Below, one piece after another: positions 1 through 48,388 of a DNA stretch of 48,388 nt. The stretch lies in assembly GCA_017619355.1 (NCBI GenBank), contig JAFZSO010000054.1, forward strand, positions 1-48,388, read 5' to 3'. The notes under the pieces are model-generated. The model saw nothing but the letters and a program-made list of their open reading frames with translations, did no database searches and had not been told where the DNA came from. The position numbers were made by a program, and so were the translations under genes. Numbering within the stretch: position 1 is the first letter of the stretch; each line of letters begins with the position of its first letter. The stretch comes from Muribaculaceae bacterium. GTDB lineage: Bacteria; Bacteroidota; Bacteroidia; Bacteroidales; Muribaculaceae.

Positions 1-68
1 CCATTCAATTAATTGCCAGTAATTGACAATTATGCACTAAATAGTATGCTAAATATGTTATTTTATGG

Positions 69-2912
69 CTATTTTCGAGCTAATTCACTGCCAATATAGC
101 CCGCTGTGATCGATTTAGTAGCCTTAGCCACCTCCTCAGGGGTGCCACAAGCCACCACTTCTCCCCCATTCCGGCCTCCCTCAGGACCCATGTCAATCAC
201 ATAGTCGGCACATTTTATCACATCCATATTGTGTTCTATCACCACAACGGTATTTCCTTTTTTGACCAATTTGTTCAATACGCCAAGCAGCACCTTGATA
301 TCCTCAAAGTGGAGACCGGTTGTAGGCTCATCCAGGATGTATAAAGTCTTGCCAGTGTCCTTTTTCGAGAGTTCTGCGGCAAGTTTCACGCGTTGGCTTT
401 CTCCGCCCGACAGCGTGCTCGACGGCTGGCCCAACTTAATGTACCCCAACCCTACTTCCTGCAGCACCTTGATTTTTTTGAGAATCACCGGCACAGCCTC
501 AAAGAATTCCACAGCCTGGTTAATGGTCATGTCGAGCACATCGGCTATCGATTTGCCTTTGAATTTCACCTCCAGCGTCTCGCGATTGTAGCGTTTTCCG
601 CCGCATTCCTCACACGGCACCAGCACATCGGGCAGGAAATTCATCTCCACCGTCTTGTAGCCGTTGCCCTTGCACACCTCACAGCGACCGCCAGAGATGT
701 TGAACGAGAAGCGACCGGGCTTATAAGCGCGTATTTTCGCCTCCGGAAGATTCACAAACAGGTTGCGTATGTCGGCAAACACGCCCGTGTAGGTAGCCGG
801 ATTGGAACGCGGCGTGCGACCCAGCGGCGACTGGTCCACCGTCACCACCTTATCTATATGCTCAAGACCCTCTATGCTGTCGTAGGGCAGCGGACTGGTC
901 ACCGAACGGTAAAGTTTCTGGCTGAGAATGGGTTGCAGCGTGGCATTGATCAGAGTGGACTTGCCACTGCCCGACACGCCCGTCACGCAGATGAAGGTGC
1001 CCAAGGGCAACTCCACATCCACATGCTTCAGGTTATTGCCGCTACAGCCCTTTAAAATCAGCTTGTGGCCGTTTCCCGTGCGCCGCTCGGCAGGCACTTC
1101 GATGCACTTGCTGCCGTTCAGATAGTCGGCCGTGAGCGTGTGCTGCTTCAGCATTTGCGCCGGAGTGCCAGCAAACACCACATGGCCACCCTTGCGGCCT
1201 GCCAGCGGACCTATGTCGACCACATAGTCGGCCTCGAGCATCATGTCGCGGTCATGCTCCACCACCACTATGGTATTGCCATCGTCACGCAACCGTTTCA
1301 GGGCCTCTATCAGCCGTTGGTTGTCGCGCTGGTGCAGACCGATGCTCGGTTCGTCGAGAATATACAGCACATTCACCAGCTGCGACCCTATCTGCGTAGC
1401 GAGCCTGATGCGCTGGCTCTCACCGCCCGAAAGTGAGGCCGACGTGCGGTTGAGCGACACATAGTCGAGCCCCACCTGCAGCAGGAAACTCAGGCGAGCG
1501 TTGATTTCCTTCACGATTTCAGCGGCAATCTTCCACTGCGTGGGCGTCACATGATTGTGCAGGTCACTCATCCAGTCGTGCAGCTCCGAGATATCCATGG
1601 CGGCAAGCTGCGCAATATTCTTCCCGTTGATGAAGAAGTGCAACGCCTCACGGTTCAATCGCTGGCCGCCACACTCGGGGCACGTGCAGCGCGAATAGAA
1701 CTGCCCTGCCCACTTCTGCGCCTGTGTCGTCGCGTCGTCGCTCTGCTGCATCTCTATGTATTTCACGAGACCGTCGTAGGCCATGAAGTAGTTCTTCATG
1801 CCCATCGTCTCGTTCTTCAGGTTCAGTTTCTCGTTGCTCCCGTTCATGATTTCGTCGAGCGCCTCATCGGGGATGTCCTTCAGCGGAGTGTCCAAGCTCA
1901 CGCCATACTTCTCGCAAATCGCTTCTATTTGCCAAAATATGACAGAATTCTTGTATTTTCCGAGTGGCAATATGCCCCCATTTTGAATGCTCGCCTCGCC
2001 ATCTGGCATGATTTTCTCACGGTCAATGATGTTCACAAACCCCAGTCCCTTGCACTTGGGACAGGCGCCCAGCGGCGAGTTGAACGAAAAATTGTGAGGC
2101 GCCGGATCCAGGTACGACAGACCCGTCGCAGGGTCCATCAGCGTCTTGCTGTAGTACGATACCTCATTGCTCTCGGCGTCGAGCACCATGAGCTGAGAAT
2201 CGCCCTGCTTGAACGCCAGATCCACCGTCTCGGCCAGCCGCTGCTGCATCTTGGCGGTCACGCGCATCCTGTCAATCACCAGCTCAATCGAGTGGTTCTT
2301 GTATCGGTCCACCTTCATGCCGAAGGTGATTTCACGCATTTCGCCATCGATGCGCACGTGCATATAGCCTTTCTTGCGCAACTGTTCAAACAGGTCCTTG
2401 TAGTGGCCCTTGCGGTTCTTCACCAGTGGTGCCAGCACATATATTTTATGGTCGTCGAACTTGTCAAGTATCAGGCTCACAATCTTTTCGGTCGAGTATT
2501 TCACCATTTTCTCGCCCGACAGATACGACACCGCCTCCGAGGCCCGTGCAAAGAGCAGACGCAGGTAGTCATATACCTCGGTGGTAGTGCCCACGGTGCT
2601 TCGCGGGTTCTTGTTCACCGTCTTCTGCCCTATTGATATCACAGGATTCAGCCCTGAAATGTGGTCGACGTCGGGTCGCTCAAACACGCCCAGCATGTTG
2701 CGGGCATACGACGAGAAGGTCTCCAGGTAACGCCTCTGGCCCTCGGCAAATATCGTGTCGAAGGCCAACGACGACTTGCCGCTGCCACTCAGCCCCGTGA
2801 TCACCGTGAGCCGGTAGTGCGGTATGTCGACGTCGATATTCTTCAGGTTATGCACGCGTGCGCCCAGCACGCGTAAATTTTCCGTTTCCTGTGCGGCCTC
2901 TTTCATTGTCAA
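69..2912 (-). CDS. uvrA: Excinuclease ABC subunit A (UvrA)
   Basis: UvrA is the damage-recognition ATPase of nucleotide excision repair; as a dimer it loads UvrB onto lesions in the cytoplasm. The 947-aa length is usual for the family. Both ABC modules are visible: Walker A GLSGSGKSSL near residues 40-49 and GVSGSGKSTL in the second half, two LSGGESQR signatures (followed by IRLA and VKLA), and Walker B segments ILDEPSIGLH and ILDEPTTGLH. Zinc-binding CxxC pairs are present (CPKCKG, CPECGG, CEVCKG, CEECGG). It is the last gene of a minus-strand run: its ATG lies 2 bp after the stop of the lytic transglycosylase, so the two are probably co-transcribed, an odd pairing of DNA repair with cell-wall turnover. 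Identification is secure. Confidence 0.98.
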   Translation of the reverse strand: MTMKEAAQETENLRVLGARVHNLKNIDVDIPHYRLTVITGLSGSGKSSLAFDTIFAEGQRRYLETFSSYARNMLGVFERPDVDHISGLNPVISIGQKTVNKNPRSTVGTTTEVYDYLRLLFARASEAVSYLSGEKMVKYSTEKIVSLILDKFDDHKIYVLAPLVKNRKGHYKDLFEQLRKKGYMHVRIDGEMREITFGMKVDRYKNHSIELVIDRMRVTAKMQQRLAETVDLAFKQGDSQLMVLDAESNEVSYYSKTLMDPATGLSYLDPAPHNFSFNSPLGACPKCKGLGFVNIIDREKIMPDGEASIQNGGILPLGKYKNSVIFWQIEAICEKYGVSLDTPLKDIPDEALDEIMNGSNEKLNLKNETMGMKNYFMAYDGLVKYIEMQQSDDATTQAQKWAGQFYSRCTCPECGGQRLNREALHFFINGKNIAQLAAMDISELHDWMSDLHNHVTPTQWKIAAEIVKEINARLSFLLQVGLDYVSLNRTSASLSGGESQRIRLATQIGSQLVNVLYILDEPSIGLHQRDNQRLIEALKRLRDDGNTIVVVEHDRDMMLEADYVVDIGPLAGRKGGHVVFAGTPAQMLKQHTLTADYLNGSKCIEVPAERRTGNGHKLILKGCSGNNLKHVDVELPLGTFICVTGVSGSGKSTLINATLQPILSQKLYRSVTSPLPYDSIEGLEHIDKVVTVDQSPLGRTPRSNPATYTGVFADIRNLFVNLPEAKIRAYKPGRFSFNISGGRCEVCKGNGYKTVEMNFLPDVLVPCEECGGKRYNRETLEVKFKGKSIADVLDMTINQAVEFFEAVPVILKKIKVLQEVGLGYIKLGQPSSTLSGGESQRVKLAAELSKKDTGKTLYILDEPTTGLHFEDIKVLLGVLNKLVKKGNTVVVIEHNMDVIKCADYVIDMGPEGGRNGGEVVACGTPEEVAKATKSITAGYIGSELARK

Positions 2913-2914
2913 TT

Positions 2915-3883
2915 TCAGTCAACAGTCCAGTTCTTGCTGTAGGTCGTGTACGATCGTTTGCTCCTGTACAGGTCCTTGTCCACAGGAATGCGCACCTTGT
3001 AGGTCTTGCCCGTTGAGTTGGTCAGTTTGCTCGCGCGTATCCACGGATTGGCCTCACGCAGCTGCGCATAGGTGATGTTGTGTGCCAGCGCCCAGCTGCT
3101 CCAATCAGCCACACTGCCGCTCACATCCACAGTGGTGTAGCTCACAGGCTGATACAGCTGATTCTTGTACAGTCGGTAGCCATAGCGCTTCGGGTCCTCG
3201 AAAAACATCTTGTAGGCGATGATTCTGAACACATAGCGCGTGGTTTCCTTGTTCAGATACAGGTCAAACGAGTTGCTCTGCGACTGCTTCGACAGTTCAC
3301 TCGAAATGGCCGACATACCGGCATTATACGAGGCTGCCACCGTGGGCCAGTGCTTGTAGCGGTTATAGGCCGACTTCAGATACTTGCACGCTGCCACGGT
3401 CGATTTCTCGGGGTCGTAGCGCTCATCTACCTCGCTGTCTACCTGCAGGCCATAGTCCTTCGCAGTGCCAGCAAGCAGTTGCCACATTCCGGCAGCTTTT
3501 GCGCTCGAGTAGGCATTGTAGTCCATCGAACTCTCGGTCACTGCCAGATACAGGAAGTCGAGGGGCACATTCTGCTCCTTGAGTATCTTGGCCAGCACCG
3601 GAAAGTAGCGGTTGGCGCGCTTGATGCACATGAGCGTGGTGGTGTGACCGTAGATTACGCCCGTCAGTTCGCGGTCAAGCCGTTCAAACATGTCCAGGCG
3701 GTCAAAACTCACCTTTTCGCCGCAGAATGTGTAGGTGGTGGGTATATCAGCATTGGCCGACACCGGGAACACGATGTTGCGGCTGCTGGTCGACGATTTC
3801 TTTTGAGCCTGAGCATTGCCCAGAACCAACAGGGAGGCCAGTATGATGGCCATCAGTCTTATATTATTCATTTTCAATGTCAT
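2915..3883 (-). CDS. Secreted lytic transglycosylase (SLT family, MltD-like)
   Basis: This 322-aa protein probably cleaves the MurNAc-GlcNAc bond of peptidoglycan in the periplasm. An N-terminal signal peptide (hydrophobic stretch about residues 9-26, ending AQA-Q) precedes the SLT domain. The family motif ESSMDYNAYSSAKAAGMWQL is clear, with the presumed catalytic glutamate at E117; ASYNAGM follows as the second SLT signature. The C-terminal 70 or so residues (ITYAQLREANPWIRASKL) look like a degenerate LysM-type peptidoglycan-binding module. ATG codons at 3883 and 3871 are both possible; both leave the signal peptide intact. It sits 38 bp after the CHU_C-domain gene and 2 bp before uvrA, so it is mid-operon. 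Confidence 0.9.
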   Translation of the reverse strand: MTLKMNNIRLMAIILASLLVLGNAQAQKKSSTSSRNIVFPVSANADIPTTYTFCGEKVSFDRLDMFERLDRELTGVIYGHTTTLMCIKRANRYFPVLAKILKEQNVPLDFLYLAVTESSMDYNAYSSAKAAGMWQLLAGTAKDYGLQVDSEVDERYDPEKSTVAACKYLKSAYNRYKHWPTVAASYNAGMSAISSELSKQSQSNSFDLYLNKETTRYVFRIIAYKMFFEDPKRYGYRLYKNQLYQPVSYTTVDVSGSVADWSSWALAHNITYAQLREANPWIRASKLTNSTGKTYKVRIPVDKDLYRSKRSYTTYSKNWTVD

Positions 3884-3921
3884 TTATTTGCTTGTTTTCT
3901 GTTTTCTTGCGAAAGGAATTC

Positions 3922-5292
3922 CTATTCCACAACACCTCCACCGTCAGGAACAGTCCCGCCATCGCTATAGCCGCCACCATAAGGATTCTCCTTGTAGCGT
4001 ATGATGTTGATGTCGCCACTCAACTTGTACTTCTTGCCGTCAGAGCCCTTGGCCTGTATCACATAGTAGTACACGCCCGGCTTCACCAGCTTGCCTCCGT
4101 ATGTGCCGTCCCATCCCTGCGAGGGGTCGGTCAACTCAATAATCTTGTTACCCCACATGTTGAATATCCAGCAATGGAATTCCACAATCGACTTGTACGA
4201 TACTTTCCAAACGTCGTTATTGCCATCAGGGGTATCTGGTGTAAACACATTGGGGCAATACAGTTCCGATTCGCCAATGTTCACTGTGTAGGGCTCACTA
4301 TAGGCCTCACAACTGCCGTCGGCGTTCGAGCCCACAAACCGCCAGTAGAAAGTGCCAGCCTCCTCAAAGGTCTGCTCCACCTCGTCCTGGTTCAACCTGA
4401 GCACCAGATTGTTGAAATCGGAATCATACGACATCTGCCACTCTTTGTGCTCCACAGCATCAGTGCAGTACGATGTGAAGGTGATAGTCACCGGAGCCGA
4501 GCCGCCCAGAGTTGCGCCCTGCTCCTGTTTCTCGTTGTCGTTGTTGCGTTCTTGCTGCACAGCAGTGGTATGCACATCCACAGCATTCGTCATATAGGTG
4601 CCGCGGCTCTCTATCTCAACATTTTCGTCCCAGAACTGCAGGAAACGGTCGCCCCACAGGCTGAAGGTCGTGTTGCACAACGGAGCAGGAACCACAATGG
4701 TGCTTTTCAGGCCCGACTGCATCTCCAGCGTGTCGACCTGTATCCATGAGGTCTCATCGTCACTCCACACCAGCGTCTTATAGCTCAGTTTCATCTTGCG
4801 GTCAAGCACCTGGTGCGCACCCGTTATCGTGTAGTAGCCTATGTCCTTTCCCGTGCCGTTCACATGCAGGGTCGCAGTGCCGCAGTCCGATGCATCCTCG
4901 GGTTCAATGCTGTGCAACCGCAGGTAGTATTCCTTATAGTTCACCACCCACACAAAGGTGCGGTCGGTTCCTTCCTCAATAATATAACCCTTATTAGCAG
5001 AGATGTCATTCAGCGTGGTTTCCCGACCGTTGGTTTTGATGTCCGTCAACTCGGTGGCATAACCGCCGCCGCCTTCGCCATACACATACCACACCACTTT
5101 CTGGTCGGTCATGGCGTCATAGTGCATACTCACGCCGTCGGTGTCATACAGCACATATATCTTGTTCAACCCCGTCGATTTCGCCGGAGTTTCCTCATAG
5201 ATGGCCTTACTGTTGCCCGTAAACCTGACCTGCGACTGCGCCAACAGCGCCACACAGGCCATAATAGTTGTGATTATTTGTCGAGTTCTCAT
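3922..5292 (-). CDS. Secreted protein with gliding-motility-associated (CHU_C) C-terminal domain
   Basis: A 456-aa exported protein of unknown function. The reading frame is open to a TTG at 5301, but that TTG lies inside a promoter-like TATCTTTG, so the ATG at 5292 (MRTRQIITTIMACVALLAQ, a signal peptide) is preferred. The middle resembles Ig-like or PKD-like beta sandwiches (for example AGTFYWRFVGSNADGSCEAY). Residues roughly 350-435 match the CHU_C family (YCPNVFTPDTPDGNNDVW, then FNMWGNKIIE, GWDGTYGGKLVKPGVYYYV). In many Bacteroidetes this domain is a type B sorting signal for the type IX secretion system. Unusually, a glycine-rich tail of about 25 residues follows the domain. It is first in the run with the lytic transglycosylase and uvrA. 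The domain call is firm; the biological role is unknown. Confidence 0.8.
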   Translation of the reverse strand: MRTRQIITTIMACVALLAQSQVRFTGNSKAIYEETPAKSTGLNKIYVLYDTDGVSMHYDAMTDQKVVWYVYGEGGGGYATELTDIKTNGRETTLNDISANKGYIIEEGTDRTFVWVVNYKEYYLRLHSIEPEDASDCGTATLHVNGTGKDIGYYTITGAHQVLDRKMKLSYKTLVWSDDETSWIQVDTLEMQSGLKSTIVVPAPLCNTTFSLWGDRFLQFWDENVEIESRGTYMTNAVDVHTTAVQQERNNDNEKQEQGATLGGSAPVTITFTSYCTDAVEHKEWQMSYDSDFNNLVLRLNQDEVEQTFEEAGTFYWRFVGSNADGSCEAYSEPYTVNIGESELYCPNVFTPDTPDGNNDVWKVSYKSIVEFHCWIFNMWGNKIIELTDPSQGWDGTYGGKLVKPGVYYYVIQAKGSDGKKYKLSGDINIIRYKENPYGGGYSDGGTVPDGGGVVE

Positions 5293-5298
5293 AAACTG

Positions 5299-5306
5299 CA
5301 AAGATA
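5299..5306 (-). promoter_or_regulatory. Promoter -7 box TATCTTTG for the CHU_C-domain gene
   Basis: On the minus strand TATCTTTG is a perfect match to the Bacteroidetes TAnnTTTG box. It ends only 7 nt before the ATG at 5292, so a normally placed transcription start would give an mRNA with almost no leader. No good TTTG -33 box is seen at the right distance. Confidence 0.45.
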
Positions 5307-5388
5307 AAGATTATTTGCCTTAATAACGAATACCTACCCTCTTAAATTGTGTTTCTTAACCTTTTTTTCATCGTTCCACCCTCATTTG

Positions 5389-5420
5389 TTTGCTTTTCAC
5401 GCAATAAGTCACTAATTTTG
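5389..5420 (+). promoter_or_regulatory. Promoter for the SNF symporter gene
   Basis: TTTG at 5389-5392, a 20-bp spacer and TAATTTTG at 5413-5420 match the Bacteroidetes sigma factor consensus exactly. The gene starts 30 bp downstream. Confidence 0.7.
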
Positions 5421-5450
5421 CCAAAGTCATGAAATTCTAATACTTCCATT

Positions 5451-6794
5451 ATGAGAGAAAGAGTAGGTTTTGGTTCAAGGATGGGAGCTATCGCTGCAAC
5501 GGTAGGCTCCGCTGTGGGTTTAGGCAACATCTGGCGATTCCCTTACGAGGCCGGACAGAACGGAGGCGGTGCCTTCATCCTCGTCTACATCGTGTGCGTC
5601 GTCTTGCTCGGTGTCCCTATCATCATGAGTGAGTTCATCATAGGCCGCTCCACTCACAAGAGCATGATGGGCGCACTCAAGGAACTGAAGCCCAAATCCA
5701 AGATCTATAACTTCACTTATGTGTGTATCACCGGCGCCGTGGTCACGCTCGGCTTCTACAGCGTGGTGTGCGGCTGGGTCATGGAATACCTGTTCCGGGC
5801 CATTGGCGGCGGACTCTCGGGGCACACCCCGCAGGAGTACAACCAGATATTCAGCAGTTTCGTGGGCGACGGTTTCCGCTGTGTCTTGTGGACGGTGCTT
5901 TTCCTCGCCATCAACTTCTGGGTCGTCAGCCGCGGTGTCAAGAAGGGCATTGAGCGGGTGTCCAGCGTCATGATGCCCCTGCTCTTCCTCCTGCTCATCA
6001 TTTTCTGCGTGAATTCGCTCATGCTCCCCAATGCCCACAAAGGGCTTAAGTTCCTCCTCTACCCCGACTTCTCGCAGCTCACCTGGAAGGGTGTGCTCGA
6101 CGCCATGGGGCAGGCATTCATGTCGCTCTCGCTGGGTGTGGCCATGCTCATCACCTACTCTTCCTACTTTAGCGACAAGATGTCGCTCACGCGCGATGCC
6201 ACCGTCATCTCGGTGCTCGACACCCTCGTAGCCATTCTCGCCGGCATCGTCATCTTCCCCGCCGTATTCTCCTTTGGCATGCAGCCCGAAGCCGGTCCCA
6301 AGCTCATCTTTGAGATTCTCCCCTCTATCTTCCAGCAGATGCCTGGTGGCTACATCTGGGCAGTGCTCTTCTTCCTGCTGCTCATTTTCGCCTCGCTCAC
6401 CAGCACCATCTCCATCAGCGAGATCACCATCGCCTTCTTCATCGAGGAGCGCAACATGAGCCGCAACAAGGCCACCCTGTGCTGTGCCATACCTGTGGTG
6501 GTCATTGCCACACTCAGCGCGCTCTCGTTCAATCTGCTCAGCGATATCACGCTGTGGGGAATGAATCTCTTCGACCTCTTCAACTATGCGGCAAGCAATG
6601 TGTTCATGCTCTTGGGTGGACTCTTCACGGCCGTGTTCGTAGGCTGGTTCCTCGACAAGCGCATCGTCACCGAGCAGCTCACCAACCGGGGCACCATCAA
6701 GAGTTATGCCCAGCCTTACATCATCTTCTGCTTGCGTTATGTGGCACCGGTCACCGTGTGCCTCATCTTCCTCTATTTCGTGGGACTTATTTAA
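5451..6794 (+). CDS. Sodium-dependent symporter of the SNF (neurotransmitter:sodium symporter) family
   Basis: A 447-aa inner-membrane protein that most likely couples sodium entry to uptake of an amino acid or similar small solute. The N-terminus carries the family hallmark: GSAVGLGNIWRFPYEAGQNG, the unwound TM1 region that lines the sodium and substrate sites in LeuT-type structures. About eleven hydrophobic segments follow, and SLSLGVAMLITYSSYFS matches the TM6 region. The ATG at 5451 is supported by the usual charged start (MRERVGFGSRMG) and a consensus promoter 30 bp upstream. It is monocistronic and convergent with the Na/Pi transporter, with a shared hairpin between them. The substrate cannot be read from sequence. 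Confidence 0.93.
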   Translation: MRERVGFGSRMGAIAATVGSAVGLGNIWRFPYEAGQNGGGAFILVYIVCVVLLGVPIIMSEFIIGRSTHKSMMGALKELKPKSKIYNFTYVCITGAVVTLGFYSVVCGWVMEYLFRAIGGGLSGHTPQEYNQIFSSFVGDGFRCVLWTVLFLAINFWVVSRGVKKGIERVSSVMMPLLFLLLIIFCVNSLMLPNAHKGLKFLLYPDFSQLTWKGVLDAMGQAFMSLSLGVAMLITYSSYFSDKMSLTRDATVISVLDTLVAILAGIVIFPAVFSFGMQPEAGPKLIFEILPSIFQQMPGGYIWAVLFFLLLIFASLTSTISISEITIAFFIEERNMSRNKATLCCAIPVVVIATLSALSFNLLSDITLWGMNLFDLFNYAASNVFMLLGGLFTAVFVGWFLDKRIVTEQLTNRGTIKSYAQPYIIFCLRYVAPVTVCLIFLYFVGLI

Positions 6795-6808
6795 CCCAAC
6801 AACATAAC

Positions 6809-6841
6809 AAGGGCGGTTGTCAATTCTAGACAACCGCCCTT
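6809..6841. terminator. Hairpin terminator between convergent transporter genes
   Basis: A perfect 13-bp stem (AAGGGCGGTTGTC / GACAACCGCCCTT) with a 7-nt loop lies 14 bp after the SNF stop and 20 bp after the end of the converging Na/Pi gene. There is no long T tract on either side, but position and strength suggest a bidirectional terminator. Confidence 0.75.
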
Positions 6842-6861
6842 GCTGTATCTATATGCCGCTT

Positions 6862-8598
6862 CTATTTCCCGTAGCGGGCTTCCACCACGTTCACCACGTA
6901 GTCGCCCAGCTTTTCGCATTCGCATATCAAGTCGGTGAATGCCGTACCCACTGCGTAGTTGTATTCGTGCTCGTTCACCTTCAGCGCATTTTCGGCACGT
7001 AGCTTGTCGCGCAGCGAGTTGATGTCGTTCTCGATTCTGAACGACTCCTTGATGGAGATTCCCATCTCCTCTTCCGAGTCTTTCAGTACCACAATCATCT
7101 GGTCGAGAGCCTTGACCGTGAGCCTCATCATGCGGCGCACGGCCTCCTTCTGCTGCTCGGTCAGCGACACATTCGACGGCTTCTGACGGTTCATCGTACG
7201 GGCCAGATTGAAGCACGCGTCGCCTATACTCTCTATTTCGCCTATCTGACGCAGCATCATCCTGATCTTGGCCTTCGACTCATCACTCAGGTGCGCGTCG
7301 CTCACACGCTCCAGGAAGCGCGCAATCTCCAGTTCAGTGCGGTCAGATACGTCTTCGCCATCTTCAATGCTCTGAAACAGCTTGTCGAACTCTTCCTTCT
7401 CGGTTATATCAAACAGCTGGCGAACCTCGTTGAACAGCGCCTTGATCTGGCCACCAAAGTGAGCCACCTCGCGCTGAGCTTGCAGAATGGCGATTTCCGG
7501 CGTCTGCACAAGACCTGCATTGATGTAGCGCAGGCGAACGGTCTTCTCTGCATCCTCACCACCCTCTTCCACTGGTTTCGGTTTAATCAGTCGGCACACC
7601 AGTTTCTCGATTTGAGGCACAAACCATATCAGGATAAAGGTGTTCATCAGGTTGAAACAGGTGTGGAAGGTTGCCAGCACCACGCTCAGCTTGGCGGCAT
7701 TGGCAAAGAACACATCCTGTGGCACTGATGTGCGCGTCATCGATGAATCATAGCCCACAAGTGAGCACACGCCATCGACAAACGGGTGCAGCACAGCCAA
7801 TATCCAGACCACACCAAACAGGTTGAACAGCATGTGGGCAAGTGCAGCTCTGCGCGCCTGTGTCGAGGCTGTCAGTGCTGCCAGGTTAGAAGTCACCGTT
7901 GTACCAATGTTCTCACCCATCACAAGCGCAATACCTTGATAGATGGGCAATGCGCCGCTCGAGCACAAGATCATCGTGATAGCCATCACGGCTGCCGACG
8001 ATTGCACACACATGGTCAGCACACCGCCTATCAGCAAGAACACGATGGTGGTCAGGAAACTGTCGGGATTGAACGACTGGAAGAAGTTCAGCACGGCCTC
8101 CTGCTCGCCCAGGTTCATGTCAATACCCGTCTGGCGCAATGTGCCCAGACCCAGGAACATGAAGGCAAGACCAAACAAAAAACCGCCCACATTCTTCTGT
8201 TTTTTGCGGTATATGAGCAGCAGCGCTATCAGGAATGCCGGCCACACAAGATCGGTGATGTTGAACGAGAAGCCCGCCGACATGATCCACGCCGTGAGCG
8301 TCGTACCGATATTGGCACCCATAATCACGCTGATAGCCTGTGCCAGTGTGAGCAACTCGGCATTCACAAACGACACCGTCATCACGGTCGTTGCCGTCGA
8401 ACTCTGCACGGCAGCCGTCACCGTTACACCGGTCAGTACACCCGTGAAACGGTTTGTCGTCATCTTCCCAAGCACATTACGAAGCTGTGGACCTGCCATC
8501 TTCTGAAGCATTTCACTCATCTGCTTCATACCGAATATCAGCAATGCCAGCGAACCCAGCATTCTGAGTATCAGTATCACAATCTCGTTGTTTCCCAT
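6862..8598 (-). CDS. Na/Pi cotransporter family protein with C-terminal PhoU-like domain
   Basis: A 578-aa inner-membrane protein, probably a sodium-coupled phosphate carrier. The N-terminal 340 residues hold two inverted-repeat halves, each with the QSS signature of the NptA/SLC34 group (QSST at 65-68, QSSA at 199-202) and the matching GANIGTT and GENIGTT motifs. Residues from about 365 onward are hydrophilic and helical, as in PhoU domains (FNEVRQLFDI, RMMLRQIGEIESIGDACFNLART). The fusion of a NptA-type carrier to a PhoU-like tail is common in Bacteroidetes and suggests internal control by phosphate status. The start MGNNEIVILILRMLG leads directly into TM1. A TATTTTTG box lies 81 bp upstream. 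Confidence 0.93.
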   Translation of the reverse strand: MGNNEIVILILRMLGSLALLIFGMKQMSEMLQKMAGPQLRNVLGKMTTNRFTGVLTGVTVTAAVQSSTATTVMTVSFVNAELLTLAQAISVIMGANIGTTLTAWIMSAGFSFNITDLVWPAFLIALLLIYRKKQKNVGGFLFGLAFMFLGLGTLRQTGIDMNLGEQEAVLNFFQSFNPDSFLTTIVFLLIGGVLTMCVQSSAAVMAITMILCSSGALPIYQGIALVMGENIGTTVTSNLAALTASTQARRAALAHMLFNLFGVVWILAVLHPFVDGVCSLVGYDSSMTRTSVPQDVFFANAAKLSVVLATFHTCFNLMNTFILIWFVPQIEKLVCRLIKPKPVEEGGEDAEKTVRLRYINAGLVQTPEIAILQAQREVAHFGGQIKALFNEVRQLFDITEKEEFDKLFQSIEDGEDVSDRTELEIARFLERVSDAHLSDESKAKIRMMLRQIGEIESIGDACFNLARTMNRQKPSNVSLTEQQKEAVRRMMRLTVKALDQMIVVLKDSEEEMGISIKESFRIENDINSLRDKLRAENALKVNEHEYNYAVGTAFTDLICECEKLGDYVVNVVEARYGK

Positions 8599-8678
8599 AT
8601 TCTATTTGATTATTTTTTGTTTCTGAACCTAAAAAACACTTTGATCGGCCTGACGACCGATTCGGGTTTTCAACACTA

Positions 8679-8686
8679 CAAAAATA
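8679..8686 (-). promoter_or_regulatory. Putative -7 box TATTTTTG for the Na/Pi gene
   Basis: The minus-strand sequence TATTTTTG fits TAnnTTTG and lies between the protease gene and the Na/Pi gene, suggesting the two have separate transcripts. A convincing -33 box is not seen, and the region is AT-rich, so chance is possible. Confidence 0.4.
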
Positions 8687-8742
8687 ATCAAATTTTCCGA
8701 AATTCCTACATTTCCCCCTATCTTTTTTCTCAAAAAAGTGGA

Positions 8743-9375
8743 TCAGCGTCCAGACGGCATAAATCGTTTGATGTGACTCGACTTGAACACCCAGCATGTA
8801 TTCTCCTCATAGCGCCGCATCAGTCCCTGATGCTGAGCACCTATTCCCAGAAATCCGCCAGCTGGAGGCTCATAAAAGTCACGCCCCATCGTCAGCATAC
8901 CATACACTTTTCCGTCCTTCAGCACTGGGCAACCGCTTGCCCCATGCGTGATGCGATCGGCGGTCGAAATCTGAAAATATCCTTCTTCGTCGGCATTGCC
9001 ACGCACAATGCACGGCGTTATTACCTGTTCCAACTTGCCATTGCGCATTTGCCAGCAAAGCACCTCCAGTTCGTCGCCTTTCTCGGCATCTTTGTCACTT
9101 AACGACAATGGACTCGGCAGGGTTCCCACAGGATAAATCGCCACATCATAGCCCAGTTTATCCTCAGCCTGCACCTGACGCGGCCACCACATGATATGCT
9201 CTAACGGAAAGTAAAGACCCGCATTCCGCACATAATAGGTCTGTACCCTATCCAGCACATGACCCGCCGTGAGCAGATGGTTCTCTATCAGGAATGCTGT
9301 TCCGGCAAACGACCGTTCGTCGCCTGCACGCCTCATGATAGGCACCACATAGTTCTTGATCTCCACCTGTTCCAT
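8743..9375 (-). CDS. Trypsin-like serine protease without signal peptide
   Basis: A 210-aa protein with a complete chymotrypsin-fold triad: H39 in LLTAGHVL, D77 in GYDVAIYPV, and S147 in THGASGCPVL, where GASGCP is the nucleophile loop. No signal peptide, membrane segment or PDZ domain is visible, so it seems to act in the cytoplasm. It is much shorter than DegP/HtrA proteins. The substrate is unknown. Stand-alone cytoplasmic trypsin-fold proteins occur both as housekeeping proteins and as effectors in some defence loci, but nothing around it is defence-related. It is upstream of and co-directional with the Na/Pi gene, with a 144-bp gap. Confidence 0.8.
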   Translation of the reverse strand: MEQVEIKNYVVPIMRRAGDERSFAGTAFLIENHLLTAGHVLDRVQTYYVRNAGLYFPLEHIMWWPRQVQAEDKLGYDVAIYPVGTLPSPLSLSDKDAEKGDELEVLCWQMRNGKLEQVITPCIVRGNADEEGYFQISTADRITHGASGCPVLKDGKVYGMLTMGRDFYEPPAGGFLGIGAQHQGLMRRYEENTCWVFKSSHIKRFMPSGR

Positions 9376-9537
9376 AATCGTTCGTTTTCCCTATCATTCG
9401 CAAAAACCATGCCACACCACCCCAACTGCAAAAATGTCCGCGCCCCTTCTTTCTCCATTTCATTTCCCAAAACCACCTTTTATAGCACTTTTCAGAAACA
9501 AAACAAAATATCTCCGCCAAAATTCGCATCAAAACAC

Positions 9538-9569
9538 TTGTGACCTTTAAAATATAATACTTAACTTTG
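9538..9569 (+). promoter_or_regulatory. Promoter for the dockerin-domain protein
   Basis: TTG at 9538-9540, a 21-bp spacer and TAACTTTG at 9562-9569 match the Bacteroidetes consensus; the ATG follows 57 bp later. The rest of 9376-9626 is AT-rich and holds nothing else I can recognise. Confidence 0.65.
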
Positions 9570-9626
9570 CAAACGACGTGACCCACGATTCACAGAATTC
9601 ATAATAACACTAAAAAATATACCGAC

Positions 9627-11666
9627 ATGAAGAAATTATTACTCACGCTGGCCTTGCTGCTGCCCATGCTGGCACAGGCATTGCCGTTCGTGCCCACCAC
9701 TCATCCTGGAGTCAAGCCCATTCACTGGTATTACTTAAAAACCGGCGGACGCTTCGTCTATGCCTCAGAAAGCGAGGATGCCGATATTGCCGCAAGCACT
9801 TCTTCGCAGAACAATGACGCCTACTATTGGTGCTTTGTTGGCGATGCTAATAGTGGCTACCGAATCTACAACCGAGCCACAAACAAGTATTTATATGCTG
9901 GCGAGTTTCTTGGCAATTACAATGAACCTGCTATCGACAAAGTGGAAACACGAGATAACAGCAGTTTCTACATTTACACGATGCTTAATTCAGGAACACT
10001 CAAGAATTATCTGTGCTACAACAGCAGCTCTGGCTTTTACACCACCATGGGAAAGGATTCCTATTTCACAGTCACTGAGGCTTTCGTAGAACAGGAATCA
10101 CAATATAGCAATACGCCCGACATTAATGTAGAGACATTCGACGACCATTGTGTCGTCACTGCCACAGGTACTGGTGAAGTGCATCTTTATATCGGCAATG
10201 ACGAGGTGAACAATCCCTACACCATTATGCGAACCAATGAAAACCAATATTTCACCGCCATGGCCACCAACAAAGACCCTGGCAAAGAACCGATGTCAGT
10301 AACCTACCAATTCACCGTTCCCAAGCTTGAGGGTGCAGGTCCCAACCCCAATCCCACTTTCACTCGCTATGATGCCGATGGTGTGGGCTACAGTTTTGAG
10401 TATGGAGGTCCCGAAGTATATGGTTGTGTTGCCCAATTTGTGGTTGACAACAATGCTAACACCTACTTCCAAGCCTCTCCCGACAATTGCTATGTAGTGA
10501 TGCAAGCAAGCAAGCCTGTGGCCGTGAAGCAATATAGCCTGGTTACAGCCATCGATGCTTACTATGTGTATGACTACATGATTCGCAGCTGGAAACTCGA
10601 GGGCTCTAACGACTTCTATAACTGGACCCTTATCGACACCCAAAAGGATTACCCCATGCCGCTCGTCGACCTGACCGAGGTGGTCATTCCGGTAAACGAC
10701 ACCCGCAAGTTCCGTTATTTCAAGTTCACATGCACCGAGGGCGTTTATAGTAATGTGCGACTGAGCGAAATATGGATTAACGAGCAAAGCCATGGACAAT
10801 GGACCCAATTTGACTTTAAGAGTTCGACCTGTGGCGCCGAAGGCGAGAGATACCTCAAATGTAGCGAATGTAATGCCAAAAAGTCTGAATTGACGCCTCC
10901 CGATGGAAATCACTTTTTCTCCGACGGCGTGTGCACCAAATGCGGCATTAAGGAAGACGAAACGAGGCTGATTTATAACAGCCAACGAGTGCCTCACTAT
11001 GTGAAGGCCAAACATGGCTATCGCCAATCAAACGGAACTTGGCCCAGTGCCCCTCAAGGATGGAACACTGCCGGTTTCAACGACAGCCACTGGCTCAATC
11101 TGCCCTTGGGAACAGCAAATCCAGGACACACCGACGGACCACGATACCAGCTGCGTTATAATTCATTCTGGTTCGACGAGTATAACTGCTACTGGATGCG
11201 ATTCCCCCTCATCTTGACCGAAATCGCCAGCGATGCGACCTTCACCTTCAACTGCGTGCACGACGACAACATGGTAGTATATGTCAATGGGCAGGAAGTG
11301 ATCAACAAAGAAGGTTGGTGCGAAACGCCCTACGGAAGCACCTTTGCCAACACACACGAAAGCTACAGCATCCCCGCTTCGGCATTCCACCGCGGCAAAA
11401 ATGTGATTGCAGTGTATATGCAGCAAAACACTGGAGGCGCCTACTTCGACTGCGAACTTGTTACAACGGGTGTCACAACTGGCGACTTTATCCCTGGCGA
11501 TGTGAACGGCGACGGCAAAGTGAATGTCTCCGATGTCACCACCCTCGTCAACATGATTCTGGGCGTCATCCCAAAAGACATGACCACTGCCGATGTGAAT
11601 GGCGATGGCAAAGTGAATGTGAGCGATGTCACCGCTCTCGTCAACATCATCCTCGGCGTCCACTAA
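9627..11666 (+). CDS. Large secreted multidomain protein ending in a type I dockerin-like module
   Basis: A 679-aa exported protein of unknown target. A signal peptide (MKKLLLTLALLLPMLAQALP) is followed by aromatic-rich repeats of the YYWCFVGDANSGYRIYNRAT kind, resembling lectin-type folds. A discoidin (F5/8 type C)-like segment lies around residues 255-390 (SWKLEGSNDFYNWTLIDTQ, RYFKFTC). Next comes a four-cysteine region (CSEC and CTKC, about residues 412-440) that may bind a metal. A galactose-binding-like beta sandwich follows at about 480-615 (FNCVHDDNMVVYVNGQEVI). The last 55 residues are two EF-hand-type repeats, both with DVNGDGKVNVSDVT, as in dockerin type I. No enzymatic domain is recognised. 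It has its own promoter and a strong terminator, so it is monocistronic. Glycan binding is an inference. Confidence 0.8.
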   Translation: MKKLLLTLALLLPMLAQALPFVPTTHPGVKPIHWYYLKTGGRFVYASESEDADIAASTSSQNNDAYYWCFVGDANSGYRIYNRATNKYLYAGEFLGNYNEPAIDKVETRDNSSFYIYTMLNSGTLKNYLCYNSSSGFYTTMGKDSYFTVTEAFVEQESQYSNTPDINVETFDDHCVVTATGTGEVHLYIGNDEVNNPYTIMRTNENQYFTAMATNKDPGKEPMSVTYQFTVPKLEGAGPNPNPTFTRYDADGVGYSFEYGGPEVYGCVAQFVVDNNANTYFQASPDNCYVVMQASKPVAVKQYSLVTAIDAYYVYDYMIRSWKLEGSNDFYNWTLIDTQKDYPMPLVDLTEVVIPVNDTRKFRYFKFTCTEGVYSNVRLSEIWINEQSHGQWTQFDFKSSTCGAEGERYLKCSECNAKKSELTPPDGNHFFSDGVCTKCGIKEDETRLIYNSQRVPHYVKAKHGYRQSNGTWPSAPQGWNTAGFNDSHWLNLPLGTANPGHTDGPRYQLRYNSFWFDEYNCYWMRFPLILTEIASDATFTFNCVHDDNMVVYVNGQEVINKEGWCETPYGSTFANTHESYSIPASAFHRGKNVIAVYMQQNTGGAYFDCELVTTGVTTGDFIPGDVNGDGKVNVSDVTTLVNMILGVIPKDMTTADVNGDGKVNVSDVTALVNIILGVH

Positions 11667-11697
11667 ATTCTCTCCTCCTGCAAAGGAGCTTCTATAA

Positions 11698-11727
11698 AGC
11701 CGCGCGGCAACCCGCGCGGTTTTTTTA
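11698..11727 (+). terminator. Rho-independent terminator of the dockerin gene
   Basis: CCGCGCGG at 11700-11707 and CCGCGCGG at 11712-11719 form a stem with a CAAC loop, followed directly by a run of T. It lies about 32 bp after the stop codon. Confidence 0.9.
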
Positions 11728-11753
11728 TTGCGCACAACTTTTCAATTTCTTTT

Positions 11754-11777
11754 CGAGCATTCGAGCATTCGAGTATT
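11754..11777. repeat. Three 8-bp tandem repeats (CGAGCATT) upstream of purL
   Basis: CGAGCATT occurs twice and CGAGTATT once, head to tail. The following stretch to 11850 shows several short words (TTTGCGAGAGGAA; GTCATCAAT) that recur, partly inverted, in the non-coding composite repeat near 46.2 kb. Function unknown. Confidence 0.55.
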
Positions 11778-11899
11778 CGCCCCCCACCCTCAAAGAAAGA
11801 ACTGTCGTCAGCCAGCTTTGCGTGCCACCCGCTTTGCGAGAGGAATAATTGTCATCAATAACAATTGTCATCCCGTTGTCATCAATTGTCTGACTTAAA

Positions 11900-11931
11900 T
11901 TTGCCGCACTCAAGAAAAAGTTGTAACTTTA
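11900..11931 (+). promoter_or_regulatory. Promoter for purL
   Basis: TTTG at 11900-11903, 20 bp, then TAACTTTA at 11924-11931, one base off TAnnTTTG. The purL ATG at 11958 follows at a normal leader distance. This position is why the in-frame codon at 11865 is not used as the start. Confidence 0.6.
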
Positions 11932-11957
11932 CACTCCCAAAACAAGCATTCACTTTT

Positions 11958-14900
11958 ATGATAACATTTTTCAAAAAGGGAGCGAAAACAGTCTACGCCG
12001 TAGACAGCAACCATTCGCTCTCCACCCCCGAAGTACAGAAACTTGAGTGGCTCCTGAACGCCACGCGTTTAAACGACGACACCCTGCGCGGAACCTTCAT
12101 CGGACCTCGCCGCGAGATGATAACCCCTTGGAGCACCAATGCTGTCGAAATCACCCAGAACATGGACCTCAGCGGCATTGAGCGCATCGAGGAGTTCACT
12201 GTGACCCGCGACAAAGAGCCGCAGTGCGATGTGATGCTCCAGCGCATCTACCACACCCTCGACGACCAGGTGTTCAATATCACCCGCGCGCCCGAACCTA
12301 TTATATATATCGACAACCTCGAGCAGTACAACCTCGACGAAGGTCTTGCCCTGAGCAGCGAGGAAATCGACTACCTCAACGGCCTGAGCAAGCGCCTGGG
12401 CCGACCGCTCACCGACAGCGAGGTGTTCGGCTTCTCGCAGGTCAACAGCGAGCACTGCCGCCACAAGATTTTCAACGGCACCTTCATCGTCGATGGCGAG
12501 GAAATGCCCGTGTCGCTCTTCAAGCTCATCAAGAAGACCACCGCCGACAACCCCAACAAGGTGATCTCGGCCTACAAAGATAATGTGGCGTTCGTCGAAG
12601 GACCCGTCATCCAGCAGTTCGCTCCCGAACGGCCCGACAAGCCCTCGTTCTTCGAGGTCACCGACATCGAGTCGGTCATCTCGCTCAAGGCCGAGACGCA
12701 CAACTTCCCCACCACGGTCGAACCCTTCAACGGTGCAGCAACAGGCACCGGTGGCGAGATTCGCGACCGTCTGGGTGGCGGTCAGGCCAGTCTGCCGCTG
12801 GCGGGTACGGCCGTGTATATGACCAGCTATCCGCGCACCATGGCCGAGCGTGCCTGGGAACGCTGCACCATGCCTCCCCGACCCTGGCTCTACCAGACGC
12901 CCGAGCAGATTCTCATCAAGGCATCCAACGGTGCCAGCGACTTCGGCAACAAGTATGGCCAGCCCCTCATCTGCGGCTCAGTGCTCACCTTCGAGCACCA
13001 GCAGGGCAAGCAGCAGTTTGCCTACGACAAGGTTATCATGCTGGCTGGCGGTGTGGGCTTCGCCAACCGTCGCGACGCCATCAAGGGCACACCCCAGGCG
13101 GGCGAGAAGGTCGTCGTCATGGGCGGCGACAACTACCGCATTGGCATGGGCGGCGGTGCCGTGAGCAGCGTCAACACAGGCCAGTATGCGGGTGCCATCG
13201 AGCTCAACGCCGTGCAGCGCGCCAACCCTGAGATGCAGAAGCGTGTGGCAAATGTCATCCGCGCACTCGCTGAAAACAAGACTAACCCCATCGTCTCCAT
13301 CCACGACCACGGCGCCGGCGGCCATCTCAACGCCCTGAGCGAACTCGTCGAGGAGACGGGCGGCAAAATCAATATGGCAGCATTGCCCGTGGGCGACCCC
13401 ACCCTCTCGGCCAAGGAAATCATCGGCAACGAGTCGCAGGAGCGCATGGGCATGGTGGTCAACGACAAGGATGTGGACTTCATCGAGAAGATTGCCCAGC
13501 GCGAACGCGCACCCTTCTACCTCGTGGGCGAGACCACGGGCGACCACCGCTTCGTCTTCGAACAGGCCGACGGCAACCGACCCATCGACCTTGCCATGAC
13601 CGACATGTTCGGCAGTTCGCCCAAGACGGTGATGACCGACATCACCGCTCCGCACAAGTTCAAACCAGTGAAGACTTCTACTTCCAACCTTAACGACTAT
13701 GTGGAGACCGTGCTCCAGCTCGAGGCGGTGGCATGCAAGGACTGGCTCACCAACAAGGTGGACCGCTCGGTTACCGGCAAGATTGCACGCCAGCAATGCC
13801 AGGGCGAGATTCAGCTCCCGCTGAGTGACTGCGGCGTGGTGGCGCTTGACTACACCGGAACTGCCGGCATCGCCACCTCTCTCGGACATGCTCCGCAGGC
13901 TGGTCTCATCGACCCCGCAAGCGGCTCGGTGCTCTCCATTGCCGAAGCGCTTACCAATATCGTCGGAGCCAACCTTAACGGTGGTCTCAGCACCGTCTCG
14001 CTTAGCGCCAACTGGATGTGGCCCTGCCGCAACGAGGGCGAGGATGCGGGTCTCTACCGCGCCGTGAAGGCGTGCAGCGACTTTGCCTGCGCCCTGGGCA
14101 TCAACATCCCCACCGGCAAGGACAGCCTCTCCATGACCCAAAAATATGGCAAGAAGAAGATTCTGGCTCCCGGCACCGTCATCATCTCGGCTGCCGGCGA
14201 AGTCGCTGATGTGAAGAAGACGGTTTCGCCCGTGCTCCAGCCCCGCAAGAGCCAAATCTACTATATCGACTTCACGCAAGCGCCCCTCCAGTTGGGCGGC
14301 AGCGCACTGGCACAGGCACTGGGCTTCGTGGGCGACAAGGCACCGCAAGTGCCCGACCCCGCCTGCTTTGCCACCGCCTTCAACGCCATCCAGCAACTCG
14401 TGGACAAGGAACTGCTGCTCGCCGCACACGATGTGAGCGCCGGCGGTCTCATCACCACCCTGCTCGAAATGACCTTTGCCAACCGCAAGGGCGGTCTCAA
14501 TATGCTGCTCGACGCCTTCGACGAGAAGGACCTCATCAAGATTCTCTTTGCCGAGAATCCCGCACTCGTCATTCAGGTGGCCAACCCGCAATGCGGCAAG
14601 GTAGAGCGTATGCTCGCCAAGCAGGGCGTGAAGTTCCTGTGCATCGGCCAGCCCGTCGACGACCGCACACTCACCCTGAGCCACAACGGCAAGGACCACA
14701 TGCTCTTCATCGACCCCTTGCGCGACCTCTGGTACAAGTCAAGCTACCTGCTCGACTGCAAGCAGAGCGGCGCCAAACTGGCAAAAGCACGCTTCGAGAA
14801 CTACAAGAAGCAACCGCTGCGCTGGCGCATGCCTAAAGGCTTCACCGGCCGACTCGCCGACCTGGGCATCAGCGGCTACTCGCATAAGCCCAGCGGCATC

Positions 14901-15653
14901 AAGGCGGCCATCATACGCGAAAAGGGCGTGAACGGCGACCGTGAAATGGCCTACTCGCTCTATCTCGCCGGCTTCGATGTGAAGGATGTGCACATGACAG
15001 ACCTGATGAGCGGCCGCGAGACGCTCAAGGATGTGTCGATGATTGTGTTCTGCGGCGGTTTCTCTAACAGCGATGTGCTCGGCTCGGCCAAGGGTTGGGC
15101 AAGCGGTTTCGTGTGGAACGACAAGGCGCGCAAGGCACTCAAGGATTTCTATAGCCGACCCGACACCCTGAGTCTGGGCATCTGCAACGGTTGCCAGGTG
15201 ATGATCGAACTCAACCTCATCAACCCCGAGTTCAAGTCGCAGCCACACATGGACCACAACGACAGCCACAAGTTCGAATCAGGCTTCGTAGGCCTCACCA
15301 TACCCGAGAACAACTCGGTCATGTTCCACTCCCTGGCAGGCTCCAAACTGGGCATCTGGGTTGCGCACGGCGAGGGCAAGTTCAACCTCCCCGAGGGCAT
15401 CGACCACTACAATGTGGTGGCACAGTACAGCTACCGCTCCTATCCCGGCAATCCCAACGGCTCACCCCAAGGCATCGCAGGCATCGCTTCGGCCGACGGA
15501 CGCCACCTGGCCATGATGCCCCACCTCGAGCGCGCCATCTTCCCCTGGCAATGCGCCTACTACCCCGAGGCCCAACGCCACATGCACGAAGTAACCCCCT
15601 GGCTCACCGCCTTCCTCAACGCCCGCCACTGGATCGAACAACACAAAGGATAA
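11958..15653 (+). CDS. purL: Phosphoribosylformylglycinamidine synthase (single-chain PurL)
   Basis: This enzyme carries out the fourth step of purine synthesis, converting FGAR, glutamine and ATP to FGAM. At 1231 aa it is the long single-chain form that fuses the synthase to its glutaminase. The synthase part shows SLKAETHNFPTTVEPFNGAA and TGTGGEIRD near the N-terminal third. The C-terminal class I glutamine amidotransferase shows LGICNGCQVM with the nucleophile at about C1079, and a following HGEGKF segment. The frame is open 31 codons further upstream, but the ATG at 11958 is preferred because it begins MITFFKKGAKTVYAV, the usual N-terminus, and lies behind a consensus promoter. It is apparently monocistronic. 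Confidence 0.97.
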   Translation: MITFFKKGAKTVYAVDSNHSLSTPEVQKLEWLLNATRLNDDTLRGTFIGPRREMITPWSTNAVEITQNMDLSGIERIEEFTVTRDKEPQCDVMLQRIYHTLDDQVFNITRAPEPIIYIDNLEQYNLDEGLALSSEEIDYLNGLSKRLGRPLTDSEVFGFSQVNSEHCRHKIFNGTFIVDGEEMPVSLFKLIKKTTADNPNKVISAYKDNVAFVEGPVIQQFAPERPDKPSFFEVTDIESVISLKAETHNFPTTVEPFNGAATGTGGEIRDRLGGGQASLPLAGTAVYMTSYPRTMAERAWERCTMPPRPWLYQTPEQILIKASNGASDFGNKYGQPLICGSVLTFEHQQGKQQFAYDKVIMLAGGVGFANRRDAIKGTPQAGEKVVVMGGDNYRIGMGGGAVSSVNTGQYAGAIELNAVQRANPEMQKRVANVIRALAENKTNPIVSIHDHGAGGHLNALSELVEETGGKINMAALPVGDPTLSAKEIIGNESQERMGMVVNDKDVDFIEKIAQRERAPFYLVGETTGDHRFVFEQADGNRPIDLAMTDMFGSSPKTVMTDITAPHKFKPVKTSTSNLNDYVETVLQLEAVACKDWLTNKVDRSVTGKIARQQCQGEIQLPLSDCGVVALDYTGTAGIATSLGHAPQAGLIDPASGSVLSIAEALTNIVGANLNGGLSTVSLSANWMWPCRNEGEDAGLYRAVKACSDFACALGINIPTGKDSLSMTQKYGKKKILAPGTVIISAAGEVADVKKTVSPVLQPRKSQIYYIDFTQAPLQLGGSALAQALGFVGDKAPQVPDPACFATAFNAIQQLVDKELLLAAHDVSAGGLITTLLEMTFANRKGGLNMLLDAFDEKDLIKILFAENPALVIQVANPQCGKVERMLAKQGVKFLCIGQPVDDRTLTLSHNGKDHMLFIDPLRDLWYKSSYLLDCKQSGAKLAKARFENYKKQPLRWRMPKGFTGRLADLGISGYSHKPSGIKAAIIREKGVNGDREMAYSLYLAGFDVKDVHMTDLMSGRETLKDVSMIVFCGGFSNSDVLGSAKGWASGFVWNDKARKALKDFYSRPDTLSLGICNGCQVMIELNLINPEFKSQPHMDHNDSHKFESGFVGLTIPENNSVMFHSLAGSKLGIWVAHGEGKFNLPEGIDHYNVVAQYSYRSYPGNPNGSPQGIAGIASADGRHLAMMPHLERAIFPWQCAYYPEAQRHMHEVTPWLTAFLNARHWIEQHKG

Positions 15654-15672
15654 CTAATTCTCAATATCATTA

Positions 15673-15808
15673 GCCCTGTAGGGGCGACAGATAAAAACCT
15701 GATTCACATTCTGCCGTCCCGATGGGACTAGATTCAGGATACGCCCAATTGACAGGGGTTCCGCCTACGGCTTTACCCCTGCCTAAGTTCTTGACAGTCC
15801 TAACGGAC
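15673..15808. repeat. Cluster of short GC-rich hairpins (Bacteroidetes-style intergenic palindromes)
   Basis: Four hairpins follow in a row between purL and the HD gene: CCC-TGTA-GGG (15674-15683); GTCCC-GAT-GGGAC (15716-15728) enclosed by CCTGA/TCAGG (15698-15702, 15734-15738); CAGGGGT/ACCCCTG (15753-15759, 15775-15781) enclosing CCG-CCTA-CGG; and GTCC-TAAC-GGAC (15797-15808). Clusters of this look are common between genes in this phylum and resemble REP-type elements spread by REP-associated transposases. The open frame running through it (from 15722) is not thought to be translated. Confidence 0.7.
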
Positions 15809-15877
15809 TTTTACCAGACACAAATAATAAATAACATCAATTCCATACTAGAAAATCTCAAGTATCAAAATCGAATT

Positions 15878-16501
15878 ATGAACTGTTCAAAAAATAAACA
15901 ATCACAGACATCGCAAATAGAGATTGCACTGGAAATTGCGATGAAAGCCCACAAGGGACAACGCGACCTTGACGGCAAACCCGTAATCCTGCATCCGCTC
16001 ACAGTTGCCCTGAAAGGCAACAATGAGAACGAAATTGTCGCTGGTCTGTTGCACGATGTGGTTGAAGACACCGACTGGACCTTTGACGATTTACTCAATG
16101 CCGGCATATCAACTGAAATAGTTGATGCACTGCGTTTGCTCACTCACAGCAAGGATGATGACTATCTTGACTATGTACGGAGAATTGCCGACTCTCATAA
16201 TGCCACCGCAATTAATGTAAAATGCAACGACCTTGAACATAACCTTGATCGTGGCCGTAAAGGCGATCACTTGCGAATCGTTGCGAAGCATACTGCCGCA
16301 AAGTCAATCATTCATCGCGACAATGGCGATGAGAGCGCGGCATGGGATTTCCTGCTTGAAGACCCCAACGAAGGAAAATACTGGCAAGCTAAATTTGCCT
16401 TCCAAGTTAAAAGAAAAACCATTGAAGAAGCTACCACAGAAGCGGGAATTACCATCGATGAGTACATGCAGTTCTTTCATCCCGACAGAAAAGAACTTTA
16501 G
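15878..16501 (+). CDS. HD-domain hydrolase (SpoT/MESH1-like)
   Basis: A 207-aa cytoplasmic protein with a single HD domain of the kind found in RelA/SpoT hydrolase regions and small alarmone hydrolases. Visible metal-site elements are H25 (AMKAHKGQRD), H39 in ILHP, H59-D60 in GLLHDVVEDT with E63-D64, and the later NDLEHNLDRG. No synthetase or TGS/ACT domain is present. Degradation of (p)ppGpp or a similar nucleotide is a family-based inference, not shown. The frame is open to 15722, but that part overlaps a hairpin-repeat cluster; the ATG at 15878 gives a normal N-terminus. It is isolated between purL and a non-coding repeat element, with no clear promoter. Confidence 0.85.
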   Translation: MNCSKNKQSQTSQIEIALEIAMKAHKGQRDLDGKPVILHPLTVALKGNNENEIVAGLLHDVVEDTDWTFDDLLNAGISTEIVDALRLLTHSKDDDYLDYVRRIADSHNATAINVKCNDLEHNLDRGRKGDHLRIVAKHTAAKSIIHRDNGDESAAWDFLLEDPNEGKYWQAKFAFQVKRKTIEEATTEAGITIDEYMQFFHPDRKEL

Positions 16502-16692
16502 TTCGGGCAACAAGCGGCTTCAATGAACTGAACCGTGCTGCTTTACGATAGGACAAATCCAATTTGTGCTATCACCATTTCTATTCTCCTCCCCATCCAC
16601 TATCTTCGCCCACGCGTCTACACGCATAAGCGCTCTTTGACAACTTCCCCATAAGCATAATCAGTCGGGCAGTCGTAAGGCACCGCCTCACG

Positions 16693-16858
16693 AACCCCGA
16701 AGGGCTCGAGGCGATTTCAAAGTCTTAGTCGTGCGAAGCACGGTGGACGGTGCTGAAGCATTGAAACTCGACTCAACCCCGAAGGGCTCGAGGCGATGTT
16801 GAAGCACGAGTCACGCTTGCGTAGCGTGCGGTGCCCAAAGGGCATCAACACTCGACTC
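16693..16858 (+). repeat. Two tandem structured units with covarying stems
   Basis: Two 82-bp-period units each start AACCCCGAAGGGCTCGAGG. Unit 1: closing stem TTTCAA (16715-16720) with TTGAAA (16761-16766), enclosing hairpins GTGC-GAA-GCAC (16731-16741) and TGCT-GA-AGCA (16751-16760). Unit 2: closing stem TGTTGA (16797-16802) with TCAACA (16845-16850), enclosing CACGC/GCGTG (16812-16828) and TGCCC-AAA-GGGCA (16832-16844). Each unit ends CTCGACTC. Stem sequences differ but pairing is kept, as expected for a conserved three-way junction in RNA or single-stranded DNA. Which strand is transcribed, if any, is unknown. Confidence 0.75.
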
Positions 16859-16874
16859 AACTCCGAGATCTTTG

Positions 16875-16942
16875 ACGAAAGTACACATTCTTCTACGAAA
16901 GTACTATATTCTCTAACGAAAGCAATACAATAAATAACGAAA
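16875..16942. repeat. Array of four ACGAAAG words at 20-21-bp spacing
   Basis: ACGAAA begins at 16875, 16895, 16916 and 16937, the first two followed by GTAC and the last two by GCA. The near one-to-two-turn helical spacing looks like a set of binding sites. A related array in inverse orientation lies at 45951-46004. Confidence 0.6.
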
Positions 16943-17263
16943 GCAGTATAATGCTGAAATCATTAATATACCTAAAATCAGCTTATTATAAAATAATCTG
17001 CATTTTTCCCATAATTCCCACATGATTCACCCTTCCCGCCCTTCCCATCCATCCACAGATTCCGAGCTTGCGAGGCTTTATGACACCGATAGGTGCCACT
17101 TTTCGAGATTACACCCCCTGCGTCGTCTTTGTTTTTCTTTCGCAAAAAGCACAAAAAGGAGCCCCTAAAAGCCGCGCGTTGCGCGGTATTATTGACATAT
17201 TGTTGTCTAAAATCCGTATTAATCAGAATAATCCGCAGTTTTTCTCCTAAACTCCTCAACTCC

Positions 17264-17770
17264 TTAGAAACCCATAGTACTCGTCGGGGCCAACTCCAGT
17301 TTGTAGTAGATGCAGGCCTGGTCGCGGTAGAACTCGGTTGCGCCCCAGCGCTTCCAGTATCGATGGGTCTTGAGTTGGTGCAGCACAGGGATGAAGATGA
17401 AATCGTAGCGAGCCCTCAATTCGGGCATGATAGACATGAGCATGTCGTAGTTAAGGCGACTGCCGCGATAAGCTTCTGCAACGATAAACGAGAACACGGC
17501 CGTATAACGGCGGCTGTTGAGGCTTGCAAGCAGCTCAGGAGCATCAACGAGAATCTGCGATGTCTCTTCCTCGATGCGGTAGTCGCTCATGTTCAGCAAA
17601 CCTATCACTTCTCCCTGGTCATCCACAGCCTTCACGCTCAACGGCCAGTTGAAGTGCAGATTGTGCACCCAATCCTCCACCTCGGCACGGTCGAAGCCAT
17701 ATTGACGCACCATCCAGTCAACGGTGAGCGGCGCATCGGCAGCGGTCATTCTATGCAATGTGTACGGCAT
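17264..17770 (-). CDS. GNAT-fold acetyltransferase-like protein
   Basis: A 168-aa protein that looks like an N-acetyltransferase of the GNAT fold. The N-terminus (MPYTLHRMTAADAPLTVDWM) has the usual first strand, followed by a GEVIGLLNMSDYRIEEET strand pair. The expected acetyl-CoA loop is in the right area (FSFIVAEAYRGSRLNYDML) but departs from the Q/RxxGxG/A pattern, so activity on acetyl-CoA is uncertain. The start at 17770 overlaps the end of the upstream gene by 20 bp; an alternative ATG at 17749 would remove the overlap but delete the first strand. It is coupled to the LPG-synthase-like gene, suggesting that they act together. Confidence 0.65.
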   Translation of the reverse strand: MPYTLHRMTAADAPLTVDWMVRQYGFDRAEVEDWVHNLHFNWPLSVKAVDDQGEVIGLLNMSDYRIEEETSQILVDAPELLASLNSRRYTAVFSFIVAEAYRGSRLNYDMLMSIMPELRARYDFIFIPVLHQLKTHRYWKRWGATEFYRDQACIYYKLELAPTSTMGF

Positions 17771-18632
17771 TGTAACTCAACAGGATTTCAGGGTGATACG
17801 ACAGTTTTGCTTGGCGAAGGCCGGGCAGTCCCATGTCTTCTTCACGGTTCAGATAGATGTATTGTTCAGGCAGATGCTGGGCAAACTGCTGGTTGATGAT
17901 GGCAAAGGCGCCCTCCACATGGCGGTCGGCTTTCTCGGCACACACATCAAAGGTGTCGGTAGTGACGGCGGCGCCGTAGGTAAACGCCACCATGCTTCCG
18001 CCGACAAAGATGCTGCCTCCCAGCATACCCAGTGCCTCCCAATGAGAGAAGACCGTTTCCATCACACGGTGTTCGGCAATGAGGGTCGCGTTGGCATCCC
18101 TCTCTTCCACCCATATTTCCCTCAGCCGTCGGCATTCATCAAAGAGCGCTGGCGTGAGCGGGCGGTATTCAAAGTCGGGATGCTCGGCACGGAAACGGTT
18201 GATGTGATTACGCTTGGCATTGAGTCCGTGTCCCCTAAGCGTAGCAAGACCCGACCGACTATAGATGTAGTCATACCTGTCGCGGAGCGGTTCTGCCACA
18301 ATGGCAAATCTTGATTGATGCTTTTCGAGTGCCTGCACCTGCGAGTCCTCAAGGCCTATGAGAGTCAGCTTTCCACGACTGTCGGCAAGCAAGGCCTCTA
18401 TCAGTTCTGCCGACAAATCCTTGGCCGTGCACACCATATATGCCGGTGCTCCGTCGAATGTGTAACGCAGCACCACCGCGTCTTCAAGCACGCACACCTC
18501 GGTCTGGAACCAGAACTGCCACCCCACCAGATTGGCGAAGTTATAGTTGCAGTTGCGTCGCCCGGCATGGAGCGTCACTGCCTGCACCGCCTCGCGGTCC
18601 AATACTGTCAGTGGGTGAAATGTCAGCGTCAT
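17751..18632 (-). CDS. DUF2156 / phosphatidylglycerol lysyltransferase C-terminal-like protein
   Basis: A 293-aa cytoplasmic protein with the double-GNAT fold seen in the catalytic part of MprF and in stand-alone DUF2156 proteins. Recognisable pieces are KRNHINRFRAEHPDFEYRPL in the middle and YLNREEDMGLPGLRQAKLSY near the C-terminus, both typical of the family. It lacks the membrane flippase half of MprF. In MprF this domain moves an aminoacyl group from tRNA to a lipid; stand-alone members are mostly uncharacterised, so the acceptor is unknown. It overlaps the downstream GNAT gene by 20 bp and lies 44 bp from the end of rodA on the same strand. Confidence 0.8.
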   Translation of the reverse strand: MTLTFHPLTVLDREAVQAVTLHAGRRNCNYNFANLVGWQFWFQTEVCVLEDAVVLRYTFDGAPAYMVCTAKDLSAELIEALLADSRGKLTLIGLEDSQVQALEKHQSRFAIVAEPLRDRYDYIYSRSGLATLRGHGLNAKRNHINRFRAEHPDFEYRPLTPALFDECRRLREIWVEERDANATLIAEHRVMETVFSHWEALGMLGGSIFVGGSMVAFTYGAAVTTDTFDVCAEKADRHVEGAFAIINQQFAQHLPEQYIYLNREEDMGLPGLRQAKLSYHPEILLSYNAVHIA

Positions 18633-18676
18633 ATAGGGGTCTTTTTCGTGATATTGTGAATAGAGTTAATGATAGG

Positions 18677-20146
18677 TTACCACGCCCCGTAGTCTTTGCG
18701 CGCGGCATCGATGCGCAGCAGGATGAACAGCAGGAAGGTGAAGCCCCACAACGACGAGCCGCCGTAGCTGAAGAACGGCAACGGAATGCCGATGACAGGG
18801 CATAGTCCGAGCACCATACCCACATTGATGCACAAGTGGAAGATGAATATCGACGCCACACAATAGGCATACACTCGCCCGAATGCCGTGTGCTGACGCT
18901 CGGCGATGGTAATGATACGCAATATCAGTATCAGGAACAGGAGCAACACGCCTGCCGAGCCCCAGAAGCCCTCTTCCTCGCCTATCGTGCAGTAGATGAA
19001 GTCGGTGTGCTGCTCAGGCACATACTTGAGTTTGGTCTGCGTGCCATTCAGGAAACCTTTGCCCCACAGGCCGCCCGAACCAATGGCAATCTTGCTCTGG
19101 TTCACATTATAGCCCGCGCCGCGCAAGTCCTGCTCGATGCCCAGCGTCACCTTGATGCGCATCTGCTGATGCGGCTGCAGCTTGCTGAACGCAAAGTTCA
19201 CGGTGAACAGGAAGACGATCGACGCCACGGCAAATATCACCGTGATAAGCACCTTCTTTAGATCATCATGGAACATCCCAATCAGCAGATAGATGAGCGA
19301 GGCGCCTATCACCGTGAAGAAGAACACATAGCCGTTGATGTCCACACCCAAGAAGTGCAGACCCACCACCAGCAACGCAGCACCCATATAGCCCAGACTC
19401 ACATTCCGGCCCAGGATGAACGAGCGGCAATAGATGAACAGCATGGCCAATATCAGCACCATGATGATGACAAACACGATGAAGGCACCCGTCGAGATGC
19501 CCATGGTGAGCGTGGCCGAGAACTTGAGCGCCACCACAAAATACACAATCATGCACAGACCTGCATACAGCACAAAGCCGCTCATGCCCTCGCGATACAG
19601 CACCAGGATGAACGACATGTAAACCAGCGCCGAACCGGTCTCGTTCTGCAAGATGATGAGCAGGATGGGCACAACGATGATGGCCACAGCACGCAGGAAG
19701 TTCCGCCGCTCTTTCAGCGAGAAGTTGTAGGTGCTGAAAAGCTTGGCCAGCGCCAGCGAGGTGGCAAACTTGGCAAACTCGGCAGGCTGCAGACTCACAG
19801 GTCCCAGCACCAGCCACGAGTGAGAGCCCTTGATATTGGGCGCCACCACAATGGTCGCCGCCAGCAGCAGCACCATCACTCCATAGATGGGATAGGCATA
19901 GGCCTCATACACTCGCCGGTCAATGAGCAGCAACGAGAAACCTATCACGAACGACAGACCAATCCACAGGAACTGCTTGCCCGAAAACTCCGAGAAGGCA
20001 AACATGCTGGCACCGTCATAGTCGTAACTGGCGGCATAGATGCTCACAGCGCCCGCCACCACCATAATCAGGTAGAGGATCACCGTCAGCCAGTCAATCG
20101 ACCGCAGCAGTGTGTTGTTGCTTTCGTTAGTGCTTCTTAACTCCAC
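18677..20146 (-). CDS. rodA: Rod-shape SEDS glycosyltransferase RodA
   Basis: RodA polymerises peptidoglycan glycan strands during cell elongation, in complex with PBP2. The 489-aa protein has about ten membrane segments. It carries SEDS hallmarks: LQNETGSALVY in the second third and GIPLPFFSYGGSS near the C-terminus, with ARKDYGAW at the end. It is longer than Escherichia coli RodA, owing to extra length in the loops around residues 200-310, a feature seen in Bacteroidetes members. It overlaps mrdA by 20 bp, implying coupled translation of the two partners, and is the last gene of the elongation cluster. Confidence 0.96.
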   Translation of the reverse strand: MELRSTNESNNTLLRSIDWLTVILYLIMVVAGAVSIYAASYDYDGASMFAFSEFSGKQFLWIGLSFVIGFSLLLIDRRVYEAYAYPIYGVMVLLLAATIVVAPNIKGSHSWLVLGPVSLQPAEFAKFATSLALAKLFSTYNFSLKERRNFLRAVAIIVVPILLIILQNETGSALVYMSFILVLYREGMSGFVLYAGLCMIVYFVVALKFSATLTMGISTGAFIVFVIIMVLILAMLFIYCRSFILGRNVSLGYMGAALLVVGLHFLGVDINGYVFFFTVIGASLIYLLIGMFHDDLKKVLITVIFAVASIVFLFTVNFAFSKLQPHQQMRIKVTLGIEQDLRGAGYNVNQSKIAIGSGGLWGKGFLNGTQTKLKYVPEQHTDFIYCTIGEEEGFWGSAGVLLLFLILILRIITIAERQHTAFGRVYAYCVASIFIFHLCINVGMVLGLCPVIGIPLPFFSYGGSSLWGFTFLLFILLRIDAARKDYGAW

Positions 20147-21983
20147 TGTAGGCTATCGTATTTGAGTTCACCATTCTGCTTTCCAATGCGGTGCGAGTCA
20201 CCTTGCCGTTCAGGTACTTCTCCATCATCAGACTGCCGATGGGCACACCATAGGTGGCACCGAAACCGGCATTCTCCACAAAGGCGCACACCGCTATCTT
20301 GGGATTGTTCATCGGGGCAAAGCCCATAAACACCGAGTGGTCACGGCCATGCGGGTTCTGAGCCGTACCGGTCTTGCCGCAAACTTCCCAACCGGGCAGA
20401 TTGGCCGTGCGGCAGGTACCGCCCAGCACTGCCATACGCATGCCCTCGGCAATGTCGTCATAGTAGCGCGAGTCGATGGTCGTGTGGTGCTTCTCCTTGA
20501 ATCTCTTGAGGATGCCCACACCCATAATGCTCTTTACCACATGCGGGGCATAGTAGTAGCCACGGTTGGCAATGGTGGCGCACAGGTTGGCTATCTGCAA
20601 CGGTGTGGCAAGAATCTCGCCCTGCCCTATCGCAATGGAAATCACGCTTTGAGCCGTCCATTTGCCTTCGCCCAGCATCTTGTTGTAGTACTTGGTGTTG
20701 GGGATGAACCCGCGACTTTCGCCAGGCAGGTCAATGCCCAACTTGTAACCATAACCCTGGCTCACCATGTGGTTCTTCCACACCTCAAAGGCCTTGGGCA
20801 CACTGCCATACTTCGACTTCATGTCGACCATGCGCTTGAAACCCCAGCAGAAATAGGCGTTGCACGAGGTCTGCAAGGCGGGTTTCAGTGCAATGGGCGA
20901 ACCGTGGCCGTGGCAACCCACACGCAAACCGGCATTGATGTAACCGCGATGGCACGGGAAGGCGGTCGTCAGGTCCACTATGCCCTCTTGCCTGAAGATC
21001 AGGCCCTGGGTGGGCTTGAAGGTAGAACCCGGCGGATAGGCGGCCATGATGGAACGGTCGAACAACGGCTTGTACTTGTTGTTCACCAGCTTGGCGTAGT
21101 TCTTGCCGCGCTCCTTGCCCACCAGCAAAGCAGGGTCATAGCCTGGACTCGACACCAGCGCCAGCACCTCGCCCGTACTCGGGTCGATGGCCACCACGGC
21201 GCCAATCTTGTTCTGCATGAGCCGCTCGCCATATTCCTGCAGGTCGATGTCGATGCTCAGCTTCAGGTCGTTTCCGGCCTCGGCCGTCACATCGTCGGCA
21301 CCGTCTTTGTACTTGCCCTTGATCTTGCCCACCGCATCACGGATGAGTATCTCGCGGCCCTTCTTGCCACGCAGGAATTTCTCGTAGCTCTTCTCCACAC
21401 CCAGGTCGCCGGTATAGTCGCCCGGGTTGTAGTATTTGTCGTTCTCGATATCCTTGGCGTTCACCTCGCGGATATCGCCCAGCACATTGGCAGCGGCAGC
21501 ATAGTTATACTCGCGCACAATCTTCTTCACGATGTAGAAGCCGGGGAAACGGTAAAGTTTCTCCTGTATGCGGCCATAATCCTGCGCCGACAGGTGCTGA
21601 ATCACAATCTGCTCGATATAGGGCGAGTAGTTGCGGTTCTTGTTGCGGTCGGTGATTTCGGCAAGCCGCTTCTCGAAGTCGGCACGAGGAATCTGCAGGG
21701 TGTTGCAGAAGTCGGCCGTGTCAAAAGGCTGCACATCCTTGTGAATCATCACCAGGTCATAAGCAGGCTGGTTATACACCAGCAACTTGCCGTTGCGGTC
21801 ATAGATGAGTCCACGCGACGGGTATATGGTCTTGTTCACAAAGGCATTGGAGTCGGCACTCTCCTTATACTTGTTGTCGCTCAGCTGCAGTTCCACGAGC
21901 CTGAACAGGTAGATGGCGACTACAAGCACTATGAAGCCGCCAATCACAAACTTGCGTTTCTCGAGATTATAGTCTTTTCTCAC
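20127..21983 (-). CDS. mrdA: Penicillin-binding protein 2 (elongation transpeptidase)
   Basis: PBP2 cross-links new peptidoglycan in the elongasome. The 618-aa protein begins with a short cytoplasmic tail and one membrane anchor (about residues 11-30), then a PBP dimerisation region, then the transpeptidase domain. All three active-site motifs are present: S320-T-F-K323 in YPPGSTFKP, SCN at 373-375, and KTGT at 537-540. A beta-lactam binding site is therefore intact. It overlaps mreD by 17 bp upstream and rodA by 20 bp downstream, fitting a single transcript. Confidence 0.97.
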   Translation of the reverse strand: MRKDYNLEKRKFVIGGFIVLVVAIYLFRLVELQLSDNKYKESADSNAFVNKTIYPSRGLIYDRNGKLLVYNQPAYDLVMIHKDVQPFDTADFCNTLQIPRADFEKRLAEITDRNKNRNYSPYIEQIVIQHLSAQDYGRIQEKLYRFPGFYIVKKIVREYNYAAAANVLGDIREVNAKDIENDKYYNPGDYTGDLGVEKSYEKFLRGKKGREILIRDAVGKIKGKYKDGADDVTAEAGNDLKLSIDIDLQEYGERLMQNKIGAVVAIDPSTGEVLALVSSPGYDPALLVGKERGKNYAKLVNNKYKPLFDRSIMAAYPPGSTFKPTQGLIFRQEGIVDLTTAFPCHRGYINAGLRVGCHGHGSPIALKPALQTSCNAYFCWGFKRMVDMKSKYGSVPKAFEVWKNHMVSQGYGYKLGIDLPGESRGFIPNTKYYNKMLGEGKWTAQSVISIAIGQGEILATPLQIANLCATIANRGYYYAPHVVKSIMGVGILKRFKEKHHTTIDSRYYDDIAEGMRMAVLGGTCRTANLPGWEVCGKTGTAQNPHGRDHSVFMGFAPMNNPKIAVCAFVENAGFGATYGVPIGSLMMEKYLNGKVTRTALESRMVNSNTIAYSGVKKH

Positions 21984-22485
21984 GACGGGTGCTCAATAAA
22001 CTGTCGATGCCAAACAAAATCAAGATAGTCAGCGCCGCGCTGCACAGGGCACGCAGGGCGGTCAAGCCCACATTGCTGAAGGTGAACGACTGAATCATGA
22101 AGATGAAGATGCAGAAAATCAGCACCATCGTTATCATGTATTTCAGGTACACACCCGTTCCCAGCGAGGCTATCGACGGGATGGGATTGCTGATGTCGTC
22201 GTCACGGCCCACATAGGCGTTGAACACATGTGTGCGGGTGGCACTCATGAGCGTGCAGGCCAGCGCATTCATGCCATGGGTGTTGTTGAAGATATCAACC
22301 ACCAGTCCCAACAGGAACGAGAGTGTATAGAGCCAGTTCTTCGACAGATTAATTGGGAGTCTGATGATGAAGTAGATAAACACCAGTGGCGTGGCAAGGT
22401 CGAACAGCAGAATCTTGCTGCAGATGATCTGCACCAGCACCAGAGCGATAAAAAGCAGAGTGAAATGAATAATGTTCTTCGTCAT
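21967..22485 (-). CDS. mreD: Rod-shape determining protein MreD
   Basis: A 172-aa integral membrane protein of the elongasome with about five or six hydrophobic segments and little sequence conservation, identified mostly by position between mreC and mrdA. The ATG at 22485 (MTKNIIHFTLLFIALV) is chosen over the in-frame start at 22536. It follows an AAGGAGA ribosome-binding sequence and lies 4 bp after the mreC stop, whereas the longer form would overlap mreC by 47 bp and begin with an arginine-rich stretch. Confidence 0.88.
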   Translation of the reverse strand: MTKNIIHFTLLFIALVLVQIICSKILLFDLATPLVFIYFIIRLPINLSKNWLYTLSFLLGLVVDIFNNTHGMNALACTLMSATRTHVFNAYVGRDDDISNPIPSIASLGTGVYLKYMITMVLIFCIFIFMIQSFTFSNVGLTALRALCSAALTILILFGIDSLLSTRREKRL

Positions 22486-22489
22486 CGTC

Positions 22490-23353
22490 TCATTCTCCTT
22501 TCTTCGCGTTAGTGTTCTTCTCGTCCTTCGACTCAATCACCTTCAGTTCCACCTTCATCTTATTCTTGATGGCGCGCACCGTGCTCAACTGCATGAAGTT
22601 GGTGGCCAATCTCACTTTCAGCGACACGAAGTTGTCGCTCAATTCCTTCGACACGCTTTCCACGGTGCCCACAGTGATTCCCTCAGGGAACACTGCCGAG
22701 TAACCGCTCGTGATAATCGTGTCGCCACGCTGGTATTTGCCTTGTTTTGGCAACTCCTGAAGCATGGCAAACTCGGGATCTTTTCCGTCCCAGACCATAC
22801 TGCCGAAGAATCCGTTGCGCTTCACTTTGCACGAGAGCTTCATGTGCGGATTGAGCAGCGAGATGACGCGCGCCGAGTGTTCGCCCACCACATTCACCAT
22901 GCCCACCACGCCGTTGTGGTCCACCACACCCATCTCGGGCACGATGCCGTCGGCAGTGCCGCGGTTAATGGTGATGTAGTTATAGGGTTGCGACACGCTG
23001 TTGCTGATCACATGGGCCACCACATAGTCAAACTGCGCCACCACGGGCTGCACACGGGTGGTGTCGGGCAATTGCAGTTTCACATTGGCGAGCTGGCTCT
23101 TGAGGTTCACCACCTCCATCTCCAGCGCCGCATTACGCTGCTGCAGTTCCTCGTTGATGTCCTTCAGGTTGAAGTAGGATGTCACGGCGCTATAGCCTTC
23201 GAGCACCGTCGAGGCCACAGAGTTGGCCGAGGTGAGATACACGCTCTGCTGATAAGGATTATTCCTAAAAAGCAGCACGCAGCTTGTAATCACATAGAAC
23301 ATGAATACAAACCACGACACATGCTTGATAAAGAAATTCAGCAGATTGTTCAT
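22490..23353 (-). CDS. mreC: Rod-shape determining protein MreC
   Basis: A 287-aa bitopic protein that links the MreB filament to the periplasmic PBP2-RodA pair. One membrane segment lies near residues 12-29 (VSWFVFMFYVITSCVLLF). A coiled-coil stretch at about 62-95 (INEELQQRNAALEMEVVNLK) follows. The periplasmic beta-barrel region then shows the family pattern (NRGTADGIVPEMGVVDHNGV). Its position between mreB and mreD confirms the assignment. A 122-bp gap separates it from mreB, with no gene and no obvious terminator. Confidence 0.94.
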   Translation of the reverse strand: MNNLLNFFIKHVSWFVFMFYVITSCVLLFRNNPYQQSVYLTSANSVASTVLEGYSAVTSYFNLKDINEELQQRNAALEMEVVNLKSQLANVKLQLPDTTRVQPVVAQFDYVVAHVISNSVSQPYNYITINRGTADGIVPEMGVVDHNGVVGMVNVVGEHSARVISLLNPHMKLSCKVKRNGFFGSMVWDGKDPEFAMLQELPKQGKYQRGDTIITSGYSAVFPEGITVGTVESVSKELSDNFVSLKVRLATNFMQLSTVRAIKNKMKVELKVIESKDEKNTNAKKGE

Positions 23354-23475
23354 CCTTTAAACTCCTGTTGTTTTAACCACCTTATTGCGCCACCCCATTA
23401 CACAGGAAATGCCCACGCCTGGGTCATGGGCTTACCTGTTGCTCTTTGCATCAAGGCTGGCGATTGCTCGCTGAA

Positions 23476-24495
23476 TTAGCGCTTCAGGAACTTGAAGTGC
23501 TTGATGTTCTTGAGAGCCACACCGGTTCCCTTGGCAACAGCGTGCAGGGGATCGTCGGCAATGTGGAAGTCGATACCAATCTTGTTGGTCAAGCGCTTGT
23601 CAAGACCACGCAGCAGGGCACCGCCACCAGCCAGATACACACCGTTCTTCACGATGTCGGCATAAAGTTCGGGAGGAGTCTGCTCCAGTGCGCTCAGCAC
23701 AGCGGCCTCGATCTTCGAGATCGACTTCTCGATGCAGTGGCAAATCTCCTGATACGACACGGGCACCTCCATAGGCAGAGCCGTCATCTGGTTGGGGCCG
23801 TGAACGATGTAATCTTCGGGAGGATTGTCAAGTTCTGTCAATGCCGAACCCACGTTAATCTTGATCAATTCTGCGGTGCGTTCGCCCACGCGCACATTGT
23901 GAGCGCGGCGCATGTGCTCCTGAATGTCGTCGGTCAGGTCGTCACCGGCAATGCGAATGCTCTTGTTGCTCACGATACCACCCAGCGAAATCACGGCAAT
24001 CTCGGTACTACCACCGCCGATGTCCACAATCATGTTGCCCTCGGGAGCAAGCACATCGAGGCCAATACCCAGAGCGGCTGCCATAGGCTCATAAATCATG
24101 TACACATCACGGCCACCAGCGTTCTCGCTCGAGTCGCGCACGGCACGAATCTCCACCTCGGTAGAACCCGACGGAATACATACTACCATGCGCAGCGAGG
24201 GTGAGAACCAGTGATTCTTGGCGCTCACCTTCTTGATGAGGCCCTGAATCATGAGCTCGGCTGCCTTGAAGTCGGCGATAACGCCGTCGCGCAACGGACG
24301 CACTGTGGTGATACCAACATGGGCTTTACCATGCATCTCGCGTGCCTTCTCGCCCACCTCTATCAGTTTCTGGGTTTTTGAGTCCAGAGCCACCACCGAT
24401 GGCTCGTCAATCACTATCTTATCATTGTGAATGATAATGGTGTTCGCTGTTCCCAGGTCAACAGCAATCTCTTGTGTAAATGAGAATAATCCCAT
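23476..24495 (-). CDS. mreB: Rod-shape determining actin homologue MreB
   Basis: MreB forms membrane-bound filaments that steer the cell-elongation machinery. At 339 aa it has standard length. The actin-fold ATP site is complete: phosphate-1 loop DLGTAN near residue 13, phosphate-2 loop DIGGGSTEIAV, and adenosine motif LAGGGALLRG. The N-terminal MGLFSF resembles the membrane-touching start of other MreB proteins. It lies 16 bp after purH and heads the mreBCD-mrdA-rodA group. Confidence 0.98.
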   Translation of the reverse strand: MGLFSFTQEIAVDLGTANTIIIHNDKIVIDEPSVVALDSKTQKLIEVGEKAREMHGKAHVGITTVRPLRDGVIADFKAAELMIQGLIKKVSAKNHWFSPSLRMVVCIPSGSTEVEIRAVRDSSENAGGRDVYMIYEPMAAALGIGLDVLAPEGNMIVDIGGGSTEIAVISLGGIVSNKSIRIAGDDLTDDIQEHMRRAHNVRVGERTAELIKINVGSALTELDNPPEDYIVHGPNQMTALPMEVPVSYQEICHCIEKSISKIEAAVLSALEQTPPELYADIVKNGVYLAGGGALLRGLDKRLTNKIGIDFHIADDPLHAVAKGTGVALKNIKHFKFLKR

Positions 24496-24511
24496 AGTCT
24501 ATCTTATTATT

Positions 24512-26038
24512 TTAGTGTTTGAAGTGACGAATGCCGGTCATCACCATCGCCACTCCATGGTTATTACAAAAATCAATACTCTCGTTATCACGCACCGAGC
24601 CGCCCGGCTGTATCACGGCATCGATGCCTTCGTTGTAGGCAATTTCCACGCAATCGCCAAAGGGGAAGAACGCGTCGCTTGCCATCACGGCCCCGTGCAG
24701 GTCGTGACCAAAGGCCTTGGCCTTCTCGATGGCATGTTTCAGCGCATCCACGCGCGAGGTCTCGCCCACGCCGCTGCCCAGCAGCATCTTGCCCTTGGCT
24801 AGCACGATGGAATTGCTCTTGCTGTGCTTCACAATCTTGTTGGCAAAGAGCAAATCCTCGGCCTGAGCCTCTGTCACGGCTTTTACGGTAGCCTGCTGCA
24901 GGTCGGCAACAGTCTCAACGCGGCTGTCGCGCTCCTGCACAAGGGCACCGTTCAGCACCGTGCGCACCTGCATCTTGGGGCTTTCTACGGCCTTCATCAG
25001 CAGTATCACACGGTTCTTCTTCTGCTCAAGGATGCGCAGGGCCTCCTCGCTATACGACGGGGCAATGCACACCTCAATGAATACCTTGTTCATTTCCTCG
25101 GCAGTCACAGCGTCAATCTCGCAGTTCGTCACATGCACGCCACCAAAGGCACTCACGGGGTCGCCCGCCAACGCGTCTCTGAAGGCATCGGCAAGCACAG
25201 GCCGCGAAGCCAGTCCACAGGCGTTGTTATGCTTCATGATGACAAATGTGGGCTCGTCAAAGTCTTTGATGAGATTCACGGCTGCATCAATGTCGAGCAG
25301 GTTGTTATACGAGATTTCTTTCCCGTGCAACTGCTCAAACATCGCATCGAAGTCGCCATAGTAGTAACCGCGCTGATGCGGGTTCTCGCCATAACGCAGC
25401 GTTTTCACACCGTCAATGGTCTGACGCAGCGCCGAGGGCTGCTCGCCAGCAAAGTAGTTGAAGATGTGACTGTCGTACTGGCTCGAGACCGCAAAGGCCT
25501 CCTTGGCCAGCCAGCGACGCTGATCGAGCGTGGTGCTCGCATCGCCATTGGCATTGAGCATTTCAACAAGGGCACCATACTGAGCCTTCGACGCCACAAT
25601 GGCCACATCGTTGAAGTTCTTGGCAGCCGCGCGAATCAGCGAAATGCCACCAATGTCTATCTTCTCGATTATGTCGGCCTCGCAGGCACCACTCGCCACC
25701 GTCTGGTCGAAGGGATAAAGGTCCACCACCACCAGATCAATGTCGGGAATGGCATAGTCTATGTTCTCCTGCTGGTCGCTCAAATTGTCGCGACGCGACA
25801 AAATTCCGCCAAATACCTTGGGATGCAAGGTCTTTACCCTGCCACCCAGTATCGACGGATAACCGGTCAGGTCTTCCACAGCGTCACATTCGTAACCTTG
25901 CTCGAGGATGAACTGCTGCGTGCCTCCTGTCGACAGGAATCGCACACCGCCATCGTTCAATATCTTCAACAAGTCGTCAAGTCCGTCTTTGTGAAACACG
26001 GAGATGAGGGCTCGCTTTATTTTCTTCATATCTGACAT
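24512..26038 (-). CDS. purH: Bifunctional AICAR formyltransferase / IMP cyclohydrolase (PurH)
   Basis: PurH performs the last two steps of IMP synthesis. The 508-aa form from the ATG at 26038 (MSDMKKIKRALISVFHKDGL) matches the usual N-terminus; the frame is open 13 codons further upstream, but that extension is unlike the family. The IMP cyclohydrolase domain comes first (STGGTQQFILEQG, GGRVKTLHPKVFGGIL). The formyltransferase domain follows (IMKHNNACGLASRP, SDAFFPFGD, then IQPGGSVRDNE). It heads the run into mreB, a gene order that recurs in Bacteroidales and may tie purine supply to growth genes by co-transcription. Confidence 0.97.
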   Translation of the reverse strand: MSDMKKIKRALISVFHKDGLDDLLKILNDGGVRFLSTGGTQQFILEQGYECDAVEDLTGYPSILGGRVKTLHPKVFGGILSRRDNLSDQQENIDYAIPDIDLVVVDLYPFDQTVASGACEADIIEKIDIGGISLIRAAAKNFNDVAIVASKAQYGALVEMLNANGDASTTLDQRRWLAKEAFAVSSQYDSHIFNYFAGEQPSALRQTIDGVKTLRYGENPHQRGYYYGDFDAMFEQLHGKEISYNNLLDIDAAVNLIKDFDEPTFVIMKHNNACGLASRPVLADAFRDALAGDPVSAFGGVHVTNCEIDAVTAEEMNKVFIEVCIAPSYSEEALRILEQKKNRVILLMKAVESPKMQVRTVLNGALVQERDSRVETVADLQQATVKAVTEAQAEDLLFANKIVKHSKSNSIVLAKGKMLLGSGVGETSRVDALKHAIEKAKAFGHDLHGAVMASDAFFPFGDCVEIAYNEGIDAVIQPGGSVRDNESIDFCNNHGVAMVMTGIRHFKH

Positions 26039-26162
26039 TCTATCTATCAAATTGTTTATGAGGATTTTAAACCACATTCACATCAGCCTTGAGCACTCTT
26101 TAACTGCGCGTGAAAAACAGCTTTTCACACGGCACTTATGAGGTTCTTGGCATTTGAGTATG

Positions 26163-26195
26163 CAAAATTAGTCAATTCCCAACGATTTTCTACAA
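26163..26195 (-). promoter_or_regulatory. Putative purH-mre promoter
   Basis: On the minus strand a TTG (26193-26195) and a perfect TAATTTTG (26163-26170) are 22 bp apart, one base beyond the usual spacing. The start codon is about 125 bp downstream. The rest of 26039-26384 is AT-rich with only a terminator near 26.3 kb. Confidence 0.5.
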
Positions 26196-26304
26196 TTTTT
26201 TCGCAACTAAAATTCAACTTTTTTCCTTTTTAACACCTCTATTATTTTAATGTCTCTTTTTTCCACTTCTAATCCCTCACCCCACCTTCATTGTCAAAAC
26301 ACGA

Positions 26305-26333
26305 CAAAAAGGGCTACCAACCCGTGGCAGCCC
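26305..26333 (-). terminator. Rho-independent terminator of the outer-membrane barrel gene
   Basis: Read on the minus strand, GGGCTGCC and GGTAGCCC pair with one wobble around a short loop, followed by TTTTTG. It lies about 50 bp after the stop of the barrel protein. Confidence 0.8.
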
Positions 26334-26384
26334 CGCACTTTTCACTTGTCAGAACAAAAAATACTCTCTTTCGAAAAATTATTG

Positions 26385-26981
26385 TCAGAATTTATAACCA
26401 AACGCCAATTGGATGTTGCCGTTCTTCGCTTCGCCCTTGTCAAACACATTGGTGAAGCCCATCGTGTAACGGCCCTGAACAAACACATTCTCGGTAAGGT
26501 GGTAGGTCGCACCTATGCCTGCGCCAAAGTCAACGGTCTTAGTACCGTCTTTCAGGTCCATAGTCTTGTCCTCGGCAGTTGCTTTGCTGTAAACATTAAA
26601 GCCCACCTGTGGACCCAGATCAATCGAGAAACTCGGAGTAGCATAGAACTTGAGCATGACGGGAACATTCACATAATTAGTATTATAGGTCACATCCACA
26701 TCTTTCAAACCCAGAGATGTCACATCGATGCCTAACACATCTTGAGCCATTTTGAACTTGCCGCCCTGGCTGGCAAATGTCACCTCAGGAGCAATGGCCA
26801 CCTTGTCGTTGAAATGATACTCCATAAACACACCAGCCTGATACGACGGCTTCATGCCGTGAGGCACATTCTCGCCCCAGAAATTAGTCATGTCAAAACC
26901 GGCTTTCACGCCAAATTCCACTTGAGCCATTGCGCTCATGCTCATCAGCACTGCTGATAGAATTAAAATCGTTTTTTTCAT
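26385..26981 (-). CDS. Small outer-membrane beta-barrel protein (PorT-like family)
   Basis: A 198-aa exported protein. The signal peptide (MKKTILILSAVLMSMSAMAQ) is followed by EFGVKAGFDMTNFWG, the typical first strand of the Bacteroidetes outer-membrane barrel family. Alternating hydrophobic strands end in an aromatic residue (QLAFGYKF), the outer-membrane assembly signal. The predicted size fits an eight-stranded barrel. No catalytic features are visible, so its role (structural, porin-like or adhesive) is unknown. It is monocistronic with its own terminator; no convincing promoter box was seen upstream. Confidence 0.85.
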   Translation of the reverse strand: MKKTILILSAVLMSMSAMAQVEFGVKAGFDMTNFWGENVPHGMKPSYQAGVFMEYHFNDKVAIAPEVTFASQGGKFKMAQDVLGIDVTSLGLKDVDVTYNTNYVNVPVMLKFYATPSFSIDLGPQVGFNVYSKATAEDKTMDLKDGTKTVDFGAGIGATYHLTENVFVQGRYTMGFTNVFDKGEAKNGNIQLAFGYKF

Positions 26982-27215
26982 AAATCTTCTTTTTTTAATC
27001 CTTTATTAGCGATTCTTGCGTTAACAGCATTTCCTGCTCTACTTGCCTTCCCGCTTTGTTTGCGATCCCGGCTTCATCAGCAATTCATGCTTTATTCACA
27101 AAAATCGACTCTTTGACACCTCCACTCTCCAAAAAGTTTAACCCCACCCACTATTCAGAACACTCCTTCCCCCAAAAAGAACACTTTCAGCTCCTCTCAC
27201 TAAATTACAAATATA

Positions 27216-27247
27216 TTTGTTTTTTCGCTCGCTGTGCACTAATTTTG
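27216..27247 (+). promoter_or_regulatory. Promoter for the M16 peptidase gene
   Basis: TTTG at 27216-27219, a 20-bp spacer and TAATTTTG at 27240-27247 match the consensus. The ATG follows 39 bp downstream. The rest of the 26982-27286 gap is AT-rich and shows no gene. Confidence 0.75.
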
Positions 27248-27286
27248 CACTACTAATTGGAAAACCTTTTATCATTATTTAATTAT

Positions 27287-30193
27287 ATGAGTTATTCAAA
27301 ATTTTTGATTTCGGCACTGGTTGCATGCTCTTGCATGCTGGCAACCGCTCAAGTGCCACAGCCCGTGACCTATCCGGGCGACGCTACAGCCACGCAATGC
27401 TACACGCTGAGCAATGGCTTGAAAGTTTTTCTGAGTGTTAACCCGCAATCGCCGCGCATCACGGCTCACATCGCCGTGCGCACCGGTTCGCGTAACGACC
27501 CCGCCGAGACTACCGGTCTGGCCCACTATCTCGAGCACCTCATGTTCAAGGGCACCAAACAATTCGGCACCAGTAACTATGCTGCCGAGCAACCGTTGCT
27601 CGACACCATCGAGGCCCGCTATGAACAGTACCGCAAGGTGACCGACCCTGCGCTGCGCAAGAAACTCTATCACGAGATCGACAGCATCTCGCAACTGGCG
27701 GCTCAGTACAACATCCCCAATGAGTACGACAAACTCATGGCTGGCATCGGCGGCATTGGCACCAACGCCTACACCAGCACCGATGTCACCTGCTACACCG
27801 AGGACATCCCCGCCAACGAGGTGGAACGCTGGGCACGCATCCAGAGCGACCGCTTCCGCAACATGGTGATCCGCGGCTTCCATACCGAGCTCGAGGCCGT
27901 GTATGAAGAGTACAACATTGGAATCGCAAAAGACCAGTGGAAATTCTTCGATGCCATGAATGCCAAGATGTTCCCCACGCATCCCTACGGCACACAGACG
28001 ACCATAGGCACACAGGAGCACCTCAAGAATCCGTCAATCACCAACATCAAAAACTACTTTAACAACTACTATTGTCCCAATAATGTGGCCATCTGTATGG
28101 CTGGCGACATGAATCCTGCCGAGGTGATTGCCATCCTCGAGCGCTACTTTGGCGACTGGAAGCCTAACTATAGCATGACACGCCCCGAGTTCCCTGCCTT
28201 GAAACCCCTCACCGCTCCTGTCGACACCACCGTTGTGGGCCAGGAAGCCGAGTTCATGGCACTGGGATGGCGCTTTGGCGCTGGAAACGCACTGCAGACC
28301 GACACCATGGATGTGGTGGCCGATTTGCTCTCGAACGGCACTGCCGGCCTCATGGACCTGGATTTGAACCAGCCTCATAAGGTGATGATGAGTGGCGCCT
28401 ACAGCGACATGATGACCGACTACTCTATGCTCATGCTCATTGGTTATCCTAACGAAGGCCAGACGCTGGAAGAGGTACGCGAGAAACTGCTCGCCGAGGT
28501 CGACAAACTGCGCCGCGGCGACTTCGACGACGACCTGCTACCCAGCGTGGTGAACAACGCTAAATTCAACTTCCTGCAATCGCTTGACAACAACCGCTCA
28601 CGCACCAGCCGCATGGTGAACGCCTTTATTAATGGCGTTGATTGGAAGCAGGAAGCAGGCCGTCTTGACCGCATGAGCCACATGACCAAACAGCAGATTG
28701 TGGACTTCGCCAACCGCTACCTCACCGACGGCTATGTGTGCGTTTACAAGCGTCTGGGCGAGGACACTACCCTCAAAAAGATCGACAAGCCCCAAATCAC
28801 CCCCATCCCCACCAATCGTGACAAGCAGAGCGACTTTGTACGCAACCTGCTGGGTGAAACGGTGTCTCCCATCGAACCGCAGTTTGTGGACTTCAACAAG
28901 GACATGACAAAAGGCAAGACCGACAACGGGCTGCCCCTGCTCTACAAGCAGAACACACAGGATGACCTATTCACGCTCACCTATTTGTATGACTTCGGTG
29001 TCACTTCCAACAACCGTTACAACGTGGCGGCCGAATACATGGAATACTTGGGCACCAAGAAACTCTCGGCTCAGGATTTCAAGAAGCAGCTCTATAAACT
29101 TGCTTGCAAAATCTCTTATAGCGTGAACGACAACGAGATGAAGGTGTATCTCTCGGGGCTCAACGAAAATATGCCCCAGGCCTTGGCACTGCTCGAAGAT
29201 GTGATGAACAATGCCCAGCCCGACCAGGAGGCTTATCGCGGCATGGTCGAAACCATCATCAAGGCGCGCCTGGATGCCAAAAGCAACCAGGAATCGTGCT
29301 TTAACTATCTCATGGAATACGGCCAGTATGGCCCGCGCAACACTATGACCGACATTGTGAGTGCTGAACAGCTCCGCAGCACCCAGCCTGAGGTGTTCAC
29401 CAACCTCATCAAGAACCTGAACAACTACAAGCACACCGTGCTCTACTACGGTCCGCTCTCACAAAAGCAGATTGCCTCCACTATCAAGAAATTCCACAAG
29501 GTGAACAAAAACCTTGCCGATGCACCCAAGGGTGTCCCATATATGGAACAGCCCACTCCCGCGACCGAGGTTTGGATTGCTCCCTACGATGCCAAGAACA
29601 TCTACATGGTGCAGTATAACAACAACCAGCGTGACTGGGCTCCTGAACATGCCCCCACAATCAACTTGTTTAACGAGTACTTTGGTTCAGGCATGAACGG
29701 CATCGTGTTCCAGGAACTGCGTGAGGCTCGCGGACTCGCTTACTCGGCTGCCGCACGCTACAACCAGCCTTGGGAAAAGGGTCACAAGGAAGACTTCTAT
29801 ACCTATATCATCACCCAAAACGACAAGATGATGGACTGCGTGAACGAGTTCAACAACCTGCTGAACAACATTCCGCAATCGGAGGCTGCCTTCCAGCTCG
29901 CCAAAGACGGCATCATGAAGAAACTGGCCAGCCGCCGCGTGACACGCTATGGTGTGCTCAACAGCTACCTTGCTGCCAAGCGACTGGGGCTTGACTACGA
30001 CATCAACAAGATGGTCTATGAACAGCTGCCCAAACTCACGCTCAACGATATCGTGAACTTCTCAAAGCAGAACATGGCAAACAAGCCTTACCGTTACATG
30101 ATTCTGGGCAACGAGAAGGAACTCGACATGGAAGGACTCGAGAAGATTGGTCCCATCCGCCGACTCACTCTTGAAGAAATCTTTGGTTATTAA
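27287..30193 (+). CDS. Exported M16-family (insulinase-like) metallopeptidase
   Basis: A 968-aa zinc peptidase with a signal peptide (MSYSKFLISALVACSC and on to ATAQ), so it probably acts in the periplasm or at the surface. The inverted zinc motif HxxEH is intact (H80-Y-L-E83-H84 in GLAHYLEHLMFKGT), and the downstream glutamate helix ELEAVYEEYN supplies the third ligand. The second half is the non-catalytic M16 repeat (FQELREARGLAYSAAARYN), as in two-domain pitrilysin-type members. The ATG at 27287 is preferred over a TTG ten codons upstream because it starts the signal peptide and fits the promoter. It ends at a strong terminator. Confidence 0.94.
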   Translation: MSYSKFLISALVACSCMLATAQVPQPVTYPGDATATQCYTLSNGLKVFLSVNPQSPRITAHIAVRTGSRNDPAETTGLAHYLEHLMFKGTKQFGTSNYAAEQPLLDTIEARYEQYRKVTDPALRKKLYHEIDSISQLAAQYNIPNEYDKLMAGIGGIGTNAYTSTDVTCYTEDIPANEVERWARIQSDRFRNMVIRGFHTELEAVYEEYNIGIAKDQWKFFDAMNAKMFPTHPYGTQTTIGTQEHLKNPSITNIKNYFNNYYCPNNVAICMAGDMNPAEVIAILERYFGDWKPNYSMTRPEFPALKPLTAPVDTTVVGQEAEFMALGWRFGAGNALQTDTMDVVADLLSNGTAGLMDLDLNQPHKVMMSGAYSDMMTDYSMLMLIGYPNEGQTLEEVREKLLAEVDKLRRGDFDDDLLPSVVNNAKFNFLQSLDNNRSRTSRMVNAFINGVDWKQEAGRLDRMSHMTKQQIVDFANRYLTDGYVCVYKRLGEDTTLKKIDKPQITPIPTNRDKQSDFVRNLLGETVSPIEPQFVDFNKDMTKGKTDNGLPLLYKQNTQDDLFTLTYLYDFGVTSNNRYNVAAEYMEYLGTKKLSAQDFKKQLYKLACKISYSVNDNEMKVYLSGLNENMPQALALLEDVMNNAQPDQEAYRGMVETIIKARLDAKSNQESCFNYLMEYGQYGPRNTMTDIVSAEQLRSTQPEVFTNLIKNLNNYKHTVLYYGPLSQKQIASTIKKFHKVNKNLADAPKGVPYMEQPTPATEVWIAPYDAKNIYMVQYNNNQRDWAPEHAPTINLFNEYFGSGMNGIVFQELREARGLAYSAAARYNQPWEKGHKEDFYTYIITQNDKMMDCVNEFNNLLNNIPQSEAAFQLAKDGIMKKLASRRVTRYGVLNSYLAAKRLGLDYDINKMVYEQLPKLTLNDIVNFSKQNMANKPYRYMILGNEKELDMEGLEKIGPIRRLTLEEIFGY

Positions 30194-30207
30194 TCATCAA
30201 CCACCAT

Positions 30208-30246
30208 CAAGCCCGTTGCCGTCATGCTGGCGACGGGCTTGTTTTT
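30208..30246 (+). terminator. Strong rho-independent terminator after the M16 gene
   Basis: CAAGCCCGTTGCC (30208-30220) and GGCGACGGGCTTG (30229-30241) pair with one wobble and are followed by TTTTT. It ends just 13 bp before the ATG of the next gene on the same strand. Confidence 0.9.
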
Positions 30247-30259
30247 ATCCTCACTCTCT

Positions 30260-30925
30260 ATGAAGACCAACCGATTCATCCTACTCGTTGCTGCACTCGT
30301 GAGCCTGAGTGCCATGGCACAGAACCTGAAAACAAACGGCAACTCGCCTGACGAGCTCATGCCTGCTGCATGGGATAAAGTCACAGCAACCGGCGACCTC
30401 GATGGCGACGGCATCGCCGACCTTGCCATCATTGCCACACCCGATTACAAGGAGAACCTCAAGGTGCGTGACGATGGCTATGTGTATAACTTCAACCAGC
30501 CCATCCTCGCCATCTATCGTGGCAATGCCAACGGCTCGTTCACGCTCTGGAAACACTATAACGAGGCTGTCATAGGCGATCCTGATGAATTCAACTTCAT
30601 CACACACTCCCTCGATATCACTTCGCGCAAAGTGCTGAAGATAGGCATTGAGCATTTCGCAAGCGCCGGCAGTTATGGCACCAGCAAGTCATCCTATTTG
30701 TTCCGTTACCAGAACGGCGATTTCTACCTCATAGGTGAAGACAATGAGGAGATGAGCCGCAACACAGGCGAGGTTGTAACGGTGAGCAAGAACTATCTCA
30801 CCGGCAAGCAATGCCGCACCGTGAGCGGAGCCTTTGTCGACTCCGACATCCGCCCATCAGAGAAATGGAGCACCTTCAAGCGCACACCGCTGCGTGCACT
30901 TGGCTCCTGGACTATGGAAAACTGA
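30260..30925 (+). CDS. Secreted protein with FG-GAP-like calcium loop
   Basis: A 221-aa exported protein of unknown function. The ATG at 30260 begins a signal peptide (MKTNRFILLVAALVSLSAMA); the frame is open 12 codons earlier, but that part lies in the terminator hairpin. After the signal comes WDKVTATGDLDGDGIADLAI, an FG-GAP/EF-hand-like DxDxDG calcium loop. Such repeats occur in beta-propeller adhesins, but only one is present here. The rest is a beta-rich segment with a RYQNGDFYLIGEDNEE motif, common in small Bacteroidetes secreted proteins. It has no visible promoter of its own and begins right after a terminator. It converges on the SPOR-like gene 12 bp away. Confidence 0.7.
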   Translation: MKTNRFILLVAALVSLSAMAQNLKTNGNSPDELMPAAWDKVTATGDLDGDGIADLAIIATPDYKENLKVRDDGYVYNFNQPILAIYRGNANGSFTLWKHYNEAVIGDPDEFNFITHSLDITSRKVLKIGIEHFASAGSYGTSKSSYLFRYQNGDFYLIGEDNEEMSRNTGEVVTVSKNYLTGKQCRTVSGAFVDSDIRPSEKWSTFKRTPLRALGSWTMEN

Positions 30926-30937
30926 AAAGGGAAACGC

Positions 30938-31360
30938 CTAACGGATAGGCACCAGAGGCTTCTCCTCCACGCCTGGCTCGTCGGCAGGCGACTGGGGCAC
31001 ATACACGCAGTTGGCCAACCCGTTGCTCTCCCATACCCAAATGCTATCGCTGAAGCTCATGCCCATCAGCTCCTTGGCTCGGGCTTGGGCTTTCTTCTTG
31101 GAGTAATAGCACTCGCAGCACAGGCGGTACACCGTCTTGCCTTTCGCCGTGGTCTTATACACGGGGTAGAACAACACTTCCGACATGTTCTCTGAGGCCT
31201 CTTTGGCCTTCTCAAGGCTTGAATAACTGCCGCATACCAGGTAATATACCTTGACGGGTTTCTTGGCAGGTCGACGCGCTGCATCGGCAGTGAAGGCGGC
31301 CATCACACTCACAAGCGCCACCAGCATGAGTGGCAACAATCTCTTGACGGTTCGTTTCAT
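30938..31360 (-). CDS. Small exported SPOR-like domain protein
   Basis: A 140-aa exported protein. The ATG at 31360 (MKRTVKRLLPLMLVALVSVM) gives a clear signal peptide; the frame is open 40 codons more, but that region holds the promoter. The mature part starts with a basic linker (ARRPAKKPVKV), then YYLVCGSYSSLEKAKEASEN and YRLCCECYYSKKKAQARAKE, two alpha-beta halves resembling a SPOR domain. SPOR domains bind denuded septal peptidoglycan; whether this one does is inference. The cysteines inside the repeats are unusual. Confidence 0.7.
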   Translation of the reverse strand: MKRTVKRLLPLMLVALVSVMAAFTADAARRPAKKPVKVYYLVCGSYSSLEKAKEASENMSEVLFYPVYKTTAKGKTVYRLCCECYYSKKKAQARAKELMGMSFSDSIWVWESNGLANCVYVPQSPADEPGVEEKPLVPIR

Positions 31361-31394
31361 AATATCTCTTGTTTTTAATGTTTGTTCTTTTTCG

Positions 31395-31402
31395 CAAAGA
31401 TA
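31395..31402 (-). promoter_or_regulatory. -7 box TATCTTTG for the SPOR-like gene
   Basis: A perfect TAnnTTTG box on the minus strand, 34 bp from the ATG at 31360. No good -33 box is seen. It is divergent from the EamA promoter 43 bp away. Confidence 0.55.
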
Positions 31403-31444
31403 AGCATTTTTTCTAAAATGCGTCACAGATGAGGGAAAAAGTCT

Positions 31445-31452
31445 TACCTTTG
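31445..31452 (+). promoter_or_regulatory. -7 box TACCTTTG for the EamA transporter gene
   Basis: A perfect TAnnTTTG box 22 bp upstream of the ATG at 31475; the -33 region is weak. Confidence 0.55.
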
Positions 31453-31474
31453 TAGCAATTCTCAATAGCAGCAC

Positions 31475-32404
31475 ATGCAATACTTAGGTGAACTCATATC
31501 CATCGGTGTGGCTTTCTCGTGGACCGCTACGGCGCTCCTGAGCGAGTTTGGCAGCAAGCGCATGGGCAATCTCACGCTCAATGTGATGCGCATGGGCATC
31601 GCCCTCATCTTCTCGGCCATCCTCTTCTGGGTGATGACGGGCAGCCCTCTGCCTGCAAAGGCCAGTACCGAGGCCTATGGGTGGATGATGCTTTCGGGCA
31701 TTGTGGGCTATGTGATTGGCGACTTTTGCCTGTTTCAGTGCTATATCATCATCGGGTCGAAGTTCGGCCAGCTGTTCATGACGCTCGCCCCCATCACTGC
31801 GGCCATCATGGCATGGTTCACGCTGGGGCAGAGCATCAGGCCCACAGCCATCATTGCCATGGTAATCACGCTGGCGGGCATCGCCATCACAGTGTTGGGC
31901 CGTGGTGACGCAAACCACAAGGTGAGCCTCAAACTCCCCCTCAACGGCGTACTCTTTGCCATCGGCGCTGCCGTGTGTCAAGGCGTGGGACTCGTGCTCA
32001 GCAAGATAGGCATGGACCACTACGAGGCATCCATAACAACCCCGTCTGCACCATGGATGCTGCCGTTTTTTGCCAATTTCTTCCGTTGCGTGGCGGGCAT
32101 CATCGGTTTTCTCATACTCATGAGATTCAAGGAGGGATACAGATCACTCGCCAAGAGCTTGACCGACCGCACCAGCATGACGGCAGCCACCCTCACCACC
32201 ATCTTCGGGCCTTTCGTAGGCGTAGGTTGCTCACTGCTTGCCGTGCAATATACCAGCGCCGGCATCGCCAGCACTCTTATGGCACTCACACCCATCATTA
32301 TTATCTTGCCTGCCTACTGGATTTTCAAGCAGCCCATCACCCTCAAGAGCGTCATCGGCGCCCTCATCTCCGTCATCGGCGTCTCCCTCTTCTTCCTCCT
32401 TTAA
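31475..32404 (+). CDS. EamA-family (drug/metabolite superfamily) transporter
   Basis: A 309-aa inner-membrane protein with about ten hydrophobic helices in two EamA halves. The first half ends at about residue 148 (ITLAGIAITVLGRGD) and the second near the C-terminus (PAYWIFKQPITLKSVIGALI, then VIGVSLFFLL), each showing the usual last-two-helix pattern. The family exports or imports varied metabolites, and the substrate cannot be deduced. It appears monocistronic and converges with the AAA ATPase gene, 26 bp apart; no clear terminator is visible there. Confidence 0.92.
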   Translation: MQYLGELISIGVAFSWTATALLSEFGSKRMGNLTLNVMRMGIALIFSAILFWVMTGSPLPAKASTEAYGWMMLSGIVGYVIGDFCLFQCYIIIGSKFGQLFMTLAPITAAIMAWFTLGQSIRPTAIIAMVITLAGIAITVLGRGDANHKVSLKLPLNGVLFAIGAAVCQGVGLVLSKIGMDHYEASITTPSAPWMLPFFANFFRCVAGIIGFLILMRFKEGYRSLAKSLTDRTSMTAATLTTIFGPFVGVGCSLLAVQYTSAGIASTLMALTPIIIILPAYWIFKQPITLKSVIGALISVIGVSLFFLL

Positions 32405-32430
32405 TCCTACAAAGAAGGCTTCAAAATCTT

Positions 32431-33852
32431 TTATTCTTTGAACAAGTCCTCTGCTGTTATCACATTCTGAACACTATGTTGATAAATGTTTTGCTTCACG
32501 CCAAACGGCGTGATGAAAGTTAGATGTACTGCTTTATGATATTTTTGTGTTTCTGTGAAACGGCCAGCTTTATGACGCAAATTGTCATCATCTGCTTTTT
32601 CTATTGCATATTCCTTTGTTGAGAATTTCATCTCGCAGAGATTGACTACTTGATCAGCACGGTCAATGACCATATCTATTTGCGCTCCTTCGCCAAATAT
32701 GGGGTCGTCTTTCACTTGCCATGAGTAGACACGAGTTGAAACACCAGAGATGCCTAGAGCAATCTTTATTTGTTTGATGTGCTCAAAACAAACTCGTTCA
32801 AAAGCCAATCCTTCCCAAGAATTTCGTACAGGAGTGTTCAGATTTATACTCCAGAATCTCTCGTCAATATCTGAATGATTATGAAGGAACTTATAATAGA
32901 ACAATGTATAATTGTCCATCAACTGGAATATTGTAGTACTGCGTTTAGTGCCTTGATAACTGTATTGACGAATAAAACCGCATGCTTCTAAGTCTTCCAA
33001 GATGCGTGTCAATTGACCATTGCTTGTTATGCCGCCTTCCTTGATTAGCTCGTCTCTAGTCATCCCTATTCGCTTGGTGCCCAGTGTTGATACAACATGT
33101 ACATATGGTTCTGGATTCTTAAAAAGAGAATTATATAGTTCGTTATACTCATAGTGCAATTTTCCCATTGGAGAGAAGAATAATGCATCTATGTTTTGTG
33201 CCAGACTTTTTCCTCGTTCTAAGAGAGACCAATAGAATGGAACTCCTCCCATGACCATATAGCATTCCAAAATGTCATAATGGCTCATCACCAAATGCTG
33301 GCTCTTGGCATACTGCTCACATTCACCTAATGTGAATGGAGCGAGATGAATTCTGTGAGTTACCCGGTTATGAAGGCCTCCATGATTGCGGAACACGTTA
33401 TTGATAATCCATGAGGTTGCCGAGCCGCAGATGATAAGAAGTATATCTTTTCTTGCTGAAGCATAGCCGTTCCAAAAATGCTCCAATGCAGAAACAAAGT
33501 TTGAACGGGGGGCATCCATCCAGGGCAACTCATCAATAAATACGACCTTCTTTCCTACTCCTTGTTGGTCCAGCAACTCTGACAACAAAAAGAATGCATC
33601 TGACCAATCGGCTGGTATACGGCATTTTTTCAGCCCGCTTTTAACTAGAGATTGGCGAAATTCTCTTAATTGTGCTCGTGTTTTTTGATTAGCCAAACCT
33701 GAATGTTGGAATGCGAAAGTGTAATTAAAAGTCTCTCTTACAAGAAACGTTTTACCAATACGTCTCCTGCCTGTGACAGCAACAAACTCGGAATATTCAG
33801 AATTATATGCTCGCCTCAATTCTTCCTGTTCTGTTTTTCTGCCTATAATCAT
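32431..33852 (-). CDS. AAA ATPase with C-terminal PD-(D/E)xK nuclease-like domain (DUF234 type)
   Basis: A protein of about 473 aa of the archaeal-type ATPase group widespread in Bacteroidetes. The N-terminus MIIGRKTEQEELRRAY leads to Walker A GRRRIGKT (28-35); Walker B is KVVFIDELPWMDAPRS. A winged-helix segment follows (KEGGITSNGQLTRILEDLEA). The C-terminal domain has the nuclease-like pattern GAQIDMVIDRAD then LCEMKFS, i.e. D...ExK. Its cellular role is not established. Two earlier in-frame starts exist: 33903 (MSIFGTGAF) gives a 490-aa form, and the frame begins at 33948 inside a promoter box. Base composition is more AT-rich than the flanking genes, and a long inverted repeat lies upstream, both hints of transfer. 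Confidence 0.82.
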   Translation of the reverse strand: MIIGRKTEQEELRRAYNSEYSEFVAVTGRRRIGKTFLVRETFNYTFAFQHSGLANQKTRAQLREFRQSLVKSGLKKCRIPADWSDAFFLLSELLDQQGVGKKVVFIDELPWMDAPRSNFVSALEHFWNGYASARKDILLIICGSATSWIINNVFRNHGGLHNRVTHRIHLAPFTLGECEQYAKSQHLVMSHYDILECYMVMGGVPFYWSLLERGKSLAQNIDALFFSPMGKLHYEYNELYNSLFKNPEPYVHVVSTLGTKRIGMTRDELIKEGGITSNGQLTRILEDLEACGFIRQYSYQGTKRSTTIFQLMDNYTLFYYKFLHNHSDIDERFWSINLNTPVRNSWEGLAFERVCFEHIKQIKIALGISGVSTRVYSWQVKDDPIFGEGAQIDMVIDRADQVVNLCEMKFSTKEYAIEKADDDNLRHKAGRFTETQKYHKAVHLTFITPFGVKQNIYQHSVQNVITAEDLFKE

Positions 33853-33945
33853 ATCATTGATGCTTTTATTTGTATAAAATGCTCCCGTTCCAAAAATGCT
33901 CATACAAGCATGGCATTTTAATCGCTTAGTCGCATTTTTCGGATG

Positions 33946-33953
33946 CAAATATA
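33946..33953 (-). promoter_or_regulatory. -7 box TATATTTG of the AAA ATPase gene
   Basis: A perfect minus-strand TAnnTTTG box. One arm of a large inverted repeat begins 10 bp upstream of it, where a -33 element would be expected. Confidence 0.55.
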
Positions 33954-33963
33954 CAATATTTTT

Positions 33964-34018
33964 CGTTTATAGCGTGCCAAAAACTATTTTATTTTAAATT
34001 CCTGGCATGCTATAAACG
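33964..34018. repeat. Long inverted repeat overlapping the AAA ATPase promoter
   Basis: CGTTTATAGCGTGCCA (33964-33979) is mirrored by TGGCATGCTATAAACG (34003-34018) with one mismatch over 16 bp; the arms flank a 23-bp AT-only core. It could be an operator for autoregulation or the end of a small mobile element. The mismatch is a G:U pair only in a plus-strand transcript. Confidence 0.7.
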
Positions 34019-34020
34019 AT

Positions 34021-34346
34021 CTTATATAGCAGCTATGATGTTCTTGACAGCTGATAAATTAATGAAGCAGCTTGTTGAAATACACTGATTCCTAGATTAT
34101 TATATTATCAATAAAGGAATTAATTATACTATCACAGGCTTTAGTGTCCCAAAATAACTAACTCAGCCGAGGCATGGATTCGCCCACGGCTGAGTTGAAA
34201 TTTGGCTGTTTGTTGTGTTTCAATCGATTTTTGTTATAATCGGTTGCGTTCGGCTTGGCCGGCATGGCTCCCTTTGTAGCTGAGCGAATCGTGGCTTCAG
34301 GTATCAGAACCATGAATCGTTTTTCCAGTTTGTGATGCTTATGATT
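34021..34346. other. Intergenic region with a 10-bp-stem hairpin
   Basis: No gene is seen in these 326 bp. AACTCAGCCG (34160-34169) and CGGCTGAGTT (34187-34196) form a perfect hairpin with a 17-nt loop. A weaker inverted pair, CAATCGATT/AATCGGTTG, lies near 34220-34250. The hairpin could terminate the retropepsin gene on the minus strand or be a remnant of an insertion-sequence end; no T tract follows. Confidence 0.45.
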
Positions 34347-35585
34347 CTAATCAATCAGTAGCAGTTCTTGTCGTTTGTATGAGATGAGCAGCTTCTGTTT
34401 GGCAAGCACTTCGCAACCGAAGAGACCGTCTATTCCTTTGCTCTCTTTTAGACGAGACACGTCGGAAAAAGCAGTCTGCAGTTTCTTGAATGTACGCCCG
34501 CCGAGCATAAGAGTGGTTTTGCCCTTTTTAATCGAAGCTCGTCCTTCACCATAGCCCGTGAGGTTGGCTTTTTTGATGCCCTTAACCGACGTCGGATGCA
34601 GTTGTGGCCAATCGCTGGCAAGCAGGTTGCTTTCTGCTCCACTATCGAATGCAAGCACAACGGGCACGTCGCCTACTTGACAGTCGAAGACCAGAAGATG
34701 ACCTCGTTTCACACCTTTCACCGCCTGGCAGCGGTAGCCATTGATCAGTAACCATTGATGCGTGGTATCTGGGCATAGCAACACTATCTCACTACCCTTG
34801 AAGTCAAACAGAACGTCAAAATCCTTATAGTAGCTCTGCCCCAGGATGCCATGCACCGCCACACCGACGGTTTCCAGATTGCTCAAGTCTGATGTCATGA
34901 TGTCCGTTTCGCTAAGCGTAATGCCGCACATGTCCATCGATTTAACGTAGTGCATACCGCTGACTGTACCTGTGCCGACTGCACCGTGGCCACCACTTCC
35001 CATCACCTGACCACTGATGTTGTGGTCAAAATACTTGCTGTTGAGAATGACACCTGGGGCACCTGTATCAAAGAACATATTGCACGGTTTGCCATCGATG
35101 GTGGCATTCACAATGGGTAACCCGCCATGACGATGAATGGGAATGCGCACCATTTTCACTTCTGGCAATGCCTTGGCCGAGGGATTTGCTTTTTGAAGCG
35201 AGACTTTTCCTGGCAGCAAATTGGCTTCGAGCACCAAATTGTCGTCACTAAAAATGATTGTTGCCTCCGAAGTGGTGCTGTCGGGCTTTGTTATGGTATA
35301 ATGTAGCGTCAGTACTGTGCTGTCCTGTTCGGTGTCCGTCAGATTCCAACTCGCTATGGCGGGCATTTGAGCAATAATCTGTTTCAGCACTTTGGAAGCC
35401 ATTGGCTGTTTGATGTTAGAAAAATGAAAACCGGGTGCCAACAGTTCGTCAATGCCCTCTGGCAGGTGATTTTGTGCTGCAGTCAAGATGTGTTCTGCTT
35501 TCGGTCGGCATATTTTAGCATCTTGGGCCTGCCCCGTCATTGCAACGAGGGCAAGCCCAAGCGTGATGATTGATTTCTTGCTCAT
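34347..35585 (-). CDS. Exported retropepsin-like aspartyl protease with two active-site motifs
   Basis: A 412-aa exported protein (signal peptide MSKKSIITLGLALVAMTGQA). Two pepsin/retropepsin-like halves are visible: CNMFFDTGAPGVILN with DTG at 173-175, and VVLAFDSGAESNLLA with DSG at 314-316. Each also has a later hydrophobic-glycine motif (VHGILGQSYY; GIDGLFGCEVL). Two aspartates in one chain would let it act as a monomer, unlike single-domain retropepsins that dimerise. The first 150 residues have no recognised domain. Protease activity is a family inference. It lies 20 bp after the plug-like gene as the fourth gene of a sigma-factor cassette, so an envelope-signalling role is possible. 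Confidence 0.8.
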   Translation of the reverse strand: MSKKSIITLGLALVAMTGQAQDAKICRPKAEHILTAAQNHLPEGIDELLAPGFHFSNIKQPMASKVLKQIIAQMPAIASWNLTDTEQDSTVLTLHYTITKPDSTTSEATIIFSDDNLVLEANLLPGKVSLQKANPSAKALPEVKMVRIPIHRHGGLPIVNATIDGKPCNMFFDTGAPGVILNSKYFDHNISGQVMGSGGHGAVGTGTVSGMHYVKSMDMCGITLSETDIMTSDLSNLETVGVAVHGILGQSYYKDFDVLFDFKGSEIVLLCPDTTHQWLLINGYRCQAVKGVKRGHLLVFDCQVGDVPVVLAFDSGAESNLLASDWPQLHPTSVKGIKKANLTGYGEGRASIKKGKTTLMLGGRTFKKLQTAFSDVSRLKESKGIDGLFGCEVLAKQKLLISYKRQELLLID

Positions 35586-35604
35586 TTAGAGAGAAGTTTT
35601 GGGA

Positions 35605-36111
35605 TTACTTTTTGGTTGTGATAAGAATTACACATGTGGGGGCTTTCTTGGATGTCTTCATATATTCATTAGCGAACTTTTTGAAGTCGTGATTTTCCTT
35701 GTCCTTGATAACCGTCATTGAATCTAATTTAGATGTTGACATTGATAGAATTTCAGAATAAGGAACAATTCGACCATCCAGCACATAAATAATCTCATCC
35801 GATTCTGTACGAATGACATTAGTGGTGACTCCGGGGGAGACGGATTCGTCAGAGTTGATGACCTTTGATGTTGAAAGTACCTTTACACTCTTTACCTCTT
35901 TACCTCCTGTCATGTCAGAGGTGATGATTGAGTGAAGGTTGTGCTCAGGGTCTATGGAATAGTTGACAATCGTCTTGCCGGCTAATTGTGACCCGTCGAA
36001 ATTTTCGACTTGCTTGCCGTCAATCACATAGATTGCTTTTCTCGTTTCCTGTGCATGAATGGATGCAACAGAGATTACTGCTAAGATCAGAAATAGAATT
36101 GTTTTTTTCAT
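35605..36111 (-). CDS. Small secreted protein resembling tandem TonB-receptor plug motifs
   Basis: A 168-aa exported protein (signal peptide MKKTILFLILAVISVASIHA). The pattern IYVIDGKQVENFDGSQLAG and, later, IYVLDGRIVPYSEILSMSTS, then LDSMTVIKDKE and VILITTKK follow the core of SusC/TonB plug domains (a YVIDG turn, an S/M-x-V-x-KD strand and a final VILITTK strand). No barrel is present, so it is not a receptor. Short plug-like proteins of this kind sit beside sigma/anti-sigma genes in Bacteroidetes; they may bind signalling partners in the periplasm, which is inference. It is 20 bp from both neighbours and thus in one operon. Confidence 0.65.
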   Translation of the reverse strand: MKKTILFLILAVISVASIHAQETRKAIYVIDGKQVENFDGSQLAGKTIVNYSIDPEHNLHSIITSDMTGGKEVKSVKVLSTSKVINSDESVSPGVTTNVIRTESDEIIYVLDGRIVPYSEILSMSTSKLDSMTVIKDKENHDFKKFANEYMKTSKKAPTCVILITTKK

Positions 36112-36131
36112 TTTGTTGATATATTAAATGT

Positions 36132-36893
36132 TTATTTAAGAGATTTTATTTCTATAGAAGTGCTGTCAGAGCTGCGTTTTAGCATGTATGTTTCCGATGG
36201 CCCATTAGAGTTCGTGGTTTTTAGAATAAAACCATCATTTTTAGAAGATGCAGTTATGATTATATCATTAGTTTCCATCACTGAAAGGATATGAATGGTT
36301 TCCAGTAATTCCGAAGTACTAATATCCTTAATCTCAGGAGTTTCTATTCTTTTTTGTTTCTCCTGGATGTTTTCGCCGCATTTATGTTGTGGAACCTTTT
36401 TTTGAGCAAGAAGGGCTGGTGCTCTTTTTGTCTTTTGTTTTGTATCAAACACTTTATGAGTAGCAATATCTGCTGTGGGAACTTTATCTTCAGCGGTTAT
36501 ATTTGCATTTACAACTTTTGTCGCTTGTTCTGATTTTACATCTGTTTTTACAGGTGTGGTTATTGCAATTTCAGAGTTTTCTTTCGTTCTGCTTATATTG
36601 AGTGTTGGCAAGAGTAGTATTGCTGATATCACAGCGGCAGCGGCGATTTTACGCCATAGTGGCACTATCTCAGCCTTTTTATGATGTGCCGATGACAGTC
36701 TTTGCCACTCGCTTTCAATCATATCGTCGGTGACTTCTGCGTCGGCGTTTTCAGCTGCGAAAGCACCTTTGGTTTTCGCCATCATCGCGTACAGTTCACG
36801 GCACTCATCGTCGGCGAGAATTTCATGCCATTGTTCCTCGCTGTATTGCTCTGGATGCTCAAGCATCTCGAATAGTAAATCGGTCTTATTCAT
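36132..36893 (-). CDS. Probable membrane anti-sigma factor
   Basis: A 253-aa protein with a cytoplasmic N-terminus of about 80 residues, one membrane helix (LWRKIAAAAVISAILLLPTL) and a periplasmic tail. The ATG overlaps the sigma-factor stop by 4 bp (ATGA), a typical sign of coupled translation of a sigma/anti-sigma pair. The N-terminal EHPEQYSEEQWHEILADDEC resembles Bacteroidetes anti-sigma starts, but a FecR domain is not evident in the tail. That tail is lysine-, threonine- and glutamate-rich and of low complexity at about residues 105-185, before a small folded end. Its role is inferred mainly from position and topology. Confidence 0.7.
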   Translation of the reverse strand: MNKTDLLFEMLEHPEQYSEEQWHEILADDECRELYAMMAKTKGAFAAENADAEVTDDMIESEWQRLSSAHHKKAEIVPLWRKIAAAAVISAILLLPTLNISRTKENSEIAITTPVKTDVKSEQATKVVNANITAEDKVPTADIATHKVFDTKQKTKRAPALLAQKKVPQHKCGENIQEKQKRIETPEIKDISTSELLETIHILSVMETNDIIITASSKNDGFILKTTNSNGPSETYMLKRSSDSTSIEIKSLK

Positions 36894-37390
36894 TGTTCAG
36901 CGTGTTTAAGAGTTTGACGTAATTGATTGAGTGCGCTGCTCAGATGCTTGTAAATGGTGGTCTCGCTCACGTCCATCCGCTTGGCGATTTCGCGGAAGGT
37001 CAGTCCTTCGCTAAAATGCAGCTGGAGGATTTCTCGGCAGATGGGCGGGAACAGTTTGGCGATACCCACATGCAAAGCCTTGATTTCCGCTTCCAGTTCT
37101 TCGGGAGCGGTGCTCTCCATATCTTCATCGAGCATAAGGATTTGCTTGACCCGTTCATGAGTCTTGCGGTTGCGAATCTCGTTCAGGCATCTGTTGCGCA
37201 CGCACGACAGCAGAAACGCTTGGGCGGTTGCCTCATTCAACTGGATTTTGTCGGTAAGGAATTGAGTAAAAACATCGTGCACAATGTCCTTGCTCTCGTC
37301 GGTGTCGTGCAATAGAATGCAAGCCAGCCGATACATCGCCCGGTAATGTTGCCGAAACAGCCGCTCAATTTGTCGTTTCTTGTCCGTCAT
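36890..37390 (-). CDS. ECF-type RNA polymerase sigma factor
   Basis: A 166-aa sigma-70 family protein of the extracytoplasmic-function group. Region 2 is at the N-terminus (LFRQHYRAMYRLACILLH, DIVHDVFTQFL). Region 4 is near the C-terminus, with the helix-turn-helix LTFREIAKRMDVSETTIYKH. There are no regions 1 or 3. It is first in a four-gene minus-strand set with a membrane anti-sigma, a plug-like protein and a retropepsin-like protease. It probably drives its own operon, but I see no clear TAnnTTTG box in the 82 bp upstream, which would fit self-recognition by a different promoter sequence. Confidence 0.93.
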   Translation of the reverse strand: MTDKKRQIERLFRQHYRAMYRLACILLHDTDESKDIVHDVFTQFLTDKIQLNEATAQAFLLSCVRNRCLNEIRNRKTHERVKQILMLDEDMESTAPEELEAEIKALHVGIAKLFPPICREILQLHFSEGLTFREIAKRMDVSETTIYKHLSSALNQLRQTLKHAEQ

Positions 37391-37472
37391 ACACTATATA
37401 TACACGCAGAAATCGATTTACTAAACCCTAAATCGCAACTTTTTTTGATTTTTCTTCGTCTCGAGATAAATC

Positions 37473-39527
37473 TTAGAAGTCGAAGCCCAGGGAGAGATAG
37501 AGGTGGACGCGGTGAGAATAACTGTTCCAGCCCAGCGATGCTCCAAGAGGTCCCAGTATGCCACTGTTGTAATAGTAAGCCATCTGAACACCCCACAGCG
37601 GTTTGCGGTCGAAGATGTCGCCCAGTTCCTCGTTATGCTCTGCCACGCTGCCGTCTAACAGCAGGTAATGCCGCCCCGTAATGCGCTGCTGCAGCCTGAG
37701 TGAAGCGCTCACATAGTTGTTTTCAAGAAACTCGAAGTGCCCCAGCCCAGCCATGGGCAGCTGATGCGGGAAGAACTTGCCGAAAGTCATTCCTCCCACT
37801 GTATTCCTTTTCATTACAGGTATGTCATCGCCAAAGAGCAGACGCCCCTGCACGCCGGGCCTCAAGTGTGTGGTCTCGGTCAGGGGCAGTGTCACCTGAC
37901 ACATCGCCATCAGAGCGCTGAAGCCGCTATGCCCCTTCCACTGGGCGAAGTTGTCGGTATAATAAGCATATCGAGCCTCGGCCCGCATGCCTCTGCGGGT
38001 GAAGTAGTGCTTGTCTTCATTGTTATAGCGCAGACCTACATGATAGTTGAAGTAGTGCTCATTAGGCGGGAACACCATCATGCTATGCTCGTTCCACAGT
38101 CCTTTGAAGTGATGGTAGTGTTCCCATCCCAAGCCCACTTCGCAGTCAAAGTTCATGGCATCGAGCGAGAACAGTTTCAGGTTGGCGTGCTGATGGATGC
38201 AGGAGAGATTATCGCTACGCTTGCCGCGGGTATAGAGGTCGGTATAATTGTACCCGAACTCATAACTGAGCCCCATCTTCTTGTGTCGCCAAGGCTCAAT
38301 GTCAAAGCCCACCCGCAACTTGGAACGCAGTCCCAGCCGCACTGTCAGGTCGAGTTCTTTTCTCGGACTGCCGCCCATGAAGTATCGGCCGTTGAGTTGC
38401 ACTGCAGCGAGGTCTTCGGTATCAAACCGCAAGCCCACCGATGCCTCAATAGTGTTATCTTCATGTGTGTCGATGAGTCTGCCCTGGCTCTCGTCAACCG
38501 GTTGCAAGTGATTAATGTCGCGCAGGTGCATGGTGTAGTCTTTTTCGGGCACGGCACCCGACTGAATCTTGAGCATCTGGATGGAATCCAATTTCTCGCG
38601 TGCAGCCTTCTCGCCTCGCTCCATGAGTGTGTTGAGGGCGCCACGGGTGAAGCTGCCACTAGTATAGCCGCGCACCGGCACCTCAATGACCAGGTCGCAA
38701 TATTTCTCGTTGGCTTTGGCGCGTCGTCGCACATCGCTGCCCATAGAGCGCTCCATTACATCAATGAGTGTGCGGTATTGCTTGTCAGTTCCCAACCCTA
38801 AGTTGAACTTCACGCCAATCACAATGTCGGCACCCAGCTGACGCGCCACATCGGCAGCAAAGTTGTTTTTGGCACCACCATCAACCAGCACCATGTCGCC
38901 CATGTGCACGGGCGTGAACACACCTGGAATCGACATGCTCGAGCGAATACTCTTCACAAGAGAGCCATGAGAGAGCACCACAGCGCTATCGGTAACCAGA
39001 TTAGTGGCGATACAGGCAAACTGGCGAGGCATGTCGCGCAGGAAATTGATGCTGTCGGTATATCCTTGCAGATAGTATTCAAAGGTGTTTTCCACATTGG
39101 TGCCGCGAATCACCCCACCGGGTCGTGGATCAATGCCTCCTCGCACATAGAAGTCGCGTTTATAAATATAAGTGTTCTGGTCATCGCGGTCACTCAGCGT
39201 GAGTCCTCGCAGATTCTCTCGGTCCAGAAACAGCTCGGCCCAGTCCATGGTTCGGAACATGGTGGCAATGTCGCCGCTGTCATAACCCACACTATACAGG
39301 GCACCCACAATGCTGCCCATGCTGGTTCCCACCACCATATCCACAGGTATCCCCGTCTCCTCAATCACCTTGAGGGCACCCACATGAATGGCGCCGAAGG
39401 CACCACCGCCACTCAGCACCACGGCCACCTTTTTGCGGCCAGGCACACTGTCACTGACACTGGTTTGTGCTACCGCAGGCATGACCAGCAGCAGCGACAA
39501 AAACACGCACAATATTGCTTTTTTCAT
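37473..39527 (-). CDS. Patatin-like phospholipase with C-terminal outer-membrane barrel
   Basis: A 684-aa exported protein. The ATG at 39527 starts a signal peptide (MKKAILCVFLSLLLVMPAVA). The patatin domain has the oxyanion loop LSGGGAFGAIHVGAL, the nucleophile S69 in GTSMGS, and the dyad aspartate D216 in VDGGAKNNF, so the catalytic pair is complete. From about residue 375 to the end the sequence becomes beta-rich with aromatic strand ends (YRLYLS-like, ending LSLGFDF), resembling the Omp85/surface-antigen barrel of PlpD-type patatins. This suggests a lipase displayed at, or autotransported across, the outer membrane. It follows the carboxypeptidase-regulatory-like gene by 29 bp, in one operon. 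Confidence 0.9.
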   Translation of the reverse strand: MKKAILCVFLSLLLVMPAVAQTSVSDSVPGRKKVAVVLSGGGAFGAIHVGALKVIEETGIPVDMVVGTSMGSIVGALYSVGYDSGDIATMFRTMDWAELFLDRENLRGLTLSDRDDQNTYIYKRDFYVRGGIDPRPGGVIRGTNVENTFEYYLQGYTDSINFLRDMPRQFACIATNLVTDSAVVLSHGSLVKSIRSSMSIPGVFTPVHMGDMVLVDGGAKNNFAADVARQLGADIVIGVKFNLGLGTDKQYRTLIDVMERSMGSDVRRRAKANEKYCDLVIEVPVRGYTSGSFTRGALNTLMERGEKAAREKLDSIQMLKIQSGAVPEKDYTMHLRDINHLQPVDESQGRLIDTHEDNTIEASVGLRFDTEDLAAVQLNGRYFMGGSPRKELDLTVRLGLRSKLRVGFDIEPWRHKKMGLSYEFGYNYTDLYTRGKRSDNLSCIHQHANLKLFSLDAMNFDCEVGLGWEHYHHFKGLWNEHSMMVFPPNEHYFNYHVGLRYNNEDKHYFTRRGMRAEARYAYYTDNFAQWKGHSGFSALMAMCQVTLPLTETTHLRPGVQGRLLFGDDIPVMKRNTVGGMTFGKFFPHQLPMAGLGHFEFLENNYVSASLRLQQRITGRHYLLLDGSVAEHNEELGDIFDRKPLWGVQMAYYYNSGILGPLGASLGWNSYSHRVHLYLSLGFDF

Positions 39528-39556
39528 TCTTTTAGTAAAAAAACCAAGGGAATTCA

Positions 39557-40198
39557 TCAGCGGGGCTCGTAGATGTCGGCATCCACATCAGGCATTTTTG
39601 GGCGCACAATCGCCACATCGCCCATCAGCACAGCTTTAGGATCAATGGCTATGACAATTTCTGCATCAGAAACCAGCTCTTCAACGGCATATTCGCAATC
39701 TTCATATCCCACATAAGAAATGCTTAAAATGCTGCCGCGTGGCACGCGTATAGCAAAATTGCCGTCAATATTGGTGGCTGTGCCTAATTTGGTCCCTTTG
39801 AGCATAACACTTGCCCCTATGCATGGCTCGCCGTAGTCCTTGCCGATGACTTTACCTCTTACCACCACGGCCGTGGTGTCGCCTGGCGCGGCATCAACCA
39901 GCGTGGGCTTGGGCTGCACCGGTTGCGCAACAAGCGTGTCGGGCATCACCTGCTGGGCCTGCATGGGCATGAACGATGCTGCGCCCAGCGCCAGTCCTGC
40001 CACCGTCACCACCTTGCCCATGGCAGTGCGGCGGTGCAGCTGTCGCTCAATGTAGCGCAATTCGCTCTCACAAGCTGGGCAAGTGCCCGCGCAGTCGCCC
40101 TTATGGGTGCACTCGGCAGGTGTATAGTCAATGCCGTTGGCGCTCGCCACCTGGCAGCGAATGTCGCGCAACTGCTTGCAAATATCCTTTCCTTTCAT
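39557..40198 (-). CDS. Cysteine-rich cytoplasmic domain, membrane helix and CarboxypepD_reg-like domain
   Basis: A 213-aa protein with an unusual layout. The N-terminal 60 residues hold a four-cysteine set (CTHKGDCAGTCPACESE), likely metal-binding. A hydrophobic stretch (VVTVAGLALGAASFMPMQAQ) at about 63-82 acts as membrane anchor or internal signal. After a proline-rich linker comes a carboxypeptidase-regulatory-like beta sandwich (GKVIGKDYGEPCIGASVMLK, TNIDGNFAIRVPRGS, ISYVGYED), the fold found at the start of SusC-type receptors. The start at 40198 (MKGKDICKQLRDIR) is chosen over 40207 and 40282. This family recurs in Bacteroidales, but its role is unknown. It is the first gene before the patatin. 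Confidence 0.75.
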   Translation of the reverse strand: MKGKDICKQLRDIRCQVASANGIDYTPAECTHKGDCAGTCPACESELRYIERQLHRRTAMGKVVTVAGLALGAASFMPMQAQQVMPDTLVAQPVQPKPTLVDAAPGDTTAVVVRGKVIGKDYGEPCIGASVMLKGTKLGTATNIDGNFAIRVPRGSILSISYVGYEDCEYAVEELVSDAEIVIAIDPKAVLMGDVAIVRPKMPDVDADIYEPR

Positions 40199-40224
40199 AA
40201 TGGTCATAAAGTTAATGTGATTCG

Positions 40225-40257
40225 CAAAGATACAAAAACAATTCCCATCAATCCAAA
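40225..40257 (-). promoter_or_regulatory. Promoter of the CarboxypepD_reg-patatin operon
   Basis: On the minus strand TTTG (40254-40257), a 21-bp spacer and TATCTTTG (40225-40232) match the consensus; the ATG at 40198 follows 26 bp later. Confidence 0.75.
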
Positions 40258-40336
40258 ACCCATGCCCGTTTTTTCCCTCCACTTTGAATTTTTCGATTAG
40301 TTTTTTGATTGTTTTCCTAAATACAAGTTTATTATG

Positions 40337-40344
40337 TATATTTG
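40337..40344 (+). promoter_or_regulatory. -7 box TATATTTG of the EEP-family gene
   Basis: A perfect TAnnTTTG box 58 bp before the ATG at 40403; the nearest TTG/TTTG words are 25-29 bp away, too far for an ideal -33. Confidence 0.5.
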
Positions 40345-40402
40345 TGATTCCAAACCTTCAGTCGCCTAATGAGCGATTTGGGTTTAACTAACCACTTTGA
40401 TT

Positions 40403-41197
40403 ATGAAACTCCGCAACATCCTCCTCACACTCGCCCTGCTCATGGGGCCCGCGGCACTCGCCCACACCGATACCCTCACGGTCATGACCCTCAACCTGCA
40501 CGCCGGGCGCGACGCCAGCCTGGAGCAGATTGGCCTGTTCATCAAGCAGTACAACCCCGACTTCGTGGCGCTGCAGGAAGTGGACCTGAACACCCACCGG
40601 GCCAACTGCCGGCACCAGAACGGCCGCGACTTCATCACTGAACTCGCCTACCACAGCGGCATGCAGGGGCTCTTCTGCCCCACCATCAAGTTCAGCGGAG
40701 GACTTTACGGCATAGGGCTGCTCACGCGCCACCCCTTCGTCGAGGTGCAAAACATCATGCTGCCCCACCCTAACCCCAAGATGGAGCAGCGTGGACTGCT
40801 CCAGGGCACCTTCGTGCTGCCCGACGGTGACACCGTTGTCATGGCATGCACCCACCTCGAGGCCTTCGACAGCCTGAGCCGCGTGGCACAGGCCCAGTTC
40901 ATACTGAGCCACTTCGACGACATGGCACACCCCGCCATCCTCGCCGGCGACTTCAATGCGCCTCCACTCGACCCCGCCATCAGCATGCTCACCACCCAGT
41001 GGACCGACTGCACCCCGGCCGACCAGCCCACCTTCAGCACCACCAAGCCCACCCAGAAAATCGACTACATCCTCACCCACCCCGCAGGCATCCCAAAGCC
41101 TGAGTCCGCATGGCGCGTACTTGGCTCGCAAGTCATCCCCATCATCCTCAGCGACCACTTCCCCGTCATCACCACCCTCCTACTCACCCACCCGTGA
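40403..41197 (+). CDS. Exported endonuclease/exonuclease/phosphatase-family protein
   Basis: A 264-aa protein with a signal peptide (MKLRNILLTLALLMGPAALA). The metal-dependent phosphoesterase fold is complete: VMTLNLHAG, LQEVDLNTH with the metal-binding glutamate, LAGDFNAPPLD, KIDYIL, and SDHFPVIT with the terminal catalytic histidine. The family covers nucleases, sphingomyelinases and inositol phosphatases; being exported, a lipid or sugar phosphate, or extracellular DNA, are possible substrates, and sequence alone does not decide. It is GC-rich and marks the left border of the AT-rich island that starts right after it. Confidence 0.9.
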   Translation: MKLRNILLTLALLMGPAALAHTDTLTVMTLNLHAGRDASLEQIGLFIKQYNPDFVALQEVDLNTHRANCRHQNGRDFITELAYHSGMQGLFCPTIKFSGGLYGIGLLTRHPFVEVQNIMLPHPNPKMEQRGLLQGTFVLPDGDTVVMACTHLEAFDSLSRVAQAQFILSHFDDMAHPAILAGDFNAPPLDPAISMLTTQWTDCTPADQPTFSTTKPTQKIDYILTHPAGIPKPESAWRVLGSQVIPIILSDHFPVITTLLLTHP

Positions 41198-41312
41198 TCT
41201 CATTAAAGAAATCACAGTAATCAAGTATCCTCAGTTACCATTGTCTCACACCATAATAAATCGTCTTTTTTTGTATAGGCAAAAAATTATGAACAATGTG
41301 CATGAGTTAAGA

Positions 41313-41330
41313 TAATTTTGCTTAACTTTG
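41313..41330 (+). promoter_or_regulatory. Overlapping -7 boxes upstream of the methyltransferase
   Basis: TAATTTTG (41313-41320) and TAACTTTG (41323-41330) both match TAnnTTTG, 10 bp apart, 23-33 bp before the ATG. No strong -33 box is seen. Two nearby starts could allow control of the methyltransferase before the nuclease. Confidence 0.5.
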
Positions 41331-41352
41331 TATTTCAATAATTTTAAAAATC

Positions 41353-42213
41353 ATGATAATTTACGGAACAGATTCACATAAAATATTGCAAGGTGACGCA
41401 TTAAATATAATGGAGACCTCCATTGATGATGAATCCATTGACTTGATATTTGCAGATCCGCCTTATAACATCGGTAAAAATTTTGCTGGTTGTTTGGATA
41501 AATGGGACACGGATGACCATTATCTTGATTGGTGCTACCGTTGGCTTGAATTGTGTATCAAGAAATTAAAACCGACAGGCTCTTTTTATGTTATGACATC
41601 AACGCAATTTATGCCCTACTTTGACATTTTTTTAAGAGACAAAGTTCATATTCTATCACGTATTGCTTGGTACTATGATAGTTCTGGTGTACAAGCGAAA
41701 AAGTATTATGGCTCCATGTATGAACCTATTCTATTTTGCGTAAAAGATAAAAACAATTACACTTTTAATGCAGATAGCATTCTTGTTGAAGCTAAAACAG
41801 GTTCTAAAAGAAAGCTTATTGATTATAGGAAAAATCCACCTCAACCATATAACACCCAAAAAGTGCCTGGGAATGTATGGGAATTTGCTCGTGTGAGATA
41901 TAGAATGCCTGAGTATGAGAATCACCCAACACAAAAACCAATTTCCTTATTAGAAAGAATTATTAAGGCCAGTTCTAATAAAAATGATTTAATACTTGAC
42001 CCATTTTCTGGAACATTTACTACTTCTTATGTTGCTCAACTATTTGGAAGGCGTTCTATTGGGATCGAGCTACAAGATGAATATATTAAAATTGGCTTGC
42101 GTAGACTAGGAATTTCAACATCATTTGATGGTCAAGTTTTAGAAAAAGTTAAGAAAACATATAAAAGAAAAGATAAGAGGGAAACCGGTGTTTTAACATT
42201 CGATTTTGTATAA
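41353..42213 (+). CDS. YhdJ-like DNA adenine N6-methyltransferase
   Basis: A 286-aa beta-class adenine methyltransferase. The catalytic motif DPPYNIGKNF (DPPY at 35-38) precedes the AdoMet-binding motif DPFSGTFTT (216-224), the order of the beta class. Close similarity to Escherichia coli YhdJ is evident in WYYDSSGVQAKKYYGSMYEP, VEAKTGSKRKLIDYRKNPPQ and YENHPTQKPISLL. YhdJ methylates the second adenine of ATGCAT, so this enzyme probably shares that site. Unlike YhdJ, which is an orphan, it is followed 1 bp later by a probable restriction nuclease. It is much more AT-rich than the genes to the left. Confidence 0.93.
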   Translation: MIIYGTDSHKILQGDALNIMETSIDDESIDLIFADPPYNIGKNFAGCLDKWDTDDHYLDWCYRWLELCIKKLKPTGSFYVMTSTQFMPYFDIFLRDKVHILSRIAWYYDSSGVQAKKYYGSMYEPILFCVKDKNNYTFNADSILVEAKTGSKRKLIDYRKNPPQPYNTQKVPGNVWEFARVRYRMPEYENHPTQKPISLLERIIKASSNKNDLILDPFSGTFTTSYVAQLFGRRSIGIELQDEYIKIGLRRLGISTSFDGQVLEKVKKTYKRKDKRETGVLTFDFV

Positions 42214-42214
42214 T

Positions 42215-43348
42215 ATGGAACATCATTCGTTTACACCTAAAATTTTGAATATCGTTAATAGCTATTTTCATAATAATGCAAACGCTATTATTGAAAACAG
42301 TTTATTACTTCAATATATAAACAAAAAGACAAAATCTGCTGAACGTGGTTCAAAATCTCGGAGTAGTTTTGCAAATCTTTATGCGATATATGTGCTAATC
42401 GAGGATTATATAAGTAATAATTATCTAAATTCAGATAATTATTCTGAATACGAAGGTGCTTTATTCTCGAACCTTTTAAAAAGAATGCGAGAATTACCTT
42501 TTGGTGCAAAATTACAAAATCACGCACTTAATCATAGAATGAATCAAGAGTTTCAGAGATTCTTTCCTGATTGTACTCTTGTGCCAATTGTGCGAGACTT
42601 GCAGACAAACAGGTATTGGATTAATGAAAACTTGTTGAAAGTGACTGTTGATGGGAGAATTTTTAACATTGCCAACAGTATAATCGACATCATTGATGAG
42701 TATGCCAAAGTAAAGACCGAAAGCTTCAAACATTTTATCAATCAGTGTGAAGAACTTGAAACAATCAATAAGAACGACAAAGATAGAATTAGGTCTTTTG
42801 TTTTGGGATTGCTTGCACCAAATGTCGACGCAAGATTATTTGAGATTGTAAGTTATGCAATCCTAAAAAATTATTATAAAGAGTTCAAAATCTATTGGGG
42901 TTTTTCTCCCAATAAATTAAACGAGGATATTTTGAAATTATACAAAACAGGTAGAACAAATGCCAACGATGGTGGTATAGATTTTGTTATGAAACCTTTA
43001 GGTCGTTTTTTTCAAGTCACAGAAACTCTTGATTTTAAGAAATATTTCCTTGATATTGAGAAAATCGAACGTTATCCAATAACTTTTGTTGTCAAAACAA
43101 AAGAAAATATTGAAGTACTAAGAAAAAAATTGCATGCAGATGCGATTTCAACTTATTCTATAGAATCCGTTGTTTCAAAATATATGGATTGTATCGAAGA
43201 ACTGATTAATATTCCACGTTTAACTGAAATGTATGGAATAATTGAAAAACGAGGAGAGTTATCAGAAATATTAAATGAGATAATTTTACAGAGCAGAGTT
43301 GAGTTTAATTTTGACGAGGAAGATAATGATGAATATGAACTATTGTGA
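42215..43348 (+). CDS. Probable type II restriction endonuclease paired with the ATGCAT methyltransferase
   Basis: A 377-aa protein I cannot assign to a named family with certainty. Position argues for a restriction enzyme: its ATG begins 1 bp after the methyltransferase stop. A possible PD-(D/E)xK-like core is visible: E210 in DARLFEIVSYAILKNYYKEF, D256 in NANDGGIDFVM, and QVTE (267-270) in GRFFQVTETLDF where the second acid/lysine strand is expected. GRTNANDGGID resembles Mrr-type nuclease cores, though a lysine is replaced by threonine. The acidic C-terminus (EEDNDEYELL) is notable. A TTG at 42206 would extend it by three codons; ATG is preferred. If correct, it would cut unmethylated ATGCAT, as NsiI does. 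Confidence 0.7.
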   Translation: MEHHSFTPKILNIVNSYFHNNANAIIENSLLLQYINKKTKSAERGSKSRSSFANLYAIYVLIEDYISNNYLNSDNYSEYEGALFSNLLKRMRELPFGAKLQNHALNHRMNQEFQRFFPDCTLVPIVRDLQTNRYWINENLLKVTVDGRIFNIANSIIDIIDEYAKVKTESFKHFINQCEELETINKNDKDRIRSFVLGLLAPNVDARLFEIVSYAILKNYYKEFKIYWGFSPNKLNEDILKLYKTGRTNANDGGIDFVMKPLGRFFQVTETLDFKKYFLDIEKIERYPITFVVKTKENIEVLRKKLHADAISTYSIESVVSKYMDCIEELINIPRLTEMYGIIEKRGELSEILNEIILQSRVEFNFDEEDNDEYELL

Positions 43349-43392
43349 AGCATTTTCCTAAACCGTTTTAGAAATGGACGTTTTTTGTGCCT

Positions 43393-43423
43393 TTTGTGAG
43401 ATCTGCGTTGAAAGGTACTTTTG
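43393..43423 (+). promoter_or_regulatory. Consensus promoter upstream of the TIR operon leader
   Basis: TTTG at 43393-43396, a 19-bp spacer and TACTTTTG at 43416-43423 give a perfect match. It is 300 bp before the first long gene, so its product would be a long leader or a small RNA/peptide. Confidence 0.6.
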
Positions 43424-43468
43424 TGGCAGTATTAAAACAAAGTTTTTATCGTTTCAGGTTAGAAAGAT

Positions 43469-43519
43469 ATGGTTAAGCTGGTTTATTGGGCGTTGCAATT
43501 TATCATCCGCTTGGGGTGA
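43469..43519 (+). CDS. Possible 16-residue hydrophobic leader peptide
   Basis: A short frame, MVKLVYWALQFIIRLG, begins 45 bp after a perfect promoter. It is basic at both ends with a hydrophobic middle, as in leader peptides or small membrane toxins. There is no clear ribosome-binding sequence and nothing to compare with, so translation is uncertain. Confidence 0.25.
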   Translation: MVKLVYWALQFIIRLG

Positions 43520-43526
43520 TACAAGT

Positions 43527-43689
43527 GAGTGATGCGAGTGCGAAATGGACTCCACTGTTCGTTTTATTACAGTTAACTCTGATATATCCGTAAACCATAA
43601 ACTTTTTTGCACGAATTAATGTAATAATCAGTGAAAAGTTGTATCTTTGTTATACTAATTACGATAGTCTTCAAAGACTCGCATCACTC
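43527..43689. repeat. 13-bp perfect inverted repeats flanking the TIR-operon promoter
   Basis: GAGTGATGCGAGT (43527-43539) and ACTCGCATCACTC (43677-43689) are exact inverse copies with 137 bp between them, which holds the TATCTTTG box. They may be paired operator sites or the ends of a small inserted piece. Confidence 0.65.
43642..43649 (+). promoter_or_regulatory. -7 box TATCTTTG of the TIR two-gene unit
   Basis: A perfect TAnnTTTG box 73 bp before the ATG at 43723, without a good -33 element at the usual distance. A weak -33 fits an operon held low and activated or derepressed. Confidence 0.55.
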
Positions 43690-43722
43690 GAGAAGAGTAC
43701 AATAATAAATAAACACGGTTAT

Positions 43723-44796
43723 ATGGAAAAACAGTTTTACGAAAAACAAAGCAATTTTTCACCTATCCTGAATATTGCAAAAGCATTAATAAAGGAAAGA
43801 GGGCACAAAGACATTTTTGATATTATTACAAATGCAAAGTTTTCCGTAGTTAATACAGACTATGATGGATGGAATGGTGGAATATACGGATATACTGTAT
43901 TTCTAAGTTTGCCTATTAAACAATATACGTCTTTTACATCTGATAGAATAAATGAAATCGAAAAGATTATTGCCGATTCTCTGAATGAAGCAACTAGAGG
44001 AGACGAGCATAATTATTTCAATGTACAAATTAGACCAACGCTTAGTAACGAAGACATCGATTGGAACGCAATAGGCGGATTAAATGGCAAAGTCAGGCTT
44101 AAACAGAATCTTGAAACCATTAGGAGTATCATGACTTCAGTTGCAACAGGAGGTCCTCAAATAAAAGAAGAAGAGACAAGATATAAAAGACTACACAAAC
44201 AAATTGAACAAGATTGCAAGAAGTTAAATCTCATTTACAATAACACATTTCTTAGTTTGTGGGATTGGTATGGGAAGTGGAAGGCTTACTTACCTTCATA
44301 CCAAGAGCGTAGAGTTTTTATTCGAGATCTTTTTGCTCCAACTTTAGCATATTTCGATGAAGATGAGATCAATGACAATATTGATACTTTTATAAAACTA
44401 GATGATTGGGAAAGAATCAAAAGGACAGTAATAAAAATAAAGAGAGATAGCAATAGTGCTAAAGATGAAGAAGATTTCCAAAGAATAGGTCTTTTATGCC
44501 GTGATGTTATTATTTCTTTGGCTCAAGCAGTGTATAATCCGACAAAACATGGAACTGAAGATGAAAAGGGTGTTATCATAGGGAATACCGATGTTGTTAG
44601 AATGATTGGAAATTATATAAGTTCAGAGCTTTCTGGAAGTTCTAATGAAGAATTGAGAGCATACGCAAAAAACACCAATAAACTAGCAAACAGGCTTACA
44701 CACGAGAGAAATTCAACAAAAAAGGATATGCTATTAACTGTTTCGTCCACGATTGCTTTAATTAACTTTATTGGTATAATTGATGAAAAATATTGA
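43723..44796 (+). CDS. Uncharacterised 357-aa partner of a TIR protein (candidate defence sensor)
   Basis: I cannot assign a named family. Three regions can be described. Residues 12-115 are alpha-beta with NTDYDGWNGGIYGYTVFLSL, a motif I associate from memory with proteins linked to TIR effectors. Residues 150-235 are helical and basic/aromatic (LSLWDWYGKWKAYLPSYQER), resembling a helical scaffold. Residues 250-357 form a helical domain (CRDVIISLAQAVYNPTKHG; NKLANRLTHERNSTKKDML) that resembles abortive-infection C-terminal or HEPN-like domains, but the classic RxxxxH ribonuclease motif is not clear (R324-LT-H327). There is no signal peptide or membrane segment. The ATG at 43723 is chosen over an in-frame codon at 43639 that lies within the promoter. 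Stop and TIR start are 2 bp apart. Confidence 0.75.
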   Translation: MEKQFYEKQSNFSPILNIAKALIKERGHKDIFDIITNAKFSVVNTDYDGWNGGIYGYTVFLSLPIKQYTSFTSDRINEIEKIIADSLNEATRGDEHNYFNVQIRPTLSNEDIDWNAIGGLNGKVRLKQNLETIRSIMTSVATGGPQIKEEETRYKRLHKQIEQDCKKLNLIYNNTFLSLWDWYGKWKAYLPSYQERRVFIRDLFAPTLAYFDEDEINDNIDTFIKLDDWERIKRTVIKIKRDSNSAKDEEDFQRIGLLCRDVIISLAQAVYNPTKHGTEDEKGVIIGNTDVVRMIGNYISSELSGSSNEELRAYAKNTNKLANRLTHERNSTKKDMLLTVSSTIALINFIGIIDEKY

Positions 44797-44798
44797 AC

Positions 44799-45572
44799 AT
44801 GAAAAAAGTAATATATACCATTGCTTTAGAATGCAAAGAATTTACTAAAAATAATATTGCCTTCTTTAAACAATTACAAGCCGGTAAGTGGGCCTTCTTT
44901 GTAACAGGTGCGAACAAACAATACAAAACACTTTTACTTTCACTTTGCGTGTCTGCCAAAAACAAGTATCCGATTATCGCAGAGAAATTGAAAGAACATG
45001 TTTATCAATATGATAATAACACCGTAATCCATCAGAGCGCTATAGACGAGTTAATTGACTACATTATTACTATAGAACAAACCTCCTTGGGAGACAGAAA
45101 GTTTTTTGTTAGCCATGCATCCGCAGATGCTTCAATAGTTAATGCTTTTGTAAAAGAGATTTTAATGTTAGGTTGTGGTTTTTCTTCTTCAGATATCTTC
45201 TGTACATTAGACCACACAGCAATTCGCACTGGCGATGATTTCAGAAATGAAATAATCAAAAATATGAAAGGTTGTGATTACATTATGTGTATGATTTCTG
45301 ATAACTATAGGAATAGTGAGGTCTGTCAAAACGAGTTGGGTGCTGCATGGGCATTGGAAAATAAGAGGATTTTGCCTTTTAAGTTCCCAAACATTAAGTT
45401 TACGGAAATTGGCTTTCTCAATGTTATCAAACAAACGGCAGATATTACAGATGACTCAAAGTTAGATGAACTTTATATGGAACTTTGCGAATGCTATAGC
45501 TTGCAACAAGATTGGATTAATTTTAATCAAAGAAAAGCCGATTTTATAAAAGTGGTGAAACATAATCTCTAA
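44799..45572 (+). CDS. TIR-domain protein with novel N-terminal region (candidate NADase effector)
   Basis: A 257-aa cytoplasmic protein. Residues 100-225 are a TIR domain: first strand RKFFVSHASAD (100-110), the BB-loop area RTGDDFRNEI, and NSEVCQNELGAAW with E179 as the expected catalytic glutamate after an S-x-x-C. Bacterial TIR domains of this type use NAD+, either depleting it or making a signalling nucleotide, during phage defence. Residues 1-98 (MKKVIYTIALECKEFTKNNI, WAFFVTGANKQYKTLLLS) form a helical module I do not recognise. Neither SIR2 nor SMODS-type genes are adjacent, so it is not a standard Thoeris or CBASS locus. It is probably translated together with the preceding 357-aa protein. 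Confidence 0.9.
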   Translation: MKKVIYTIALECKEFTKNNIAFFKQLQAGKWAFFVTGANKQYKTLLLSLCVSAKNKYPIIAEKLKEHVYQYDNNTVIHQSAIDELIDYIITIEQTSLGDRKFFVSHASADASIVNAFVKEILMLGCGFSSSDIFCTLDHTAIRTGDDFRNEIIKNMKGCDYIMCMISDNYRNSEVCQNELGAAWALENKRILPFKFPNIKFTEIGFLNVIKQTADITDDSKLDELYMELCECYSLQQDWINFNQRKADFIKVVKHNL

Positions 45573-45617
45573 TATAGACGATTAAATACCAAATATTCCC
45601 AATTAACATTTACTACT

Positions 45618-45692
45618 ATGGCACTACCTATTGACTTGCTGAAGAAACAGAAGATAGTGTCCAACCGCATCGATGATGTCAGCAATGCTTGA
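45618..45692 (+). pseudogene. Remnant N-terminus of an AlbA/Schlafen-type ATP-binding protein
   Basis: A 24-residue frame beginning MALPIDLLKKQKIVSNRI has the start typical of AlbA_2 (Schlafen-like) DNA-binding/ATP-binding proteins, which usually open with MALPI and soon reach an ESxRIEFK motif. Here the frame leaves the family after RI and stops within six codons; the remaining several hundred residues are absent. It is likely the stump of a third gene of the defence region, cut by the adjoining repeat element. The match is short, so this is tentative. Confidence 0.5.
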
Positions 45693-45838
45693 GGACCATA
45701 TCAAACAAAGTCCCGAAGATTTGCAATTACCATTTCCAACCCTCTCTCCATCCCTTATCTTCGCCCGCACGAACCTTAAATTAAATCATCATGTTAACAA
45801 TTTTCACTTCTTTCTTCCCGAGTACTCCGAGTTCTACG

Positions 45839-45920
45839 AACCCCGAAGGGCTCGGGGAAATTCCAAAGTCAAAGTCGTGCGAAGCACGGTGGACGGTGCC
45901 GCAGGCATTGGAACTCGACC
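45839..45920 (+). repeat. Third structured unit with covarying stems
   Basis: AACCCCGAAGGGCTCG is followed by closing stem TTCCAA (45861-45866) pairing with TTGGAA (45908-45913), hairpin GTGC-GAA-GCAC (45877-45887) and hairpin TGCC-GCA-GGCA (45897-45907), then CTCGACC. Compared with unit 1 at 16.7 kb, the closing stem and the second hairpin have both changed on both strands so that pairing is kept. Confidence 0.75.
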
Positions 45921-45950
45921 CAACGCAGTATAATCTCAATCGATCGTACC

Positions 45951-46004
45951 ACTTTCGTCAACCCTATCATACCACTTTCGTCAACCCTATCGTACCACTT
46001 TCGT
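45951..46004. repeat. Three 23-bp direct repeats containing TACCACTTTCGTCA
   Basis: ACTTTCGT begins at 45951, 45974 and 45997, each within a TACCACTTTCGTCA core and joined by ACCCTATC. The inverse word ACGAAAG forms the array in copy 1. No spacers separate the units, so this is not a CRISPR. Confidence 0.7.
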
Positions 46005-46063
46005 CAGCCTTCGTTTTCATCAATCACCTGAAAATCAATATATTCCAAATTTTCCAATTTTTT

Positions 46064-46099
46064 CCATCCTTCCCATCCTTCCCATCCTTCCCATCTATC
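46064..46099. repeat. 9-bp pyrimidine tandem repeat (CCATCCTTC, three perfect plus one degenerate)
   Basis: Head-to-tail 9-bp units in a strongly pyrimidine-biased strand. A degenerate version lies in copy 1 at about 17029-17056. Confidence 0.7.
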
Positions 46100-46165
46100 C
46101 CATTCGTCCCAAGAACCAGTAGGGACAGCGCGTGCGGTGTCCGCCTCGTCATCAATGATAATATC

Positions 46166-46190
46166 CCGCGCGCTTCACCGCGCGGCTTTT
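46166..46190 (+). terminator. GC-rich hairpin within composite repeat, possible terminator
   Basis: CCGCGCG (46166-46172) and CGCGCGG (46179-46185) pair around CTTCAC, followed by CTTTT. A second, weaker hairpin (GAGCT/AGCTC) with a T run follows to 46215. They could insulate the defence island from the gene at 46.4 kb. Confidence 0.5.
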
Positions 46191-46347
46191 CGACGAGCTC
46201 AGCTCGCCGCTTTTTGAATTAATTCCTCTCGCAGTCATTGAAATAATCAATTAATGGTCAATTGGCAGAGACATCACCGTCAGGGCAAAACAACCCACCG
46301 CAACCTCCTCAACTCCTTAGAGCGATATCGATAAAAATCTACTGATT

Positions 46348-46378
46348 TTTGAATATTTCAATTAATTCGCTATCTTTG
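46348..46378 (+). promoter_or_regulatory. Promoter of the coiled-coil secreted protein
   Basis: TTTG at 46348-46351, a 19-bp spacer and TATCTTTG at 46371-46378 match the consensus perfectly; the ATG follows 46 bp later. Confidence 0.8.
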
Positions 46379-46424
46379 CAAATAAGAACATTCACCAACA
46401 AAAACTAATAACGCACTTATAACT

Positions 46425-47075
46425 ATGAAAAAATCATTTATCTACAAGGCTGCATTGGCAATGATGCTCATTGCATGTTTTACACTACAATCGGCCGCCC
46501 AGAGTGGCACGGATGTTGCCTATGAAATTGCGAACCGTTACTACGTGCACCAGGATGCCAAAAAGGGCACACTCAAACTTGTGATCAAGAGTCAAGAAGA
46601 GGTAGAGAAAGTGTTCGGTGTTTCATTTATCGGGCCTATGTCGCCCATCGATTTCGACCGTTATTTCATAATTGCCGTGGTGGTCCCTAAAGAGATTGCC
46701 CAAGCGCGTGTAAAACCCATATCGCTCAAGCGTGACGGCAACAAGCTGCGCTTCTCTTATGCCATCGACGTGAACGACAGGACCGATATGAGCAATCGCT
46801 CCTATGTGGCCATATTGGTCGACCGCAAAGAACCCACCAAAGTCGAGTTCCAGGAAGTCTCTACCACGGGCGGCAGCCTCCAGAACGAGCCCAAAGACTC
46901 GAAGTCGCTGCGCGACCAGCTGAAGTATGTCCAAGCCGAGAACGAACTGCTCAAGCGGCAGGTGCTAGAACTCGATGCCCAGAAAGACGCCCTGCAACGC
47001 AAACTCGCTGATACCTATGAAAAGATGAAAGCCATGCAGCGTGAAATCGACCAGCTAAAAACCCAGCGCCGCTAA
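46425..47075 (+). CDS. Exported protein with C-terminal coiled coil, function unknown
   Basis: A 216-aa exported protein. The signal peptide (MKKSFIYKAALAMMLIACFT) is followed by a beta-rich domain of about 120 residues (TLKLVIKSQEEVEKVFGVSF; FDRYFIIAVVVPKEIAQA) that I cannot name. From about residue 158 to the end runs a coiled coil (LRDQLKYVQAENELLKRQVL, KLADTYEKMKAMQREIDQLK) with regular heptads. Homologues by appearance are common as hypothetical proteins in this order. It could be a periplasmic or outer-membrane-associated structural protein. It has a perfect promoter and is monocistronic; base composition returns to that of the host, so the island ends before it. Confidence 0.75.
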   Translation: MKKSFIYKAALAMMLIACFTLQSAAQSGTDVAYEIANRYYVHQDAKKGTLKLVIKSQEEVEKVFGVSFIGPMSPIDFDRYFIIAVVVPKEIAQARVKPISLKRDGNKLRFSYAIDVNDRTDMSNRSYVAILVDRKEPTKVEFQEVSTTGGSLQNEPKDSKSLRDQLKYVQAENELLKRQVLELDAQKDALQRKLADTYEKMKAMQREIDQLKTQRR

Positions 47076-47109
47076 CCCCCACCACCACTCGTAAGAGACA
47101 TAAAAACAA

Positions 47110-47150
47110 GAAAGTGATAACTTGTTGCGGTGCAACTTGTTATCACTTTC
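47110..47150. terminator. Large imperfect palindrome between the secreted protein and the integrase
   Basis: GAAAGTGATAAC and GTTATCACTTTC form outer arms, then an unpaired TT/TT step, then GTTGC-GGT-GCAAC. It lies 35 bp after the stop. A T-rich flank exists on the minus-strand side only, so it may terminate leftward transcription from the mobile element or both directions. Confidence 0.6.
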
Positions 47151-47295
47151 ATTACGTGTCCAAGATGAGGACATTATGTTGTTGCCCTATGTTTTTGACG
47201 GCGGGCAAAAGTTATTGATATTATTGGAATTTAGTGCTTTAGGCTAATGTTCAAATCTCAAATTGTATCTATAAAAACCATTAGATAACAATTAA

Positions 47296-47334
47296 GTCGT
47301 CAAAAAGTCGTCAAAAATTTTGCCTCGTCAAAAA
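47296..47334. repeat. Direct repeats GTCGTCAAAAA upstream of the integrase
   Basis: GTCGTCAAAAA occurs at 47296-47306 and 47307-47317 back to back, with CTCGTCAAAAA at 47324-47334. They overlap the -33 region of the integrase promoter, so they may be autoregulatory or arm-type integrase-binding sites. Confidence 0.65.
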
Positions 47335-47349
47335 TATTTTGTACCTTTG
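47319..47349 (+). promoter_or_regulatory. Integrase promoter
   Basis: TTTG at 47319-47322, a 19-bp spacer and TACCTTTG at 47342-47349 match the consensus; the ATG is 22 bp downstream. Confidence 0.75.
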
Positions 47350-47371
47350 CAACCAACTAATAATAAGGACT

Positions 47372-48388
47372 ATGGCAAATTTTCAATTTCGGCTCTCATC
47401 TAAGAAAAACAAATTAGGTCGTCAAGAATTGCTTATGCGATTCTATCACGGCAAGTTCCAACAACGTGCCAAAACTGGCATCTTCATCGAAGATAAACCA
47501 GTGTATTGGGATGGCTCTGCTATCGTCAATAAGGCCCGTCTTGTCACTGAAGACGTGATTTATCATCGAGAACAAAAGGAACGTCTCGACAATTTGTGCA
47601 GAATCATTAGCGAAGAATGGGAACAGGTTGACTCGTCAAACGTGAGTGCAACGTGGCTTGACGAAATAGTTGACCGATTTAATCACCCAGAAAAGTATGT
47701 GACAGTTGAAGAAAAGGACAATGCTGCTCGCATCCACATGACATCCGTCTTCAAAGACTTTATCAAGAAGCACAAGGTGTCCGAGAACCGCGAGAAACAC
47801 TTGTGGTCGCTATGGCGCGTGTTCCGTCGCTATGAAGTATGGCGAAGCGTGACATTTGAATTTGAGACCTTCTCACATAGCGACCTTGAGGGCTTCCGCT
47901 CTTTCTTGATTACGGAACACGAGTACTGGGTTCGCGACGAGAAATCGGGACGTATGAAATGCAGTAATCGTCGTTACCTCAGGGCCTATAATCAAGTGAA
48001 TGAGGAGTGTCTTGCCATGGGAAAGAAACTGGAGAAGCGATGCCCGGAGCCACGAAGTAAGAATACGCTGAACAATATCCTCGTGCGCCTGAAGACGTAT
48101 TGGATTTGGTGCATGAAGGAAGGCTATACCGACCGAAATCCGTTCAACAAGTTTGCGATTGAAAGTGCTGAATACGGCACTCCATATTACATAACTGTTG
48201 AAGAGCGGCACCAGCTTGAAGACGCTGAACTAGAAGGTATGGTCGCCGTGCAGCGTGACATCTTCGTCTTCCAGTGTTGCATAGGCTGCCGCGTGGGAGA
48301 CCTCTACAAACTGACCTACGCAAACATTGTTGATGGCATTCTCACCTACACCCCTCGTAAGACAAAAGACAACAACCCCGTGCTTGCC
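47372..48388 (+). CDS. Tyrosine recombinase/integrase, truncated by the window end
   Basis: The first 339 residues of a site-specific integrase of the Bacteroidetes mobile-element type; the frame is open to the last base. The N-terminal MANFQFRLSSKKNKLGRQEL begins an arm-DNA-binding domain. A core-binding helical domain follows at about 120-260 (SVFKDFIKKHKVSENREKHL; RLKTYWIWCMKEGYTDRNPF). The catalytic domain starts near residue 272; the first catalytic arginine is R307 in QCCIGCRVGDLYKL, and a TPRKTKDN segment gives the beta-strand lysine. The HxxR and tyrosine motifs lie beyond the window. It probably belongs to a conjugative or other mobile element that extends to the right. Confidence 0.92.
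   Translation, partial: MANFQFRLSSKKNKLGRQELLMRFYHGKFQQRAKTGIFIEDKPVYWDGSAIVNKARLVTEDVIYHREQKERLDNLCRIISEEWEQVDSSNVSATWLDEIVDRFNHPEKYVTVEEKDNAARIHMTSVFKDFIKKHKVSENREKHLWSLWRVFRRYEVWRSVTFEFETFSHSDLEGFRSFLITEHEYWVRDEKSGRMKCSNRRYLRAYNQVNEECLAMGKKLEKRCPEPRSKNTLNNILVRLKTYWIWCMKEGYTDRNPFNKFAIESAEYGTPYYITVEERHQLEDAELEGMVAVQRDIFVFQCCIGCRVGDLYKLTYANIVDGILTYTPRKTKDNNPVLA

Follow-up and report, generated by a model that had tools for sequence, protein, structure and literature searches.

Here we describe an island within a window of 48,388 nucleotides (the whole stretch of DNA that was analysed), in which approximately 4.2 kb carries a restriction-modification (R-M) pair, an abortive-infection-like protein encoded by what we call gene 1, and an SpbK-like NADase candidate with a TIR domain. 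We give about an even chance to a layered reading of this island, as an R-M system, an R-M-linked abortive-infection-like protein, and an SpbK-type NADase brought together in one place. It is the most likely reading and is better supported than a new two-gene system; under it, the last two genes of the island seem to serve as "suicide" layers in reserve, and not as the halves of an established two-part system. The reading starts from the anatomy of the locus, the SpbK-like residues of the TIR protein, the module swaps among relatives of gene 1, and the R-M neighbourhood of the family in Bacteroidota. The features of the island are as follows:

41353-42213, + strand: N6/N4-type DNA methyltransferase of a type II R-M pair, 286 aa (Pfam N6_N4_Mtase, E 1.1e-57; PADLOC MTase_II, 4.7e-137; NCBIfam PRK11524, 9.1e-144, above its cut-off)
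42215-43348, + strand: type II restriction enzyme of the R-M pair, 377 aa from ATG (PADLOC REase_II PDLC03455, E 1.1e-158)
43349-43722, + strand: spacer, 374 bp, with a TAnnTTTG element at 43642
43723-44796, + strand: gene 1, encoding 357 aa, abortive-infection-like, from a family that has no name and is frequently linked to R-M (profile searches, relatives)
43723-44088, + strand: gene 1 N-terminal module, residues 1-122 (its relatives precede TIR in L040 and AbiJ_NTD3-Abi_C in L019)
44089-44388, + strand: gene 1 middle module, residues 123-222 (its relatives precede Abi_C in L045 and, in L046, a Swt1-like HEPN that falls slightly below the cut-off)
44389-44793, + strand: gene 1 C-terminal module, residues 223-357 (conserved H327 and R329; follows AbiJ_NTD3 in Rhizobium leguminosarum, L026)
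44799-45572, + strand: SpbK-like TIR protein, 257 aa (Pfam, PADLOC, solved-structure search)
44799-45092, + strand: TIR protein N-terminal module, 98 aa, without a significant relative found
45102-45458, + strand: TIR domain, with a catalytic-type E179 in NELGAAW (E179 codon 45333-45335)

The preliminary description of this DNA had placed a gene for a 357-aa protein and a TIR gene behind an R-M pair, within an AT-rich island and with 2 bp between them, and this anatomy is real: the open reading frames and coordinates are as given above, the R-M pair upstream is of type II, and the G+C content is 0.329 in gene 1, 0.333 in the TIR gene, and 0.334 and 0.301 in the R-M genes, compared with 0.499 for the window (30-33% in the four genes vs 50%). 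Because eight of eight relatives start at the same residue (M1 is invariant), a longer TTG start of gene 1 is less likely than the ATG start; the restriction enzyme has an alternative TTG start at 42206 in the list of open reading frames. The TAnnTTTG element in the spacer, which we take to be the Bacteroidota -7 motif, is possibly a promoter for gene 1 and the TIR gene, in a sequence where the pattern has 8 occurrences in the 5.6 kb scanned. In a genome of the same genus (G898, locus L090), the left flanking gene, there reduced to a C-terminal remnant, has its 3′ end 860 bp from the right flanking gene, compared with 5.27 kb between the equivalent points of the window, and in this comparison with one genome the spacing agrees with an insertion in the window. 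An open frame at 47285-48388 that runs off the window end matches a phage-integrase SAM-like profile at borderline strength (E 1.1e-4; 23 bits, with the cut-off at 22.3), and may possibly be a mobile-element gene near the island.

For the TIR gene, Pfam returns TIR_2 (E 7.3e-13), and in PADLOC spbK (E 2.3e-19) comes ahead of ThsB (best E 2.5e-6). SpbK is also the sole strong solved relative of the TIR protein (PDB 9phb, E 2.3e-13; next best 0.027), and judged by these sequence comparisons the protein is closest to SpbK. The candidate catalytic E179 of the preliminary description holds up, as the NADase-type residues N178, E179, G181, and W184, in the arrangement N178-E179-x-G181-x-x-W184, align with the SpbK segment, and by spacing they are N191, E192, G194, and W197 in the numbering of PMC12847820. 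According to that source, SpbK is a TIR NADase that is reported both to be required for protection and to suffice for it, filaments and NADase activity are defective in the variants N191R, G194R, and W197A, and E192 is among the NAD+-site residues in a model; residues 1-94 are a bundle of four helices, which docks on YonE, the portal of the phage, and the TIR domain lies at 113-266.

The layout of the TIR protein fits that of SpbK by length, and by analogy with SpbK, which acts alone and matches in size and in layout by length, it would fit the layered reading. The PADLOC spbK match spans residues 63-255 of the TIR protein and positions 114-307 of the 308 in the profile, with residues 1-62 outside the match, so that only residues 63-98 of the N-terminal module are covered, which counts against the layered reading. 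The 98-aa module alone has DUF3276 as its best Pfam match (E 0.013, below cut-off) and no plasmid match at E ≤ 1, and since these first 98 residues alone are without a significant match, a phage-portal trigger for this protein would be an analogy. One Streptococcus prophage match seemed to reach into the module and was rejected, the aligned part before the TIR domain crossing stop codons, so it is not real homology. Separately, a TIR gene at 3193-3945 of a Streptococcus prophage locus (L093) lies immediately before terminase and portal genes. Partners belonging to Thoeris, CBASS, or short Argonaute systems were sought by profile among the four island proteins and none matched, in line with the earlier statement that no SIR2-like ThsA, cyclase, or Argonaute is adjacent, a statement that for the rest of the window comes from reading the list of open reading frames.

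Gene 1 has nothing above cut-off in Pfam or NCBIfam, with no Abi_C or HEPN match among the Pfam profiles, and nothing at E ≤ 1 in PADLOC or PHROGs, so that in these four profile libraries it is indeed a protein with no recognisable named domain, as first described. Solved structures gave weak and implausible matches (best E 0.14 with the single sequence and 0.019 with an 8-row profile), which we rejected. Close relatives, at 45-70% identity, occur in 7 genome contigs, and the family is rare, found in 5/395 genomes of the phylum (E 1e-3), 4/393 of the order (profile, 1e-10), and 3/297 of the taxonomic family, the genome of the window counted in each. More remote members are carried by plasmids of Rhizobium, Bosea, Haliscomenobacter, and several Actinomycetota, and two distant ones were found in viral contigs with a 14-row alignment as the query; single proteins of the family gave zero matches in viral contigs, and phage records gave no match to gene 1. 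Among the family proteins scanned against Pfam, the cut-off was passed solely through a fused partner domain. Published work on the family was not found in the open-licence PMC literature, an absence that says little for a family without a name. Several relatives have surroundings of their own: one in a viral contig (L052, 1861-2871) lies on the strand opposite to genes that read as virion genes, and is possibly phage-borne cargo; a SIR2-like gene (L006, 10332-11438; Pfam SIR2_2, E 7.6e-6, above cut-off) lies two genes downstream of another; and a third (L039, 2580-3613), behind a type II R-M pair of the window's kind, is split over two reading frames, either as a broken gene or through an assembly error.

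Compared across its relatives, the gene 1 family is made of three swappable parts, as the fusions of single modules indicate. The N-terminal module precedes TIR_2 in the genome G164 (L040; hhalign probability 96.4, TIR_2 E 4.7e-13), precedes AbiJ_NTD3-Abi_C in a Sphingobium plasmid (L019; hhalign probability 98.0), and occurs in a Burkholderia plasmid protein (L092) ahead of a part with weak, below-cut-off DUF559 and REase matches; among 80 genomes of G164's class, G164 is the sole match, with the fusions absent from the 79 others. The middle module precedes Abi_C in L045 (hhalign probability 96.5, Abi_C E 2.1e-23) and a Swt1-like HEPN domain in L046 (hhalign probability 93.5, HEPN E 4.7e-6, with 27.3 bits where the cut-off is 27.5). 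That gene 1 modules are joined to known effector domains speaks for the layered reading.

The C-terminal module, which has no Pfam match, was aligned in 25 members (L040, L045, and L046, which are without it, were left out), and H327 is present in 25/25 and R329 in 20/25. Its identity as a HEPN domain is not supported: the hhalign comparison with six Abi_C sequences is not significant (probability 1.2, with one target at E 0.046), though the alignment falls at the expected histidine, and an Rx4-6H motif around H327 is found in one member (L018), with 24/25 lacking it and the window protein having no R at the required distance. These results count against the layered reading.

The neighbourhood that recurs for gene 1 in Bacteroidota is an R-M-type gene. 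Among 17 loci of that phylum (the window, L002-L008, L014, L036-L040, L045, L046, and L050), 10 have such a gene directly upstream on the same strand, at gaps of 14-425 bp, and an eleventh (L036) has HsdR one gene further up, beyond a YgjP-like gene; this speaks for the layered reading. The 10 comprise the window and L039 with the same kind of type II pair, L002, L005, and L037 with type IIG, L003 with BREX, L007 with type II, L008 with type III, L045 with HsdM, and L046 with GmrSD, and the kinds of R-M behind which the family occurs are thus I, II, IIG, III, BREX, and GmrSD. Six loci (L004, L006, L014, L038, L040, and L050) are without upstream R-M. Upstream genes were judged by reading in L006 and L040 and by annotation in L014, and were scanned in the rest. 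Restricted to the 14 loci with all three modules (minus L040, L045, and L046), the count is 8 directly upstream and 1 one gene further. Before counting, we dropped L049 (the L007 locus), L047 and L048 (which repeat L049 and L050 in shorter form), L009 and L013 (L039), L010-L012 (L040, L045, L046), L033-L035 (L036-L038), L066 (part of L038), L058 (the same gene as L054), and L001 and L069 (the window), and further Rhizobium, Clavibacter, and Sphingobium plasmid matches were left out.

This linkage is one-sided, and confined to Bacteroidota in our sample, because it is missing on two other counts, both of which weigh against the layered reading. Among 14 loci of distant relatives from other phyla and viral contigs (L015-L018, L020, L021, L026, and L051-L057), none has a directly upstream R-M gene by annotation or by reading of the open reading frames, hypothetical proteins being unscanned; among them, a DNA methyltransferase gene stands two genes up in L015, a restriction endonuclease gene farther downstream in L021, and a methylase gene downstream in L055, on the opposite strand. 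In nine other genomes of the order that carry the window's type of R-M, a gene 1 relative was found in 0/9 in the surrounding DNA, some contigs ending soon after. Linkage of this sort is also not special to gene 1 among such genes, since controls, small and read as raw counts, show it too. Two of four Abi_C loci have R-M directly upstream (L087, type III-like by BLAST, where the Abi_C gene at 3977-4810 stands immediately behind a type III methyltransferase-like gene; and L088, where Pfam indicates Type ISP), in L089 a methyltransferase-like gene stands two genes up, and L038 is without any; the similar linkage of Abi_C genes is a further point against the layered reading, and it agrees with the published association between HEPN proteins, AbiJ included, and R-M. 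Of four loci of TIR relatives besides the window, one (L043) is type I-like, and for the other three (L041, L042, and L044) no R-M gene was noticed on reading. The L043 gene (6285-7112), an SpbK-like TIR relative, has an HsdM-like gene two genes up, in what appears to be a type I R-M locus.

The absence of a gene 1 relative from the DNA around the same type of R-M in 9/9 other genomes, together with the 860 bp that separate the flank points in the same-genus genome vs 5.27 kb in the window, would suit a chance stacking of unrelated cargo at a variable site, whose common role is no more than defence; however, the family stands repeatedly behind R-M-type genes of several types, and we consider such stacking decidedly unlikely.

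The recurrence of the TIR gene is quite different from that of the R-M-type genes. A TIR profile was run on the open reading frames up to 5 kb on either side of 33 family or module loci (some flanks were shorter, for example the downstream ones of L002, at 727 bp, and L051, at 646 bp), and a scan of this kind is informative only in its negatives, because the three positives were in the profile. A TIR gene adjoins the gene 1 family in 2/33 loci, the window and a Rhodococcus fascians plasmid (L020), and TIR is fused to a gene 1 module in 1/33 (L040, in G164); in the other 30 it was not found by this profile, by which a very divergent TIR could be missed. Gene 1 therefore probably needs no TIR partner. 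That the pair does not recur as a conserved neighbourhood, a result which the preliminary description had itself named as counting against its proposal, weakens the idea of a conserved unit. The unrecognised partner and the candidate catalytic residue of that proposal have stood; the pair is not supported as a conserved unit, and the recurrent neighbour in Bacteroidota is an R-M-type gene.

A functional link between gene 1 and TIR is possible, since the Rhodococcus fascians pair lies 35 bp apart on the same strand and the fusion in G164 joins the N-terminal module straight to TIR_2. These two cases and the 2-bp spacing in the window favour a direct link over the layered reading, and they are what recommends the original proposal of a two-protein sensor-effector system, in the form that gene 1 would sense phage or R-M failure and activate the TIR NADase. 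Although the Rhodococcus pairing is independent, its TIR protein has the TIR domain first and a different C-terminal part, its partner lacks the N-terminal module, the fusion is confined to G164 within the 80 genomes of its class, and 30/33 family loci show no TIR in the flanks scanned; we regard this system as somewhat doubtful, and a new two-gene system, possible as it is, is without backing from conservation. The upstream position of gene 1 and the tight spacing would also match the order of antitoxin and toxin, with gene 1 as an antitoxin-like restraint on the TIR protein that is released on infection. Such a restraint would have nothing to act on in the flanks of those same 30 loci, and the gene 1 modules are themselves joined to effector domains, which makes this last version very improbable.

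In the layered reading, the type II R-M pair would be the first line of defence, and gene 1 the second, as an abortive-infection-like member of a modular family often found behind R-M-type systems in Bacteroidota. Its N-terminal and middle modules may sense infection or failed restriction, and its C-terminal module may be the toxic or signalling part. In the TIR protein, as we infer from SpbK, the N-terminal module would recognise a phage component, upon which the TIR domains would associate, NAD+ would be destroyed, and the infected cell would be stopped. The 2-bp gap suggests that gene 1 and the TIR gene are co-transcribed, presumably as mainly parallel layers. One family behind several unrelated R-M types would imply a common failure signal, if its role is shared. 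A bolder version, which we think unlikely, is that the gene 1 family guards many restriction types (I, II, IIG, III, BREX, and GmrSD) through such a signal and that, in the window and in Rhodococcus, it is coupled to a TIR NADase, so that defeated restriction would lead to loss of NAD+.

Among known systems, Thoeris (ThsB-ThsA) shares with the window a TIR protein, which here has weaker ThsB matches (best E 2.5e-6); it differs in that no ThsA is present among the four island proteins and that the spbK score is far stronger (2.3e-19). The one-gene NADase SpbK, from Bacillus subtilis ICEBs1, is similar to the TIR protein in its C-terminal TIR domain, size (266 aa, compared with 257), N-E-x-G-x-x-W residues, and N-terminal length; the differences are that the window TIR gene stands 2 bp behind gene 1 and behind an R-M pair, and that the spbK profile match leaves out residues 1-62. 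PrrC with EcoprrI and other RM guardians are like gene 1 in being toxin-like accessory genes beside R-M genes, and in PMC3710099 and PMC12707154 PrrC, tied to a type IC system, is the best-described R-M companion, while a wide variety of R-M systems is already reported to have HEPN clades, taken as groups, as neighbours. The guardians' linkage to R-M is shared by gene 1 in Bacteroidota (10/17 and one more) and by 0/14 of the other relatives, and gene 1, which differs from them in having no ABC ATPase or HEPN match in Pfam or NCBIfam, would be a candidate guardian. HEPN proteins, AbiJ among them, are reported as R-M companions in PMC3710099, which speaks for the layered reading; the same source describes for AbiJ proteins a modular pattern with swapped N-terminal parts. 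Gene 1 differs from AbiJ and Abi_C proteins of the HEPN superfamily in the missing Abi_C or HEPN profile match, in the hhalign comparison that is not significant, and in an Rx4-6H motif limited to 1/25 members (L018); it likewise has N-terminal parts swapped among effectors, TIR included, it has R-M neighbours, and its family's modules are common to the AbiJ-type fusion proteins L019, L026, and L045.
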